A stretch of DNA of 35,896 nt from a virus: IMG/VR virus record IMGVR_UViG_3300033571_006387, positions 1 through 35,896 of that record; one strand, given 5' to 3'. Of the stretch, positions 1 to 35,896 are shown piece by piece. The position numbers and the translations under genes were made by a program. Positions within the stretch are counted from its first letter, which is position 1. Each line of letters begins with the position of its first letter. The notes below the pieces were generated by a model. It saw only the letters and a program-made list of their open reading frames with translations, ran no database searches and was not told the DNA's origin.

Positions 1-173
1 CCGCGCTGCTGTGCCACGTCTGCGCGCCAGGTGTAGCCGGCAGCGGTGGCCGCCAGTTCCAGCAGTCTCGCATCATCACGCTCCGGCTCCAGCCGCCCAA
101 CCCCTCGCTCAACCTGACCCAAAGGGGCAGGCTGCGCCGTCTTGTGTTCATGCTTCATCTGCTGCCCAATCAT
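1..173 (-). CDS. Phage hypothetical protein, truncated at window edge
   Basis: Partial gene running off the left end; only the first 57 codons are visible. The ATG (173-171) lies two bases after the stop of the Gp157-like gene, matching the tight spacing of this leftward operon. The protein starts MIGQQMKHEHKTAQPAP, and a segment rich in Asp, Leu and Ala (DDARLLELAATAAGYTW) resembles a motif I recall from short phage proteins of unknown function in Burkholderiales phages. No catalytic residues can be recognised. It is the most distal gene of the early minus-strand operon seen here. Coding status rests on the open frame and operon position; the function is unknown. Confidence 0.6.
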   Translation of the reverse strand, partial: MIGQQMKHEHKTAQPAPLGQVERGVGRLEPERDDARLLELAATAAGYTWRADVAQQR

Positions 174-175
174 CG

Positions 176-670
176 TCACTTGATAGCCAGCCGCCATCCA
201 TGCACCAGCCGCGCGCCCGGCACTTCAGCGCCTGACTTGAGCGCAGCGGCAATGGCAGCTTTGTCGGCTGCTGGCGGCGGCGTCTCTGGCTGGCGCATAA
301 ATGCTGGAGGCAGCGCAGCCGCGTCCGTGATTTCCACACTGGGCGGACGTTTGGCTGGTTTTGCGGTCCATTCGTCCGTCTCCAGGCCCGGCAGCCCGGT
401 GGCTTGCATCGCCTGAAGCGCATAGGCGCGCAGGCTTGCCACGCGCGCATCAAGCACTTTGACGCGATCCTGCATCCGCCGTGCGGCCGCGTCTGCCCCA
501 GCGGCTACGATTTCCAGCTCCAAGCTGTAAGCGATGATGGCGCGCAGCTTGTCCTGCAGATCGCCCTGCAGGCCTTCAAGGGTGTCGGCCACGGTCTGCG
601 GGTCGAGATCCAACTCGGCCAGCTGCTGCAGTTGCTGGCGGTATTCTTCGGCGATGTCGTACAGTTTCAT
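176..670 (-). CDS. Gp157-like phage protein (siphovirus Gp157 family)
   Basis: 164 aa. The N-terminal part, MKLYDIAEEYRQQLQQLAEL, followed by a Gln/Leu/Ala-rich helical stretch to about residue 100, matches the siphovirus Gp157 family, first noted in Streptococcus phage and found beside recombination genes. The middle (RRMQDRVKVLDARVASLRAY) is predicted coiled coil. The C-terminal 60 residues are Ala/Pro-rich and look flexible. The ATG overlaps the stop of the upstream ERF gene in an ATGA junction, so the two are translationally coupled. The family sits next to single-strand annealing proteins; its biochemical role is not established, and a role in recombination is inferred from position only. 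Confidence 0.85.
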   Translation of the reverse strand: MKLYDIAEEYRQQLQQLAELDLDPQTVADTLEGLQGDLQDKLRAIIAYSLELEIVAAGADAAARRMQDRVKVLDARVASLRAYALQAMQATGLPGLETDEWTAKPAKRPPSVEITDAAALPPAFMRQPETPPPAADKAAIAAALKSGAEVPGARLVHGWRLAIK

Positions 671-1266
671 TGCTGGCGCCTCTTTCCTGCCGCGCGGATA
701 GCGGCATATGCAGTGCGGTCTTTGACTTCCTGGGCGGCGGCAAGGCCATCGGCGACCAAAGCAGCGACGTTATCGGGCGCGGCATCGGAGATGATGTCCA
801 GCCAGTCTTGGAGGATGTTGGGCGCCATGCCAGCGGGTGCGACTTCGTGAGTGTGCGCGTCGGCGTCGTTGTCGGCCTCAGTTGGGATGCTGAAGGCTTG
901 CATCGCGGCATACTTGTACGCGGCGCTCATCGCCTTGTTGGTGGCTTTGTCGCCAGAATCCATGGCCTCGCCATAGGTCTTGACGGTGTGCTTGCTGCCG
1001 TCTTCAGCGCTCACGAAGTCAAATTCGACACCGACCGTAACGTAGAACAGCGCGGTGCCCTTGGCGTTGGTGCGCTCCACGCAAACACGTTCGGTGCAGC
1101 GCGGGAGTATGCAAAGGCTATGCTTTGCCAGCAGCGGAGACAAGGCGTTGTACACGTCGTCGATGCCGCGGAATTTGTAGCCTTGCTGCTGATTGCTGCG
1201 GTCTTTGCTGATGCCTTCGCGCGCCAGATCCGCCTGCACAGCGTTGATTGCTTGGTAGACTTTCAT
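667..1266 (-). CDS. erf: ERF-family single-strand annealing recombinase
   Basis: 199 aa, typical of the ERF superfamily (P22 Erf type), which anneals complementary single strands during phage recombination or genome circularisation. Family signatures visible: an N-terminal VYQAINAVQADLAREGI helix, then YKFRGIDDVYNALSPLLAKH, a central beta-rich part with GVEFDFVSAEDGS, and the conserved GEAMDSGDKATNKAMSAAYK stretch near residues 97-116. The C-terminus is variable, as usual. A Shine-Dalgarno-like GAGGAC straddles the stop of the preceding small ORF and fixes the ATG at 1266. Together with the Gp157-like gene it forms the recombination part of the leftward early operon. A separate exonuclease partner is not visible. 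Confidence 0.92.
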   Translation of the reverse strand: MKVYQAINAVQADLAREGISKDRSNQQQGYKFRGIDDVYNALSPLLAKHSLCILPRCTERVCVERTNAKGTALFYVTVGVEFDFVSAEDGSKHTVKTYGEAMDSGDKATNKAMSAAYKYAAMQAFSIPTEADNDADAHTHEVAPAGMAPNILQDWLDIISDAAPDNVAALVADGLAAAQEVKDRTAYAAIRAAGKRRQQ

Positions 1267-1272
1267 GCGTCC

Positions 1273-1380
1273 TCAGAATGGCAGTTGTTGAACGGCCACG
1301 CGCCAGGCTGTCAGCAAGGAATAGCGCGGGCCGTGGGCTTTGCGGTAGAGCCGATAGACGGCCAGGAATTCGCGGATGAT
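1273..1380 (-). CDS. Short conserved phage protein without a normal start codon
   Basis: A frame ending 7 bases before the ERF start encodes IIREFLAVYRLYRKAH followed by GPRYSLLTAWRVAVQQLPF. This pattern (aromatic/basic helix, then GPRY and a terminal LPF) looks like a real small phage protein that I recall from betaproteobacterial phages. No ATG, GTG, TTG or CTG precedes it in frame; the first plausible codon is ATC at 1380-1378. It lies in the -1 frame of the overlapping 85-aa gene, whose C-terminus here looks like non-native sequence. Either the start ATG was mutated, an indel fused the two genes, or an unusual initiation is used. Boundaries are tentative. Confidence 0.4.
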   Translation of the reverse strand: MIREFLAVYRLYRKAHGPRYSLLTAWRVAVQQLPF

Positions 1381-1568
1381 TCCGAGGCCTCGTCTAGCCC
1401 AGCCAGCTGCAGCAGCGCTTCGGCGGCTTCTTGCTGGATCAGGTCTACGGCTTGCCCGGTTTGCAGCTCGCGCGCCAGCCACACTATGTAGCTGAGTCGG
1501 GCTTGCGCTGCTGTCTGCAGGGCGGCGGCGGTGTCGGCGTCCATAGTTGTCTCTGTTGGTTCGCTCAT
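1311..1568 (-). CDS. Small phage hypothetical protein, C-terminus possibly frameshifted
   Basis: 85 aa from the ATG at 1568, which overlaps the upstream stop in an ATGA junction; longer upstream starts would run through the neighbouring gene. Residues 1-52 are Ala/Leu/Gln-rich and helical (TAAALQTAAQARLSYIVWLA). The last 25 residues (SESSANSWPSIGSTAK onward) change character sharply, being Ser/Pro-rich, exactly where the -1 frame begins to encode a convincing other small protein. This suggests either natural overlap of two genes or a recent frameshift. Function unknown. It belongs to the leftward early operon. Confidence 0.6.
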   Translation of the reverse strand: MSEPTETTMDADTAAALQTAAQARLSYIVWLARELQTGQAVDLIQQEAAEALLQLAGLDEASESSANSWPSIGSTAKPTARAIPC

Positions 1569-1822
1569 TGCAGAACAACTGTCTCGCCACCCCACGGGTA
1601 TTGGCCGTCGTCCTCGGCGGCGAACACACCCGCGCTGACGAAGTTTTCGACTGCCATGCAGACGTGATTCCATTCGGCAGCAGTTGGCGCTTCCCAGATT
1701 GCCTCTGCGCTACGGCCGGGGCCACTCATCGCATGGATGGCCGTGGCGACAGCGATGTGCGTTTCGCGGCTAGCGGCCCATTCGGCACTCACGACTGGCG
1801 TGGCGTATTGCAGATAGGTCAT
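1565..1822 (-). CDS. Phage hypothetical protein
   Basis: 85 aa from the ATG at 1822 (MTYLQYATPVVSAEW). The same frame is open to another ATG at 1885, giving 106 aa, but the extra 21 residues (Ser/Asp/Asn-rich) look like translated spacer, and neither start has a strong ribosome-binding site. The C-terminal part, with EAIWEAPTAAEWNHV and ending in YPWGGETV, matches a pattern I recall from early-region phage proteins of beta-proteobacteria: an alpha-helical body with a terminal WG-ETV motif. No known activity. It is coupled to the next gene by an ATGA overlap. Confidence 0.65.
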   Translation of the reverse strand: MTYLQYATPVVSAEWAASRETHIAVATAIHAMSGPGRSAEAIWEAPTAAEWNHVCMAVENFVSAGVFAAEDDGQYPWGGETVVLQ

Positions 1823-1923
1823 GTCGTTTGCTCTAGGTGGGTTGTCGATGTCGCTACTGTGCCCGCTGCTACTGGCGTTGACCATTAGGACAAACCCTAG
1901 GTTGCAGAGCTTGCGAGGATTGG

Positions 1924-2253
1924 CTATTCGTTGTTAGGCGCTTGCCACAGTGCGCGCACCTTTGCCCACACGGCGCGGTCGCAGTCCCATCCGAGTGGCT
2001 TGTATGCGTCGCCGCTCGCCCGCGCTTCGTCGTCGCGCTGAAACGCCTCGTCAATGTCCCTGCGGATCACAGCTTGGGCGCTCGGCTTGATGCTCGGCCA
2101 CTGCTCAATCAGCCACTCGCTGCAATCGGCGGTGATGTAAGTCATGCGGCCAAGACAGTAGCGCACTGCGGCAATCGCCATCAGGTCGTCGCGCCCCCAC
2201 GCGCCTAACTCTTCGCTTGAGCCGACCTCGCGCGGCGTTTCATCGTTGCTCAC
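1924..2253 (-). CDS. Conserved phage hypothetical protein (RYCLGRMTYI type)
   Basis: 109 aa, starting at GTG 2253. The GTG overlaps the stop of the upstream gene (GTGA) and has GGGAGG seven bases upstream, so it is preferred over the in-frame ATG at 2283. The core, DLMAIAAVRYCLGRMTYI, then ADCSEWLIEQW, and a basic/acidic helix RRDIDEAFQRDDEARA followed by PLGWDCDRAVW, is a pattern I recall from many temperate phages of Burkholderia, Achromobacter and Xanthomonas. No function is known for that group. It is likely a small folded cytosolic protein expressed early. Confidence 0.8.
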   Translation of the reverse strand: MSNDETPREVGSSEELGAWGRDDLMAIAAVRYCLGRMTYITADCSEWLIEQWPSIKPSAQAVIRRDIDEAFQRDDEARASGDAYKPLGWDCDRAVWAKVRALWQAPNNE

Positions 2254-2447
2254 CGGTAATCCTCCCGTACATGAAATGCGCAAGACCCGTCGTCCTTCGG
2301 CCGCAGGCTCATCAGCGGATACCAGCGTTCCGGGTCATCGTGCTGTAGCTGCTCGCGCCTGGCGCATGTAGCGCACAGCGTCGCCACGCTGCATCCTCTG
2401 CAGCGGCTGATGTTGCTCGCCAGCGGAATGCGTGTCTTGTTCATCAT
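2250..2447 (-). CDS. Small cysteine-rich phage protein, putative zinc binder
   Basis: 65 aa from the first of two tandem ATG codons (2447), which overlaps the upstream stop as ATGA. Residues 15-28 contain two CxxC pairs (CRGC and CATC), enough to bind one zinc ion in a ribbon or finger-like fold. A second Cys-containing part near the C-terminus reads DDGSCAFHV. The protein is otherwise polar. It sits between a small membrane protein and a conserved hypothetical in the leftward operon. A nucleic-acid or protein-binding role is plausible but not shown. Confidence 0.65.
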   Translation of the reverse strand: MMNKTRIPLASNISRCRGCSVATLCATCARREQLQHDDPERWYPLMSLRPKDDGSCAFHVREDYR

Positions 2448-2647
2448 GTCGCCAGCCACGCAATCGCAATCAGGCACCCCATAGCGCACACGCCGCAAGC
2501 CACGCCCCAGCGCCAGCCGGCAACGTAGCCCTGACTGTACCCTGCTGCATGCCCGGCACGCCTGGCAGACTCGCTGACCCGTTCGACGACACCGGATACA
2601 GGCGCAGGTTCTGCACGGCTGCGCTCGTTGCTGCTCTCGAAAATCAT
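2444..2647 (-). CDS. Small single-pass membrane protein
   Basis: 67 aa. The ATG at 2647 shares one base with the upstream stop (TGATG), so translation is probably coupled; an in-frame ATG at 2665 would intrude further into the neighbour. The N-terminal half is charged (MIFESSNERSRAEP). Residues 40-66 form one hydrophobic segment (WGVACGVCAMGCLIAIAWL) with no long C-terminal tail, typical of an inner-membrane anchor. Small early membrane proteins in phages often affect superinfection or host physiology, but nothing in the sequence identifies a target. Confidence 0.55.
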   Translation of the reverse strand: MIFESSNERSRAEPAPVSGVVERVSESARRAGHAAGYSQGYVAGWRWGVACGVCAMGCLIAIAWLAT

Positions 2648-2814
2648 CACGGCCACACTCCCCACCAGGACAGCGCAATCGCGCCGGTTACGCCCACCAC
2701 GGCGATCATCAAATCCTGCAGCCGCGTCGGCAGCATTTCGTCCACCTCGGCCTGCACGCGCGCATTGAGCGCGTCTAGATCGGCCAGCGTTTCGGGTCGC
2801 TCAAGATCGGTCAC
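2647..2814 (-). CDS. Small protein with C-terminal membrane helix
   Basis: 55 aa from GTG 2814, chosen because GGGGAGG lies seven bases upstream and the codon overlaps the upstream stop (GTGA). The alternative ATG at 2844 has no such support. The N-terminal 35 residues are acidic and helical (DLERPETLADLDALNARVQA), and the C-terminal end is a short hydrophobic helix (MIAVVGVTGAIALSWWGVW). Together with the next gene it makes a pair of tiny membrane proteins of unknown role, which may act as a two-component unit. Confidence 0.55.
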   Translation of the reverse strand: MTDLERPETLADLDALNARVQAEVDEMLPTRLQDLMIAVVGVTGAIALSWWGVWP

Positions 2815-2972
2815 AGCAGGGCCTCCCCGAGTCGCTCCAGGCATTCCTGCAGGCGCTGCTGCTGGCGCAGTTGCTCGATGCGCCGGTACTCGGCCAGCGC
2901 CAGCTCGCGATTGCGGGCTTGCACTTGGTCAAGCGGCGGGAAAGGCCAGTGCAGCGGTGTGTCGGCGTCCAT
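2811..2972 (-). CDS. 53-aa helical phage protein
   Basis: Short gene from ATG 2972, whose A is shared with the upstream stop (TGATG); its own stop overlaps the next GTG. The translation starts MDADTPLHWPFPPLDQVQ and continues as a Gln/Arg/Leu-rich amphipathic helix (ELALAEYRRIEQLRQQQ), probably coiled coil. A start with the pattern H-W-P-F-P is something I recall from small early-operon phage proteins. Function unknown. Its reality rests on overlaps at both ends, because it is too short for statistics. Confidence 0.55.
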   Translation of the reverse strand: MDADTPLHWPFPPLDQVQARNRELALAEYRRIEQLRQQQRLQECLERLGEALL

Positions 2973-3277
2973 CAGGCATGCTCCACATCATGATCCATAT
3001 CAGAGGACAAGATCTCAGCATCGCGGCAGATGCCCGGATCGGCGCGGTAAGCTTCGCGCAGCAGGTGCAGCGCACGCACGGCACGCTGCGAGTCATTGAA
3101 CGCCAGCGCCAACAGCTCGGCCGGCGAGCACGGAAGGCCGGCGTCCAAGCGGTCGGCGATACGGCCGACATCGACCGGGCCTGGAACAGGCGTTTGTTCG
3201 CCTAGCCACCATGCAATCTGGTACGGATCGCGGTCTAGCTGATCCATCGCAGCGTCGTAGAAATCTACCCAGCTCAT
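2972..3277 (-). CDS. Phage hypothetical protein
   Basis: 101 aa. The ATG at 3277 overlaps the stop of the upstream gene (ATGA). The protein is mostly helical and acidic, starting MSWVDFYDAAMDQLDRDPYQ and containing AWWLGEQTPVPGPVD, LPCSPAELLALAFND and a Leu-rich helix RAVRALHLLREAY. The C-terminus is Asp/His-rich (SSDMDHDVEHA). No recognised domain or catalytic motif. It is second in the leftward operon counted from the control region and is presumably made early. Confidence 0.7.
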   Translation of the reverse strand: MSWVDFYDAAMDQLDRDPYQIAWWLGEQTPVPGPVDVGRIADRLDAGLPCSPAELLALAFNDSQRAVRALHLLREAYRADPGICRDAEILSSDMDHDVEHA

Positions 3278-3501
3278 GCTGCCTCCTTGACCGGCAGGCT
3301 GTCGGCGGCGGCGGAGATCTCAGCGGCCAGCGCCAGGGCTTCGTCTCGCGTCAGGCGGACGCTGGCGCTGATCGAATCAGCGGTGTAGAACATGCGGATT
3401 TGACCGGTGTAGCTGTCGGCGCTGACGTACAGCGACACGCGACCAGCGTGGTTAGCCGTGCAGTACGTTTCGGTCCCGAAAGTGTTTTGCCGCTGGAACA
3501 T
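3274..3501 (-). CDS. First gene of the leftward early operon, unknown function
   Basis: 75 aa from ATG 3501, which has a strong GGAGGA six bases upstream; the upstream ATG at 3588 lies in the control region and lacks a site. The protein is beta-rich at first (GRVSLYVSADSYTGQIRMFY) and ends in an Ala/Leu-rich helix (RDEALALAAEISAAADSL). It does not look like a CI or Cro repressor and has no visible HTH. Being promoter-proximal it is probably abundant early. It could be a small regulator or host-takeover protein, which the sequence cannot settle. Confidence 0.75.
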   Translation of the reverse strand: MFQRQNTFGTETYCTANHAGRVSLYVSADSYTGQIRMFYTADSISASVRLTRDEALALAAEISAAADSLPVKEAA

Positions 3502-3663
3502 GATTTTCCTCCGGCGCCGCCTGCCGGGATGGCAGTGTCTGCAGCGCATGGCGAGACTGTGCCATCGCACAGTGAGTCTGTGCATCAATTGTTTCTATCG
3601 CCTGCGCCCAGTCGATGCGAACAATTAATCAAGCGGCGCCAAAACAGGCGGCATGATGCCGGC
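3502..3663 (+). promoter_or_regulatory. Divergent early control region with operator-like repeats
   Basis: 162-bp non-coding gap between the first leftward and first rightward genes; it must carry both early promoters. Repeats seen directly: ACTGTGC (3556-3562) facing GCACAGT (3567-3573); GCACAG (3567-3572) facing CTGTGC (3578-3583), so GAGWCTGTGC recurs as a direct repeat 21 bp apart (3553 and 3574); an inverted pair with 14-bp arms, 11 matching, at 3587-3600 and 3613-3626, core AATTGTT/AACAATT; and GGCATGATGCC at 3650-3660 next to the rightward start. Spacing by two helical turns suits dimeric regulator binding. No convincing -35/-10 pair was found on either strand. Confidence 0.6.
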
Positions 3664-3852
3664 ATGAACTCGATGATCACCGCAGGCACCATACGCTTGC
3701 AACAAGCCAGCGACGGCACGATCCGTCTCATTTACCAAGCGCCAGGAAAGGAGCCATTCAGCATGGAGCTTGAGCCGCACATTCTTGAAGCCTGGGGCAA
3801 ACGAGAGATGCGCAAAGCGCTGTTTGCTCCAGTGCGAGGGCTGCCAAAATGA
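3664..3852 (+). CDS. First rightward early gene, small hypothetical protein
   Basis: 62 aa from ATG 3664; a second ATG follows at codon 4. Its stop overlaps the next start (ATGA). The N-terminus is beta-like (ITAGTIRLQQASDGTIRLIY) and the C-terminal half helical and basic (ILEAWGKREMRKALFAPVRG). The ribosome-binding site is weak, and the start region is embedded in the palindromes GGCATGATGCC and ATGCCGGCAT, so access to the start codon might itself be controlled. The position would suit a Cro-like regulator, but no HTH is evident. Confidence 0.6.
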   Translation: MNSMITAGTIRLQQASDGTIRLIYQAPGKEPFSMELEPHILEAWGKREMRKALFAPVRGLPK

Positions 3853-4067
3853 AGCGCAACTGCTACGCCACCCAGGGCCGTCTGCTAATCGCACGCCTAA
3901 AGGCCAAGCCCCATACCTACCTGCAGATGCTGGCCTACGGCGTCAGCACCAGCCCATGGAAGCGTGTGCAGGAATGCCTGCTGGACAGCGAGGCACTGGT
4001 CAAGGGGCGCAGCCGGGAGGGCTTGACTACGTGGCGCGTGATTGCTGCGACCAAGTGGACCGCGTAG
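3849..4067 (+). CDS. Small basic protein, possible winged-helix DNA binder
   Basis: 72 aa, coupled to the preceding gene by ATGA. The pattern RLLIARLKAKPHTYLQML, then YGVSTSPWKRVQECL, then a short turn and LTTWRVI resembles a compact winged helix: helix 1, a helix-turn-helix with the recognition helix at about residues 35-45, and a beta wing ending in TWRVI. I recall similar short proteins early in betaproteobacterial phages. High Lys/Arg content fits DNA binding. With no CI or Cro nearby, this is one of the better candidates for the early regulator, but the fold is inferred by eye only. Confidence 0.65.
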   Translation: MKRNCYATQGRLLIARLKAKPHTYLQMLAYGVSTSPWKRVQECLLDSEALVKGRSREGLTTWRVIAATKWTA

Positions 4068-4085
4068 ATTTGGATAGCGTATAAA
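4056..4085 (+). promoter_or_regulatory. Candidate promoter for the replication genes
   Basis: TGGACC (4056-4061, four of six matches to the sigma-70 -35 consensus), an 18-bp spacer and TATAAA (4080-4085, five of six to the -10). It begins inside the end of the 72-aa gene and reads toward the replication gene at 4119, the only gap of note in the early rightward operon. Pattern match only. Confidence 0.35.
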
Positions 4086-4118
4086 GATCGCACGTCAGCA
4101 CTCAACACGCCTCAACAG

Positions 4119-4955
4119 ATGTACGCCAAAATTTTCACGCAAATCTACGATGGCACGCTCTGCACGCGCGGACCTTGGCAGGCACTGGTCACGTTCCAGC
4201 AGCTTCTAGTTCTAGCAGACCAAGACGGCAATGTGGACATGACCGCAGAGGCCATCGCTAGGCGGACGACCATCCCTTTCGAGGTCATCCGCACCGGCAT
4301 TGAGGCCTTGATGCTGCCCGATCCGGAAAGTCGCACGCCTACGGAGAAAGGTCGCCGAATCGTGCCGCTGTCTGAAGGTCGAAGCTGGGGTTGGCACGTT
4401 GTCAACTACGCGCACTATCGGCGGCTCAAGCGCGAAGAAGATCGGCGGGACTACCACCGGGAATACTGGCGGAACAAGCGCGCACGCTTAACAGACTCAA
4501 CAGACTCAACAGCTACGCAACAGGCTCAACCAAATCAACCCATAGCAGAAGCATATGCAGAAGCAAAGAATACAGAGAAGCCAGCGCGCAAGCGCGCGGC
4601 ATTTCTTCCTGCACCAGCCGACGTAGACGCTCAGGTCTGGGACGATTGGCTGCAGCTGCGCAAGGCGAAGCGCGCACCAGTCACGGCGACGGTGCTAGAC
4701 GGCGCACGCAAAGAGGCGGCCAAGGCCAGCATGACTCTGGAGGCGTTCCTGCGCGTCTGGTGCCGGCGTGGCACGCAGGGCCTGGAGGCCGCATGGCTGA
4801 GACCAGATGAGCGCAGCCAGCCTGCCGAGCCTGCATGGCGCACGGAGCAGCGGGAGCGCATGCGGGAGGCCTTAGGGCCGTATGCGGCCGGTCGTCGGCC
4901 GGTGTTGGATGTCCCCACTGAGGAAGCGCATGCTGCCCCACGCCTGGATCGATGA
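4119..4955 (+). CDS. Phage replication initiator, O-like
   Basis: 278 aa. The N-terminal 110 residues follow a pattern common in phage replication proteins: MYAKIFTQIYDGTLCTRGPW, LVTFQQLLVLADQDGNVDM, and a HTH-like AIARRTTIPFEVIRTGIEAL, then GWHVVNYAHYRRLKREEDRR. This resembles a winged-helix origin-binding domain. A low-complexity linker (Asp/Ser/Thr and Gln/Pro/Asn, about residues 123-155) separates it from a helical C-terminal domain with VWDDWLQLRKAKRAPVTATV, probably the partner- or helicase-contacting part. The downstream P-like gene starts inside its 3' end, the usual O-P arrangement. Origin repeats inside the gene were not recognised, although the linker-coding DNA at 4490-4520 carries CTCAACAGA repeats. 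Confidence 0.75.
   Translation: MYAKIFTQIYDGTLCTRGPWQALVTFQQLLVLADQDGNVDMTAEAIARRTTIPFEVIRTGIEALMLPDPESRTPTEKGRRIVPLSEGRSWGWHVVNYAHYRRLKREEDRRDYHREYWRNKRARLTDSTDSTATQQAQPNQPIAEAYAEAKNTEKPARKRAAFLPAPADVDAQVWDDWLQLRKAKRAPVTATVLDGARKEAAKASMTLEAFLRVWCRRGTQGLEAAWLRPDERSQPAEPAWRTEQRERMREALGPYAAGRRPVLDVPTEEAHAAPRLDR
4490..4525 (+). repeat. Short AACAGACTC repeats inside the replication gene
   Basis: The linker-coding DNA reads AACAGACTC twice in tandem (4490 on), followed by two related CTCAAC units further on (to about 4540). In lambdoid phages the replication origin iterons lie inside the O gene, in the same position relative to the N-terminal DNA-binding domain. The repeat here is short and may only reflect the repeated Thr-Asp-Ser codons, so the origin assignment is tentative. 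Confidence 0.3.
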
Positions 4956-5268
4956 GCTGTTCGCCCGCCTGAGCGTGCGGTACGGCGCCGCATTCCTGCG
5001 GCAGTGGCCGGATGCGGACCTTTCCGTAGTGAAAGCGGACTGGGCACGAGCGCTGTCAGGCGTCAGCGGCGATGCCATCAAAGCCGGGCTGGACAGCCTG
5101 CCGGATCGTCCGCCGCTGTTGGCCGGGCAATTTCGGCGGTTGGCGCTGGAGGCTTTGCCGGGCGAGGAACGGCGGCAATGGGCAGCGTTGCCAGCTCCTA
5201 AGGTCGAGATTCCGGAAAGCGTGCGCGAGCGGCTCGCCCGTTTGCGCAGCCAGCAGGAGCCCGCATGA
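4930..5268 (+). CDS. Replication protein P-like (putative helicase loader)
   Basis: 112 aa from ATG 4930, which has GAGGAAG just upstream and overlaps the end of the replication initiator by 26 bases. The opening, MLPHAWIDELFARLSVRYGAA, with WARALSGVSGDAIKAGLDSL and a C-terminal PPLLAGQFRRLALEALPG, follows the lambda P/DnaB-loader pattern: an aromatic N-terminal helix, W-x-x-x-L, then a helix ending P-x-x-x-x-F-R-x-L. It would deliver host DnaB helicase to the origin bound by the upstream protein. It is shorter than lambda P, so probably only the core domain is present. Confidence 0.65.
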   Translation: MLPHAWIDELFARLSVRYGAAFLRQWPDADLSVVKADWARALSGVSGDAIKAGLDSLPDRPPLLAGQFRRLALEALPGEERRQWAALPAPKVEIPESVRERLARLRSQQEPA

Positions 5269-5483
5269 GCTACGCAGCAGGATTCGCTGTAGGTGAGCGC
5301 CAGGCATACGACGCGCGGTCTGCTGGGGTCGTCCTGGAGCCTCCGCAGGGCATCCCTTCTACGGACTGGGAGCGCGGCAGGCGCGATGCATTGTTCGCTC
5401 GGTCCCCTGAGTGGGCAAGCCGCAAGCCTTGCAGCGCAACATCTACCCCAGTGGCTAGACCGGCTGACGATTGGGACATATGA
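5265..5483 (+). CDS. Small phage hypothetical protein
   Basis: 72 aa, joined to its neighbours by ATGA overlaps on both sides. It begins MSYAAGFAVGERQAYDAR and contains a mid-protein DWERGRRDALFARSPEWA, a pattern (G-x-x-x-G-E-R-x-A-Y, then W-E-R-G and R-S-P-x-W) that I recall from short proteins near replication and nin genes of beta-proteobacterial phages. No enzymatic motif. Function unknown. Confidence 0.7.
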   Translation: MSYAAGFAVGERQAYDARSAGVVLEPPQGIPSTDWERGRRDALFARSPEWASRKPCSATSTPVARPADDWDI

Positions 5484-5881
5484 AGGACACCCGGCTATAC
5501 GTGCTAGCCCATCCAGAGGCTCGCAAAAGAGCGCAAAAATTTATCGACGTCGCCCCCGATGGCTGGCAAGTCGAGTGCCGGCCGCCGCGCCGAAACAGCG
5601 CGATCAATGCCGCATTGCACTCCATCCTAGGAAAAATTGCAGCGCAAGTGCCATGGGCCGGCAAGATGCGCGAGATTGAAACCTGGAAGCGATTGCTGGT
5701 GGCAGCGTGGTGCAGAGCGCAAAACGATGGCGTTGAGATTTTGCCGGCATTGGACGGGCAGGGCGTGGACATCGTATTTCGTCCGACATCCAAGATGACC
5801 CAAGACGAGATGCGCGACCTTCTGGGCTATATCGAGGCATGGGCTGCAGAACAGCCAGAGATACAAGAGGATGAAGAATGA
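5480..5881 (+). CDS. ninB: NinB-family recombination protein
   Basis: 133 aa from ATG 5480, which overlaps the preceding stop; the TTG at 5471 would only add three residues. It matches NinB (lambda Orf), which binds single-stranded DNA and assists recombination mediator functions. Family features seen: a central basic stretch RRPRRNSAINAALHSIL (start about residue 37), the PWAGKMREIETWKRLLVAAW helix, and a C-terminal FRPTSKMTQDEMRDLLGYIE. These follow the usual N-terminal beta region and C-terminal helix pair, and the length is close to lambda NinB. The P-to-NinB order is that of lambdoid phages. Confidence 0.9.
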   Translation: MKDTRLYVLAHPEARKRAQKFIDVAPDGWQVECRPPRRNSAINAALHSILGKIAAQVPWAGKMREIETWKRLLVAAWCRAQNDGVEILPALDGQGVDIVFRPTSKMTQDEMRDLLGYIEAWAAEQPEIQEDEE

Positions 5882-6132
5882 GGTGCGCTAAGTGCGGTCA
5901 GTTTGGCCACGCAGTAAAGGTTTGCCAAACCGTGCCATCGCCAAGAGCTGGCACTGACTGTGGCGGAATGTCGTCGCTTGACCGAATCAAGGGGCGATGC
6001 ACGATTGTGGATGTGTGGGCACCGATCCGTGCATGCGTCAACCGGTACATCGCTGGAGGCGGACGCATACCATGGCGCTGCAAGGCGTGCAGCGATTCCA
6101 AGAAAGCGAAGGCTGGGCCGTGCAATGCGTGA
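5878..6132 (+). CDS. Small cysteine-rich protein with CCHC zinc knuckle
   Basis: 84 aa, coupled to NinB by ATGA. Residues 3-16 form an exact C-x2-C-x4-H-x4-C zinc knuckle (CAKCGQFGHAVKVC), a single-stranded nucleic-acid-binding motif. A second Cys pair near the C-terminus (WRCKACSDSKKAK) could bind another metal. The middle has no clear match. The 3' end overlaps the next gene by 61 bases, unusual here, so one start may be misplaced; MSSLDRIKG at residue 31 is another possible start. Its position beside NinB and RusA suggests a role in recombination or DNA binding, which is inference. Confidence 0.55.
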   Translation: MRCAKCGQFGHAVKVCQTVPSPRAGTDCGGMSSLDRIKGRCTIVDVWAPIRACVNRYIAGGGRIPWRCKACSDSKKAKAGPCNA

Positions 6133-6314
6133 GATGCGGACGGGCAATCAAGTCGCCAGCAGCGACTGTGCAGACGCGCGGCAGACCGATGGCTCTAGGG
6201 CCAAAGTGCGCGCGGCTTATGGGCTTGCTGAATCCGCAACACCGCCAGCCCACGCCCACGACCGGCCAGCAGCCGCAGGACGACCAGCTGCGGCTATGGG
6301 ATGTAGAGCCGTGA
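6072..6314 (+). CDS. Small zinc-ribbon-like phage protein
   Basis: 80 aa from ATG 6072; GGAGG lies 12 bases upstream, a long spacing. Residues 19-51 carry CVRCGRAIKSPAATVQTRG followed by LGPKCARLMGL, the C-x2-C-G-R ... G-P-x-C pattern of short zinc-ribbon proteins (DUF6011-like) in phages. The C-terminus is Pro/Gln-rich and flexible. The earlier ATG at 5997 would give a Cys/His/Arg-rich extension that looks like another gene's shadow. Overlaps with both neighbours keep it in the operon. Function unknown. Confidence 0.65.
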   Translation: MALQGVQRFQESEGWAVQCVRCGRAIKSPAATVQTRGRPMALGPKCARLMGLLNPQHRQPTPTTGQQPQDDQLRLWDVEP

Positions 6315-6721
6315 TGTTCGACGTTCCAGGCGAGCCGCAGGGCAAGGGACGCGCAAGACAGACGGCGAATGGCCGAATGTATACGCCCGCCAAAACCGTA
6401 GCTTATGAGGGTCTGATCGCAGTCGCAGCACAGCAGGCCATGCGCGGCTGGGATGGGTTGCTCACCGGGCCATGTCGGCTGGACGTGGAAATGGTCTGCA
6501 GCGTGCCGGCATCGTGGAGCCGTGCCAAGCGCCTGCAAGCACTCACGGGCGCGATTCGGCCAGCCAAGAAACCCGACGCGGACAACGTGCTAAAAGCGAT
6601 ATGCGACGGCATCAACGGCGTCGTGTGGCACGATGATGTCCAGGCCGTGGAGGGCCAGTGGACAAAGGTGTACGGAGACAAGCCGATGGTGCGCGTCTTG
6701 GTGGCGCAGATCGAGCAATGA
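6314..6721 (+). CDS. rusA: RusA-family Holliday junction resolvase
   Basis: 135 aa from ATG 6314 (TGATG with the previous stop; GTG 6311 is equally possible). RusA cleaves four-way junctions as a homodimer to resolve recombination and replication intermediates. Visible features: an N-terminal GEPQGKGRARQT strand-turn, then KKPDADNVLKAICDGINGVV with Asp 88 and Asp 90, and WHDDVQ with Asp 107/108. These match the conserved acidic residues that bind the catalytic metal. The length fits the family. A long in-frame upstream extension exists to 5960 but overlaps two other genes and lacks RusA similarity. Confidence 0.93.
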   Translation: MFDVPGEPQGKGRARQTANGRMYTPAKTVAYEGLIAVAAQQAMRGWDGLLTGPCRLDVEMVCSVPASWSRAKRLQALTGAIRPAKKPDADNVLKAICDGINGVVWHDDVQAVEGQWTKVYGDKPMVRVLVAQIEQ

Positions 6722-7101
6722 CAGCGTTTCGGGTAGTGCATCAACAGGTCGCACGCAACCGGATTGCGGCGGCCGTGGCAAAGAAACGCCTGCAGGACGG
6801 CATCCGGGACGCGCTGATCGATGCGTACACGCTGGAGCCCGGAACCCCGCAACCTGGGACGTATCACACGTTCGGTGAATGCCTGACCCTTGCAATAGGC
6901 CTGGCCGACATGCTGCAATCGACCGAAGGCGTGGCCGAAATGCAAGAAGCGCACAGCCGGTGCGTGGCGGCGGCGCAATCGTCGTTCCTGTGGTCCACCG
7001 AAGACGCGGCGATTTTGGACGATGGACTGACCATTGCCCAGCAGTACGTGCTGGCAGCCACCCCCATGCAAGTCCAGGCTATCTACCGCCAGATGCAATG
7101 A
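6718..7101 (+). CDS. Phage hypothetical protein
   Basis: 127 aa from ATG 6718, overlapping the RusA stop (ATGA); an earlier ATG at 6658 lies within rusA. Helical throughout: RIAAAVAKKRLQDGIRDALI, then a loop with Pro/Gly (EPGTPQPGTYHTF), GECLTLAIGLADMLQSTEG and a C-terminal VLAATPMQVQAIYRQM. No known domain. It sits between the resolvase and a HTH protein, a spot where small late-regulation or DNA-metabolism helpers are found. It may be a partner of the next gene, but nothing direct supports this. Confidence 0.7.
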   Translation: MTAFRVVHQQVARNRIAAAVAKKRLQDGIRDALIDAYTLEPGTPQPGTYHTFGECLTLAIGLADMLQSTEGVAEMQEAHSRCVAAAQSSFLWSTEDAAILDDGLTIAQQYVLAATPMQVQAIYRQMQ

Positions 7102-7313
7102 CCTCAGAAGAAGCAAGAGTGCTGTTGCTGCGCCTGACGGAAAAAGAGCTGGAGGCTTTGAAGGTCGCAGCCGAGGGCGCGCGGTGCAAGCAAAGCGGCG
7201 ACCTGTGCAGCCTGACGGGTCGAGGCGTTCAATACCGGCGCGGCCAGATCACCCGTAAGCTTGGCGTCAATATGTACCGGGCCTGCTGGATACTTGGCAG
7301 GGCCGGCGTATGA
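7098..7313 (+). CDS. LuxR-type HTH protein, candidate late regulator
   Basis: 71 aa, coupled to the gene before by ATGA. Residues 11-71 look like a GerE/LuxR helix-turn-helix: LTEKELEALKVAAEGARCKQ, a central SLTGRGVQYRRGQITRKLGV (turn and recognition helix ending in the K-L-G-V typical of the family), then an alanine/isoleucine tail RACWILGRAG. There is no receiver or ligand-binding domain, so it would be a free DNA-binding unit. It lies just before the nucleases and terminase, where lambdoid phages encode antiterminator Q. A role in switching on late genes is an inference from fold and position. Confidence 0.7.
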   Translation: MTSEEARVLLLRLTEKELEALKVAAEGARCKQSGDLCSLTGRGVQYRRGQITRKLGVNMYRACWILGRAGV

Positions 7314-7738
7314 AGCGCAGCGGATTCGCGCGCCAGCCCCCAAAGCCCGCCAAGGTGTACGAGGCCCACACGCCGCGCGTGCGACCAGTCGCCAAAGCCA
7401 CGGTACGGCTTGATCAGCAGGTACGACAGATGCCAAAGGACGAGATCCGCCGCGACCTGCGATACCGAGATGCCTGCCGCGCCATGCCATGTCAGCACTG
7501 CGGCGATGCGAGCCCCATGGCTGGCGTCACATGGGCGCACAGCAACTGGTCACAGCACGGCAAGGCCATGGCCCGCAAGGCCAGCGATGAGTACGTAGCG
7601 GCGCTGTGTTGGCTGTGTCACCGCTGGCTCGACCAGGGCGCAGGCAGTGCAGAGGTGAAGCGTGCAATGTGGGATGCGGCGCACGCGCGCACGGTGGCGC
7701 TTGGGCGGCAGATGGGCATATGGCCGGATAGCGCATAA
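7310..7738 (+). CDS. Putative HNH-like nuclease (DUF1364/YbcO type)
   Basis: 142 aa, ATGA overlap with the gene before. The first 60 residues are basic and Pro-rich (KRSGFARQPPKPAKVYEAH). Residues 63-110 carry CQHCG, then a WAHSNWSQHGKAMARKASDE stretch and CWLCHRWLDQG. The two CxxC pairs with intervening His resemble the zinc-containing nucleases of prophage YbcO/DUF1364 type, where His of the WAHSNW motif would be part of the active site. Together with the next gene this gives two nuclease-like genes in a row before the terminase. Confidence 0.7.
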   Translation: MKRSGFARQPPKPAKVYEAHTPRVRPVAKATVRLDQQVRQMPKDEIRRDLRYRDACRAMPCQHCGDASPMAGVTWAHSNWSQHGKAMARKASDEYVAALCWLCHRWLDQGAGSAEVKRAMWDAAHARTVALGRQMGIWPDSA

Positions 7739-8116
7739 ATGCCACCCAGCCCCTATCGCACCTGTACCCACCCCGGCTGCAATACCCTGACGCAATCCAA
7801 GACCGGGCGATGTGACGCGCATCCAAAGCCCGCAGGATGGCTGCCCGATAGATACCGAGGCACAGCATCCGCAAGGGGATACGGTTTCGATTGGACTAAG
7901 CTCCGCACACGCATACTGCAGCGCGACCAGTACCGCTGCCAAGCATGCAAGCGGGCAGGCAGGGTGACAGCAGCGCAGGACGTGGACCACATCATCCGCA
8001 AGGAGGACGGCGGCACGGACGACCCGGGCAACCTGCAGTCATTGTGCCGGCCATGCCATGACGCGAAAACCTCCGCTGAGAAAAGGGCAAAACTATCGGC
8101 AAGGGGTGGGGGGTGA
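7739..8116 (+). CDS. HNH endonuclease
   Basis: 125 aa, starting directly after the previous stop. Residues 3-30 have a Cys/His-rich lead (CTHPGCNTLTQSKTGRCDAH), then RGYGFDWTKLRTRILQRDQY, and the HNH core CQACKRAGRVTAAQDVDHII followed by GGTDDPGNLQSLCRPCHDAK. His of DVDH, the Asn in GNLQ and the final His of the CHDAK segment are the usual H-N-H triad; the two CxxC pairs bind structural zinc. HNH proteins next to the terminase stimulate cos or DNA cleavage by the HK97-type terminase, which is its likely job. Confidence 0.93.
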   Translation: MPPSPYRTCTHPGCNTLTQSKTGRCDAHPKPAGWLPDRYRGTASARGYGFDWTKLRTRILQRDQYRCQACKRAGRVTAAQDVDHIIRKEDGGTDDPGNLQSLCRPCHDAKTSAEKRAKLSARGGG

Positions 8117-8194
8117 GAAAATCTGTGAAACAATCTTGCGAAAAGACCGAGCGTTGAACTCTTTTTTTGCATCTACGTTTCCAAACCCGGACAC
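8117..8194. other. Non-coding gap before the terminase genes
   Basis: 78 bp with no open frame of note. It holds a G-run, a polyA/T-rich stretch and a seven-T run at 8162-8168. A promoter or a cos site may lie here, as cos sites in HK97-like phages are near the HNH and small terminase genes, but no repeat or consensus supports this. Confidence 0.3.
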
Positions 8195-8596
8195 ATGCCG
8201 AAACCACGCACGCCAACCAAACTACTGCAGCTGAAGGGCGCATTCAAAGTGCATCCTGAGCGCAGGGCCGAGCGCGAAGGTGAGCCCGAAGGCGACGGCT
8301 TGCCGGGCGACCCGCCGGATACTCTGACGCCTGATGAACAGGCAGCGTGGCGCGAGATTGTCAGCTTGGCCTACCCCGGCACGCTCTCCAGCGGCGACCG
8401 GCTTGCGCTCGAATATGGCGCGGTATTGTTGGTGTATTTGCGCCAGGCACGGTACATGGTCCCGGCACCGTTGCTGGGGCGTTGGGAGGCATTTCTGGCA
8501 AAGTTCGGCATGACTCCGGCCGACAGGAGCCGGGTCAAATCGACGGTGAAGAAGAAGGACGATGACGGCATCGGCGAGTTCCAAGCCGCAGCGTGA
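8195..8596 (+). CDS. terS: Terminase small subunit, P27 family
   Basis: 133 aa. It binds the packaging site and hands the concatemer to the large subunit. The N-terminal MPKPRTPTKLLQLKGAFKVH with a basic/acidic stretch ERRAEREGEPEG, then PDTLTPDEQAAWREIVSLAY, and the helical LLVYLRQARY...FGMTPADRSRVK match the P27 small-terminase pattern common in beta-proteobacterial siphophages. Its last 35 bases overlap the terL start. It follows the HNH gene with a 78-bp gap, so it starts the packaging block and may have its own promoter. Confidence 0.9.
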   Translation: MPKPRTPTKLLQLKGAFKVHPERRAEREGEPEGDGLPGDPPDTLTPDEQAAWREIVSLAYPGTLSSGDRLALEYGAVLLVYLRQARYMVPAPLLGRWEAFLAKFGMTPADRSRVKSTVKKKDDDGIGEFQAAA

Positions 8597-10265
8597 CCAC
8601 GCGGCCATAGCCCAGCAGTACGCGGAAGGCGTGCTGGCTGGCACCGTACCGGTCGGGCGCTGGGTGCGTGCGGCAGCCAAGCGGCATCTTGACGACCTGC
8701 AGCGCGGGCCTGAATTCCCGTACATTTTCGAGGCCGACAAAGGCGCGCGGGTTTGCCGATTCCTTGAGCTGCTAAATCACACAAAAGGCAAATGGGCGGC
8801 CCAGCAGGAAAAACTACGGCTTGAGCCGTGGCAATGTTTTCTCACGGTTGTGCTGTTCGGCTGGCTGCGAAAATCAAGCGGCAAGCGCAGATTCCGCACC
8901 GCATACGTCGAAATCCCACGGAAAAACGGCAAGTCCATATGGGCTGCAGGCATCGGCCTGTATATGCTGCTGGCCGATGGCGAATATGGTGCCGAGGTGT
9001 ATTCCGGCGCCACGACCGAAAAGCAGGCATGGGAAGTATTCAGGCCAGCGAAGCTGATGCTTCAGCGCAACGAGAAACTAGCCGCGCACCTGAAAGCATC
9101 GGTATATGCCAAGGCACTAGTGGTCGAGGACAACGGCAGCAAATTTGAGCCGATCATTGGCGACCCGGGCGACGGCGCCTCGCCATCGTGCGCCATCGTG
9201 GACGAGTTCCACGAACACCAGACCCCGAATTTGTACGACACCATGGAAACCGGCATGGGCGCGCGTGAGCAGCCGCTCCTGCTGGCGATCACCACGGCTG
9301 GATACAACATTGCCGGCCCGTGCCACGACAAGCACGAAGAAGCCTGCAAGGTACTTGACGGCACCCTGGAAAACCACGACCTGTTTGCCTGCATCTTTGG
9401 CGTTGATCCAGGCGACGATTGGGCCGATCCGAAGGTACTTGTCAAGGCCAATCCGAATTACGGCATATCGGTCGATGCCGAGTTCCTGCAAAGCCAGCAG
9501 CGGCAGGCCATGCAGAATCCGCTGGCGCAAAACAAGTTCAAGACGAAACACTTGAACGTGTGGACCTCCGTGCTGGCCGGCGTCATGAACATGCAGCAAT
9601 GGATGCTCTGCAAAGACCCGATGCTCGACGAGCAGGAATTGCTAGGCGCCGATTGCTGGATTGGCATCGACCTTGCCAGCAAATCAGACCTTTGCTCTGC
9701 GCAAAAGCTGTTCCGCAAGGTTATCAACGGGCTGCCGCATTACTATTTGTTCGGCAGATATTGGCTGCCTGAAGCGGCAATAGAAGAACCCGGCCCAAAT
9801 CACGCCCACTATATGAAGTGGGTCAAAATGGGTTTGTTGACGCAGACCGATGGCAGTACCGTTGATTTCAAGCAAATCACTGACGAGGTATTGGCCGACT
9901 GCAAGGTATACAACCCGAAGGAAGTTGTCTACGACCCGTTCAACGCTACGCAAATGGCGCAGGCGCTGATGGAGCATAAGGTGCAAGCCGTCGAGTTTGT
10001 CCAAAACCCGGTGAACTTTGCCGTGCCGTTGGATGAACTGCTGGCAGCCGTCAAGGATGGCCGACTACACCACGACGGCAACGACATCACCGCTTGGTGC
10101 ATGTCCAACATGGTCAGCAGGCCCGCAAAAAAAGGCCTTATGTCGCCGATCAAGCAAAAGCCGCATCAGAAGATCGACGGCGCGATTGCTGCAATCATGG
10201 CAGTGGCGCGGGCTTGCGCGACCGATTATGATAAGCCCAAGGAATACCAGATGTTTTTCGCATAG
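8562..10265 (+). CDS. terL: Terminase large subunit (ATPase and nuclease)
   Basis: 567 aa, a usual length for HK97-type TerL. It powers DNA translocation and cuts concatemers. Residues 119-125 are the Walker A-like PRKNGKS; IVDEF at 212-216 is Walker B with Asp 214/Glu 215. The C-terminal nuclease shows GIDLASKSD (Asp 370), VVYDPFNA (Asp 458) and KIDGAIA (Asp 539), matching the acidic RNase H-like residues. The ATG at 8562 has AAGGA close upstream and overlaps the terS end. It is followed by a 9-base gap to the protease. Confidence 0.96.
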   Translation: MTASASSKPQRDHAAIAQQYAEGVLAGTVPVGRWVRAAAKRHLDDLQRGPEFPYIFEADKGARVCRFLELLNHTKGKWAAQQEKLRLEPWQCFLTVVLFGWLRKSSGKRRFRTAYVEIPRKNGKSIWAAGIGLYMLLADGEYGAEVYSGATTEKQAWEVFRPAKLMLQRNEKLAAHLKASVYAKALVVEDNGSKFEPIIGDPGDGASPSCAIVDEFHEHQTPNLYDTMETGMGAREQPLLLAITTAGYNIAGPCHDKHEEACKVLDGTLENHDLFACIFGVDPGDDWADPKVLVKANPNYGISVDAEFLQSQQRQAMQNPLAQNKFKTKHLNVWTSVLAGVMNMQQWMLCKDPMLDEQELLGADCWIGIDLASKSDLCSAQKLFRKVINGLPHYYLFGRYWLPEAAIEEPGPNHAHYMKWVKMGLLTQTDGSTVDFKQITDEVLADCKVYNPKEVVYDPFNATQMAQALMEHKVQAVEFVQNPVNFAVPLDELLAAVKDGRLHHDGNDITAWCMSNMVSRPAKKGLMSPIKQKPHQKIDGAIAAIMAVARACATDYDKPKEYQMFFA

Positions 10266-10274
10266 GGGCAGCAA

Positions 10275-10898
10275 ATGAAGCGCGCATGGGCAGTGTTTGA
10301 CGTCAAGGCGATGGATGACGAATACGGCGGCAAGCGCAAGTTTGCCGGCATCGCCACGACGCCCAGCACTGACCGCATGGGCGATATCGTCGAGCCCAAG
10401 GGCGCGGAATTCGAATTGCCGATCCCGTTGCTCTGGCAGCACGACAGCAGCCAGCCCATCGGGCACGTCACGGGCGCCAAAGTCACCGCAAAAGGCATTG
10501 AAGTTGAAGGCGAAATCGCCACGATTGACGAGCCGGGCCGACTCAAGGAGCGCTTGGACGAAGCCTGGCAAATGCTGAAGTACAAGCTGGTGCGGGGCTT
10601 GAGTATTGGCTTCAATGCCGTAGAATCCGCGCGAATTGAGGGGAGCTACGGTTACCGGTTCCTCCGCTGGAAATGGCTTGAGTTGTCTGCGGTTACAATC
10701 CCGGCCAATCAAGACTGTTCCATCACTGCGATCAAGCGATATGACGCCGCCGCGATAGGCAAGAAAGGCGTTGTGTTTTTGGATCGCCCACAATCTCATC
10801 CCGGCGTTTCGGGTCAAGTCGCACTGCGCAAAGGCGCGGTGTATCTAGACACCCGAAAGGCCCATGATGAAACTCCACGAGCAACTCGCCGCGTTTGA
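10275..10898 (+). CDS. HK97-family prohead protease
   Basis: 207 aa (family U35). It degrades the internal scaffold and removes the delta domain of the capsid protein during prohead maturation. The expected catalytic residues can be read: His 56 in LLWQHD, Ser 110 in GLSIGF, and Glu 136 in WLELSAVTIPAN, in the same order and spacing as the HK97 protease. The N-terminal strand (KRKFAGIATTPSTDRMGDIV) and the VEGEIATIDEPGRL segment also match. The 3' end overlaps the capsid gene by 35 bases, so the two are made together, as is normal for this cassette. Confidence 0.95.
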   Translation: MKRAWAVFDVKAMDDEYGGKRKFAGIATTPSTDRMGDIVEPKGAEFELPIPLLWQHDSSQPIGHVTGAKVTAKGIEVEGEIATIDEPGRLKERLDEAWQMLKYKLVRGLSIGFNAVESARIEGSYGYRFLRWKWLELSAVTIPANQDCSITAIKRYDAAAIGKKGVVFLDRPQSHPGVSGQVALRKGAVYLDTRKAHDETPRATRRV

Positions 10899-12228
10899 CC
10901 TCAAGCGCAAGACGGCAATTGAACAGGCCGATGGCCTGATGACCAAAGCGGCCGAAGAAGGTCGCACTCTTGACGAGCACGAGTCCGAGCAATACGACGC
11001 ACTGCAGGACGAACTGAAGACCATCGACGCGCACATCGCGCGCCTGAAGGCGCACGAGTCCGTCATGATTCAGCGCGCGGCGCCGGTCACCCCGGACGCT
11101 GGCAAGCCTGACGGCGGCGTCAAGATCGGCGGCAACGGCCCCATCAGCGTGCGGCGCAACCTGCCGCCCGGCACCGCGTTCACCCGCTACGTCGGCGCTT
11201 TGGCTGCCAGCAAGGGCAACCTGATGCAAGCCGAAGTGCTGGCCAAGCGCTGGGAAGCCGAAACGCCGGAAGTGGCGATCTCCATCAAGGCGGCCGTGGC
11301 TGCTGGCACGACCTCAGACACGACCTGGGCCGGCCCGCTGGTGCAGTACCAGGACATGGTGAGCGAGTTCATCGACCTGCTGCGTCCGCAGACGATCCTC
11401 GGCCGCATGACCGCCGTTCGCCGTGTGCCTTTCAACATCCGCATTCCGCGTCAGACTGCTGGCAGCTCTGGCTCGTTCGTCGGCGAGGGCGCCCCGAGCC
11501 CGGTGCAAAAGCTGGACTTTGACAACATCCTGTTGCCGTGGTCCAAGGCGTCGAGCATCGTGGTCATCACCGCTGAACTGGCCCGCCTGAGCAACCCCAG
11601 TGCCGAGGCTCTGGTGCGCCAGGACCTGATCGACGGCATCGGCCAGTTCCTGGATCGCCGCCTGATCGACCCGGCATTCGCGGGTGTGGCGAACGTTTCG
11701 CCGGCCTCGCTGACGAATGGCGTCGTTGCCCGTCAATCCACCGGCTCCACGCTGGCGGCGATTGATGCGGACGTGCGCGCGATCTTCACGACGTTTGCCA
11801 ACGCTGAGTTGGGTCTGCAATCGGCGGTTTGGGTGATGTCGGCATCGCAGGCCATCCGCTTGTCGATGATCCGCACGAACCAAGACGAGCGCGCGTTCCC
11901 GGAGCTGTCGATGACCGGCGGCACGTTCTACGGCATCCCGGTGGTGGTGTCGAACAACGTCACCCCGAGCGGCAGCCCTGGCGATCAGCACATGATCCTT
12001 GTGGATCAAAGCAACGTGCTGTTGGCGGACGACGGGCAGATGATGATCGACGTGTCGACCGAGGCCAGCGTGGAGATGAACGACGCCCCTGCAGGCGGCG
12101 CGACCTCTCTGCGAAGCCTGTGGCAGAACGGCCTGATGGGCGTGAAGGTGGACCGCTGGATCTACTGGATGAAGCGCCGTTCGACGGCCGTCCAGTTCAT
12201 CGACAAGGCGCAGTCTTACGCTTCCTGA
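10864..12228 (+). CDS. Major capsid protein, HK97 fold
   Basis: 454 aa. Residues 1 to about 75 are a helical, charged delta/scaffold domain (KLHEQLAAFDLKRKTAIEQA; LDEHESEQYDALQDELKTID) expected to be cut off by the preceding protease. The rest is the HK97-fold shell: FNIRIPRQTAGSSGSFVGEG, WSKASSIVVITAELARLSNP, an E-loop/spine region, and a C-terminal GLMGVKVDRWIYWMKRRSTA. Two tandem ATGs occur (10864 and 10867); the first is taken. A strong terminator follows within 25 bases. The protein is the main virion component, so the local mRNA should be abundant. Confidence 0.96.
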   Translation: MMKLHEQLAAFDLKRKTAIEQADGLMTKAAEEGRTLDEHESEQYDALQDELKTIDAHIARLKAHESVMIQRAAPVTPDAGKPDGGVKIGGNGPISVRRNLPPGTAFTRYVGALAASKGNLMQAEVLAKRWEAETPEVAISIKAAVAAGTTSDTTWAGPLVQYQDMVSEFIDLLRPQTILGRMTAVRRVPFNIRIPRQTAGSSGSFVGEGAPSPVQKLDFDNILLPWSKASSIVVITAELARLSNPSAEALVRQDLIDGIGQFLDRRLIDPAFAGVANVSPASLTNGVVARQSTGSTLAAIDADVRAIFTTFANAELGLQSAVWVMSASQAIRLSMIRTNQDERAFPELSMTGGTFYGIPVVVSNNVTPSGSPGDQHMILVDQSNVLLADDGQMMIDVSTEASVEMNDAPAGGATSLRSLWQNGLMGVKVDRWIYWMKRRSTAVQFIDKAQSYAS

Positions 12229-12249
12229 TTTCCTCCTGGCAGTAGCCTT

Positions 12250-12282
12250 AGCCCGGCCGGTTATAATCGGCCGGGCTTTTTT
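12250..12282 (+). terminator. Strong rho-independent terminator after the capsid gene
   Basis: A perfect 10-bp GC-rich stem, AGCCCGGCCG (12250-12259) and CGGCCGGGCT (12268-12277), with an 8-base loop and a run of Ts to 12282. It follows the capsid stop by 21 bases and precedes the next small gene by 15. It would limit expression of portal and tail genes relative to the capsid. The loop contains TATAAT (12262-12267), but no -35 lies at the right distance. Confidence 0.92.
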
Positions 12283-12297
12283 ACTTGAGGCGTGGCA

Positions 12298-12570
12298 ATG
12301 CTATATCTGACCCGGCAAATGGTCGCACTGAAGCCGCTTACATATGGGGGGCAGGAACTTCGCCCCGGCGACGTATTCGCGGCCACCGAAGTAGACGCTG
12401 GGTATTTCGCAAAGCACAAACGCGCGGCTAACCATGAAGCCGAAATCCAGGCGCCGATGATTGAGCCGGTTGCGGAATCGGTAGCCCCGGAACCCAAACT
12501 GCCGGATAATCCGCCCACGCGGCGCAGGCCAGGCCGCCCGCGTAAAGTCGAGGCACAGACACCAGAATGA
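12298..12570 (+). CDS. Small protein with AT-hook-like C-terminus
   Basis: 90 aa from ATG 12298, with GAGG seven bases upstream; GTG 12292 would add two residues. Residues 1-45 are a compact beta-rich domain (YGGQELRPGDVFAATEVDAG, then YFAKHKRA), and residues 53-90 form a Pro/Glu-rich linker ending in RRRPGRPRK. The latter matches the G-R-P core of an AT-hook. This combination between capsid and portal is seen in several phages, where the short protein is a head-associated part of unknown role; the tail could contact packaged DNA. Its stop overlaps the portal ATG. Confidence 0.75.
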   Translation: MLYLTRQMVALKPLTYGGQELRPGDVFAATEVDAGYFAKHKRAANHEAEIQAPMIEPVAESVAPEPKLPDNPPTRRRPGRPRKVEAQTPE

Positions 12571-13979
12571 GGCTTTTCGGGCTAGACATCAGCATCCGCA
12601 AAGCCGCGCCCGTGGGCACTGTGCCCGTGCGTGGCGCGGGTGTTATGGGCTGGGTCCGCGAGCCATTCGCTGGCGGCTGGCAGCAAGGCGTAACCGTAGA
12701 TCCGCTGGGATCGCTTACCAGCTTCGGTGCGGTGTACGCCTGTATCTCCCGTATTGCTGGGGATATTTCCAAGCTGGAGCCGGTGCTACTGGACACCAGC
12801 GGGCCGGTCCCCAAGCGTGCGCCGATTACCTCGCCATTCTGGCCGGCATTGCGCAGGCCGAATGACTATCAGAATCGTATCCAGTGGCTCAGTTATTGGA
12901 TCACCAGCAAGCTGACGTTCGGCAATGCCTACCATCTGAAGGTGCGAGAAACAGCGCGCGGCATGGTCAAGGGCCTAGTCCCGCTTGATCCACGCCGCAC
13001 GACGCCAATGGTCGCGCCTGACGGGTCCGTGTTCTATACGCTTTCCAGCGACGATCTAGCTGGCGTGCCGGCTGGCCTCGTGGTACCGGCGAGCGAAATC
13101 ATCCATGACCGATGCTGCACGCTTTGGCATCCGCTGGTCGGTATCTCCCCGCTGTATGCCTGCGGCCTAAGTGCCACGCAAGGCCTGCGAATCCAGGCCA
13201 ACAGCGCCACGTTTTTCAGCAACGCAAGCCGACCAAGCGGCATGCTGACGGCGCCTGGCACGATTGACGAAGTGACCGCCAAGCGACTCAAGGACAACTG
13301 GGAGGAGAATTACTCCGGCCAGAATATCGGCCGGCTGGCGATTCTTGGTGACGGCCTGAAGTATGAGGCTATGACGATTCCAGCCGAAGCCAGCCAGATG
13401 ATTGAGCAGCTGTCCTGGACCGTGGAAGACGTGGCGCGCTGCTTCTTCATGCCGCTGTACAAAATCAACTCGGGGCCGATGCCGACGAACAACAACGTCG
13501 AGGCTCTGGAAGTGCAGTATTACACCGGCTGCCTGCAGATCCTCATCGAAAGTATCGAGCTGTGCCTGCGCGAGGGGTTGGAAGTCCGCGATGGCATGAG
13601 CGTTGAGCTTGACCTTGAGGGCCTTGCACGCATGGACAGCGCGGCAAAGATTGACATGCTCGGCAAGGCCGTGGGCGGCGCGCTCATGAAGCCCGACGAA
13701 GCGCGCGGCAAGCTGCGGCTAGACCCGGTGCCCGGGGGCGACGCGGTGTATCTCCAGCAGCAGAACTACAGCCTCGCAGCCCTCGCGCGGCGCGATGCGC
13801 AAGCCGACCCGTTTGGCCGAGCGCCAGCCCCGCAGCCATCGGCGCCGCAGGACAGCAGCGACGACGAAGACACCGAAAGCCCGGACGATGACGAAGTTCC
13901 TGAGACTGCAACGCGCATGGCAGCCGACATCACGCTGAAGCTGTACCAAGAGCCCCCAGCCCTGGAGGCGATGGCATGA
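12567..13979 (+). CDS. Portal protein, HK97/SPP1 type
   Basis: 470 aa. The dodecameric ring at the unique vertex through which terminase pumps DNA and to which the tail connectors bind. Matching stretches: FGAVYACISRIAGDISKLEP, RPNDYQNRIQWLSYWITSKL with LTFGNAYHLK, IIHDRCCTLWHPLVGISPLY and the helix region VEDVARCFFMPLYKINSG, then NVEALEVQYYTGCLQILIES. The C-terminal 60 residues are Asp/Glu- and Pro-rich and probably disordered. It lies after the capsid gene, not before the protease as in HK97, so the order is altered. Both ends overlap neighbours by ATGA. Confidence 0.95.
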   Translation: MRLFGLDISIRKAAPVGTVPVRGAGVMGWVREPFAGGWQQGVTVDPLGSLTSFGAVYACISRIAGDISKLEPVLLDTSGPVPKRAPITSPFWPALRRPNDYQNRIQWLSYWITSKLTFGNAYHLKVRETARGMVKGLVPLDPRRTTPMVAPDGSVFYTLSSDDLAGVPAGLVVPASEIIHDRCCTLWHPLVGISPLYACGLSATQGLRIQANSATFFSNASRPSGMLTAPGTIDEVTAKRLKDNWEENYSGQNIGRLAILGDGLKYEAMTIPAEASQMIEQLSWTVEDVARCFFMPLYKINSGPMPTNNNVEALEVQYYTGCLQILIESIELCLREGLEVRDGMSVELDLEGLARMDSAAKIDMLGKAVGGALMKPDEARGKLRLDPVPGGDAVYLQQQNYSLAALARRDAQADPFGRAPAPQPSAPQDSSDDEDTESPDDDEVPETATRMAADITLKLYQEPPALEAMA

Positions 13980-14860
13980 ACGCCGACCAAGTGGTTACCG
14001 CCGTGCGCGATTACGTCCGCCGCAGTGTTGAGCCGTTCGTCGAGCGGTTGAAGGCGCTTGAGGAATGGCGGAAGACGCTGCCCAGCCCTGACAGCCTGCG
14101 CGGCAAGGACGGCGCACCCGGCAAAGATGGCGCACCCGGCGCTGACGGCAAGGACGCCAGCCCGGAAGCCCTGCGCGATGCTGTTGCCGAGGCGGTTGCC
14201 GCGATCCCGCGCCCCGTTGACGGCAAAGACGGCGCCCCCGGCAAGGATGGCCGCGACGGCGACCGTGGCGAGCCCGGCCAGGATGGCAAGCCCGGCGAGA
14301 AAGGCGCAGACGGCCGCGACGGGCGCGACGGCAAGGATGGCCGCGACGGCAAAGACGCCGCCGACATCATGCCTCTGCCCTCGATCGACGCCACGCGCAG
14401 CTATGCCAAAGGGACATGGGCGCAGCATGCCGGCGGCCTGTGGGTGGCCCGCCAGGCTACGCAGGGAATGGACGGCTGGGACTGCGTTGTAGTGGGCCTG
14501 CAAGCCGTGCAGATGCACGCCAGCGACGACCTGCGCACCGTCCGCATGGTCACCACGCTATCCACCGGCAAAGCCCTGGAGGCGTCCGTATCCGTACCTG
14601 CGATGCTGTATCGCGGCATCTGGAAGGACGGAGAGGACTACGCCACGGGCGATGTCACCACGCGCGACGGTAGCACCTGGGTACTTGTCGCGGATGAGCA
14701 AAAGGGCAAGCCCGGCGAGAACGATAGCGGCTGGCAGCTTTCGGTGAAGCGCGGCCAGAATGGGCGCGACGGATTGCGCGGCGAGAAGGGCGAGCGCGGC
14801 GCAGAGGGCAAAGCCGGGCGCGACCTGACGCAGATGACGCTTGACGGCAAACGGTATTGA
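13976..14860 (+). CDS. Collagen-like virion protein with sugar-binding-like modules
   Basis: 294 aa. After a short helical N-terminus (residues 1-40, possible trimerisation or head-anchoring part) come G-x-y repeats at about residues 43-60, 83-127 and 260-283 (GKDGAPGKDGAPG, GRDGRDGKDG types). The middle has a YAKGTWAQHAGGLWVAR motif and then YRGIWKDGEDYATGDV with GSTWVLV...W, which recalls the aromatic pattern of carbohydrate-binding modules of the ChtBD3/CBM5-12 type. Phage collagen-like proteins are usually fibres or tail/head appendages. Start ATG overlaps the portal stop. Placement beside the portal suggests a head or neck appendage; the binding function is inferred. Confidence 0.8.
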   Translation: MNADQVVTAVRDYVRRSVEPFVERLKALEEWRKTLPSPDSLRGKDGAPGKDGAPGADGKDASPEALRDAVAEAVAAIPRPVDGKDGAPGKDGRDGDRGEPGQDGKPGEKGADGRDGRDGKDGRDGKDAADIMPLPSIDATRSYAKGTWAQHAGGLWVARQATQGMDGWDCVVVGLQAVQMHASDDLRTVRMVTTLSTGKALEASVSVPAMLYRGIWKDGEDYATGDVTTRDGSTWVLVADEQKGKPGENDSGWQLSVKRGQNGRDGLRGEKGERGAEGKAGRDLTQMTLDGKRY

Positions 14861-14870
14861 AGGACACATC

Positions 14871-15212
14871 ATGGCAGACGTAATCTATCCAGTCACCGGG
14901 CGCTCGATTTCGCTGCGCTACAAGGACATGGGCGACGGCACCTTTGCCGAAGTCGTGTCGGTCATTGGCGCTAGCGGCAGTGGTGCTGATGCCAGCGCAG
15001 CCAATCAACTTACCGAGATTGCGCGGTTGGAGGCCATCCGCGACCGGCTGCCGAGCTTTTCGCTGCCAGCCTACGACCACATGACCTTGGGCTACACCGG
15101 CAGCGACCTGACCAGTGTGACGTACCGCAGCGGCGGCGCAGGCGGCACCGTCGTGGCCACGCTGACGCTGGGCTACAGCGGCGGCAATCTCGTCACCATC
15201 GCCCGGAGCTGA
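14871..15212 (+). CDS. Phage structural accessory protein
   Basis: 113 aa from ATG 14871, with AGGA seven bases upstream; the longer frame from 14841 begins inside the collagen-like gene. The N-terminal part (MADVIYPVTGRSISLRYKDM) is beta-like, the middle is a short helix ending IARLEAIRDRLPS, and the C-terminal third (MTLGYTGSDLTSVTYRSGGA) is a beta-strand segment rich in Gly/Thr and Tyr. Similar small proteins precede fibre genes in other phages. No catalytic residues. It is probably a fibre-associated or adaptor component. Confidence 0.6.
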   Translation: MADVIYPVTGRSISLRYKDMGDGTFAEVVSVIGASGSGADASAANQLTEIARLEAIRDRLPSFSLPAYDHMTLGYTGSDLTSVTYRSGGAGGTVVATLTLGYSGGNLVTIARS

Positions 15213-15216
15213 TTAC

Positions 15217-16983
15217 ATGAGCTGGACATTCAATCCGTTCACGGGTGCGCTGGATCGGGCGCCGCTGGCTGCGGCAGCGCAGGGTGCAGCCAACACCGTG
15301 CAGCTGTCCAATGGCGCGGGGGCGTTTCTGGCGGCGACTGGGGTTACGTCGCCGGGTGCGGGTCGGCTGGCGCTGGCGGCCGGGACGGTCACGGCATCGG
15401 CCCCAATACTGGACGCCACGCAGACCTGGAACAGCAGTGGCACGACGTTCACGGGTATTGCCTACGACGTGACCGACACCGCATCGGCTGCCGGCTCGAT
15501 GTTGATGGATTTGCGGGTCGGCGGTAGTGGCAGGTTCAATGTCCGAAAAGACGGTCTGTTAACTGCCGCGTTCGCGGTGTTTTCAAATGGCGCCGGAGTA
15601 ACGATCAACTTCAACGAGCCCGGCGCGCGATTCCCAAATACCGGTGTATTGTCGTGGACAAACGGCGCCGCAACCAATCCCTCTGATCTTGCGCTTGTGC
15701 GCGACGCCGCCGGCATCCTCGCCCAGCGCAACGGCACCGCCGCGCAGGCCTTCCGCGTCTACCGGACATTCACCGACGCGAGCAATGGTGAGTGGGCGTC
15801 AATGCGGTGGAGCGGCACCACGCTCGAAATCGGAGCATTCGCAAACGGTACGGGCGCGGCGCGAGAGGTACATCTGCTAACCGGCGGAATAACGCGGCTG
15901 ACCATCCCCACGACGGGCGGGATTCTTGTGGGGGATATGGTCGTCGGGCGCGGCTTGGGGCAGGTTGATACAAACACCGCGACTGGTCGAGAAGCGCTCA
16001 TCAACAACACCACCGGCAACAGCAACACTGCTTTTGGTCGAGACGCGCTTCGGGCCAACACGACGGGCGCCAACAACACCGCCGTTGGTCGAAGCGCGCT
16101 CTCAACCAACACAGACGGCAACAATAACACTGCGGTGGGGCCATTTGCACTTTTTGCCAACAACACAGGCGTCAACAACACTGCGGTTGGCCGAAGCGCA
16201 CTTTTGGGCAACACCACGGGCTCCAATAACACCTCGATTGGACTGAACGCGCTTGCTGATAGCACCGTTGGCTTCAGCAACACGGCGGTTGGGGAAGGCG
16301 CGATCCAGGCCAGTGTTGCGGGCCTGAGCAATACAGCGTTTGGCAGAAGCGCGCTTCGCCGCATTGCAGGCAACAACAACGTCGCTGCAGGTTTCGAGGC
16401 CGGATTTAACGTGTCGCGCGGAGTCGCAACCCTCGGCTCTATCACTGGAGGGTCGGGCTACACCGACGGCACGTACAACGGCGTCACCCTGCAGAGATCC
16501 TCTGGCTCGACCTTTACCACATCGGCTACAGCAAACATCACTGTCGCTGGTGGTGCAGTTACCGCCATTTCCCTGGTAACGAGCGGCGCAGGTTTTCAGT
16601 CGACCGATACGGTTCTCACGGCAACGGCCGCCTCTATCGGAGGGACCGGAAGCGGTTTCAGTGTTCCCATTGCCACGCTTACGGGCGCAGTCAGCGACGA
16701 AAACACGCTGATTGGCTTCCGCGCCGCTAGCAACCAGACCCAAGGCAGCCGCAACATCGCCATCGGCGCCAACGCGCAACTCGACAGCCTGACCGGAAGC
16801 GACCAGATAAACATCGGCGGCCGGTATTTCCACGACCGGTTCATATACACCGAGCGTGCCGACCCGGCAGCGCCAGCGGCGGATCAGGCCGTGGTCTACG
16901 TCCGCGACAACGGCAGCGGGAAAACGCAGCTGTGCGTCCGATTCAGCAGCGGCGCAGTGCAAGTCCTCGCAACGGAGCCCTAA
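15217..16983 (+). CDS. Large repeat-containing fibre-like protein
   Basis: 588 aa, with no catalytic motif. The first 250 residues are Ala/Gly/Thr-rich beta structure (SWTFNPFTGALDRAPLAAAA start). Residues 253 to about 395 hold eight imperfect 17-residue repeats of the form N-T-A-x-G-x-x-A-L...N-T-T-G-x-N, the pattern of trimeric adhesin/fibre stalks and of phage fibres. The C-terminal part has further beta segments (SGYTDGTYNGVTLQRSSGST) and ends in DNGSGKTQLCVRFSSGAVQV. The GGAG ribosome site is nine bases from ATG 15217. It is probably a trimeric receptor-binding or head fibre, and its place in the head module is unusual. Confidence 0.75.
   Translation: MSWTFNPFTGALDRAPLAAAAQGAANTVQLSNGAGAFLAATGVTSPGAGRLALAAGTVTASAPILDATQTWNSSGTTFTGIAYDVTDTASAAGSMLMDLRVGGSGRFNVRKDGLLTAAFAVFSNGAGVTINFNEPGARFPNTGVLSWTNGAATNPSDLALVRDAAGILAQRNGTAAQAFRVYRTFTDASNGEWASMRWSGTTLEIGAFANGTGAAREVHLLTGGITRLTIPTTGGILVGDMVVGRGLGQVDTNTATGREALINNTTGNSNTAFGRDALRANTTGANNTAVGRSALSTNTDGNNNTAVGPFALFANNTGVNNTAVGRSALLGNTTGSNNTSIGLNALADSTVGFSNTAVGEGAIQASVAGLSNTAFGRSALRRIAGNNNVAAGFEAGFNVSRGVATLGSITGGSGYTDGTYNGVTLQRSSGSTFTTSATANITVAGGAVTAISLVTSGAGFQSTDTVLTATAASIGGTGSGFSVPIATLTGAVSDENTLIGFRAASNQTQGSRNIAIGANAQLDSLTGSDQINIGGRYFHDRFIYTERADPAAPAADQAVVYVRDNGSGKTQLCVRFSSGAVQVLATEP
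15973..16400 (+). repeat. 51-bp coding repeats in the fibre-like gene
   Basis: About eight tandem units of 51 bp encode the 17-residue N-T-A-x-G repeat. The codons differ between units, so the repeats are diverged at DNA level but kept in protein. Slippage or recombination among units could change fibre length. Confidence 0.75.
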
Positions 16984-16987
16984 TCCC

Positions 16988-17209
16988 ATGACCCCTACCC
17001 CCATCACCCTGACCCTGACCCCGAAGCAAGCATCGGACGCCGGCAGCCTTATCGAAGCGGCTGGCAAAGCCATCGGTGCGCAATCCTGGGCCGCGGCGCT
17101 GGAGCTGCTGACCATGCTCCAGCAGGGCATGCAGCAGGCCGCCGAGGCCGATCAGCAGCGCATCCAGGCGCTGGCAGCGAACGCCCAACCACCGGAGGCC
17201 ACGACATGA
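16988..17209 (+). CDS. Small helical phage protein
   Basis: 73 aa from ATG 16988; the longer frame from 16856 would overlap the fibre gene. The N-terminus is Thr/Pro-rich and the remainder is a single Ala/Gln/Leu-rich helix (AAALELLTMLQQGMQQAAEA), suggesting a coiled coil. Its stop overlaps the next gene by ATGA. The position right after a fibre gene suits a fibre chaperone or small structural part. Function unknown. Confidence 0.6.
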   Translation: MTPTPITLTLTPKQASDAGSLIEAAGKAIGAQSWAAALELLTMLQQGMQQAAEADQQRIQALAANAQPPEATT

Positions 17210-17652
17210 GCACCGTTTCCCTGGACATCGCGGCTTTGCCGCAGCCCGGCCCATTTGCGGATGACGCCGCGTATCTGCAGCACGTCCTGGCCACCGCGAT
17301 CTCGTCCTGGCAGCAGCAGTATTCGGGCAGCACGCGGGCCGGCGCCGTGCTGGCTGCGCGACTGGCTGCCAATGCGGCGATCGACCCCAGCAACGCGAGC
17401 GGTCAGACCGTGCCGCTGGAAGTCACCCCCCGTCAGGCCGAGCTGGCGCTGCTGGCTGCCGGGATGGACGGCGCGGTGGACGCCGCGATTGCCGCGATGC
17501 CGGCCGGGCCTGCGAAGCGGGCGGCCGAAATCACCTGGCGGCGCTCGGTGGCCGTGCAGCGGTATCACCCGATGATCGTCGCGCTGGGTCCGCAGCTGGG
17601 CCTGACCAGCGAGCAGATCGACGCGCTGTTCGTCGCGGCCAAGGGGCTGTAG
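17206..17652 (+). CDS. Phage hypothetical protein, possible fibre accessory
   Basis: 148 aa, ATGA-coupled to the previous gene. It is Ala-rich and helical: ADDAAYLQHVLATAISSWQQ, then GSTRAGAVLAARLAANAAID, and a C-terminal RSVAVQRYHPMIVALGPQLG with LTSEQIDALFVAAKGL. The ending pattern (R-x-x-P-x-x-x-x-L-x-x-x-L-G-L-T-x-E-Q-I-D) is one I recall from phage accessory proteins near tail-fibre genes. It is likely a fibre chaperone or adaptor, which is inference. Confidence 0.65.
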   Translation: MSTVSLDIAALPQPGPFADDAAYLQHVLATAISSWQQQYSGSTRAGAVLAARLAANAAIDPSNASGQTVPLEVTPRQAELALLAAGMDGAVDAAIAAMPAGPAKRAAEITWRRSVAVQRYHPMIVALGPQLGLTSEQIDALFVAAKGL

Positions 17653-18101
17653 TGCGCCTGCTGTTCGTGCGCACCGACCGCGGCCTGGTGAGCCTGGGCT
17701 CGCGGCTGATCCGCGCCTATGAGGGCGGGCTGGCCAGCCACTGCGGCGCGGTGCTTGACGACGGCAGCGTAATCGACACCACCTGGCCGCACGGCGTGCG
17801 CGTGCAGCCGCGCGACGAGTTCCTCGCCAGCCGCGAGCTGGTGGCCGAGCTGGATCTGCCAGTGCCCGACGAAGCCGCCGCACAGGCATGGATGCGCAGC
17901 CGGCTGGGCCACGGGTACGACCTGCGCGACATCCTGAGCTTCTTGCTGTGGCGCGACATCGGCAGCCGCAGCCGCTACGTATGCAGCGGGTTCCTGCTGC
18001 GCGCAGCCCTGGCCGGCGGCCTGCACGTGCGCGAGCGGCACGACCGCTGGGGCGTGCGTCACATGCTTATACTGGCTGACCGCGATATCCCCACGTCCTA
18101 G
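17652..18101 (+). CDS. Permuted NlpC/P60-like amidase domain protein
   Basis: 149 aa from GTG 17652, which shares a base with the previous stop. His 30 in ASHCGAV comes early and Cys 111 in YVCSGFLLRAALAGGL comes late, the reversed order expected of permuted papain-like folds of the YiiX/YaeF kind, which hydrolyse amide bonds in peptidoglycan-like or lipid-linked substrates. A central GHGYDLRDILSFLLWRDI helix is also typical. It is distinct from the NlpC/P60 peptidase in the tail tip. It begins the accessory block and may act on cell-wall or other amide bonds. Confidence 0.65.
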   Translation: MRLLFVRTDRGLVSLGSRLIRAYEGGLASHCGAVLDDGSVIDTTWPHGVRVQPRDEFLASRELVAELDLPVPDEAAAQAWMRSRLGHGYDLRDILSFLLWRDIGSRSRYVCSGFLLRAALAGGLHVRERHDRWGVRHMLILADRDIPTS

Positions 18102-18103
18102 CC

Positions 18104-18703
18104 ATGAGCTTTTGGCGCATCCCGCGCTGCTTTGACGGCCGCACCGTAGCCGTGCTGGCCAGCGGTCCTAGCCTGACGCGCGAGGCTGTGGAGGCCGTGC
18201 AGCACCTGCCCTGCATCGCGGTAAACAACACGCACCGCATGGCACCGTGGGCGTGGGCGCTGTATGCTGCCGACGAGGAATGGTGGTACCACGACAGCAA
18301 CGCGGATGCCCATCTATTTCCCGGCCACCGCGTCACCGTGGGCGATATCCCCGGCACACTGCGGCTGCGCAACACCGGCCGCAGCGGCTACGACACCGAT
18401 CCCTACAGCGTCCGCACGGGCGGGAACAGCGGATACCAAGCGCTGCACGTGGCGCTGCACACGGGCGCCAGCACGGTCCTGTTGCTGGGCTTCGACATGC
18501 ACGGCTGCCACTGGCACGGAAAGCATGCCTGGGGCCTGCGCGAGACTGCGCCGTCTACGTATCAGAGCTGGATCGTGGAGTTCCGCAAGCTGGCCGTGCA
18601 GCTACCCGCAGGCGTGCGCGTCATCAACTGCAGCCCGGACAGCGAGCTAGACGCATTCCCGCGTATGACGATTGCCGAGGCGCTGTGTGAAGCGTGCGCT
18701 TAA
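18104..18703 (+). CDS. DUF115/MptE-like protein of the glycan block
   Basis: 199 aa. The N-terminal VAVLASGPSLTREAVEAV is the glycine-rich G-P-S-L loop that marks DUF115-type proteins (6-hydroxymethylpterin-pyrophosphokinase-like or flagellin/capsule sugar-associated), followed by AVNNTHRMAPWAWALYAAD and a middle NSGYQALHVALHTGAS with LLLGFDMHGCHWHG. This family accompanies sugar-transfer genes in phages and flagellar-glycosylation loci and may transfer or prepare a sugar or nucleotide. No direct substrate evidence. It lies two bases after the previous stop and overlaps the next gene. Confidence 0.7.
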   Translation: MSFWRIPRCFDGRTVAVLASGPSLTREAVEAVQHLPCIAVNNTHRMAPWAWALYAADEEWWYHDSNADAHLFPGHRVTVGDIPGTLRLRNTGRSGYDTDPYSVRTGGNSGYQALHVALHTGASTVLLLGFDMHGCHWHGKHAWGLRETAPSTYQSWIVEFRKLAVQLPAGVRVINCSPDSELDAFPRMTIAEALCEACA

Positions 18704-19433
18704 CCTGCTGCGGGAAGCCCTGCCGTATCGGCGGCAAGCATTCGATGATGGTTTTAAGGCCCTGGGATATACGCTGGTAAAACGGCTGGACGACCCGCGC
18801 CCCGGCGATTGCGTCCTGGTTTGGAATCGGTACGCCGGATTCGACGAAATCGCACAGCACGCCAGCAGGCACGGCGCGGCCGTCTTGGTGGCCGAAAACA
18901 GCCCGCTGGGCGAACTGCTGCCCGGCATTTGGTACGCCCTGGCGCGCAACGACATCGCACTGTGCGGCGGTCAGTGGCAGGACCGTGGCCCTGAGCGCTG
19001 GGATAGCTGGGGCATCGGACTGGAGCCGTGGCGCGATGGTGGCGAGACGGTCATTTTCGGGCAGCGTGGCATCGGCAGGCCCGGCATCGCATGCCCCGCA
19101 GGATGGGCGGAGCGCATGCAAGAGCGCACGCGCGGGCGCATACGCGCGCACCCGGGCGGCGCACCCGCAAAACCCCTGCGCGCGGATCTAGAACGGGCTG
19201 GCGCGGCGGTGTCCTGGAACAGCGCAGCTGCTGTGCAAGCGCTCGTGTACGGCGTGCCTGTGTTCTACGGCTGCGCAGAATTCGCCATGCGTGACGCCTG
19301 CGCACCGGTCAGCACATGGCCTGCGCCGATCAAGTCCGACGAGCTACGATTAGCGGCATTCCGGCGTTTGGCCTGGGGAATCTCCCGGCTGGACGAAATC
19401 ACCAGCGGGCAGGCATTGGAGCGGCTGTTATGA
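18687..19433 (+). CDS. Capsule-polysaccharide-like glycosyltransferase (KpsS-like)
   Basis: 248 aa from GTG 18687 with GAGG upstream, overlapping the DUF115-like gene by 17 bases. The C-terminal half carries a WNSAAAVQALVYGVPVFYG motif, the N-S-x-x-A-V-x-A-L-x-x-G-V-P-V pattern that KpsS/KpsC and similar glycan enzymes show in the donor-binding domain. Other features: IFGQRGIGRPG and a Trp-rich region (WDSWGIGLEPW). It appears to be a paralogue of the protein at 21241. It probably transfers a sugar; donor and acceptor are unknown. Confidence 0.65.
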   Translation: MKRALNLLREALPYRRQAFDDGFKALGYTLVKRLDDPRPGDCVLVWNRYAGFDEIAQHASRHGAAVLVAENSPLGELLPGIWYALARNDIALCGGQWQDRGPERWDSWGIGLEPWRDGGETVIFGQRGIGRPGIACPAGWAERMQERTRGRIRAHPGGAPAKPLRADLERAGAAVSWNSAAAVQALVYGVPVFYGCAEFAMRDACAPVSTWPAPIKSDELRLAAFRRLAWGISRLDEITSGQALERLL

Positions 19434-20266
19434 GGCTACTGTTCACCGGGCGCGGCACCAGCGGAAGCTGGCAGATTCGCGGTGTGCAACTTGGCGAGGC
19501 CATGGGCGCGACCGTCGAGCCGAGAGCCCGCAGCGCCGAAGGCTACGACGCCGCGATACTGGTCAAGCGCGCAGAGCATGAGCTACTGCAGACCCTGCGC
19601 CGTGCAAAAGTGCCGATCATTTGGGACATTGTGGATAGCTGGCCGCAGCCTGACGGCAACAACTGGGGACACGCTCAGTGCATGGCCTGGCTGTCCTCCG
19701 AGCTGGCGCGCATCGCCCCGCAAGCCGTCATCGCACCGACTCGCGCAATGGCTGACGATGTTCGGCTGATCGCGCGCTCGCTGCCCGTGCTGGCGCTGCC
19801 GCATCATCACCGGCCTGGCCTCGCGCCCGTGCCTGCGCGCGAAGTGCGGACGGTCGGCTACGAGGGCGGCGAGGGCTACATCGCGGCATCGCGTGCGGCT
19901 ATCGAGGCGCAGTGCGTCAGCCGTGGCATGCGCTTCGTCGTCAACCCGCAGGACGTGACGCAATGCGACGTGCTGCTGGCTTGGCGCGATGCCGATGGCT
20001 ACGCGGTGCGCAACTGGAAAAGCAACGTCAAGTCAGCCACGGCGCATGCACTCGGCATCCCGATCATTTGCCGGCGCGAGTCGGGATACAAAGAAATGGC
20101 CTGCGGAAATGAGATTTGGGTGGACAGCGTAGAGGCCATCGGCCCGGCGCTCATCACTGCAAAGCGCATGGGCGCGCAGTCGGTGCATCGGCCGTACAGC
20201 GTGCAGGACGCAGCGCGCACACTGGCAGACTGGCTACTGCACATTTCCACACACGGCCAAGCGTAG
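19430..20266 (+). CDS. GT4-like glycosyltransferase
   Basis: 278 aa, ATGA-coupled to the previous gene. It starts MRLLFTGRGTSGSWQIRGVQ, a nucleotide-binding-like beta-strand followed by a Gly/Ser loop, and contains PIIWDIVDSWPQPDGNNWGH, VIAPTRAMADDVRLIARSLP, HHHRPGL and a C-terminal NWKSNVKSATAHALGIPII followed by RRESGYKEMA. The last stretch with K-S-x-x-K ... A-L-G-I-P is like GT4 glycosyltransferase donor-binding domains. It is likely a sugar transferase with unknown specificity. The stop is followed by a 97-bp gap, an unusual interruption. Confidence 0.65.
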   Translation: MRLLFTGRGTSGSWQIRGVQLGEAMGATVEPRARSAEGYDAAILVKRAEHELLQTLRRAKVPIIWDIVDSWPQPDGNNWGHAQCMAWLSSELARIAPQAVIAPTRAMADDVRLIARSLPVLALPHHHRPGLAPVPAREVRTVGYEGGEGYIAASRAAIEAQCVSRGMRFVVNPQDVTQCDVLLAWRDADGYAVRNWKSNVKSATAHALGIPIICRRESGYKEMACGNEIWVDSVEAIGPALITAKRMGAQSVHRPYSVQDAARTLADWLLHISTHGQA

Positions 20267-20363
20267 AGGGTACACTGTACCTGCTGCGGATAGGGGGCAC
20301 CCGACAAGCTGGACACACTCGCCAGCTTCCGCAGCTCCTCACGAGTGCTCATGGAGTGATGAG
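20267..20363. other. Gap before the low-GC inserted genes, with palindrome
   Basis: 97 bp without a gene. It contains GGTACACTGTACC at 20269-20281, perfect 6-bp arms around one base, which looks like an operator, and ends in GGAGTGATGAG, a strong ribosome site for the next gene. Its presence supports independent control of the two following genes. No clear promoter -35/-10 pair was found. Confidence 0.5.
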
Positions 20364-20627
20364 ATGATTCGCTTGTTTAGCAATGGCCCGTCATTCATAA
20401 AAGCCAACAGAGAATATGTCCAACGCGACGTGTTTGAGGAGCGGCTTGATGACGGAAGTGTGCGAATCGTAGATTTCGATTGCCTAGAAAGCGTAGTTGC
20501 ATGGGTCAAGGCCGATGCGGCAGATTTCCTAAATCGCCTAGAGACGGCGGAATGGAAGACGGCAGGCAAAAAGAATCAAGCTCCGTGGGACGCTTTGCAG
20601 CAACTCAGGCAAACGCACTGGGAGTGA
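20364..20627 (+). CDS. Unknown protein of the low-GC insertion
   Basis: 87 aa, with GGAGTGATGAG directly upstream. Polar and acidic throughout: LFSNGPSFIKANREYVQRDV, RLDDGSVRIVDFDCLESVVA, a helix VAWVKADAADFLNRLETAEW and a tail KNQAPWDALQQLRQTHWE. No recognised domain. GC content by eye is clearly lower than in the surrounding glycan genes, suggesting separate acquisition. The same 11-base leader recurs before the next gene. It may be a moron with a host-directed role; function unknown. Confidence 0.6.
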   Translation: MIRLFSNGPSFIKANREYVQRDVFEERLDDGSVRIVDFDCLESVVAWVKADAADFLNRLETAEWKTAGKKNQAPWDALQQLRQTHWE

Positions 20628-20633
20628 TGAGGC

Positions 20634-21266
20634 ATGCAATACACTGAAGGCAATCGTCCAGTTGCAGCATTTCTGCCATTTTGCCATTGCGGGCTCAGGC
20701 ACAAATCAAGCAAGGCGTTTGAGATTTGCCAGCAAAGAAAAAAAGGGCGCGAAGCAATTGAACGCAGACAAGAACAGCTTGACGCCCGCAACAACATAAT
20801 TCTTAGCAGTTTTCGAGAAGGCTTAAGCCTAAAAGATATTGGAGCCAAGTTTGGTCTAAGTGCCGAGCGAGTAAGGCAAATTGTTGCGGATGATCGCCGA
20901 AAAAAAGCACACAAAAAGAAAGAAAAACGCGACAGAGATGCGCGCATAAAAAGTTGCGCTCAATACAAAGAAAAGCACGGCAAATGGCCGACAAGGTTGT
21001 ACTACCAAAGCGCTTTTTTGTCTGACAAGTCTGTAGCAATTGAATACACAGAATCCAACGATGAACGAATGGTGCTGCTTAACGATGCCACAAGCATTGC
21101 GGATTGGATAGCTTTTGATCCAGACCAAATGGAATTGCGCGCAAGAATCATTAGTCAAATTGCCAATCCCCGCGCGCTGCAGGTTGCCATCTGGGCAATC
21201 CGCCAGCGAAGCGCCGCACTAGTCGCTGTAGGTGCGCTAAATGCTGGATTGCGAAATCCTGATTGA
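20634..21266 (+). CDS. Low-GC protein with sigma-70 region 4-like HTH
   Basis: 210 aa. Residues 63-83 read GLSLKDIGAKFGLSAERVRQ, a close copy of the sigma-70 region 4 helix-turn-helix (L-x-x-I-G-x-x-F-G-x-S-x-x-R-V-R-Q-I), followed by a basic tail DDRRKKAHKKKEKRDRDA. The N-terminus has a Cys/His spot (FCHCGLRHKSSKAFEICQQR), perhaps a small zinc site. The C-terminal third is helical and acidic with no match. A DNA-binding regulator or RNA-polymerase-binding protein is likely. The gene overlaps the next one by 26 bases, and its lower GC marks it as an insertion. Confidence 0.65.
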   Translation: MQYTEGNRPVAAFLPFCHCGLRHKSSKAFEICQQRKKGREAIERRQEQLDARNNIILSSFREGLSLKDIGAKFGLSAERVRQIVADDRRKKAHKKKEKRDRDARIKSCAQYKEKHGKWPTRLYYQSAFLSDKSVAIEYTESNDERMVLLNDATSIADWIAFDPDQMELRARIISQIANPRALQVAIWAIRQRSAALVAVGALNAGLRNPD

Positions 21267-22008
21267 CCTGCCAATGGCACGGCGTGGCAAGCAAATGCTG
21301 CAAGCCGTCGCCGACGCCACAAGCGGCAAGGTGACGCGCCACTATCACGGTCAAAAGCCGTGGCTGGTCATGTACGGCGTCGGCCTGGAGCAGCGCCAGC
21401 GCATCATGCAATACCACGTCAATCACGGCGGCCATGTCGCGGCGTGGGATCTCGGCTATTGGGACCGCGACGAAGCCATGCGGCTATCCATTGACGGCCA
21501 GCATCCGACACCCGAGATGATTGCGCGCACCCCGACCGAAGCCCGCCGCGAGTTCCAGCTGCGCGAGGACTCAGACCCAAAAGGCCCGATTCTGCTGTGC
21601 GGCATCGGCGACAAAAGCGCCGCCAGCATGAGCCTGGGCGTCGGAGATTGGGAGCGCAAGGCCCTGCGCAAGCTAAAGTCCATGCACCCGACGGCGCCGA
21701 TTCTGTGGCGTCCAAAGGGGCGCGTGGCGCGAGCATTGCCAGGCGCCCACCTTGCCCATGGCATGGCGATTGAAGACGCGCTGAAGGGCTGCAGCTTGGT
21801 CTACTGCGCGCATAGCAATGTGGCGGTTGACGCCTGCATTGCCGGCGTGCCAGTCATTTGCACCGGAGGCGCGGCGCTGGCGCTGTATGCCGACAACCCC
21901 GCGCCGACGCGGGCGCAGCGCGCGGAGTTCCTGGCCCGGCTGTCGTGGTGGAATTGGGCTTTCTCAGAGGCGGCGCAGGCCGTCGAATTTATGGAGGCAA
22001 TGGCGTGA
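21241..22008 (+). CDS. Capsule-polysaccharide-like glycosyltransferase, second copy
   Basis: 255 aa from ATG 21241, overlapping the HTH gene. The N-terminal half holds DLPMARRGKQMLQAVADATS and GVGLEQRQRIMQYHVNHGGH; the middle IDGQHPTPEMIARTPTEARR; the C-terminal DALKGCSLVYCAHSNVAVDA followed by GVPVICTGGAAL. The arrangement (C-terminal donor domain, then a helix ending in W-W-N-W) mirrors the enzyme at 18687, so the two are probably paralogues. It likely transfers a sugar; specificity is unknown. It is coupled to the methyltransferase by GTGA. Confidence 0.65.
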   Translation: MLDCEILIDLPMARRGKQMLQAVADATSGKVTRHYHGQKPWLVMYGVGLEQRQRIMQYHVNHGGHVAAWDLGYWDRDEAMRLSIDGQHPTPEMIARTPTEARREFQLREDSDPKGPILLCGIGDKSAASMSLGVGDWERKALRKLKSMHPTAPILWRPKGRVARALPGAHLAHGMAIEDALKGCSLVYCAHSNVAVDACIAGVPVICTGGAALALYADNPAPTRAQRAEFLARLSWWNWAFSEAAQAVEFMEAMA

Positions 22009-22508
22009 AGCTGAACATCGGATGCGGTGGGCGAAGAATCGACGGATACACGGGCGTCGATGCTGTGCAGCGGCCAGCGGCTGATATCGTCGCCAGGGCG
22101 GACAGTATCCCGCTGCCGGATGCTTCGGTTGAGGAAATCATGGCAATTCATCTTGTGGAGCATGTTCACCCGTGGGAAGTGCCGGCTTTGCTGCGTGAGT
22201 GGTGGCGGCTGCTGAAACCGGGCGGCAAGCTGGTGCTTGAAATGCCGGACCTCATCAAATGTTGCAGGAACGTTGTTGAAGGCCGAATGGTGGGAGGCAA
22301 GCACCCGGATCAACTGGGTCTTTGGGGCCTGTTCGGGGATGACAGAGGCCAAGACCCGTTCATGAGTCACAAATGGGCATGGACCTTTAAGACGTTATCG
22401 CCCTTGGTGGCAGCCGCAGGCTTTATTGATGCGCAGGAAAAGCCTACGCAATGGCACCCGGCTGGCCGCGATCATCGTGATTTCCGACTTGAGGCGATCA
22501 AAGCATGA
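22005..22508 (+). CDS. SAM-dependent methyltransferase of the glycan block
   Basis: 167 aa from GTG 22005, with GGAGG eight bases upstream and overlap with the previous stop. Class I fold: motif I LNIGCGGRRIDGYTGVDA binds S-adenosylmethionine; motif II/III region ADSIPLPDASVEEIMAIHLV; post-motif HVHPWEVPALLREWWRLLKP with GGKLVLEMPD. The short size and position between sugar transferases fit methylation of a sugar or another small substrate rather than DNA. There is no DPPY/NPPY motif of DNA methylases. Likely O-methylation in glycan decoration, inferred. Confidence 0.8.
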   Translation: MKLNIGCGGRRIDGYTGVDAVQRPAADIVARADSIPLPDASVEEIMAIHLVEHVHPWEVPALLREWWRLLKPGGKLVLEMPDLIKCCRNVVEGRMVGGKHPDQLGLWGLFGDDRGQDPFMSHKWAWTFKTLSPLVAAAGFIDAQEKPTQWHPAGRDHRDFRLEAIKA

Positions 22509-23164
22509 TCCGCGTCTTTACTGGCTACGACGCACGCGAGGCCATCGGCTGGCACGTCTTCGTGCATTCGCTGCTGCGCCACGCATCTCAGCCGGTAGCC
22601 GTGCATCGTGTGGACAACTGCGGGGTGCGGCACGGCACAAACGCTTTTACCTTCAGCCGCTTTCTGGTGCCGTGGCTGGCCGGTTTCCAAGGCCGCGCGA
22701 TCTTTGCGGACGCCGCAGACATGCTGTGCCAAACGGACATCGCCTTGCTTGATGCGCTATTCGACCAGTCCAAAGCCGTGCAGGTAGTGCGGCATCAGTA
22801 CCGGACACGCAACCCGCGCAAGTATCTCGGCACGTCCATGGAAGCCGACAACCTGGACTACGACCGCAAGAACTGGGCAAGCCTGATGCTCATCAACTGC
22901 GGGCATCCGGCCTGGCGCTGGTCAAGCCCCGGCGCCGTTGAGTGCATGCGGCCTCTGGCGATGCTGCAGTTTGGATTCCTGCGAGATTGCGAGATTGGCT
23001 CGCTGCCGGCCGACTGGAATGTGCTAGCCGACGAATCGCAGCCCACGGATGGGGCTAAAATACTCCACTGGACGGCCGGCATTCCGGCTTTCCAGCGCTA
23101 CGCTGACGCCCCGGGTGCAGACCTATGGCGAGCGGAGCGGGCGAGAATGGAGGCTATCCCGTGA
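22505..23164 (+). CDS. GT8-like glycosyltransferase
   Basis: 219 aa, ATGA overlap with the methyltransferase. The N-terminal IRVFTGYDAREAIGWHVFVH and FTFSRFLVPWLAGFQGRAIF are typical of a nucleotide-sugar transferase of family 8 type; the expected metal-binding acidic cluster is FADAADMLCQTDI (an Asp-x-x-Asp instead of the classic Asp-x-Asp). The C-terminal HWTAGIPAFQRY is also common in this group. It would add a sugar from a nucleotide donor. It ends the glycan block and its stop overlaps the head-tail connector gene. Confidence 0.75.
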   Translation: MIRVFTGYDAREAIGWHVFVHSLLRHASQPVAVHRVDNCGVRHGTNAFTFSRFLVPWLAGFQGRAIFADAADMLCQTDIALLDALFDQSKAVQVVRHQYRTRNPRKYLGTSMEADNLDYDRKNWASLMLINCGHPAWRWSSPGAVECMRPLAMLQFGFLRDCEIGSLPADWNVLADESQPTDGAKILHWTAGIPAFQRYADAPGADLWRAERARMEAIP

Positions 23165-23820
23165 ATCTCACCGTCATCGTCCCGCCGCCGTTTGAGCCGG
23201 TCACACTGGCCGAGGTCTACGCGCATTTGCGGCTGGACGCTGACGGCTCGCCGCTGGCGCATCCCGACGATGCCATGCTGGCGCGGCAGATTCAGACAGC
23301 CCGCGAGCACGTCGAGCTGATGACGCGCCGCGCGCTGGTGCGGCAGACCTTGCGGCTGTCGATGCGCAACCTGCCCGACACGAATGACGCGCTGCAGTAC
23401 ATGAGCACCCAGCAGCGCATGCGGGCCGTTGCGCGCGTGGAATTGCCACGGCCGCCGCTGGCGTCGGTGCAGTCGGTCAGCTACTACACGCAGTCCGGTG
23501 TGCTAACCACGATCGCCTCGTCCGCGTACTACGTCACCGATACTCAAGTGCCGGAACTGCGCTTCGTTGACGGCTACCCAGGCCTGTCAGTGCAGGACCG
23601 CCCGGACGCAATCCGGGTTGAGTACGTGGCGGGATACGCGCCCGAGGGCTCGCCGCCGCAGACCCAATCGGACTATGCTGCCAATGTCCCACGCAGTCTC
23701 AAGGACGCTATCCTCGTCGGCGTGCAGATGCTGTATGACAGCCTGACGCCGCAGGAGTATGAGCGGCTGGAGCGGCTGCGCGAGGCTCTTGTGCAGCCAT
23801 ACCGAATCCAGCACGTATGA
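23161..23820 (+). CDS. Head-tail connector protein (phiE125 gp8 / HK97 gp6-like)
   Basis: 219 aa from GTG 23161 with GGAGG seven bases upstream. The opening VIVPPPFEPVTLAEVYAHLR and the helix LARQIQTAREHVELMTRRAL, then RQTLRLSMRNLP, follow the pattern of phiE125 gp8 family connectors that join portal and tail. The C-terminal half (VPELRFVDGYPGLSVQDRPD, then a helix LKDAILVGVQMLYDSLTPQE) is also typical. It starts the head-tail joining module directly after the glycan genes. Confidence 0.85.
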   Translation: MNLTVIVPPPFEPVTLAEVYAHLRLDADGSPLAHPDDAMLARQIQTAREHVELMTRRALVRQTLRLSMRNLPDTNDALQYMSTQQRMRAVARVELPRPPLASVQSVSYYTQSGVLTTIASSAYYVTDTQVPELRFVDGYPGLSVQDRPDAIRVEYVAGYAPEGSPPQTQSDYAANVPRSLKDAILVGVQMLYDSLTPQEYERLERLREALVQPYRIQHV

Positions 23821-24158
23821 TCGGCGACCCCGTAGACGCACGCGGCCTGGACCGGCGAATCCGCATCGAGCGGAAAGTCTCCGGACGTGACGCTATGGGC
23901 GGCGAGACAATCAGCTACACGTTACGCCGCGAGGTATGGGCTAGCGTCATCTACACGCGCGGGCGCGAGGCGTATCTGTCGTCGCAAGTCACCGAGGCGA
24001 CGGATATCGAGTTCCGCGTGCGCTGGTCGGCGGATATTGCTATGACGGATCGCGTGGTTTTCGATGGCGTCGTGTACGACATCCAATATCTTGCCGAGAT
24101 GGGCAGGCGCCGCAAGTTGCGCATCTTGGCTAAGCAGCCGGGAGCTACACCGACATGA
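23817..24158 (+). CDS. Head-tail adaptor / head closure protein
   Basis: 113 aa, ATGA-coupled. It fits the small beta-barrel head-closure family (SPP1 gp16-like): MIGDPVDARGLDRRIRIERK, a SYTLRREVWASVIYTRGREA core, and EATDIEFRVRWSADIAMTDR then GVVYDIQYLAEMGRR. These show the D-R-R-I-x-I-x-R start and the W-A-S-V motif common to the family. It would seal the head after packaging and receive the tail. Confidence 0.8.
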   Translation: MIGDPVDARGLDRRIRIERKVSGRDAMGGETISYTLRREVWASVIYTRGREAYLSSQVTEATDIEFRVRWSADIAMTDRVVFDGVVYDIQYLAEMGRRRKLRILAKQPGATPT

Positions 24159-24730
24159 TCGGCGGCCGAATCCTCGGGCGCAGCAGCGCGACTGATACCA
24201 CGACGCAGGTCGCAGGACTAAAGGAGCTGCTGGCCGGCTTGTCGGCGCTACCTTTTGAGCTTGGCAAGAATGCCATCTATGCGGCGCTGGGCGGCGCTGG
24301 CGCGGTGGTGCGCAGAGAGGCGCAGAATCGTGTGCCGATCCTGGCGCAATCTGACCCAGCCGTGCAACGTGGCGTCCGCAAGCCCGGCACGCTGAAGCGC
24401 GCGATCCGCGTCAGCCGCAGCAAACGCAACAAGGGGCAGAATGGTCTCTGGGAGGTCATCGTCCGAGTCAAGCCGCTAAAGGGCCGACAGGTCAAAGCTT
24501 TCAAAAACACCAGCGGCAAAGCGGCGCGCGACAACCCAGACGACCCGTACTATTGGTGGTGGGTGGAGTTCGGCACCAGCAAAATGGCTGCCCGTCCATT
24601 TCTCAGGCCGGCGTTTGAGAGCACAAAAGACCAGCAGCTCGCAGCCATGCGGACACGCATGAAAGCCGGCCTAGACCGCGCTGCGCGTAAAATAGCGCAG
24701 CAAGTAAACGCCGCCAGCCGTGCCGCTTGA
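24155..24730 (+). CDS. HK97 gp10-like tail/neck protein
   Basis: 191 aa, ATGA-coupled. The central segment VRREAQNRVPILAQSDPAVQ, with GTLKRAIRVSRSKRNKG, DPYYWWWVEFGTSKMAARPF and a final helix DQQLAAMRTRMKAGLDRAAR, matches the HK97 gp10 family; the E-F-G-T-x-x-M-x-A-R-P-F stretch is diagnostic. Members form the neck or tail end joining head and tail. The C-terminal 10 bases overlap the next gene. Confidence 0.88.
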   Translation: MIGGRILGRSSATDTTTQVAGLKELLAGLSALPFELGKNAIYAALGGAGAVVRREAQNRVPILAQSDPAVQRGVRKPGTLKRAIRVSRSKRNKGQNGLWEVIVRVKPLKGRQVKAFKNTSGKAARDNPDDPYYWWWVEFGTSKMAARPFLRPAFESTKDQQLAAMRTRMKAGLDRAARKIAQQVNAASRAA

Positions 24731-25073
24731 AACCGACATCTACCAAGCTTTGACCGCACAAACTGCGGCAGGCGACCGGGTGTATCCCATCACCGCGATA
24801 CAGGGCGCAGCAATGCCGCGCGTGACGTATCAGCGCATCAGCACGGCACCCAGCAACGGCCTTACCGGCAATGCCGGCCTGGACCAAGTGAGGGTGCAGG
24901 TGGATTGCTGGGCAAAGACAATGCCAGCAGTATCTAGCCTAGCAGCCGAAGTCCGGGCGATAATGGAGGCTGCGGGCTTCAAAGCCTTGCTGCAAGCCAC
25001 GTTTGACGACTACGAGATTGACACCCAGATTTTCCGGCGCAGCCTAGACTTTCGCTGCTGGGAAAAGGTCTAA
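24720..25073 (+). CDS. Tail completion/terminator protein (DUF3168-like)
   Basis: 117 aa from GTG 24720, overlapping the gene before. The start PLETDIYQALTAQTAAGDRV with VYPITAIQGAAMPRVTYQRI, then LDQVRVQVDCWAKTMPAVSS, follows the DUF3168 tail-completion pattern (V-x-P-x-x-x-x-P-x-x-x-Y-x-x-I, then a strand ending in W). These proteins cap the tail tube and set attachment to the head. It ends 18 bases before the tail tube gene, which has its own AAGGA site. Confidence 0.82.
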   Translation: MPLETDIYQALTAQTAAGDRVYPITAIQGAAMPRVTYQRISTAPSNGLTGNAGLDQVRVQVDCWAKTMPAVSSLAAEVRAIMEAAGFKALLQATFDDYEIDTQIFRRSLDFRCWEKV

Positions 25074-25091
25074 CCCCGAAAGGATTTCACC

Positions 25092-25511
25092 ATGAGTTCC
25101 AACGCTCTCGAATCGCAAGGGATGACCTTGGCGATTTCTCTCACAGGTTCTCCGAGTTTCCAGGTTATTCCTGACCTGAAAGACCTTCAGTTCCGCACCG
25201 GCTCTGCAGCCGTGATTGACACCACGGACTTGAGCAGCTTGGCGAAGGAAAAGCGGATGGGGCTGGCCGACGAAGGCCAATGCACCTTCACGCTGATGAT
25301 CCGCCCCAAGGAAGCCACGCATGCCGAGCTGATTACGGCAAAAAGCGACCGCCAGAAGCGGACATTCCGGGTCACCCTGACGGACACCCCGGCGCCGACC
25401 ATCTACCAATTCCAGGGCTTCGTGCTTTCGGTTCCCATCGGTGGCACCGTTGATGCGGTCATCGAGTCGAACGTCACTATCGAAATCACGGGCGTCGTGA
25501 CGGAGGTTTAA
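25092..25511 (+). CDS. Major tail tube protein
   Basis: 139 aa, with AAAGGA seven bases upstream. Beta-rich: MSSNALESQGMTLAISLTGS, FQVIPDLKDLQFRTGSAAVI then DTTDLSSLAKEKRMGLADEG, and RTFRVTLTDTPAPTIYQF with FQGFVLSVPIGGTVDAVI. The pattern D-L-x-x-L-x-x-x-x-G-x-x-x-x-I-D-T-T-D-L and the later D-x-P-x-x-x-x-Y-x-F match short siphophage tube proteins. Its position before the chaperone pair is the standard order. The product stacks as hexameric rings around the tape measure. Confidence 0.85.
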   Translation: MSSNALESQGMTLAISLTGSPSFQVIPDLKDLQFRTGSAAVIDTTDLSSLAKEKRMGLADEGQCTFTLMIRPKEATHAELITAKSDRQKRTFRVTLTDTPAPTIYQFQGFVLSVPIGGTVDAVIESNVTIEITGVVTEV

Positions 25512-25891
25512 TGATCCTCAGCCGTGATGCCATCCTGGCCGCGCAAGACCTGAAGCGCGAAGAAGTGGCCGTCCCCGAGTGGGGCGGCTCTGTGCTGGTG
25601 CGGACCATGACCGGGGCCGAGCGCGATGCGTGGGAGCAAAGCCTCGCCAATGGCGGCAAAATTGACGTTAGCAACGTCCGGGCGCGTCTAGTGGCGGCAT
25701 GCACGATTGACGAAAGCGGCGCATTGCTGTTTTCGGCGGCCGATGCTCAGGCCTTGGGCGCGAAGTCAGGATCGGCGTTGGAGCGCGTGGCGAAAGTCGC
25801 GCAGCGGCTGAACGCCATTACCGAAGAAGCGCTGGAGGAGGCGAGGGGAAACTCATCCGCCGCCCCGAGCGGCGCTTCTACGTCGAGCTAG
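25511..25891 (+). CDS. Tail assembly chaperone G, unshifted product
   Basis: 126 aa, starting at TAATG with the tube stop. It keeps the tape measure soluble and helps the tail tube assemble. The body VLVRTMTGAERDAWEQSLAN and the region ALERVAKVAQRLNAITEEAL are typical. The natural C-terminus is Ser/Ala-rich (SSAAPSGASTSS). Most ribosomes stop here; a fraction shifts at GGGAAAC (25846-25852) to make the longer product. The gene order tube, chaperone, tape measure is the usual one. Confidence 0.85.
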   Translation: MILSRDAILAAQDLKREEVAVPEWGGSVLVRTMTGAERDAWEQSLANGGKIDVSNVRARLVAACTIDESGALLFSAADAQALGAKSGSALERVAKVAQRLNAITEEALEEARGNSSAAPSGASTSS

Positions 25892-26058
25892 CCGACCGCT
25901 ACGGGCTGCCCGTGAGCGAGATCCTGCGCCGATGGACAAGCCCGGAACTGACCGAGCTGATGGCGCTGGAAGGCCTACGGATCAACCCGCCGAAGAAGAA
26001 GCAAAGCGTGGCCGAGGCAAAATCCGTCCTGGCCGCGATGGCAAAGCGTAAAAGGTAA
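25511..26058 (+). CDS. Tail assembly chaperone GT, -1 frameshift product
   Basis: About 182 aa when ribosomes slip -1 at GGGAAAC (25846-25852): G-GGA-AAC is re-read as GGG-AAA. The extension reads LIRRPERRFYVELADRYGLP, then VSEILRRWTSPELTELMALE, ending GLRINPPKKKQSVAEAKSVL and a basic tail with stop at 26056-26058. The extension matches the T domains of other siphophages (short, R-R-W-T/E-L pattern). A 6-bp hairpin starts five bases after the slip site. G and GT in a fixed ratio organise the tape measure. Confidence is in the signal; the ratio is not determinable. Confidence 0.85.
25846..25874 (+). promoter_or_regulatory. -1 ribosomal frameshift signal
   Basis: Slippery heptamer GGGAAAC (25846-25852) in the correct phase, 5-base spacer, and a hairpin with stem CGCCGC (25858-25863), 5-base loop and GCGGCG (25869-25874). 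Phase, spacing and stem match textbook lambda G/GT-type programmed frameshifts. Confidence 0.88.
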
Positions 26059-26060
26059 TC

Positions 26061-28193
26061 ATGGCCCAGCTTGGCAGCCTTGTCGTTAGTCTTGCGATGG
26101 ACACCGCCAAATTCGCTGGCGATGTCGGCAAGGCTGCGCGCGACATGCAAAAGCTTACCGTGGCTGCCGGCAAGATCGGTGCGGCCATTGGGGCGGCTTT
26201 GGCTACCGCTGGCGGCGTTTTTGCGGCGATGTCGAAAAGCGCCATTGACGCAGCCGATACCACGTCGAAACTGGCGCAGAGTGTCGGCATAGCGACCGAA
26301 GAATTGTCGGCCTTGGGATATGCCGCCGAGATGGCTGGCGTTTCACAGCAGGAGCTTGGCGCAAATCTTGGCAGGCTGGCAAAACGCGCTTCGGAGGCTG
26401 CGTTTGGCGGCAGAGAGGCGCAAAGCGTTTTCGCTGCTATGGGCGTTGATGTCCGCAATGCCGAAGGCGGGTTAAAGACGACTTCGCAATTGCTGGAAGA
26501 AATAGCCGACAAGTTTGCAGGCTACAAAGACGGCGCCGAAAAAACGGCGCTGGCGCAGGAAATCTTTGGCAAATCCGGGGCAGCGTTGATTCCGCTGCTA
26601 AATGGCGGGCGTGCCGGGATTGCGGAAATGACGGCTGAAGCCCAAAAGCTGGGCATCGTGCTTACGACCGAGGCAGGCAAAGCAGCGGAGCAGTTCAACG
26701 ATAACTTGTCACGGCTTACCAAAGTCAAAGATGGTTTGGTGCTGCAAATAACGCAAGCGCTGTTACCTTCTCTTGTGAGCATAAGCAATCAATTTGTTGG
26801 CTCTGCAAAAAACAGTACCAAATTTCGAGAAGCTATTGTTGAAGTAGCAAAATCGGGTTCGATTGCGTTGGCGCTGTTCGTCGAGCAAGCAGTGTTGCTG
26901 GCGCGTACCATCCGCGCTATTGGCGGATTGGGTCAAAGCATTGTTGCTGACCTTGATTTGCTGCGAACGGTTTTGTTCGCCAGCCCTCAAGAACTTCGTC
27001 AAGCTATTACTCAAGGCACAGGGGTTGTAGCGGAAGCTTTGGCAAACCGAAACCGTGTAGTGAACGAGGCCAATCAACGATACATTGATCTTTGGAACAC
27101 TGATCGAACAGCGTTGAGTCGAGCGGTGCGAAATGCGTTTAGCGAAGAAGCACGCATCCTGTTCAACATACAAAACGATCCTCGTGAGCTTGCAAGGCGT
27201 CGTAGACCGCGCGCAAATCCCACGGATGAGGCGCCTATCATTGATTGGGCCAAACTGCTAGGCGCAGGCAACAGGGAAAAAGAAGTCAAACGATCCGTTG
27301 CCGCATTGTCTGAATTCGATATTGCAGCGCGGCAAATTCAAGAGCGTCTAGCCAGCCTGCAATTCGACGTAGACACCCAAGGCGCCAGCGACCGCATCAG
27401 GGGCTTGCTTGAGCTGAGACAACAAGGCGCAACGCCGGAGCAACTAAGCCGATACCTGGAGTTGACCAAAGCGATCAACGATTACGCTGAAGCACAAGCC
27501 AAGCAAGCCAAAGCAGCACGAGATGCCGCAGAGATTGAAGCCGAAGGCATGCAGATTTACGAAGCAACCCGCACGCCAATTGAGCAATTGTCCAAAGAAC
27601 TTAGCCGTCTTGCGTTTCTGAGAGATCGCGGCGCAATGAGTGCAGACACTTACGCTAGAGCGGAATTTGACGCATGGGAGCGATTTGGCGAATCGGCCAA
27701 AAAAGCCAAGGAAGAAACCGACAAGTTTGCGGAGCGCGCAGCGGACAACATCCAATCGTTCCTGGGCAGCAGTTTGCAGCAAGCTATGGAGGGCAACTTC
27801 AAGAACATCGGCTCTGCGTTTACCGCGATGATCAATCGCATGGTGGCAGAGGCGCTGGCGGCAAATCTCATGCGCGCTTTGATGAGTCAGGCGGCATCGT
27901 TTGGCGGCTCCGGCTTTATCGGCACGCTGCTGAATTTTGGCGTGTCGCTGTTCGGCGGCAAGGCCATAGGCGGGCCAGTGAGCCCCGGCCGCAGCTACCT
28001 AGTCGGCGAGCGCGGTCCCGAGGTATTCACGCCGGGCACGCCGGGCGCTGTCACCAGCAATGAGGAAATGCGCCAAGGCCGATCCATCATCGTGAACGTG
28101 AAGGCTACCCCGGGCATGTCGCGGGAGACTGCCCTACAGCAAGGCCAGCAGATCGGCGCTGGCATTCAGCGGTTCATGGCGCGGGGGGCGTAA
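26061..28193 (+). CDS. Tail tape measure protein
   Basis: 710 aa, starting three bases after the GT stop. The N-terminus LGSLVVSLAMDTAKFAGDVG and KAARDMQKLTVAAGKIGAAI is the usual tape-measure start, followed by a long Ala-rich coiled coil, a glycine-rich hydrophobic segment near residue 630 and the conserved C-terminal GGPVSPGRSYLVGERGPEVF with TPGTPGAV. The protein sets tail length and may help membrane passage. At 710 aa the tail would be fairly short by the rough 1.5 angstrom-per-residue rule. The middle (about 26740-27200) is lower in GC. Confidence 0.93.
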   Translation: MAQLGSLVVSLAMDTAKFAGDVGKAARDMQKLTVAAGKIGAAIGAALATAGGVFAAMSKSAIDAADTTSKLAQSVGIATEELSALGYAAEMAGVSQQELGANLGRLAKRASEAAFGGREAQSVFAAMGVDVRNAEGGLKTTSQLLEEIADKFAGYKDGAEKTALAQEIFGKSGAALIPLLNGGRAGIAEMTAEAQKLGIVLTTEAGKAAEQFNDNLSRLTKVKDGLVLQITQALLPSLVSISNQFVGSAKNSTKFREAIVEVAKSGSIALALFVEQAVLLARTIRAIGGLGQSIVADLDLLRTVLFASPQELRQAITQGTGVVAEALANRNRVVNEANQRYIDLWNTDRTALSRAVRNAFSEEARILFNIQNDPRELARRRRPRANPTDEAPIIDWAKLLGAGNREKEVKRSVAALSEFDIAARQIQERLASLQFDVDTQGASDRIRGLLELRQQGATPEQLSRYLELTKAINDYAEAQAKQAKAARDAAEIEAEGMQIYEATRTPIEQLSKELSRLAFLRDRGAMSADTYARAEFDAWERFGESAKKAKEETDKFAERAADNIQSFLGSSLQQAMEGNFKNIGSAFTAMINRMVAEALAANLMRALMSQAASFGGSGFIGTLLNFGVSLFGGKAIGGPVSPGRSYLVGERGPEVFTPGTPGAVTSNEEMRQGRSIIVNVKATPGMSRETALQQGQQIGAGIQRFMARGA

Positions 28194-28819
28194 TGGCATT
28201 CTTTGAACAGCGATTTGATGCGCGTCTGAGCTATGGAGCGCGCGGCGGTCCTGCGTGGAAAACTACGAAGGTCATCACGGAGAGCGGACGCCGAAACGTG
28301 GTCAAGCGCTGGCCGTACCCGCTGCACCGCTACGACGTATCGCATGCCATCAAGACCCGCGATGACTTCGAAATCGTGCGCGCGTTTTTTTACGTCGTGG
28401 CTGGGGCATTCGACGGCTTCCGGTTCAAGGACTGGAGCGACTATCAACTCACACACAACAACAGTTCGCTAGTGCAAAGCGTGAGCAGCCCCGGCGAGTG
28501 GCAGATCGTTCGCACCTACACCGTGGGCATCCGCACATTCCAGCGGCCAATTACCAAGGTGGCAATCCCTCCGCCTACGCACGTCAGGCGCACGCGCGAT
28601 GGTCATAATTCCAACGTCACGGCAACGGTAGACCCTAACACGGGCATCGTGCAATTTGCCGGGCATCAGGCTGGCGACACGTATGCACTGACCGGCGAAT
28701 TCGACGTGCCGGTGGCTTTTACCGACGATGCCATGCAAGCGATGATCGTGGACAGCCACGCGGACGGCGAATTCCTGCTGGAGTGGCCGAATATCGTGTT
28801 GGAAGAAATCCGCGTCTGA
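28193..28819 (+). CDS. DUF2460-family tail-tip protein
   Basis: 208 aa, TAATG junction with the tape measure. The start FFEQRFDARLSYGARGGPAW, the helix EIVRAFFYVVAGAFDGFRFK with DWSDYQ, and C-terminal VNTATVDP-like beta region followed by EFDVPVAFTDDAM fit the DUF2460 (distal tail) family found at the tape-measure side of the tail tip in gene transfer agents and related siphophages. It forms the ring that connects the tail tube to the hub. No catalytic role expected. Confidence 0.88.
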   Translation: MAFFEQRFDARLSYGARGGPAWKTTKVITESGRRNVVKRWPYPLHRYDVSHAIKTRDDFEIVRAFFYVVAGAFDGFRFKDWSDYQLTHNNSSLVQSVSSPGEWQIVRTYTVGIRTFQRPITKVAIPPPTHVRRTRDGHNSNVTATVDPNTGIVQFAGHQAGDTYALTGEFDVPVAFTDDAMQAMIVDSHADGEFLLEWPNIVLEEIRV

Positions 28820-29676
28820 TGAAAACCGTCCCGGCGCACATTGCCGCGCAACGCCAGGCCGGATCGGCCACGCTGGCGCACGGCCTGCGGATCACTCGGC
28901 GCGACGGCCTGATCTACGGATTCACTTCGGCCGTGGAGACTGCATTCATCGGCGGCGTGCGGTACGACGCAGCGCAGGGCCTGGACGTTTCGCAAGTCGT
29001 GTGGAATGCCGGCTTGGGTGTGGACAATCTGGAGTTGACCACGCTAGACGACGGCAGCCTGTTTACGCGCACCGAGGTTTTTGGGGGAATTTGGCAAAAC
29101 GCCAAATTTGTGATTTTCGAGTACGACTACCAAAATCCGACAGCCGGGATTGATGCCCTGACAGCCGGAACTATCGGCAATGTCACACTGAGCGACGGCA
29201 AAATCACGGTCGAGCTTCGCGGGCTGCAGCAATACCTACAGCAGCCGGTCGGCGAGGTCACCAGCAAGACCTGTCGGGCGCGGCTTGGGGATGGCGCCTG
29301 CAAGGTCAATCTCACGCCATTCACTTTCACATCGTCCGTGTCGGCCGTCACCAGCCGCGCGGTATTCACCAGCAGCAACCTGGCATCGCAAGAAAACGAT
29401 GCAGACTATTTCGGCGAAGGGCTGCTGACGTTCACAAGCGGCGACTGTCGAGGTATCACGCAAAAGGTGCGGACATACACCACGGCTGGGGTCATCACGC
29501 TTGCCATTGCGATGCCGGCCAACATTCAGACAGGCGACACGTTTAGCGTCATTGCCGGATGCCGCAAGCGACTTCAAGACTGCCGCGACAAATTCAGCAA
29601 CGTGCTCAACTTCCAGGGCGAGCCCGATATTCAAGGCCCTGATTCCCTGACTGCACCGCCTAGCGAGGCAGTATGA
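28819..29676 (+). CDS. DUF2163/BR0599-family tail protein
   Basis: 285 aa from ATG 28819, which shares a base with the previous stop (TGATG). N-terminal PAHIAAQRQAGSATLAHGLR then RRDGLIYGFTSAVETAFIGG, a middle ITVELRGLQQYLQQPVGEVT, and the Cys-containing C-terminal CRKRLQDCRDKFSNVLNFQG (with earlier CRARLGDGACKVN) follow the phage_BR0599 pattern. The paired cysteines may bind iron-sulfur or zinc in related hub proteins. It sits between the distal tail and NlpC/P60 genes as in gene transfer agents. Confidence 0.88.
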   Translation: MKTVPAHIAAQRQAGSATLAHGLRITRRDGLIYGFTSAVETAFIGGVRYDAAQGLDVSQVVWNAGLGVDNLELTTLDDGSLFTRTEVFGGIWQNAKFVIFEYDYQNPTAGIDALTAGTIGNVTLSDGKITVELRGLQQYLQQPVGEVTSKTCRARLGDGACKVNLTPFTFTSSVSAVTSRAVFTSSNLASQENDADYFGEGLLTFTSGDCRGITQKVRTYTTAGVITLAIAMPANIQTGDTFSVIAGCRKRLQDCRDKFSNVLNFQGEPDIQGPDSLTAPPSEAV

Positions 29677-30092
29677 CGCCGGCCGATGTCGTCGCCACGG
29701 CGCGGCTGGAACTTGGCACGAAGTGGGTTCACCAGGGACGTCGGCCCGGCGTGGCGCTGGATTGCGCCGGTCTGGTCATCTGCACGGCTAGGCGCTTGGG
29801 TCTGGTGGCGGATGACTTCGACATTGGCGGCTATGGTCGCTATCCTGACGGCTCTATGTTGCGCTGGTGCCAGCAATACATGCAGCCGCTGGAGTTTCTG
29901 GAGCTTGGCGCGGTGCTGGCGCTGCAAGTTGACCGAGATCCGCAGCATCTAGGCATCGTGGGCGACTACCGGCACGGCGGCTTTTCCCTCATCCACGCGG
30001 CCAGCATCGCCGGGCGGGTCATCGAAACCCGCTTGATGTTTGCCCGTAACATGGTTTGCCGTGGTATCTACAGGCTGCCCGGCCTAAAATAG
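29673..30092 (+). CDS. NlpC/P60 tail-tip peptidase
   Basis: 139 aa, ATGA-coupled. Catalytic Cys 31 in LDCAGLVICTARRLGL and the His at residue 108 in LIHAASIAGRVIE are in the right places for an NlpC/P60 endopeptidase, which cleaves peptidoglycan peptides during DNA entry. The starting RLELGTKWVHQGRRPGVA and the GIVGDYRHGGFSLIH segment also match. Third in the gene-transfer-agent-type tail-tip order. Confidence 0.93.
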   Translation: MTPADVVATARLELGTKWVHQGRRPGVALDCAGLVICTARRLGLVADDFDIGGYGRYPDGSMLRWCQQYMQPLEFLELGAVLALQVDRDPQHLGIVGDYRHGGFSLIHAASIAGRVIETRLMFARNMVCRGIYRLPGLK

Positions 30093-30095
30093 CTC

Positions 30096-33000
30096 ATGGC
30101 TCAACTTGTCGTCAGCACCGCAGTCGCAGCCGCTACGTTTGTCGGCACGGGCGGCAATGCGTTCTTGACGCAGCTAGCCTTTGCGGGCACGTCGGCGCTG
30201 TTCGGGGCCTACAAAGCCAGCCGGCAGCGCATTGACGGCCCGAGGCTGACAGATGCCCAGGTCACCAGCGCCAGCTACGGCGAGGCGATTCCCTACGTCC
30301 TCGGATCGCGGCGCGTATCCGGGCAAGTCTGGTGGCAGAGCGAGCGCCGCGAGAATGCCACGACGACCAGCGTCGGCAAGGGCGGCGGTCCGAAGCAGAC
30401 CAGCTACACCTATGAGCGGGATTTCCTGTTCGGTCTGACCAGCAACCCCAAGGGCATGCTGACCAAGGTATGGCTAAACGGGAAATTGGTCTGGTCGATA
30501 TTGGGCGATGCCGAGACTATCGACAACAGCCAAAACACCGACCTATGGTCGCGCATCACGTTCTATAGCGGCGCGGACGACCAGCTACCTGATCCGACAT
30601 ATGAAGCCGCCGTCGGCACCGCCAATGCCCCGGCATATCGTGGTCGGTCGTCCGTGTTCATTGAGGGCATGCAGCTTGGCAATAGCGGCCAGCTTCCCAA
30701 TCTGACCTTTGAGGTGCAAGAGGTCATCGATAACGGCGTCGATATCAACTACAAAGACCTAAGCGTTAACGACGCGGTTATTCAGCGCAACAGCGGCCTG
30801 AACGATCTTGCCGAAACGACAATTGCCAAGTTTAACCAAAGCGTACCGCTTGGCATTGCTGCGCAATCGTTCGTCGCGCTGGCGAACACGCCTAGCCAGT
30901 TTGAAGGCTTGGCGGCAATGACCGCAGAATGCTGGATGTATCGCACCAGCACGAACAACGATGAATCAATGCTGGCGGTGCGCAATACTTCTGGCCCGCA
31001 AATCGGCTGGAGTTTGCGCATTCAAAACGGCAAATTGTTGGCGCAGATTCTGCGGGCTGGGCAATTCCCAGTAACGCCGCAGCATCCGACGATCAACACT
31101 TTTCCAAATAATCAATGGGTGCATTGCAGGCTGCGAATCGATTCGACTGGCACATATCTGGATCAAGATGGCGTCACGGTAGACAGCCTGCCAAGTACGG
31201 CGATGCCAGATATTCCACCAACGGCTCCGCTTTCGATTGGAGGAGGAGGCGGCGCGTCCGTACCGAATGGGTTTATCGACGAAATCCGCATCAGCAACAT
31301 TGCGCGCACCGGACCTGCGCCGACATCACGTTTTGAGCCGGACGCGAACACGGTCTTCCTCTGGCGCTGCGATGCGCTGCCGGATATCCAGCCCACTACC
31401 ACGACCGTCCGCGCGTCCGTAGAGGCGCTCTGCGCGCGTGCGGGCATGCCTGGAGATACGTATGACGCTAGCGCCCTTAGCGCCATCATGCAGCCCGTGC
31501 GCAGCGTCATCATCGGCCAGCCTGGAGCCACGCGCGCTACGCTGGAGCAACTGCAGGCCGTCTACTTTTTCGAGAGCACGCTGTCAGACAAGCTGTATTT
31601 CCGGCCGCGCGCGACCGCGCCGGTAGCCGTGCTGCCGCGCGATGAGCTGGGCGCGGGCAACGATGCGCCGCAAGACGACGCATTCCCGATCACCGTTGAA
31701 TCCGACATTGAGCTGCCGCCCCAAGTGGTGGTCCGCTACGCAAACGTATCGGACGATTATCAGGTCGGCACCGAATACAGCGACCGGCTTATCAGCGGCC
31801 AAGTGGCGCAGACGACGGTAGACCTTGCCATCGGCCTAGAGCCAGCGGAGGCCAAAGCCGTAGCCGACAAGACCCTGATGGATGGCCTGGCGGGCTTGCT
31901 CAAAAGCCGCGTAACCGTGCCGATGCGCTACAGCGCTATCGAACCCGGCGACATCGTGCAAATCATCGACGATGACGCGCGCAGCTACCGCATGCGGGTG
32001 GGCTCCAAGACCGACAGCATGGGCCTGCTGACGTGGGATGTCATTGGCGATGACGATGGCGCTTTGCTGTCCCAGGCCATCACTGACGAGGGCTATACAC
32101 CGCCTGCGGACGTGACGAGGGCCAGCTCCACCCAAATCCGCGCGCTAGACATTCCTCTACTGCGTGACTCTGACGACGGCCCTGGGTACTACGTGGCAGT
32201 CAAGCCAACTGGCTCTGTGTGGCCTGGGTGTCAAGTGTTCAGCAGCACTGACGGCGTGGAATACACGACCGGAGCAACGATTGGCGACTCTGCGGTTTTT
32301 GGCACTACAGCTAGTGCATTGCAGAATTTCCTCGGTGGCTCCGTCATGGATGAGGTGTCCAGCGTGACGGTATCGGTCGGCTTAGGCGAGCTGTCCAGCA
32401 CGACATATGACCATTTGCTGGCCGATGAAACGATCAACGCAATGTTGATCGGCGATGAGATCATCCGATTTATCAACGCCACCTTGGTTTCAGGCCCTGG
32501 CAATACGTACAGGCTGACGAGGCTGCTGCGTGGTCAAAAGGGCACCGAATGGGCAATCGCCGGGCACAGCATTGGCGAGCGCGCAGTATTGTTGCGTCCG
32601 CAGGGGCTGCGTAAAATCGCGCAACAGCAAACGGAAATTGACGCGCTTCGTTATCTCAAAGCGGTTACTAATGGGCAAACGCTAAGTAGCGCAACCGAGC
32701 TGCAATTTACGAATACCGGAGTTAACCAGCGCCCACTAAGCCCAGCAAACGTCACGGCCAACGTACAAACTGGCGGCAGGATTGACGTAACTTGGGCGCG
32801 CAGGTCGCGGCTGTCGGCGGTGTTTTTGGCATCGTCTGGATTGCCAATCGGCGAGGCATCCGAAGCTTACGAAGTGGAGATAGTAAACGCCTCTACCGAT
32901 GACGTGGTGCGCGTGGTGCCAGTTGTCAATCAATCGCGGTTTGTATATCTAACGTCCCAACAAAGTGCAGATGGCTTTTCTTCGGGGTCATCAATTCGAT

Positions 33001-34064
33001 TTAACGTGTACCAGATAAGTGCGACGGTGGGGCGTGGCATACCAGGCGTAACGCAAGTGACGGCAACTTTTGTGGCGCAACCACAAATCACCGATTTTGA
33101 GTTGCTGGGCGCGTTTTTGACAGGGACCGTAATCACACTTCAAATTGTTTCGGCAACATCGTCGCAAACGGTCACGTATACGACGATTTCAGGCGATGCG
33201 ACGTTAGCGGGCGTTGCTACCAAGCTGGCATTGCAAATTGGCGCAGTGTCTGGATATAGCGCAACGGCAACCGGCGCCGTTGTCCGCGTGACCGGTCCAA
33301 ACTCGGTGCCGTATTCCATACGCCCGCAGTTTGAACTTGTCCAAAACGGCGGTATTCAAATAGAACGAGTGCAAGCCGCAAGCCCAGAGGTGGCTGAAAG
33401 CGTTGACGAACTGTATCGTTTGGGATGGTCTCCTGCGCCGTTTATACCGTACACGGCGACGGATAAAATGTCATTGAGAATACAGCGTGTCAACGATGTT
33501 ATTTTTGAGGAAGTTGTCAATGTTGGCAGCGGTTTTAACACACCCGAACTAGTAGCGCTGGCAATATCCAGCGGCGTTAATGCTAGTCCAGCCATGCAAG
33601 TGCTTAACATAAAAGCATTTGTCAGCGATTTGTATCCAAGACTCATTGAACTTAGCATTCCTGCAGAATTGGGCGACACCTTTTCGGTGTTTCGCATTAG
33701 CACTAATCCTGGGATTATTAACTATCGCGCTGAGCCGGATGTGCGAGCACAACTTGCAGGGCCAGCGAGGCCGCAAATTAGCAAGGCCACGGTGCCGTCT
33801 GTTATTACGGCCGGCGATACATACACGATTGTTGCAAAGCTAAACGATCCGGCGTTTTATGTAGCGATTGGAGGCGATACAGCTACGACAATTGCCACAG
33901 AGCTTGCATCGCTAATAGATGCCGATGCCGATTTTATCGCCACCAGCAGCGGAGCCGAAATCACGGTAACGCACGCCTCCAACAATGTGCCGTTTACACT
34001 TAGCTCGTCGGTAACACGCGGCCCGATTCTGTTTTTCCCGGTCACTATTCAGGAGGCAATCTAA
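30096..34064 (+). CDS. Large tail hub/tip attachment protein (J-like)
   Basis: 1322 aa. N-terminal Ala-rich stretch and then ASYGEAIPYVLGSRRVSGQV with WWQSERRE begins the hub domain. A LamG/concanavalin-like insert lies at about residues 255-400 (ECWMYRTSTNNDESMLAVRN; QIGWSLRIQNGKLLAQIL; GFIDEIRISNIA). The hub core resumes with ASVEALCARAGMPGDTYDAS and continues through LPPQVVVRYANVSDDYQVGT, typical of phage tail protein hub domains (PF13550-type). The C-terminal 450 residues, coded by lower-GC DNA, have fibronectin-like and beta-strand repeats and probably bind the receptor. It closes the tail and starts infection. Confidence 0.88.
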   Translation: MAQLVVSTAVAAATFVGTGGNAFLTQLAFAGTSALFGAYKASRQRIDGPRLTDAQVTSASYGEAIPYVLGSRRVSGQVWWQSERRENATTTSVGKGGGPKQTSYTYERDFLFGLTSNPKGMLTKVWLNGKLVWSILGDAETIDNSQNTDLWSRITFYSGADDQLPDPTYEAAVGTANAPAYRGRSSVFIEGMQLGNSGQLPNLTFEVQEVIDNGVDINYKDLSVNDAVIQRNSGLNDLAETTIAKFNQSVPLGIAAQSFVALANTPSQFEGLAAMTAECWMYRTSTNNDESMLAVRNTSGPQIGWSLRIQNGKLLAQILRAGQFPVTPQHPTINTFPNNQWVHCRLRIDSTGTYLDQDGVTVDSLPSTAMPDIPPTAPLSIGGGGGASVPNGFIDEIRISNIARTGPAPTSRFEPDANTVFLWRCDALPDIQPTTTTVRASVEALCARAGMPGDTYDASALSAIMQPVRSVIIGQPGATRATLEQLQAVYFFESTLSDKLYFRPRATAPVAVLPRDELGAGNDAPQDDAFPITVESDIELPPQVVVRYANVSDDYQVGTEYSDRLISGQVAQTTVDLAIGLEPAEAKAVADKTLMDGLAGLLKSRVTVPMRYSAIEPGDIVQIIDDDARSYRMRVGSKTDSMGLLTWDVIGDDDGALLSQAITDEGYTPPADVTRASSTQIRALDIPLLRDSDDGPGYYVAVKPTGSVWPGCQVFSSTDGVEYTTGATIGDSAVFGTTASALQNFLGGSVMDEVSSVTVSVGLGELSSTTYDHLLADETINAMLIGDEIIRFINATLVSGPGNTYRLTRLLRGQKGTEWAIAGHSIGERAVLLRPQGLRKIAQQQTEIDALRYLKAVTNGQTLSSATELQFTNTGVNQRPLSPANVTANVQTGGRIDVTWARRSRLSAVFLASSGLPIGEASEAYEVEIVNASTDDVVRVVPVVNQSRFVYLTSQQSADGFSSGSSIRFNVYQISATVGRGIPGVTQVTATFVAQPQITDFELLGAFLTGTVITLQIVSATSSQTVTYTTISGDATLAGVATKLALQIGAVSGYSATATGAVVRVTGPNSVPYSIRPQFELVQNGGIQIERVQAASPEVAESVDELYRLGWSPAPFIPYTATDKMSLRIQRVNDVIFEEVVNVGSGFNTPELVALAISSGVNASPAMQVLNIKAFVSDLYPRLIELSIPAELGDTFSVFRISTNPGIINYRAEPDVRAQLAGPARPQISKATVPSVITAGDTYTIVAKLNDPAFYVAIGGDTATTIATELASLIDADADFIATSSGAEITVTHASNNVPFTLSSSVTRGPILFFPVTIQEAI

Positions 34065-34067
34065 GAC

Positions 34068-34457
34068 ATGGAACAGCTTACCAATCCGCCGCAAGCAACT
34101 GCGCCGGTTATCGTCAACCAGAACTTCGAAACGCTGGCTTGGGCTGCCGTCTACGGCAAGCGGCATGCCGTCACTACCGGCCTGACATGGGGATACTACG
34201 GCGGTCGATGGGGCGGATTCCCCGTGGCTGACGGGACACTGACGTTGACGAACAGCACTACAAACTACTTGGTCGTCAATCGCACGACCGGGGGGATTTC
34301 GGTGGCGACGAACACCACGAACTGGAACAATATCAACCTCTACGCGCGGGTGTATGCCATCACGACCGCAAATAGCGTGGTCACGGTAGTTGAGGACCAT
34401 CGCGCAGGACCGATGGGCATCTTTGGTCATATCCCGGTTGGATCGCCAGCCGTCTAA
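34068..34457 (+). CDS. Small tail-tip accessory protein
   Basis: 129 aa, start three bases after the hub stop. MEQLTNPPQATAPVIVNQNF, then TGLTWGYYGGRWGGFPVADG and TNWNNINLYARVYAITTANS. A central aromatic/Gly segment (GYYGGRWGGF) and a beta-sandwich look fit a short receptor-binding or hub-associated protein following J-like genes in beta-proteobacterial phages, as I recall. No catalytic motif. It is the last tail gene before the lysis region. AGGAGG lies 11 bases before the ATG, across the hub stop. Confidence 0.7.
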   Translation: MEQLTNPPQATAPVIVNQNFETLAWAAVYGKRHAVTTGLTWGYYGGRWGGFPVADGTLTLTNSTTNYLVVNRTTGGISVATNTTNWNNINLYARVYAITTANSVVTVVEDHRAGPMGIFGHIPVGSPAV

Positions 34458-34468
34458 GGAAGTCAACA

Positions 34469-34558
34469 ATGCAACGCATCCGCAATATGGTCGCCTCGTG
34501 GTTTGAGTGGTTGGCGCGCGTCCTGCGAGGCGGCGGCGGTCCTATTGAGCCGCTGTGA
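34469..34558 (+). CDS. 29-aa micro-protein of the lysis region
   Basis: Tiny gene with AAGGA upstream of ATG 34469. Its product, MQRIRNMVASWFEWLARVL followed by RGGGGPIEPL, is an amphipathic helix with a Gly-rich tail. The stop overlaps the next start (GTGA), so it is coupled to the membrane protein. It is too short for statistics. It may be a lysis helper or leader peptide that opens translation of the next gene. Unusual enough to note. Confidence 0.5.
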   Translation: MQRIRNMVASWFEWLARVLRGGGGPIEPL

Positions 34559-34941
34559 AGCTGGTAGCCTGCATCCTGCTGTCGGCGATCCTGGCCCGGC
34601 ACTACGGCTGGGGCTTGGCATCGCCTGAGATGGCCGGCCTGCACAGCAAGCTGCTGGGCGCCACGGCGGCGCTTGTCATGCTGGCGTTGATTGCCAGCGC
34701 CTGGCGGGATCGGCTGGTGTGGGCGACGTGCGGATACGGCGCTGTGGAGTACGGACAGACAGCCGTATGCGCGGCGGCGTACATGCACACGCCCTGGCCG
34801 ATCCAGCAAGGCCAGCCAATGTGCAGCGCCTGGGCGGGCGCGGACGTGGCGTTTTTTGGACTGACTGTGGCGGCAATCGTGACGTATTGCCTTGCGTGGT
34901 CAGTGACGTGTAACAAATCCAGCCAAGGTGTGAAATCATGA
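34555..34941 (+). CDS. Multi-pass membrane protein of the lysis region
   Basis: 128 aa from GTG 34555 (GTGA with the micro-ORF). Several hydrophobic segments: KLVACILLSAILARHYGWGL at the N-terminus, LLGATAALVMLALIASAW in the middle and DVAFFGLTVAAIVTYCLAW near the C-terminus, giving about three membrane helices. Five cysteines occur. Position before a coiled-coil membrane protein and endolysin fits a holin-like or lysis-accessory role, but holin families were not recognised by sequence. Confidence 0.65.
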   Translation: MKLVACILLSAILARHYGWGLASPEMAGLHSKLLGATAALVMLALIASAWRDRLVWATCGYGAVEYGQTAVCAAAYMHTPWPIQQGQPMCSAWAGADVAFFGLTVAAIVTYCLAWSVTCNKSSQGVKS

Positions 34942-35264
34942 CGGAACGCAGAGCAGCGCAAACCATTGGCGAGCTTGACGTACACCTTAGCCACGTCCAG
35001 TCCAGGCTTGCCGAAATGGCTCTGTTAATGCAGACCATGGCAACGAAAAACGACGTCACGCGCATTGAATCCGCCATGTCGCAGCTGGCGACTAAGGCCG
35101 AGGTTGCGGCCGAAATCCACGCGATCCGGGAGGAGGTCAACCGGATCAAGCCCGTCAACATCCTGCGGCAATTCCTGCTTTTGTGCGCGGCGGTGGCGGC
35201 AGTCGGCGCCCTCTTTGGCTTGCTGCGTGAAATCGTCACCTGGGCAGATCGGGTGCCGAAATGA
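34938..35264 (+). CDS. Coiled-coil membrane protein, XhlA-like or holin accessory
   Basis: 108 aa, ATGA-coupled. Residues 1-70 are a long charged coiled coil (TIGELDVHLSHVQSRLAEMA; KNDVTRIESAMSQLATKAEV), and residues 75-98 one transmembrane segment (FLLLCAAVAAVGALFGLL), followed by a short tail. The layout resembles hemolysin XhlA-type lysis accessories, which lie beside holins and endolysins. It may help membrane permeabilisation. Confidence 0.7.
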   Translation: MTERRAAQTIGELDVHLSHVQSRLAEMALLMQTMATKNDVTRIESAMSQLATKAEVAAEIHAIREEVNRIKPVNILRQFLLLCAAVAAVGALFGLLREIVTWADRVPK

Positions 35265-35737
35265 ACTTCGATAATGCTTTCGCTTTGCTGTTGGGGCACG
35301 AGGGGGACTTTTCGGATCATCCGGCAGACCCGGGCGGCAAAACCCGCTATGGCGTGACGGAGGCCGTAGCCCGCGAGGTGGGCTATCGCGGCGACATGCG
35401 CGAGCTACCCCTTGACTTGGCGAAGCGCATCTATCGGGACAGGTACTGGCAAGCCGTGCGGGCGGACGAACTCCCGCCAGGTTTGCGCTATACGATGTTC
35501 GACGCCGCCGTCAACAGCGGCGCACGACAGGCCGTGCTGTGGCTGCAGCGCACGCTGGGTGTGACCGTGGACGGCATCATCGGCCCTCGCACACTGGCAG
35601 CCGCGAATAGCGCCGATCATCAGTCCGTCAAGGCGCTTCTGCTGGCGCAGCGGTTGCGATTCATGACCGGGCTCGCCAACTGGCCGAGCTTCAGCCGTGG
35701 CTGGGCGCGGCGCATTGCGGATCTACTGGAGTCCTGA
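35261..35737 (+). CDS. Endolysin, glycoside hydrolase family 108
   Basis: 158 aa, ATGA-coupled. The N-terminal LLGHEGDFSDHPADPGGKTR followed by YGVT is the GH108 signature with catalytic Glu 14 in HEGDF; the enzyme cleaves peptidoglycan glycan chains. RDRYWQAVRADELPPGLRYT and FDAAVNSGARQAVLWLQRTL follow, then a small peptidoglycan-binding part with VDGIIGPRTLAAANSAD. No signal peptide, so it needs a holin for release. Its position between membrane proteins fits lysis. Confidence 0.93.
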   Translation: MNFDNAFALLLGHEGDFSDHPADPGGKTRYGVTEAVAREVGYRGDMRELPLDLAKRIYRDRYWQAVRADELPPGLRYTMFDAAVNSGARQAVLWLQRTLGVTVDGIIGPRTLAAANSADHQSVKALLLAQRLRFMTGLANWPSFSRGWARRIADLLES

Positions 35738-35896
35738 TGCGATGGACTGATGTTGGGCAGTGGCTGCAGCAGCACGCGGGCACGGGCGCGGCGCTTGTCG
35801 GCAGCCTGTTGACCGGGAACGTGCCCGGGGCTGTCGCAGCTGGCGTAGCTCTGGTCAGCAGTGCCACCGGTCATGCAGCGCCGGATCAAGCCCTGC
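35737..35896 (+). CDS. Holin-like protein, truncated at window edge
   Basis: First 53 codons only. ATG 35737 shares a base with the endolysin stop (TGATG). MRWTDVGQWLQQHAGTGAAL, then VGSLLTGNVPGAVAAGVALV and SSATGHAAPDQAL, matches the three-helix phage holin family I recall, with Ala/Gly-rich membrane segments. It would form pores that release or activate the endolysin. Confidence 0.75.
   Translation, partial: MRWTDVGQWLQQHAGTGAALVGSLLTGNVPGAVAAGVALVSSATGHAAPDQAL

Follow-up and report, generated by a model that had tools for sequence, protein, structure and literature searches.

Glycosylation of virions by enzymes of the phage itself is already known. It has been established for a few phages, mostly mycobacteriophages, and shields the particles from antibodies (PMC12363180). 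The virion proteins of Che8, Corndog and Myrna are glycosylated (PMC12363180); in mycobacteriophages, capsid or tail tube have been reported as acceptors. In Corndog the genes gp35-gp38, located between portal and protease, encode a methyltransferase, two glycosyltransferases and a GlcNAc-transferase-like protein (PMC4351075). A second group comprises the Pseudomonas phages D3 and PAJU2, which carry a DUF115 gene annotated as 'alpha-2,3-sialyltransferase' (orf7/gp10) in the head-tail connector region, together with orf12/gp11 and the methyltransferase gene orf13/gp12. The order in PAJU2 is Hc1-DUF115-gp11-methyltransferase-gp13, with a homologue of the collagen-like gene COLL (see below) upstream. 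The Caulobacter Bertelyviruses (CcrSC and relatives) are giant phages with a cluster of sugar genes after the tail fibre genes. In bacteria, the Maf flagellin glycosyltransferases contain the PF01973 (DUF115) domain, resemble the sialyltransferase Cst-II and O-glycosylate flagellin ahead of its assembly; one Maf enzyme accepts KDO besides Neu5Ac (PMC11339370).

The locus described here lies in the middle of the structural genes of a virus. The window, that is, the whole stretch analysed, comprises 35,896 nt of virus DNA (IMG/VR record IMGVR_UViG_3300033571_006387, positions 1-35,896). Its head and tail genes form a long plus-strand run with overlaps, in the order TerL, protease, MCP, portal, collagen-like gene (COLL), fibre, glycan block, head-tail adaptor (Ad1), Hc1, Neck and tail genes. 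The features in and around the block are as follows.

12567-13979, plus strand: portal, upstream of the glycan block
13976-14860, plus strand: collagen-like protein COLL, the left flank (matches to phrog_1289, phrog_2271 and PF01391)
15217-16983, plus strand: fibre, upstream of the glycan block
17206-17652: gene preceding the NlpC-like gene, a neighbour of the cassette
17652-18101, plus strand: permuted NlpC/P60-like protein (phrog_1128, E 1.5e-15)
18104-18703, plus strand: DUF115/GT42-like protein, first gene of the cassette (phrog_4603, E 1.1e-40)
18672-19433, plus strand: GT1, compact GT-B protein with a predicted beta-Kdo-transferase (KpsC/WbbB) fold in its AF2 model
19430-20266, plus strand: GT2, glycosyltransferase of GT4 type (Pfam matches in relatives)
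20364-20627, plus strand: low-GC ORF of 87 aa (GC3 0.545)
20634-21266, plus strand: low-GC ORF of 210 aa (GC3 0.422) with a sigma-70 region 4-like helix-turn-helix (PF04545, E 4.1e-7)
21241-22008, plus strand: GT3, divergent paralogue of GT1 (hhalign to GT1)
22005-22508, plus strand: class I SAM methyltransferase (MT) with a GTG start (PF08241, 36.5 bits)
22505-23164, plus strand: GT8-like GT-A glycosyltransferase with an invariant DxxD (PF01501 in relatives)
23125-23820, plus strand: head-tail adaptor Ad1, the right flank (phrog_442, E 3.9e-18)

All genes that the original prediction had placed in the block are present on the plus strand in the midst of the structural operon, and most are coupled by overlaps of 1-4 or 26-40 bases. 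An alternative GTG start of Ad1 at 23161 would give a 4-base overlap with the GT8 gene. A promoter scan of the block region found none, which is weak evidence in view of possible differences in host promoters. We consider it probable, though well short of certain, that the block encodes a soluble, portable cytosolic glycan pathway that decorates a virion protein during particle assembly. Virion decoration had been proposed for this block before, and it stands as the best-supported reading, given the operon placement, the lack of a clear membrane helix and the Corndog precedent; the accompanying suggestion that the collagen-like and fibre proteins are the acceptors is not supported. The location in a late operon indicates the timing of expression and not the target.

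Relatives of the block were collected with GT2 as bait. Single-sequence scans of IMG/VR with GT1, GT2 and GT3 gave no match; a GT2 profile built from alignment A1 retrieved 71 viral loci, from a collection of viral contigs, and two bacterial genomes. Merging of overlapping contigs left 66 GT2 contigs, the window included, and one HMM per window protein was run over all ORFs of the related loci. The exact run DUF115-GT1-GT2-GT3-MT-GT8 occurs in 30 of the 66, and most of the others are cut by a contig end, carry DUF115 at the opposite end or have MT and GT3 swapped. The conserved unit is thus DUF115-GT1-GT2-GT3-MT-GT8, and the comparison with related phages that had been suggested as a check shows it recurring across the 66 contigs. 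The block as first drawn holds for DUF115, the four glycosyltransferases and MT, but not for the NlpC/P60-like protein, which was dropped as a cassette member because the related loci contain no relative of it. The HMM scan of the other cassette loci likewise detected no relative of the 17206-17652 gene, the fibre or the ORFs within 20364-21266. These last two, 20364-20627 and 20634-21266, had been overlooked and split the cassette in the window. The GC3 of the genes around them is 0.62-0.90 as against 0.545 and 0.422 within them, and the GT2-GT3 gap, at most 649 bases across 64 neighbouring pairs, is 974 in the window; they look like a foreign, late arrival.

The cassette is not tied to one position. 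Among contigs with both flanks it is inserted between Hc1 and Neck in 18, between COLL and Ad1 in 11 and between MTP and TMP in four. It has been relocated several times, since the GT2 tree demands at least 15 changes of site label (mean of 25.6 with shuffled labels), and has nevertheless been kept within the morphogenesis operon, with the caveat that the sample was drawn from viral contigs with GT2 as bait; on well-supported branches alone, six changes of the Hc1/Neck label are forced. In the 21 contigs with all genes the divergence of GT2 covaries with that of GT3 (r 0.84) and far less with that of MCP or portal (r 0.32), a pattern that is no more than suggestive because adjacent genes hitchhike. 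Outside viral contigs, only two of 301 Comamonadaceae and 398 Pseudomonadota genomes contain GT2, one in a Variovorax prophage (JS1663, L036) that has the complete cassette, the other on a Ramlibacter chromosome, where the gene lies in an island lacking the cassette. On a Diaphorobacter plasmid, GT2 belongs to an island that also contains NRPS and sugar genes. The presence of GT2 outside phages, on the Ramlibacter chromosome and the Diaphorobacter plasmid, counts against a role of the pathway in the virion. In annotated phages, neither a DNA-level search with the block nor tblastn with GT2 and GT3 gave a match.

The likeness to the described systems is therefore uneven. Like cluster O phages (Corndog, Firecracker), the window carries a methyltransferase and several glycosyltransferases in the virion operon beside portal and head genes, an arrangement expected of a virion-glycosylating phage of the Corndog/Che8 kind. 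The Firecracker enzymes, taken to represent cluster O, differ in belonging to the TylF, GT2-like and GT25 families and include no DUF115 match; against the cassette HMMs they show no homology (best E 0.04). Since these genes are non-homologous, what the two clusters share is their organisation and probably their function, not descent. The D3 and PAJU2 DUF115 genes are homologous to that of the cassette and occupy a comparable place, but these phages have no match to GT1, GT2, GT3 or GT8, and gp11 has no family match. CcrSC and its relatives share a DUF115-GT1-GT1-like-GT8-methyltransferase cluster in an otherwise unrelated genome; they differ in lacking a GT2 match and in a methyltransferase annotated as FkbM family.

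The original prediction had called the four glycosyltransferases by eye, and the calls are upheld by Pfam matches in relatives, by the homology of GT1 and GT3 and by the fold of GT1. None of the four window proteins alone reaches a curated Pfam cut-off, and profile searches of PDB sequences with DUF115, GT1 and GT2 gave no informative match. Structure prediction, proposed as a further check, yielded models of DUF115 and GT1 that resemble glycosyltransferase folds, in the case of DUF115 tied with MptE. The DUF115 model (AF2, pLDDT 96) had no significant match with Foldseek alone. VIA then placed the pterin kinase MptE (HPPK; Z 11.5) level with the sialyltransferases Cst-I (11.0; 175 residues aligned at 3.9 A) and Cst-II (10.9), and by this measure the protein has a GT42-like fold. 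His136 and His141, at most candidates for a catalytic His such as that of Cst-II, are invariant in 21 of 21 DUF115 sequences. The likeness to Maf and to the GT42 enzymes Cst-I and Cst-II lies in the predicted DUF115 fold. Compared with these enzymes the phage protein consists of just one domain of 199 residues, scores 20.6 bits against PF01973 (below the curated cut-off of 34.6) and is a putative transferase. On its model it is a candidate priming glycosyltransferase.

The GT1 model (AF2, pLDDT 96) matches KpsC/WbbB with Foldseek (E 1e-4, probability 1.00) and with VIA (Z about 11-12.3, as against 6.8 or less for other GT-B proteins), and thus has the fold of the beta-Kdo-transferases of GT99 and GT107. 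Relatives of GT1 match DUF6716 'putative glycosyltransferase' and, weakly, Capsule_synth. The Kdo-type link rests on structure, because hhalign against KpsC-like proteins spans only 32 columns. In KpsC and WbbB, Kdo becomes covalently bound to the Asp of a QxxxD motif, with a Glu serving as base, and the His of an HP motif protonates the leaving group (PMC9587256, PMC10148158). GT1 resembles KpsC (GT107) and WbbB (GT99) in fold and in the HP motif (His160-Pro161 in 38 of 38 sequences), but is much shorter and lacks the nucleophile Asp: where QxxxD is expected, as judged by eye against KpsC-like sequences and not by full profile alignment, it has Q131-R-G-I-G135, with Gly in 38 of 38. With QRGIG in place of QxxxD, GT1 is best not classed as a retaining Kdo transferase, and its chemistry is likely to be inverting or otherwise altered. 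Ser184 is invariant, as is Glu75 in ENGYLG, which recalls the KpsC-like E-x-G-[FY]-L-R. GT3 is homologous to GT1 (hhalign probability 99.1, E 1.4e-18) and matches the KpsC-like family weakly by hhalign. The tie of DUF115 with MptE and the missing catalytic Asp of GT1 both count against the virion reading.

The remaining enzymes are more conventional. GT2 relatives match Glyco_trans_1_2 in 20 of 40 and Glyco_trans_4_4 in eight of 40 cases. In the GT8-like protein Asp69, Asp72, Lys106 and His188 are invariant in 39 of 39 sequences, the two Asp being of the metal-binding kind; the window protein scores 11.5 bits against PF01501 (cut-off 24.3), a family matched by 12 of 39 relatives (best E 2.3e-4), and its best PDB match is the O-antigen enzyme WbbM (E 0.002). 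MT clears the PF08241 cut-off (36.5 vs 21.2 bits) and shows a weak match, far under cut-off, to an oligosaccharide methyltransferase (E 1.6e-5), so that it may possibly add an O-methyl cap to a sugar. No protein of the block has a convincing transmembrane helix; the 19-residue mean peaks at 1.80, in GT3.

In the pathway that we propose, the DUF115/GT42-like protein would presumably act first, transferring the initial sugar in the cytosol to a Ser or Thr residue of a virion protein, in the manner of Maf. GT1, GT3, GT2 and GT8 would then extend the chain with activated sugars made by the host, in an order and with donors that we infer, and MT would cap the glycan. A cytosolic pathway on host-made donors is favoured because of the folds, the GT8 Asp pair and the lack of a clear transmembrane helix; a virion acceptor is favoured by the persistence in late operons, by the lack of any lipid-carrier function and by the precedent of Corndog. 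From the modelled folds we infer a link to CMP-sugars. A more specific version, which we hold only tentatively and think has perhaps a minor chance of being right, is that proteobacterial phages have a mobile pathway for virion glycosylation based on enzymes with folds of CMP-sugar (sialic acid/Kdo) type, in which GT1 would be a non-retaining beta-Kdo offshoot and the product an ulosonic-acid glycan, possibly methylated, made from host CMP-Kdo.

The main rival reading is that the same enzymes work at the inner membrane and glycosylate LPS core, O-antigen or capsule precursors, altering receptors or excluding other phages. The nearest structural relatives of GT1, KpsC and WbbB, work on capsule and O-antigen, the WbbM match of GT8 points the same way, and GT2 relatives lie in chromosomal and plasmid islands beside other glycan genes. 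The block, however, contains no flippase, bactoprenol-linked glycosyltransferase or clear membrane protein, and DUF115 alone adjoins connector genes in phages that have no other cassette gene. Conversion genes that act in the lysogen are usually expressed separately from late genes, whereas the cassette sits within the late structural operon at several joints. Modification of the host envelope is accordingly rather unlikely. Soluble phage-encoded glycosyltransferases can also modify DNA, as in T4. Such a role is very improbable here: the upstream genes scanned, which are part of the early genes, include no base-modifying enzyme, their matches being to replication, recombination and HNH proteins.

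Two functions may also be combined in the block, DUF115 being an older head-linked enzyme (transferring a single sugar or acting like a pyrophosphokinase, as the MptE tie would allow) and GT1-GT8 a separate pathway travelling alongside. DUF115 is far more widely spread than the other cassette genes, being found in D3, PAJU2, P1, Tetraselmis virus S20, Caulobacter phages and many contigs, and in D3, P1 and many contigs it stands without them. Three contigs (L010, L036 and L072) have DUF115 between COLL and Ad1 and GT1-GT8 between MTP and TMP. In the 21 contigs its divergence follows Hc1 (r 0.80) and tail genes above GT2 (r 0.65), again no more than suggestive given that neighbours hitchhike. 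Against this, DUF115 is present in 35 of 36 full cassettes flanked on both sides, and in CcrSC, whose genome is unrelated, it is linked to both GT1 and GT8. We regard this division as distinctly unlikely and retain virion decoration by a single pathway.

In the limited set of open-access papers searched, we found no description of the cassette, of its gene order or of its moves within the operon. If the proposal is true, a non-homologous cassette in many proteobacterial phages would suggest more than one origin of particle glycosylation, and the cassette enzymes could serve as compact tools for protein glycosylation. Through the DUF115 relatives in D3, PAJU2 and P1, the 'sialyltransferase' and Pmg genes, long without an explanation, become open to direct testing. 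In P1 the relatives are pmgO and pmgP, and pmgO is dispensable for plaquing (PMC10695390). Its function is thus not needed for infectious laboratory particles. This dispensability weighs against a virion role, yet it fits decoration better than an assembly factor; it is in itself no evidence for glycosylation.

As to the acceptor, an abundant and broadly shared structural protein would be most likely, and by analogy the capsid (major capsid protein) or the tail tube is our best guess. Collagen-like and fibre proteins were rejected as general acceptors. The Gly-X-Y tract of the window COLL has no Ser/Thr in 69 residues (about 3.7% in the family), the HMM scan detected no relative of the fibre in any cassette-bearing locus, and two loci with the whole cassette (L083 and L095) have no detected collagen-like gene. 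The fibre contains 17 N-x-S/T sequons as against a shuffled mean of 9.6; this richness was discarded as proof of glycosylation, the fibre repeats themselves generating sequons. The conserved part of COLL is its C-terminal domain, which is found too at the C-terminus of portal families.

Further features of the window are listed here:

13976-14860, collagen-like protein
15217-16983, fibre-like protein
20267-21266, low-GC insertion of two ORFs, interrupting the cassette
30096-34064, long tail-tip protein

Towards its C-terminus (residues about 123-262) the collagen-like protein has a match to the extreme C-terminal end of long portal families, at positions 718-856 of phrog_2271 and also in phrog_1289, which suggests that this part is a split or fused portal extension. 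The protein also gives a weak CBM5/12 match. The fibre-like protein contains repeats of the NNTAVGxxAL type and 17 N-x-S/T sequons; a relative was sought among the cassette-bearing loci and none was found. The tail-tip protein has a tail domain of GTA type and encloses a concanavalin-like (Laminin_G_3) domain at residues 260-405.

Within the low-GC insertion an exact 11-base repeat, GGAGTGATGAG, precedes each ORF (20353 and 20621). The sigma-70 region 4-like helix-turn-helix protein encoded by the second ORF had no match among the annotated phages searched. Loci collected through the glycosyltransferase GT2 include variant cassettes. L083, L095 and L097 have the order of the methyltransferase (MT) and GT3 swapped and carry a second DUF115 gene after the head-tail adaptor Ad1. 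In L084, GT2, GT3, MT and GT8 are all broken into several frames per gene, reflecting either a decayed copy or sequencing errors.

Non-phage homologues of GT2 occur on the Diaphorobacter plasmid pDCB2 (L125) and the Ramlibacter chromosome (L037), and possibly represent the cellular source of the phage gene. The pDCB2 homologue shares an island with an ELM1-type glycosyltransferase and NRPS-like genes.
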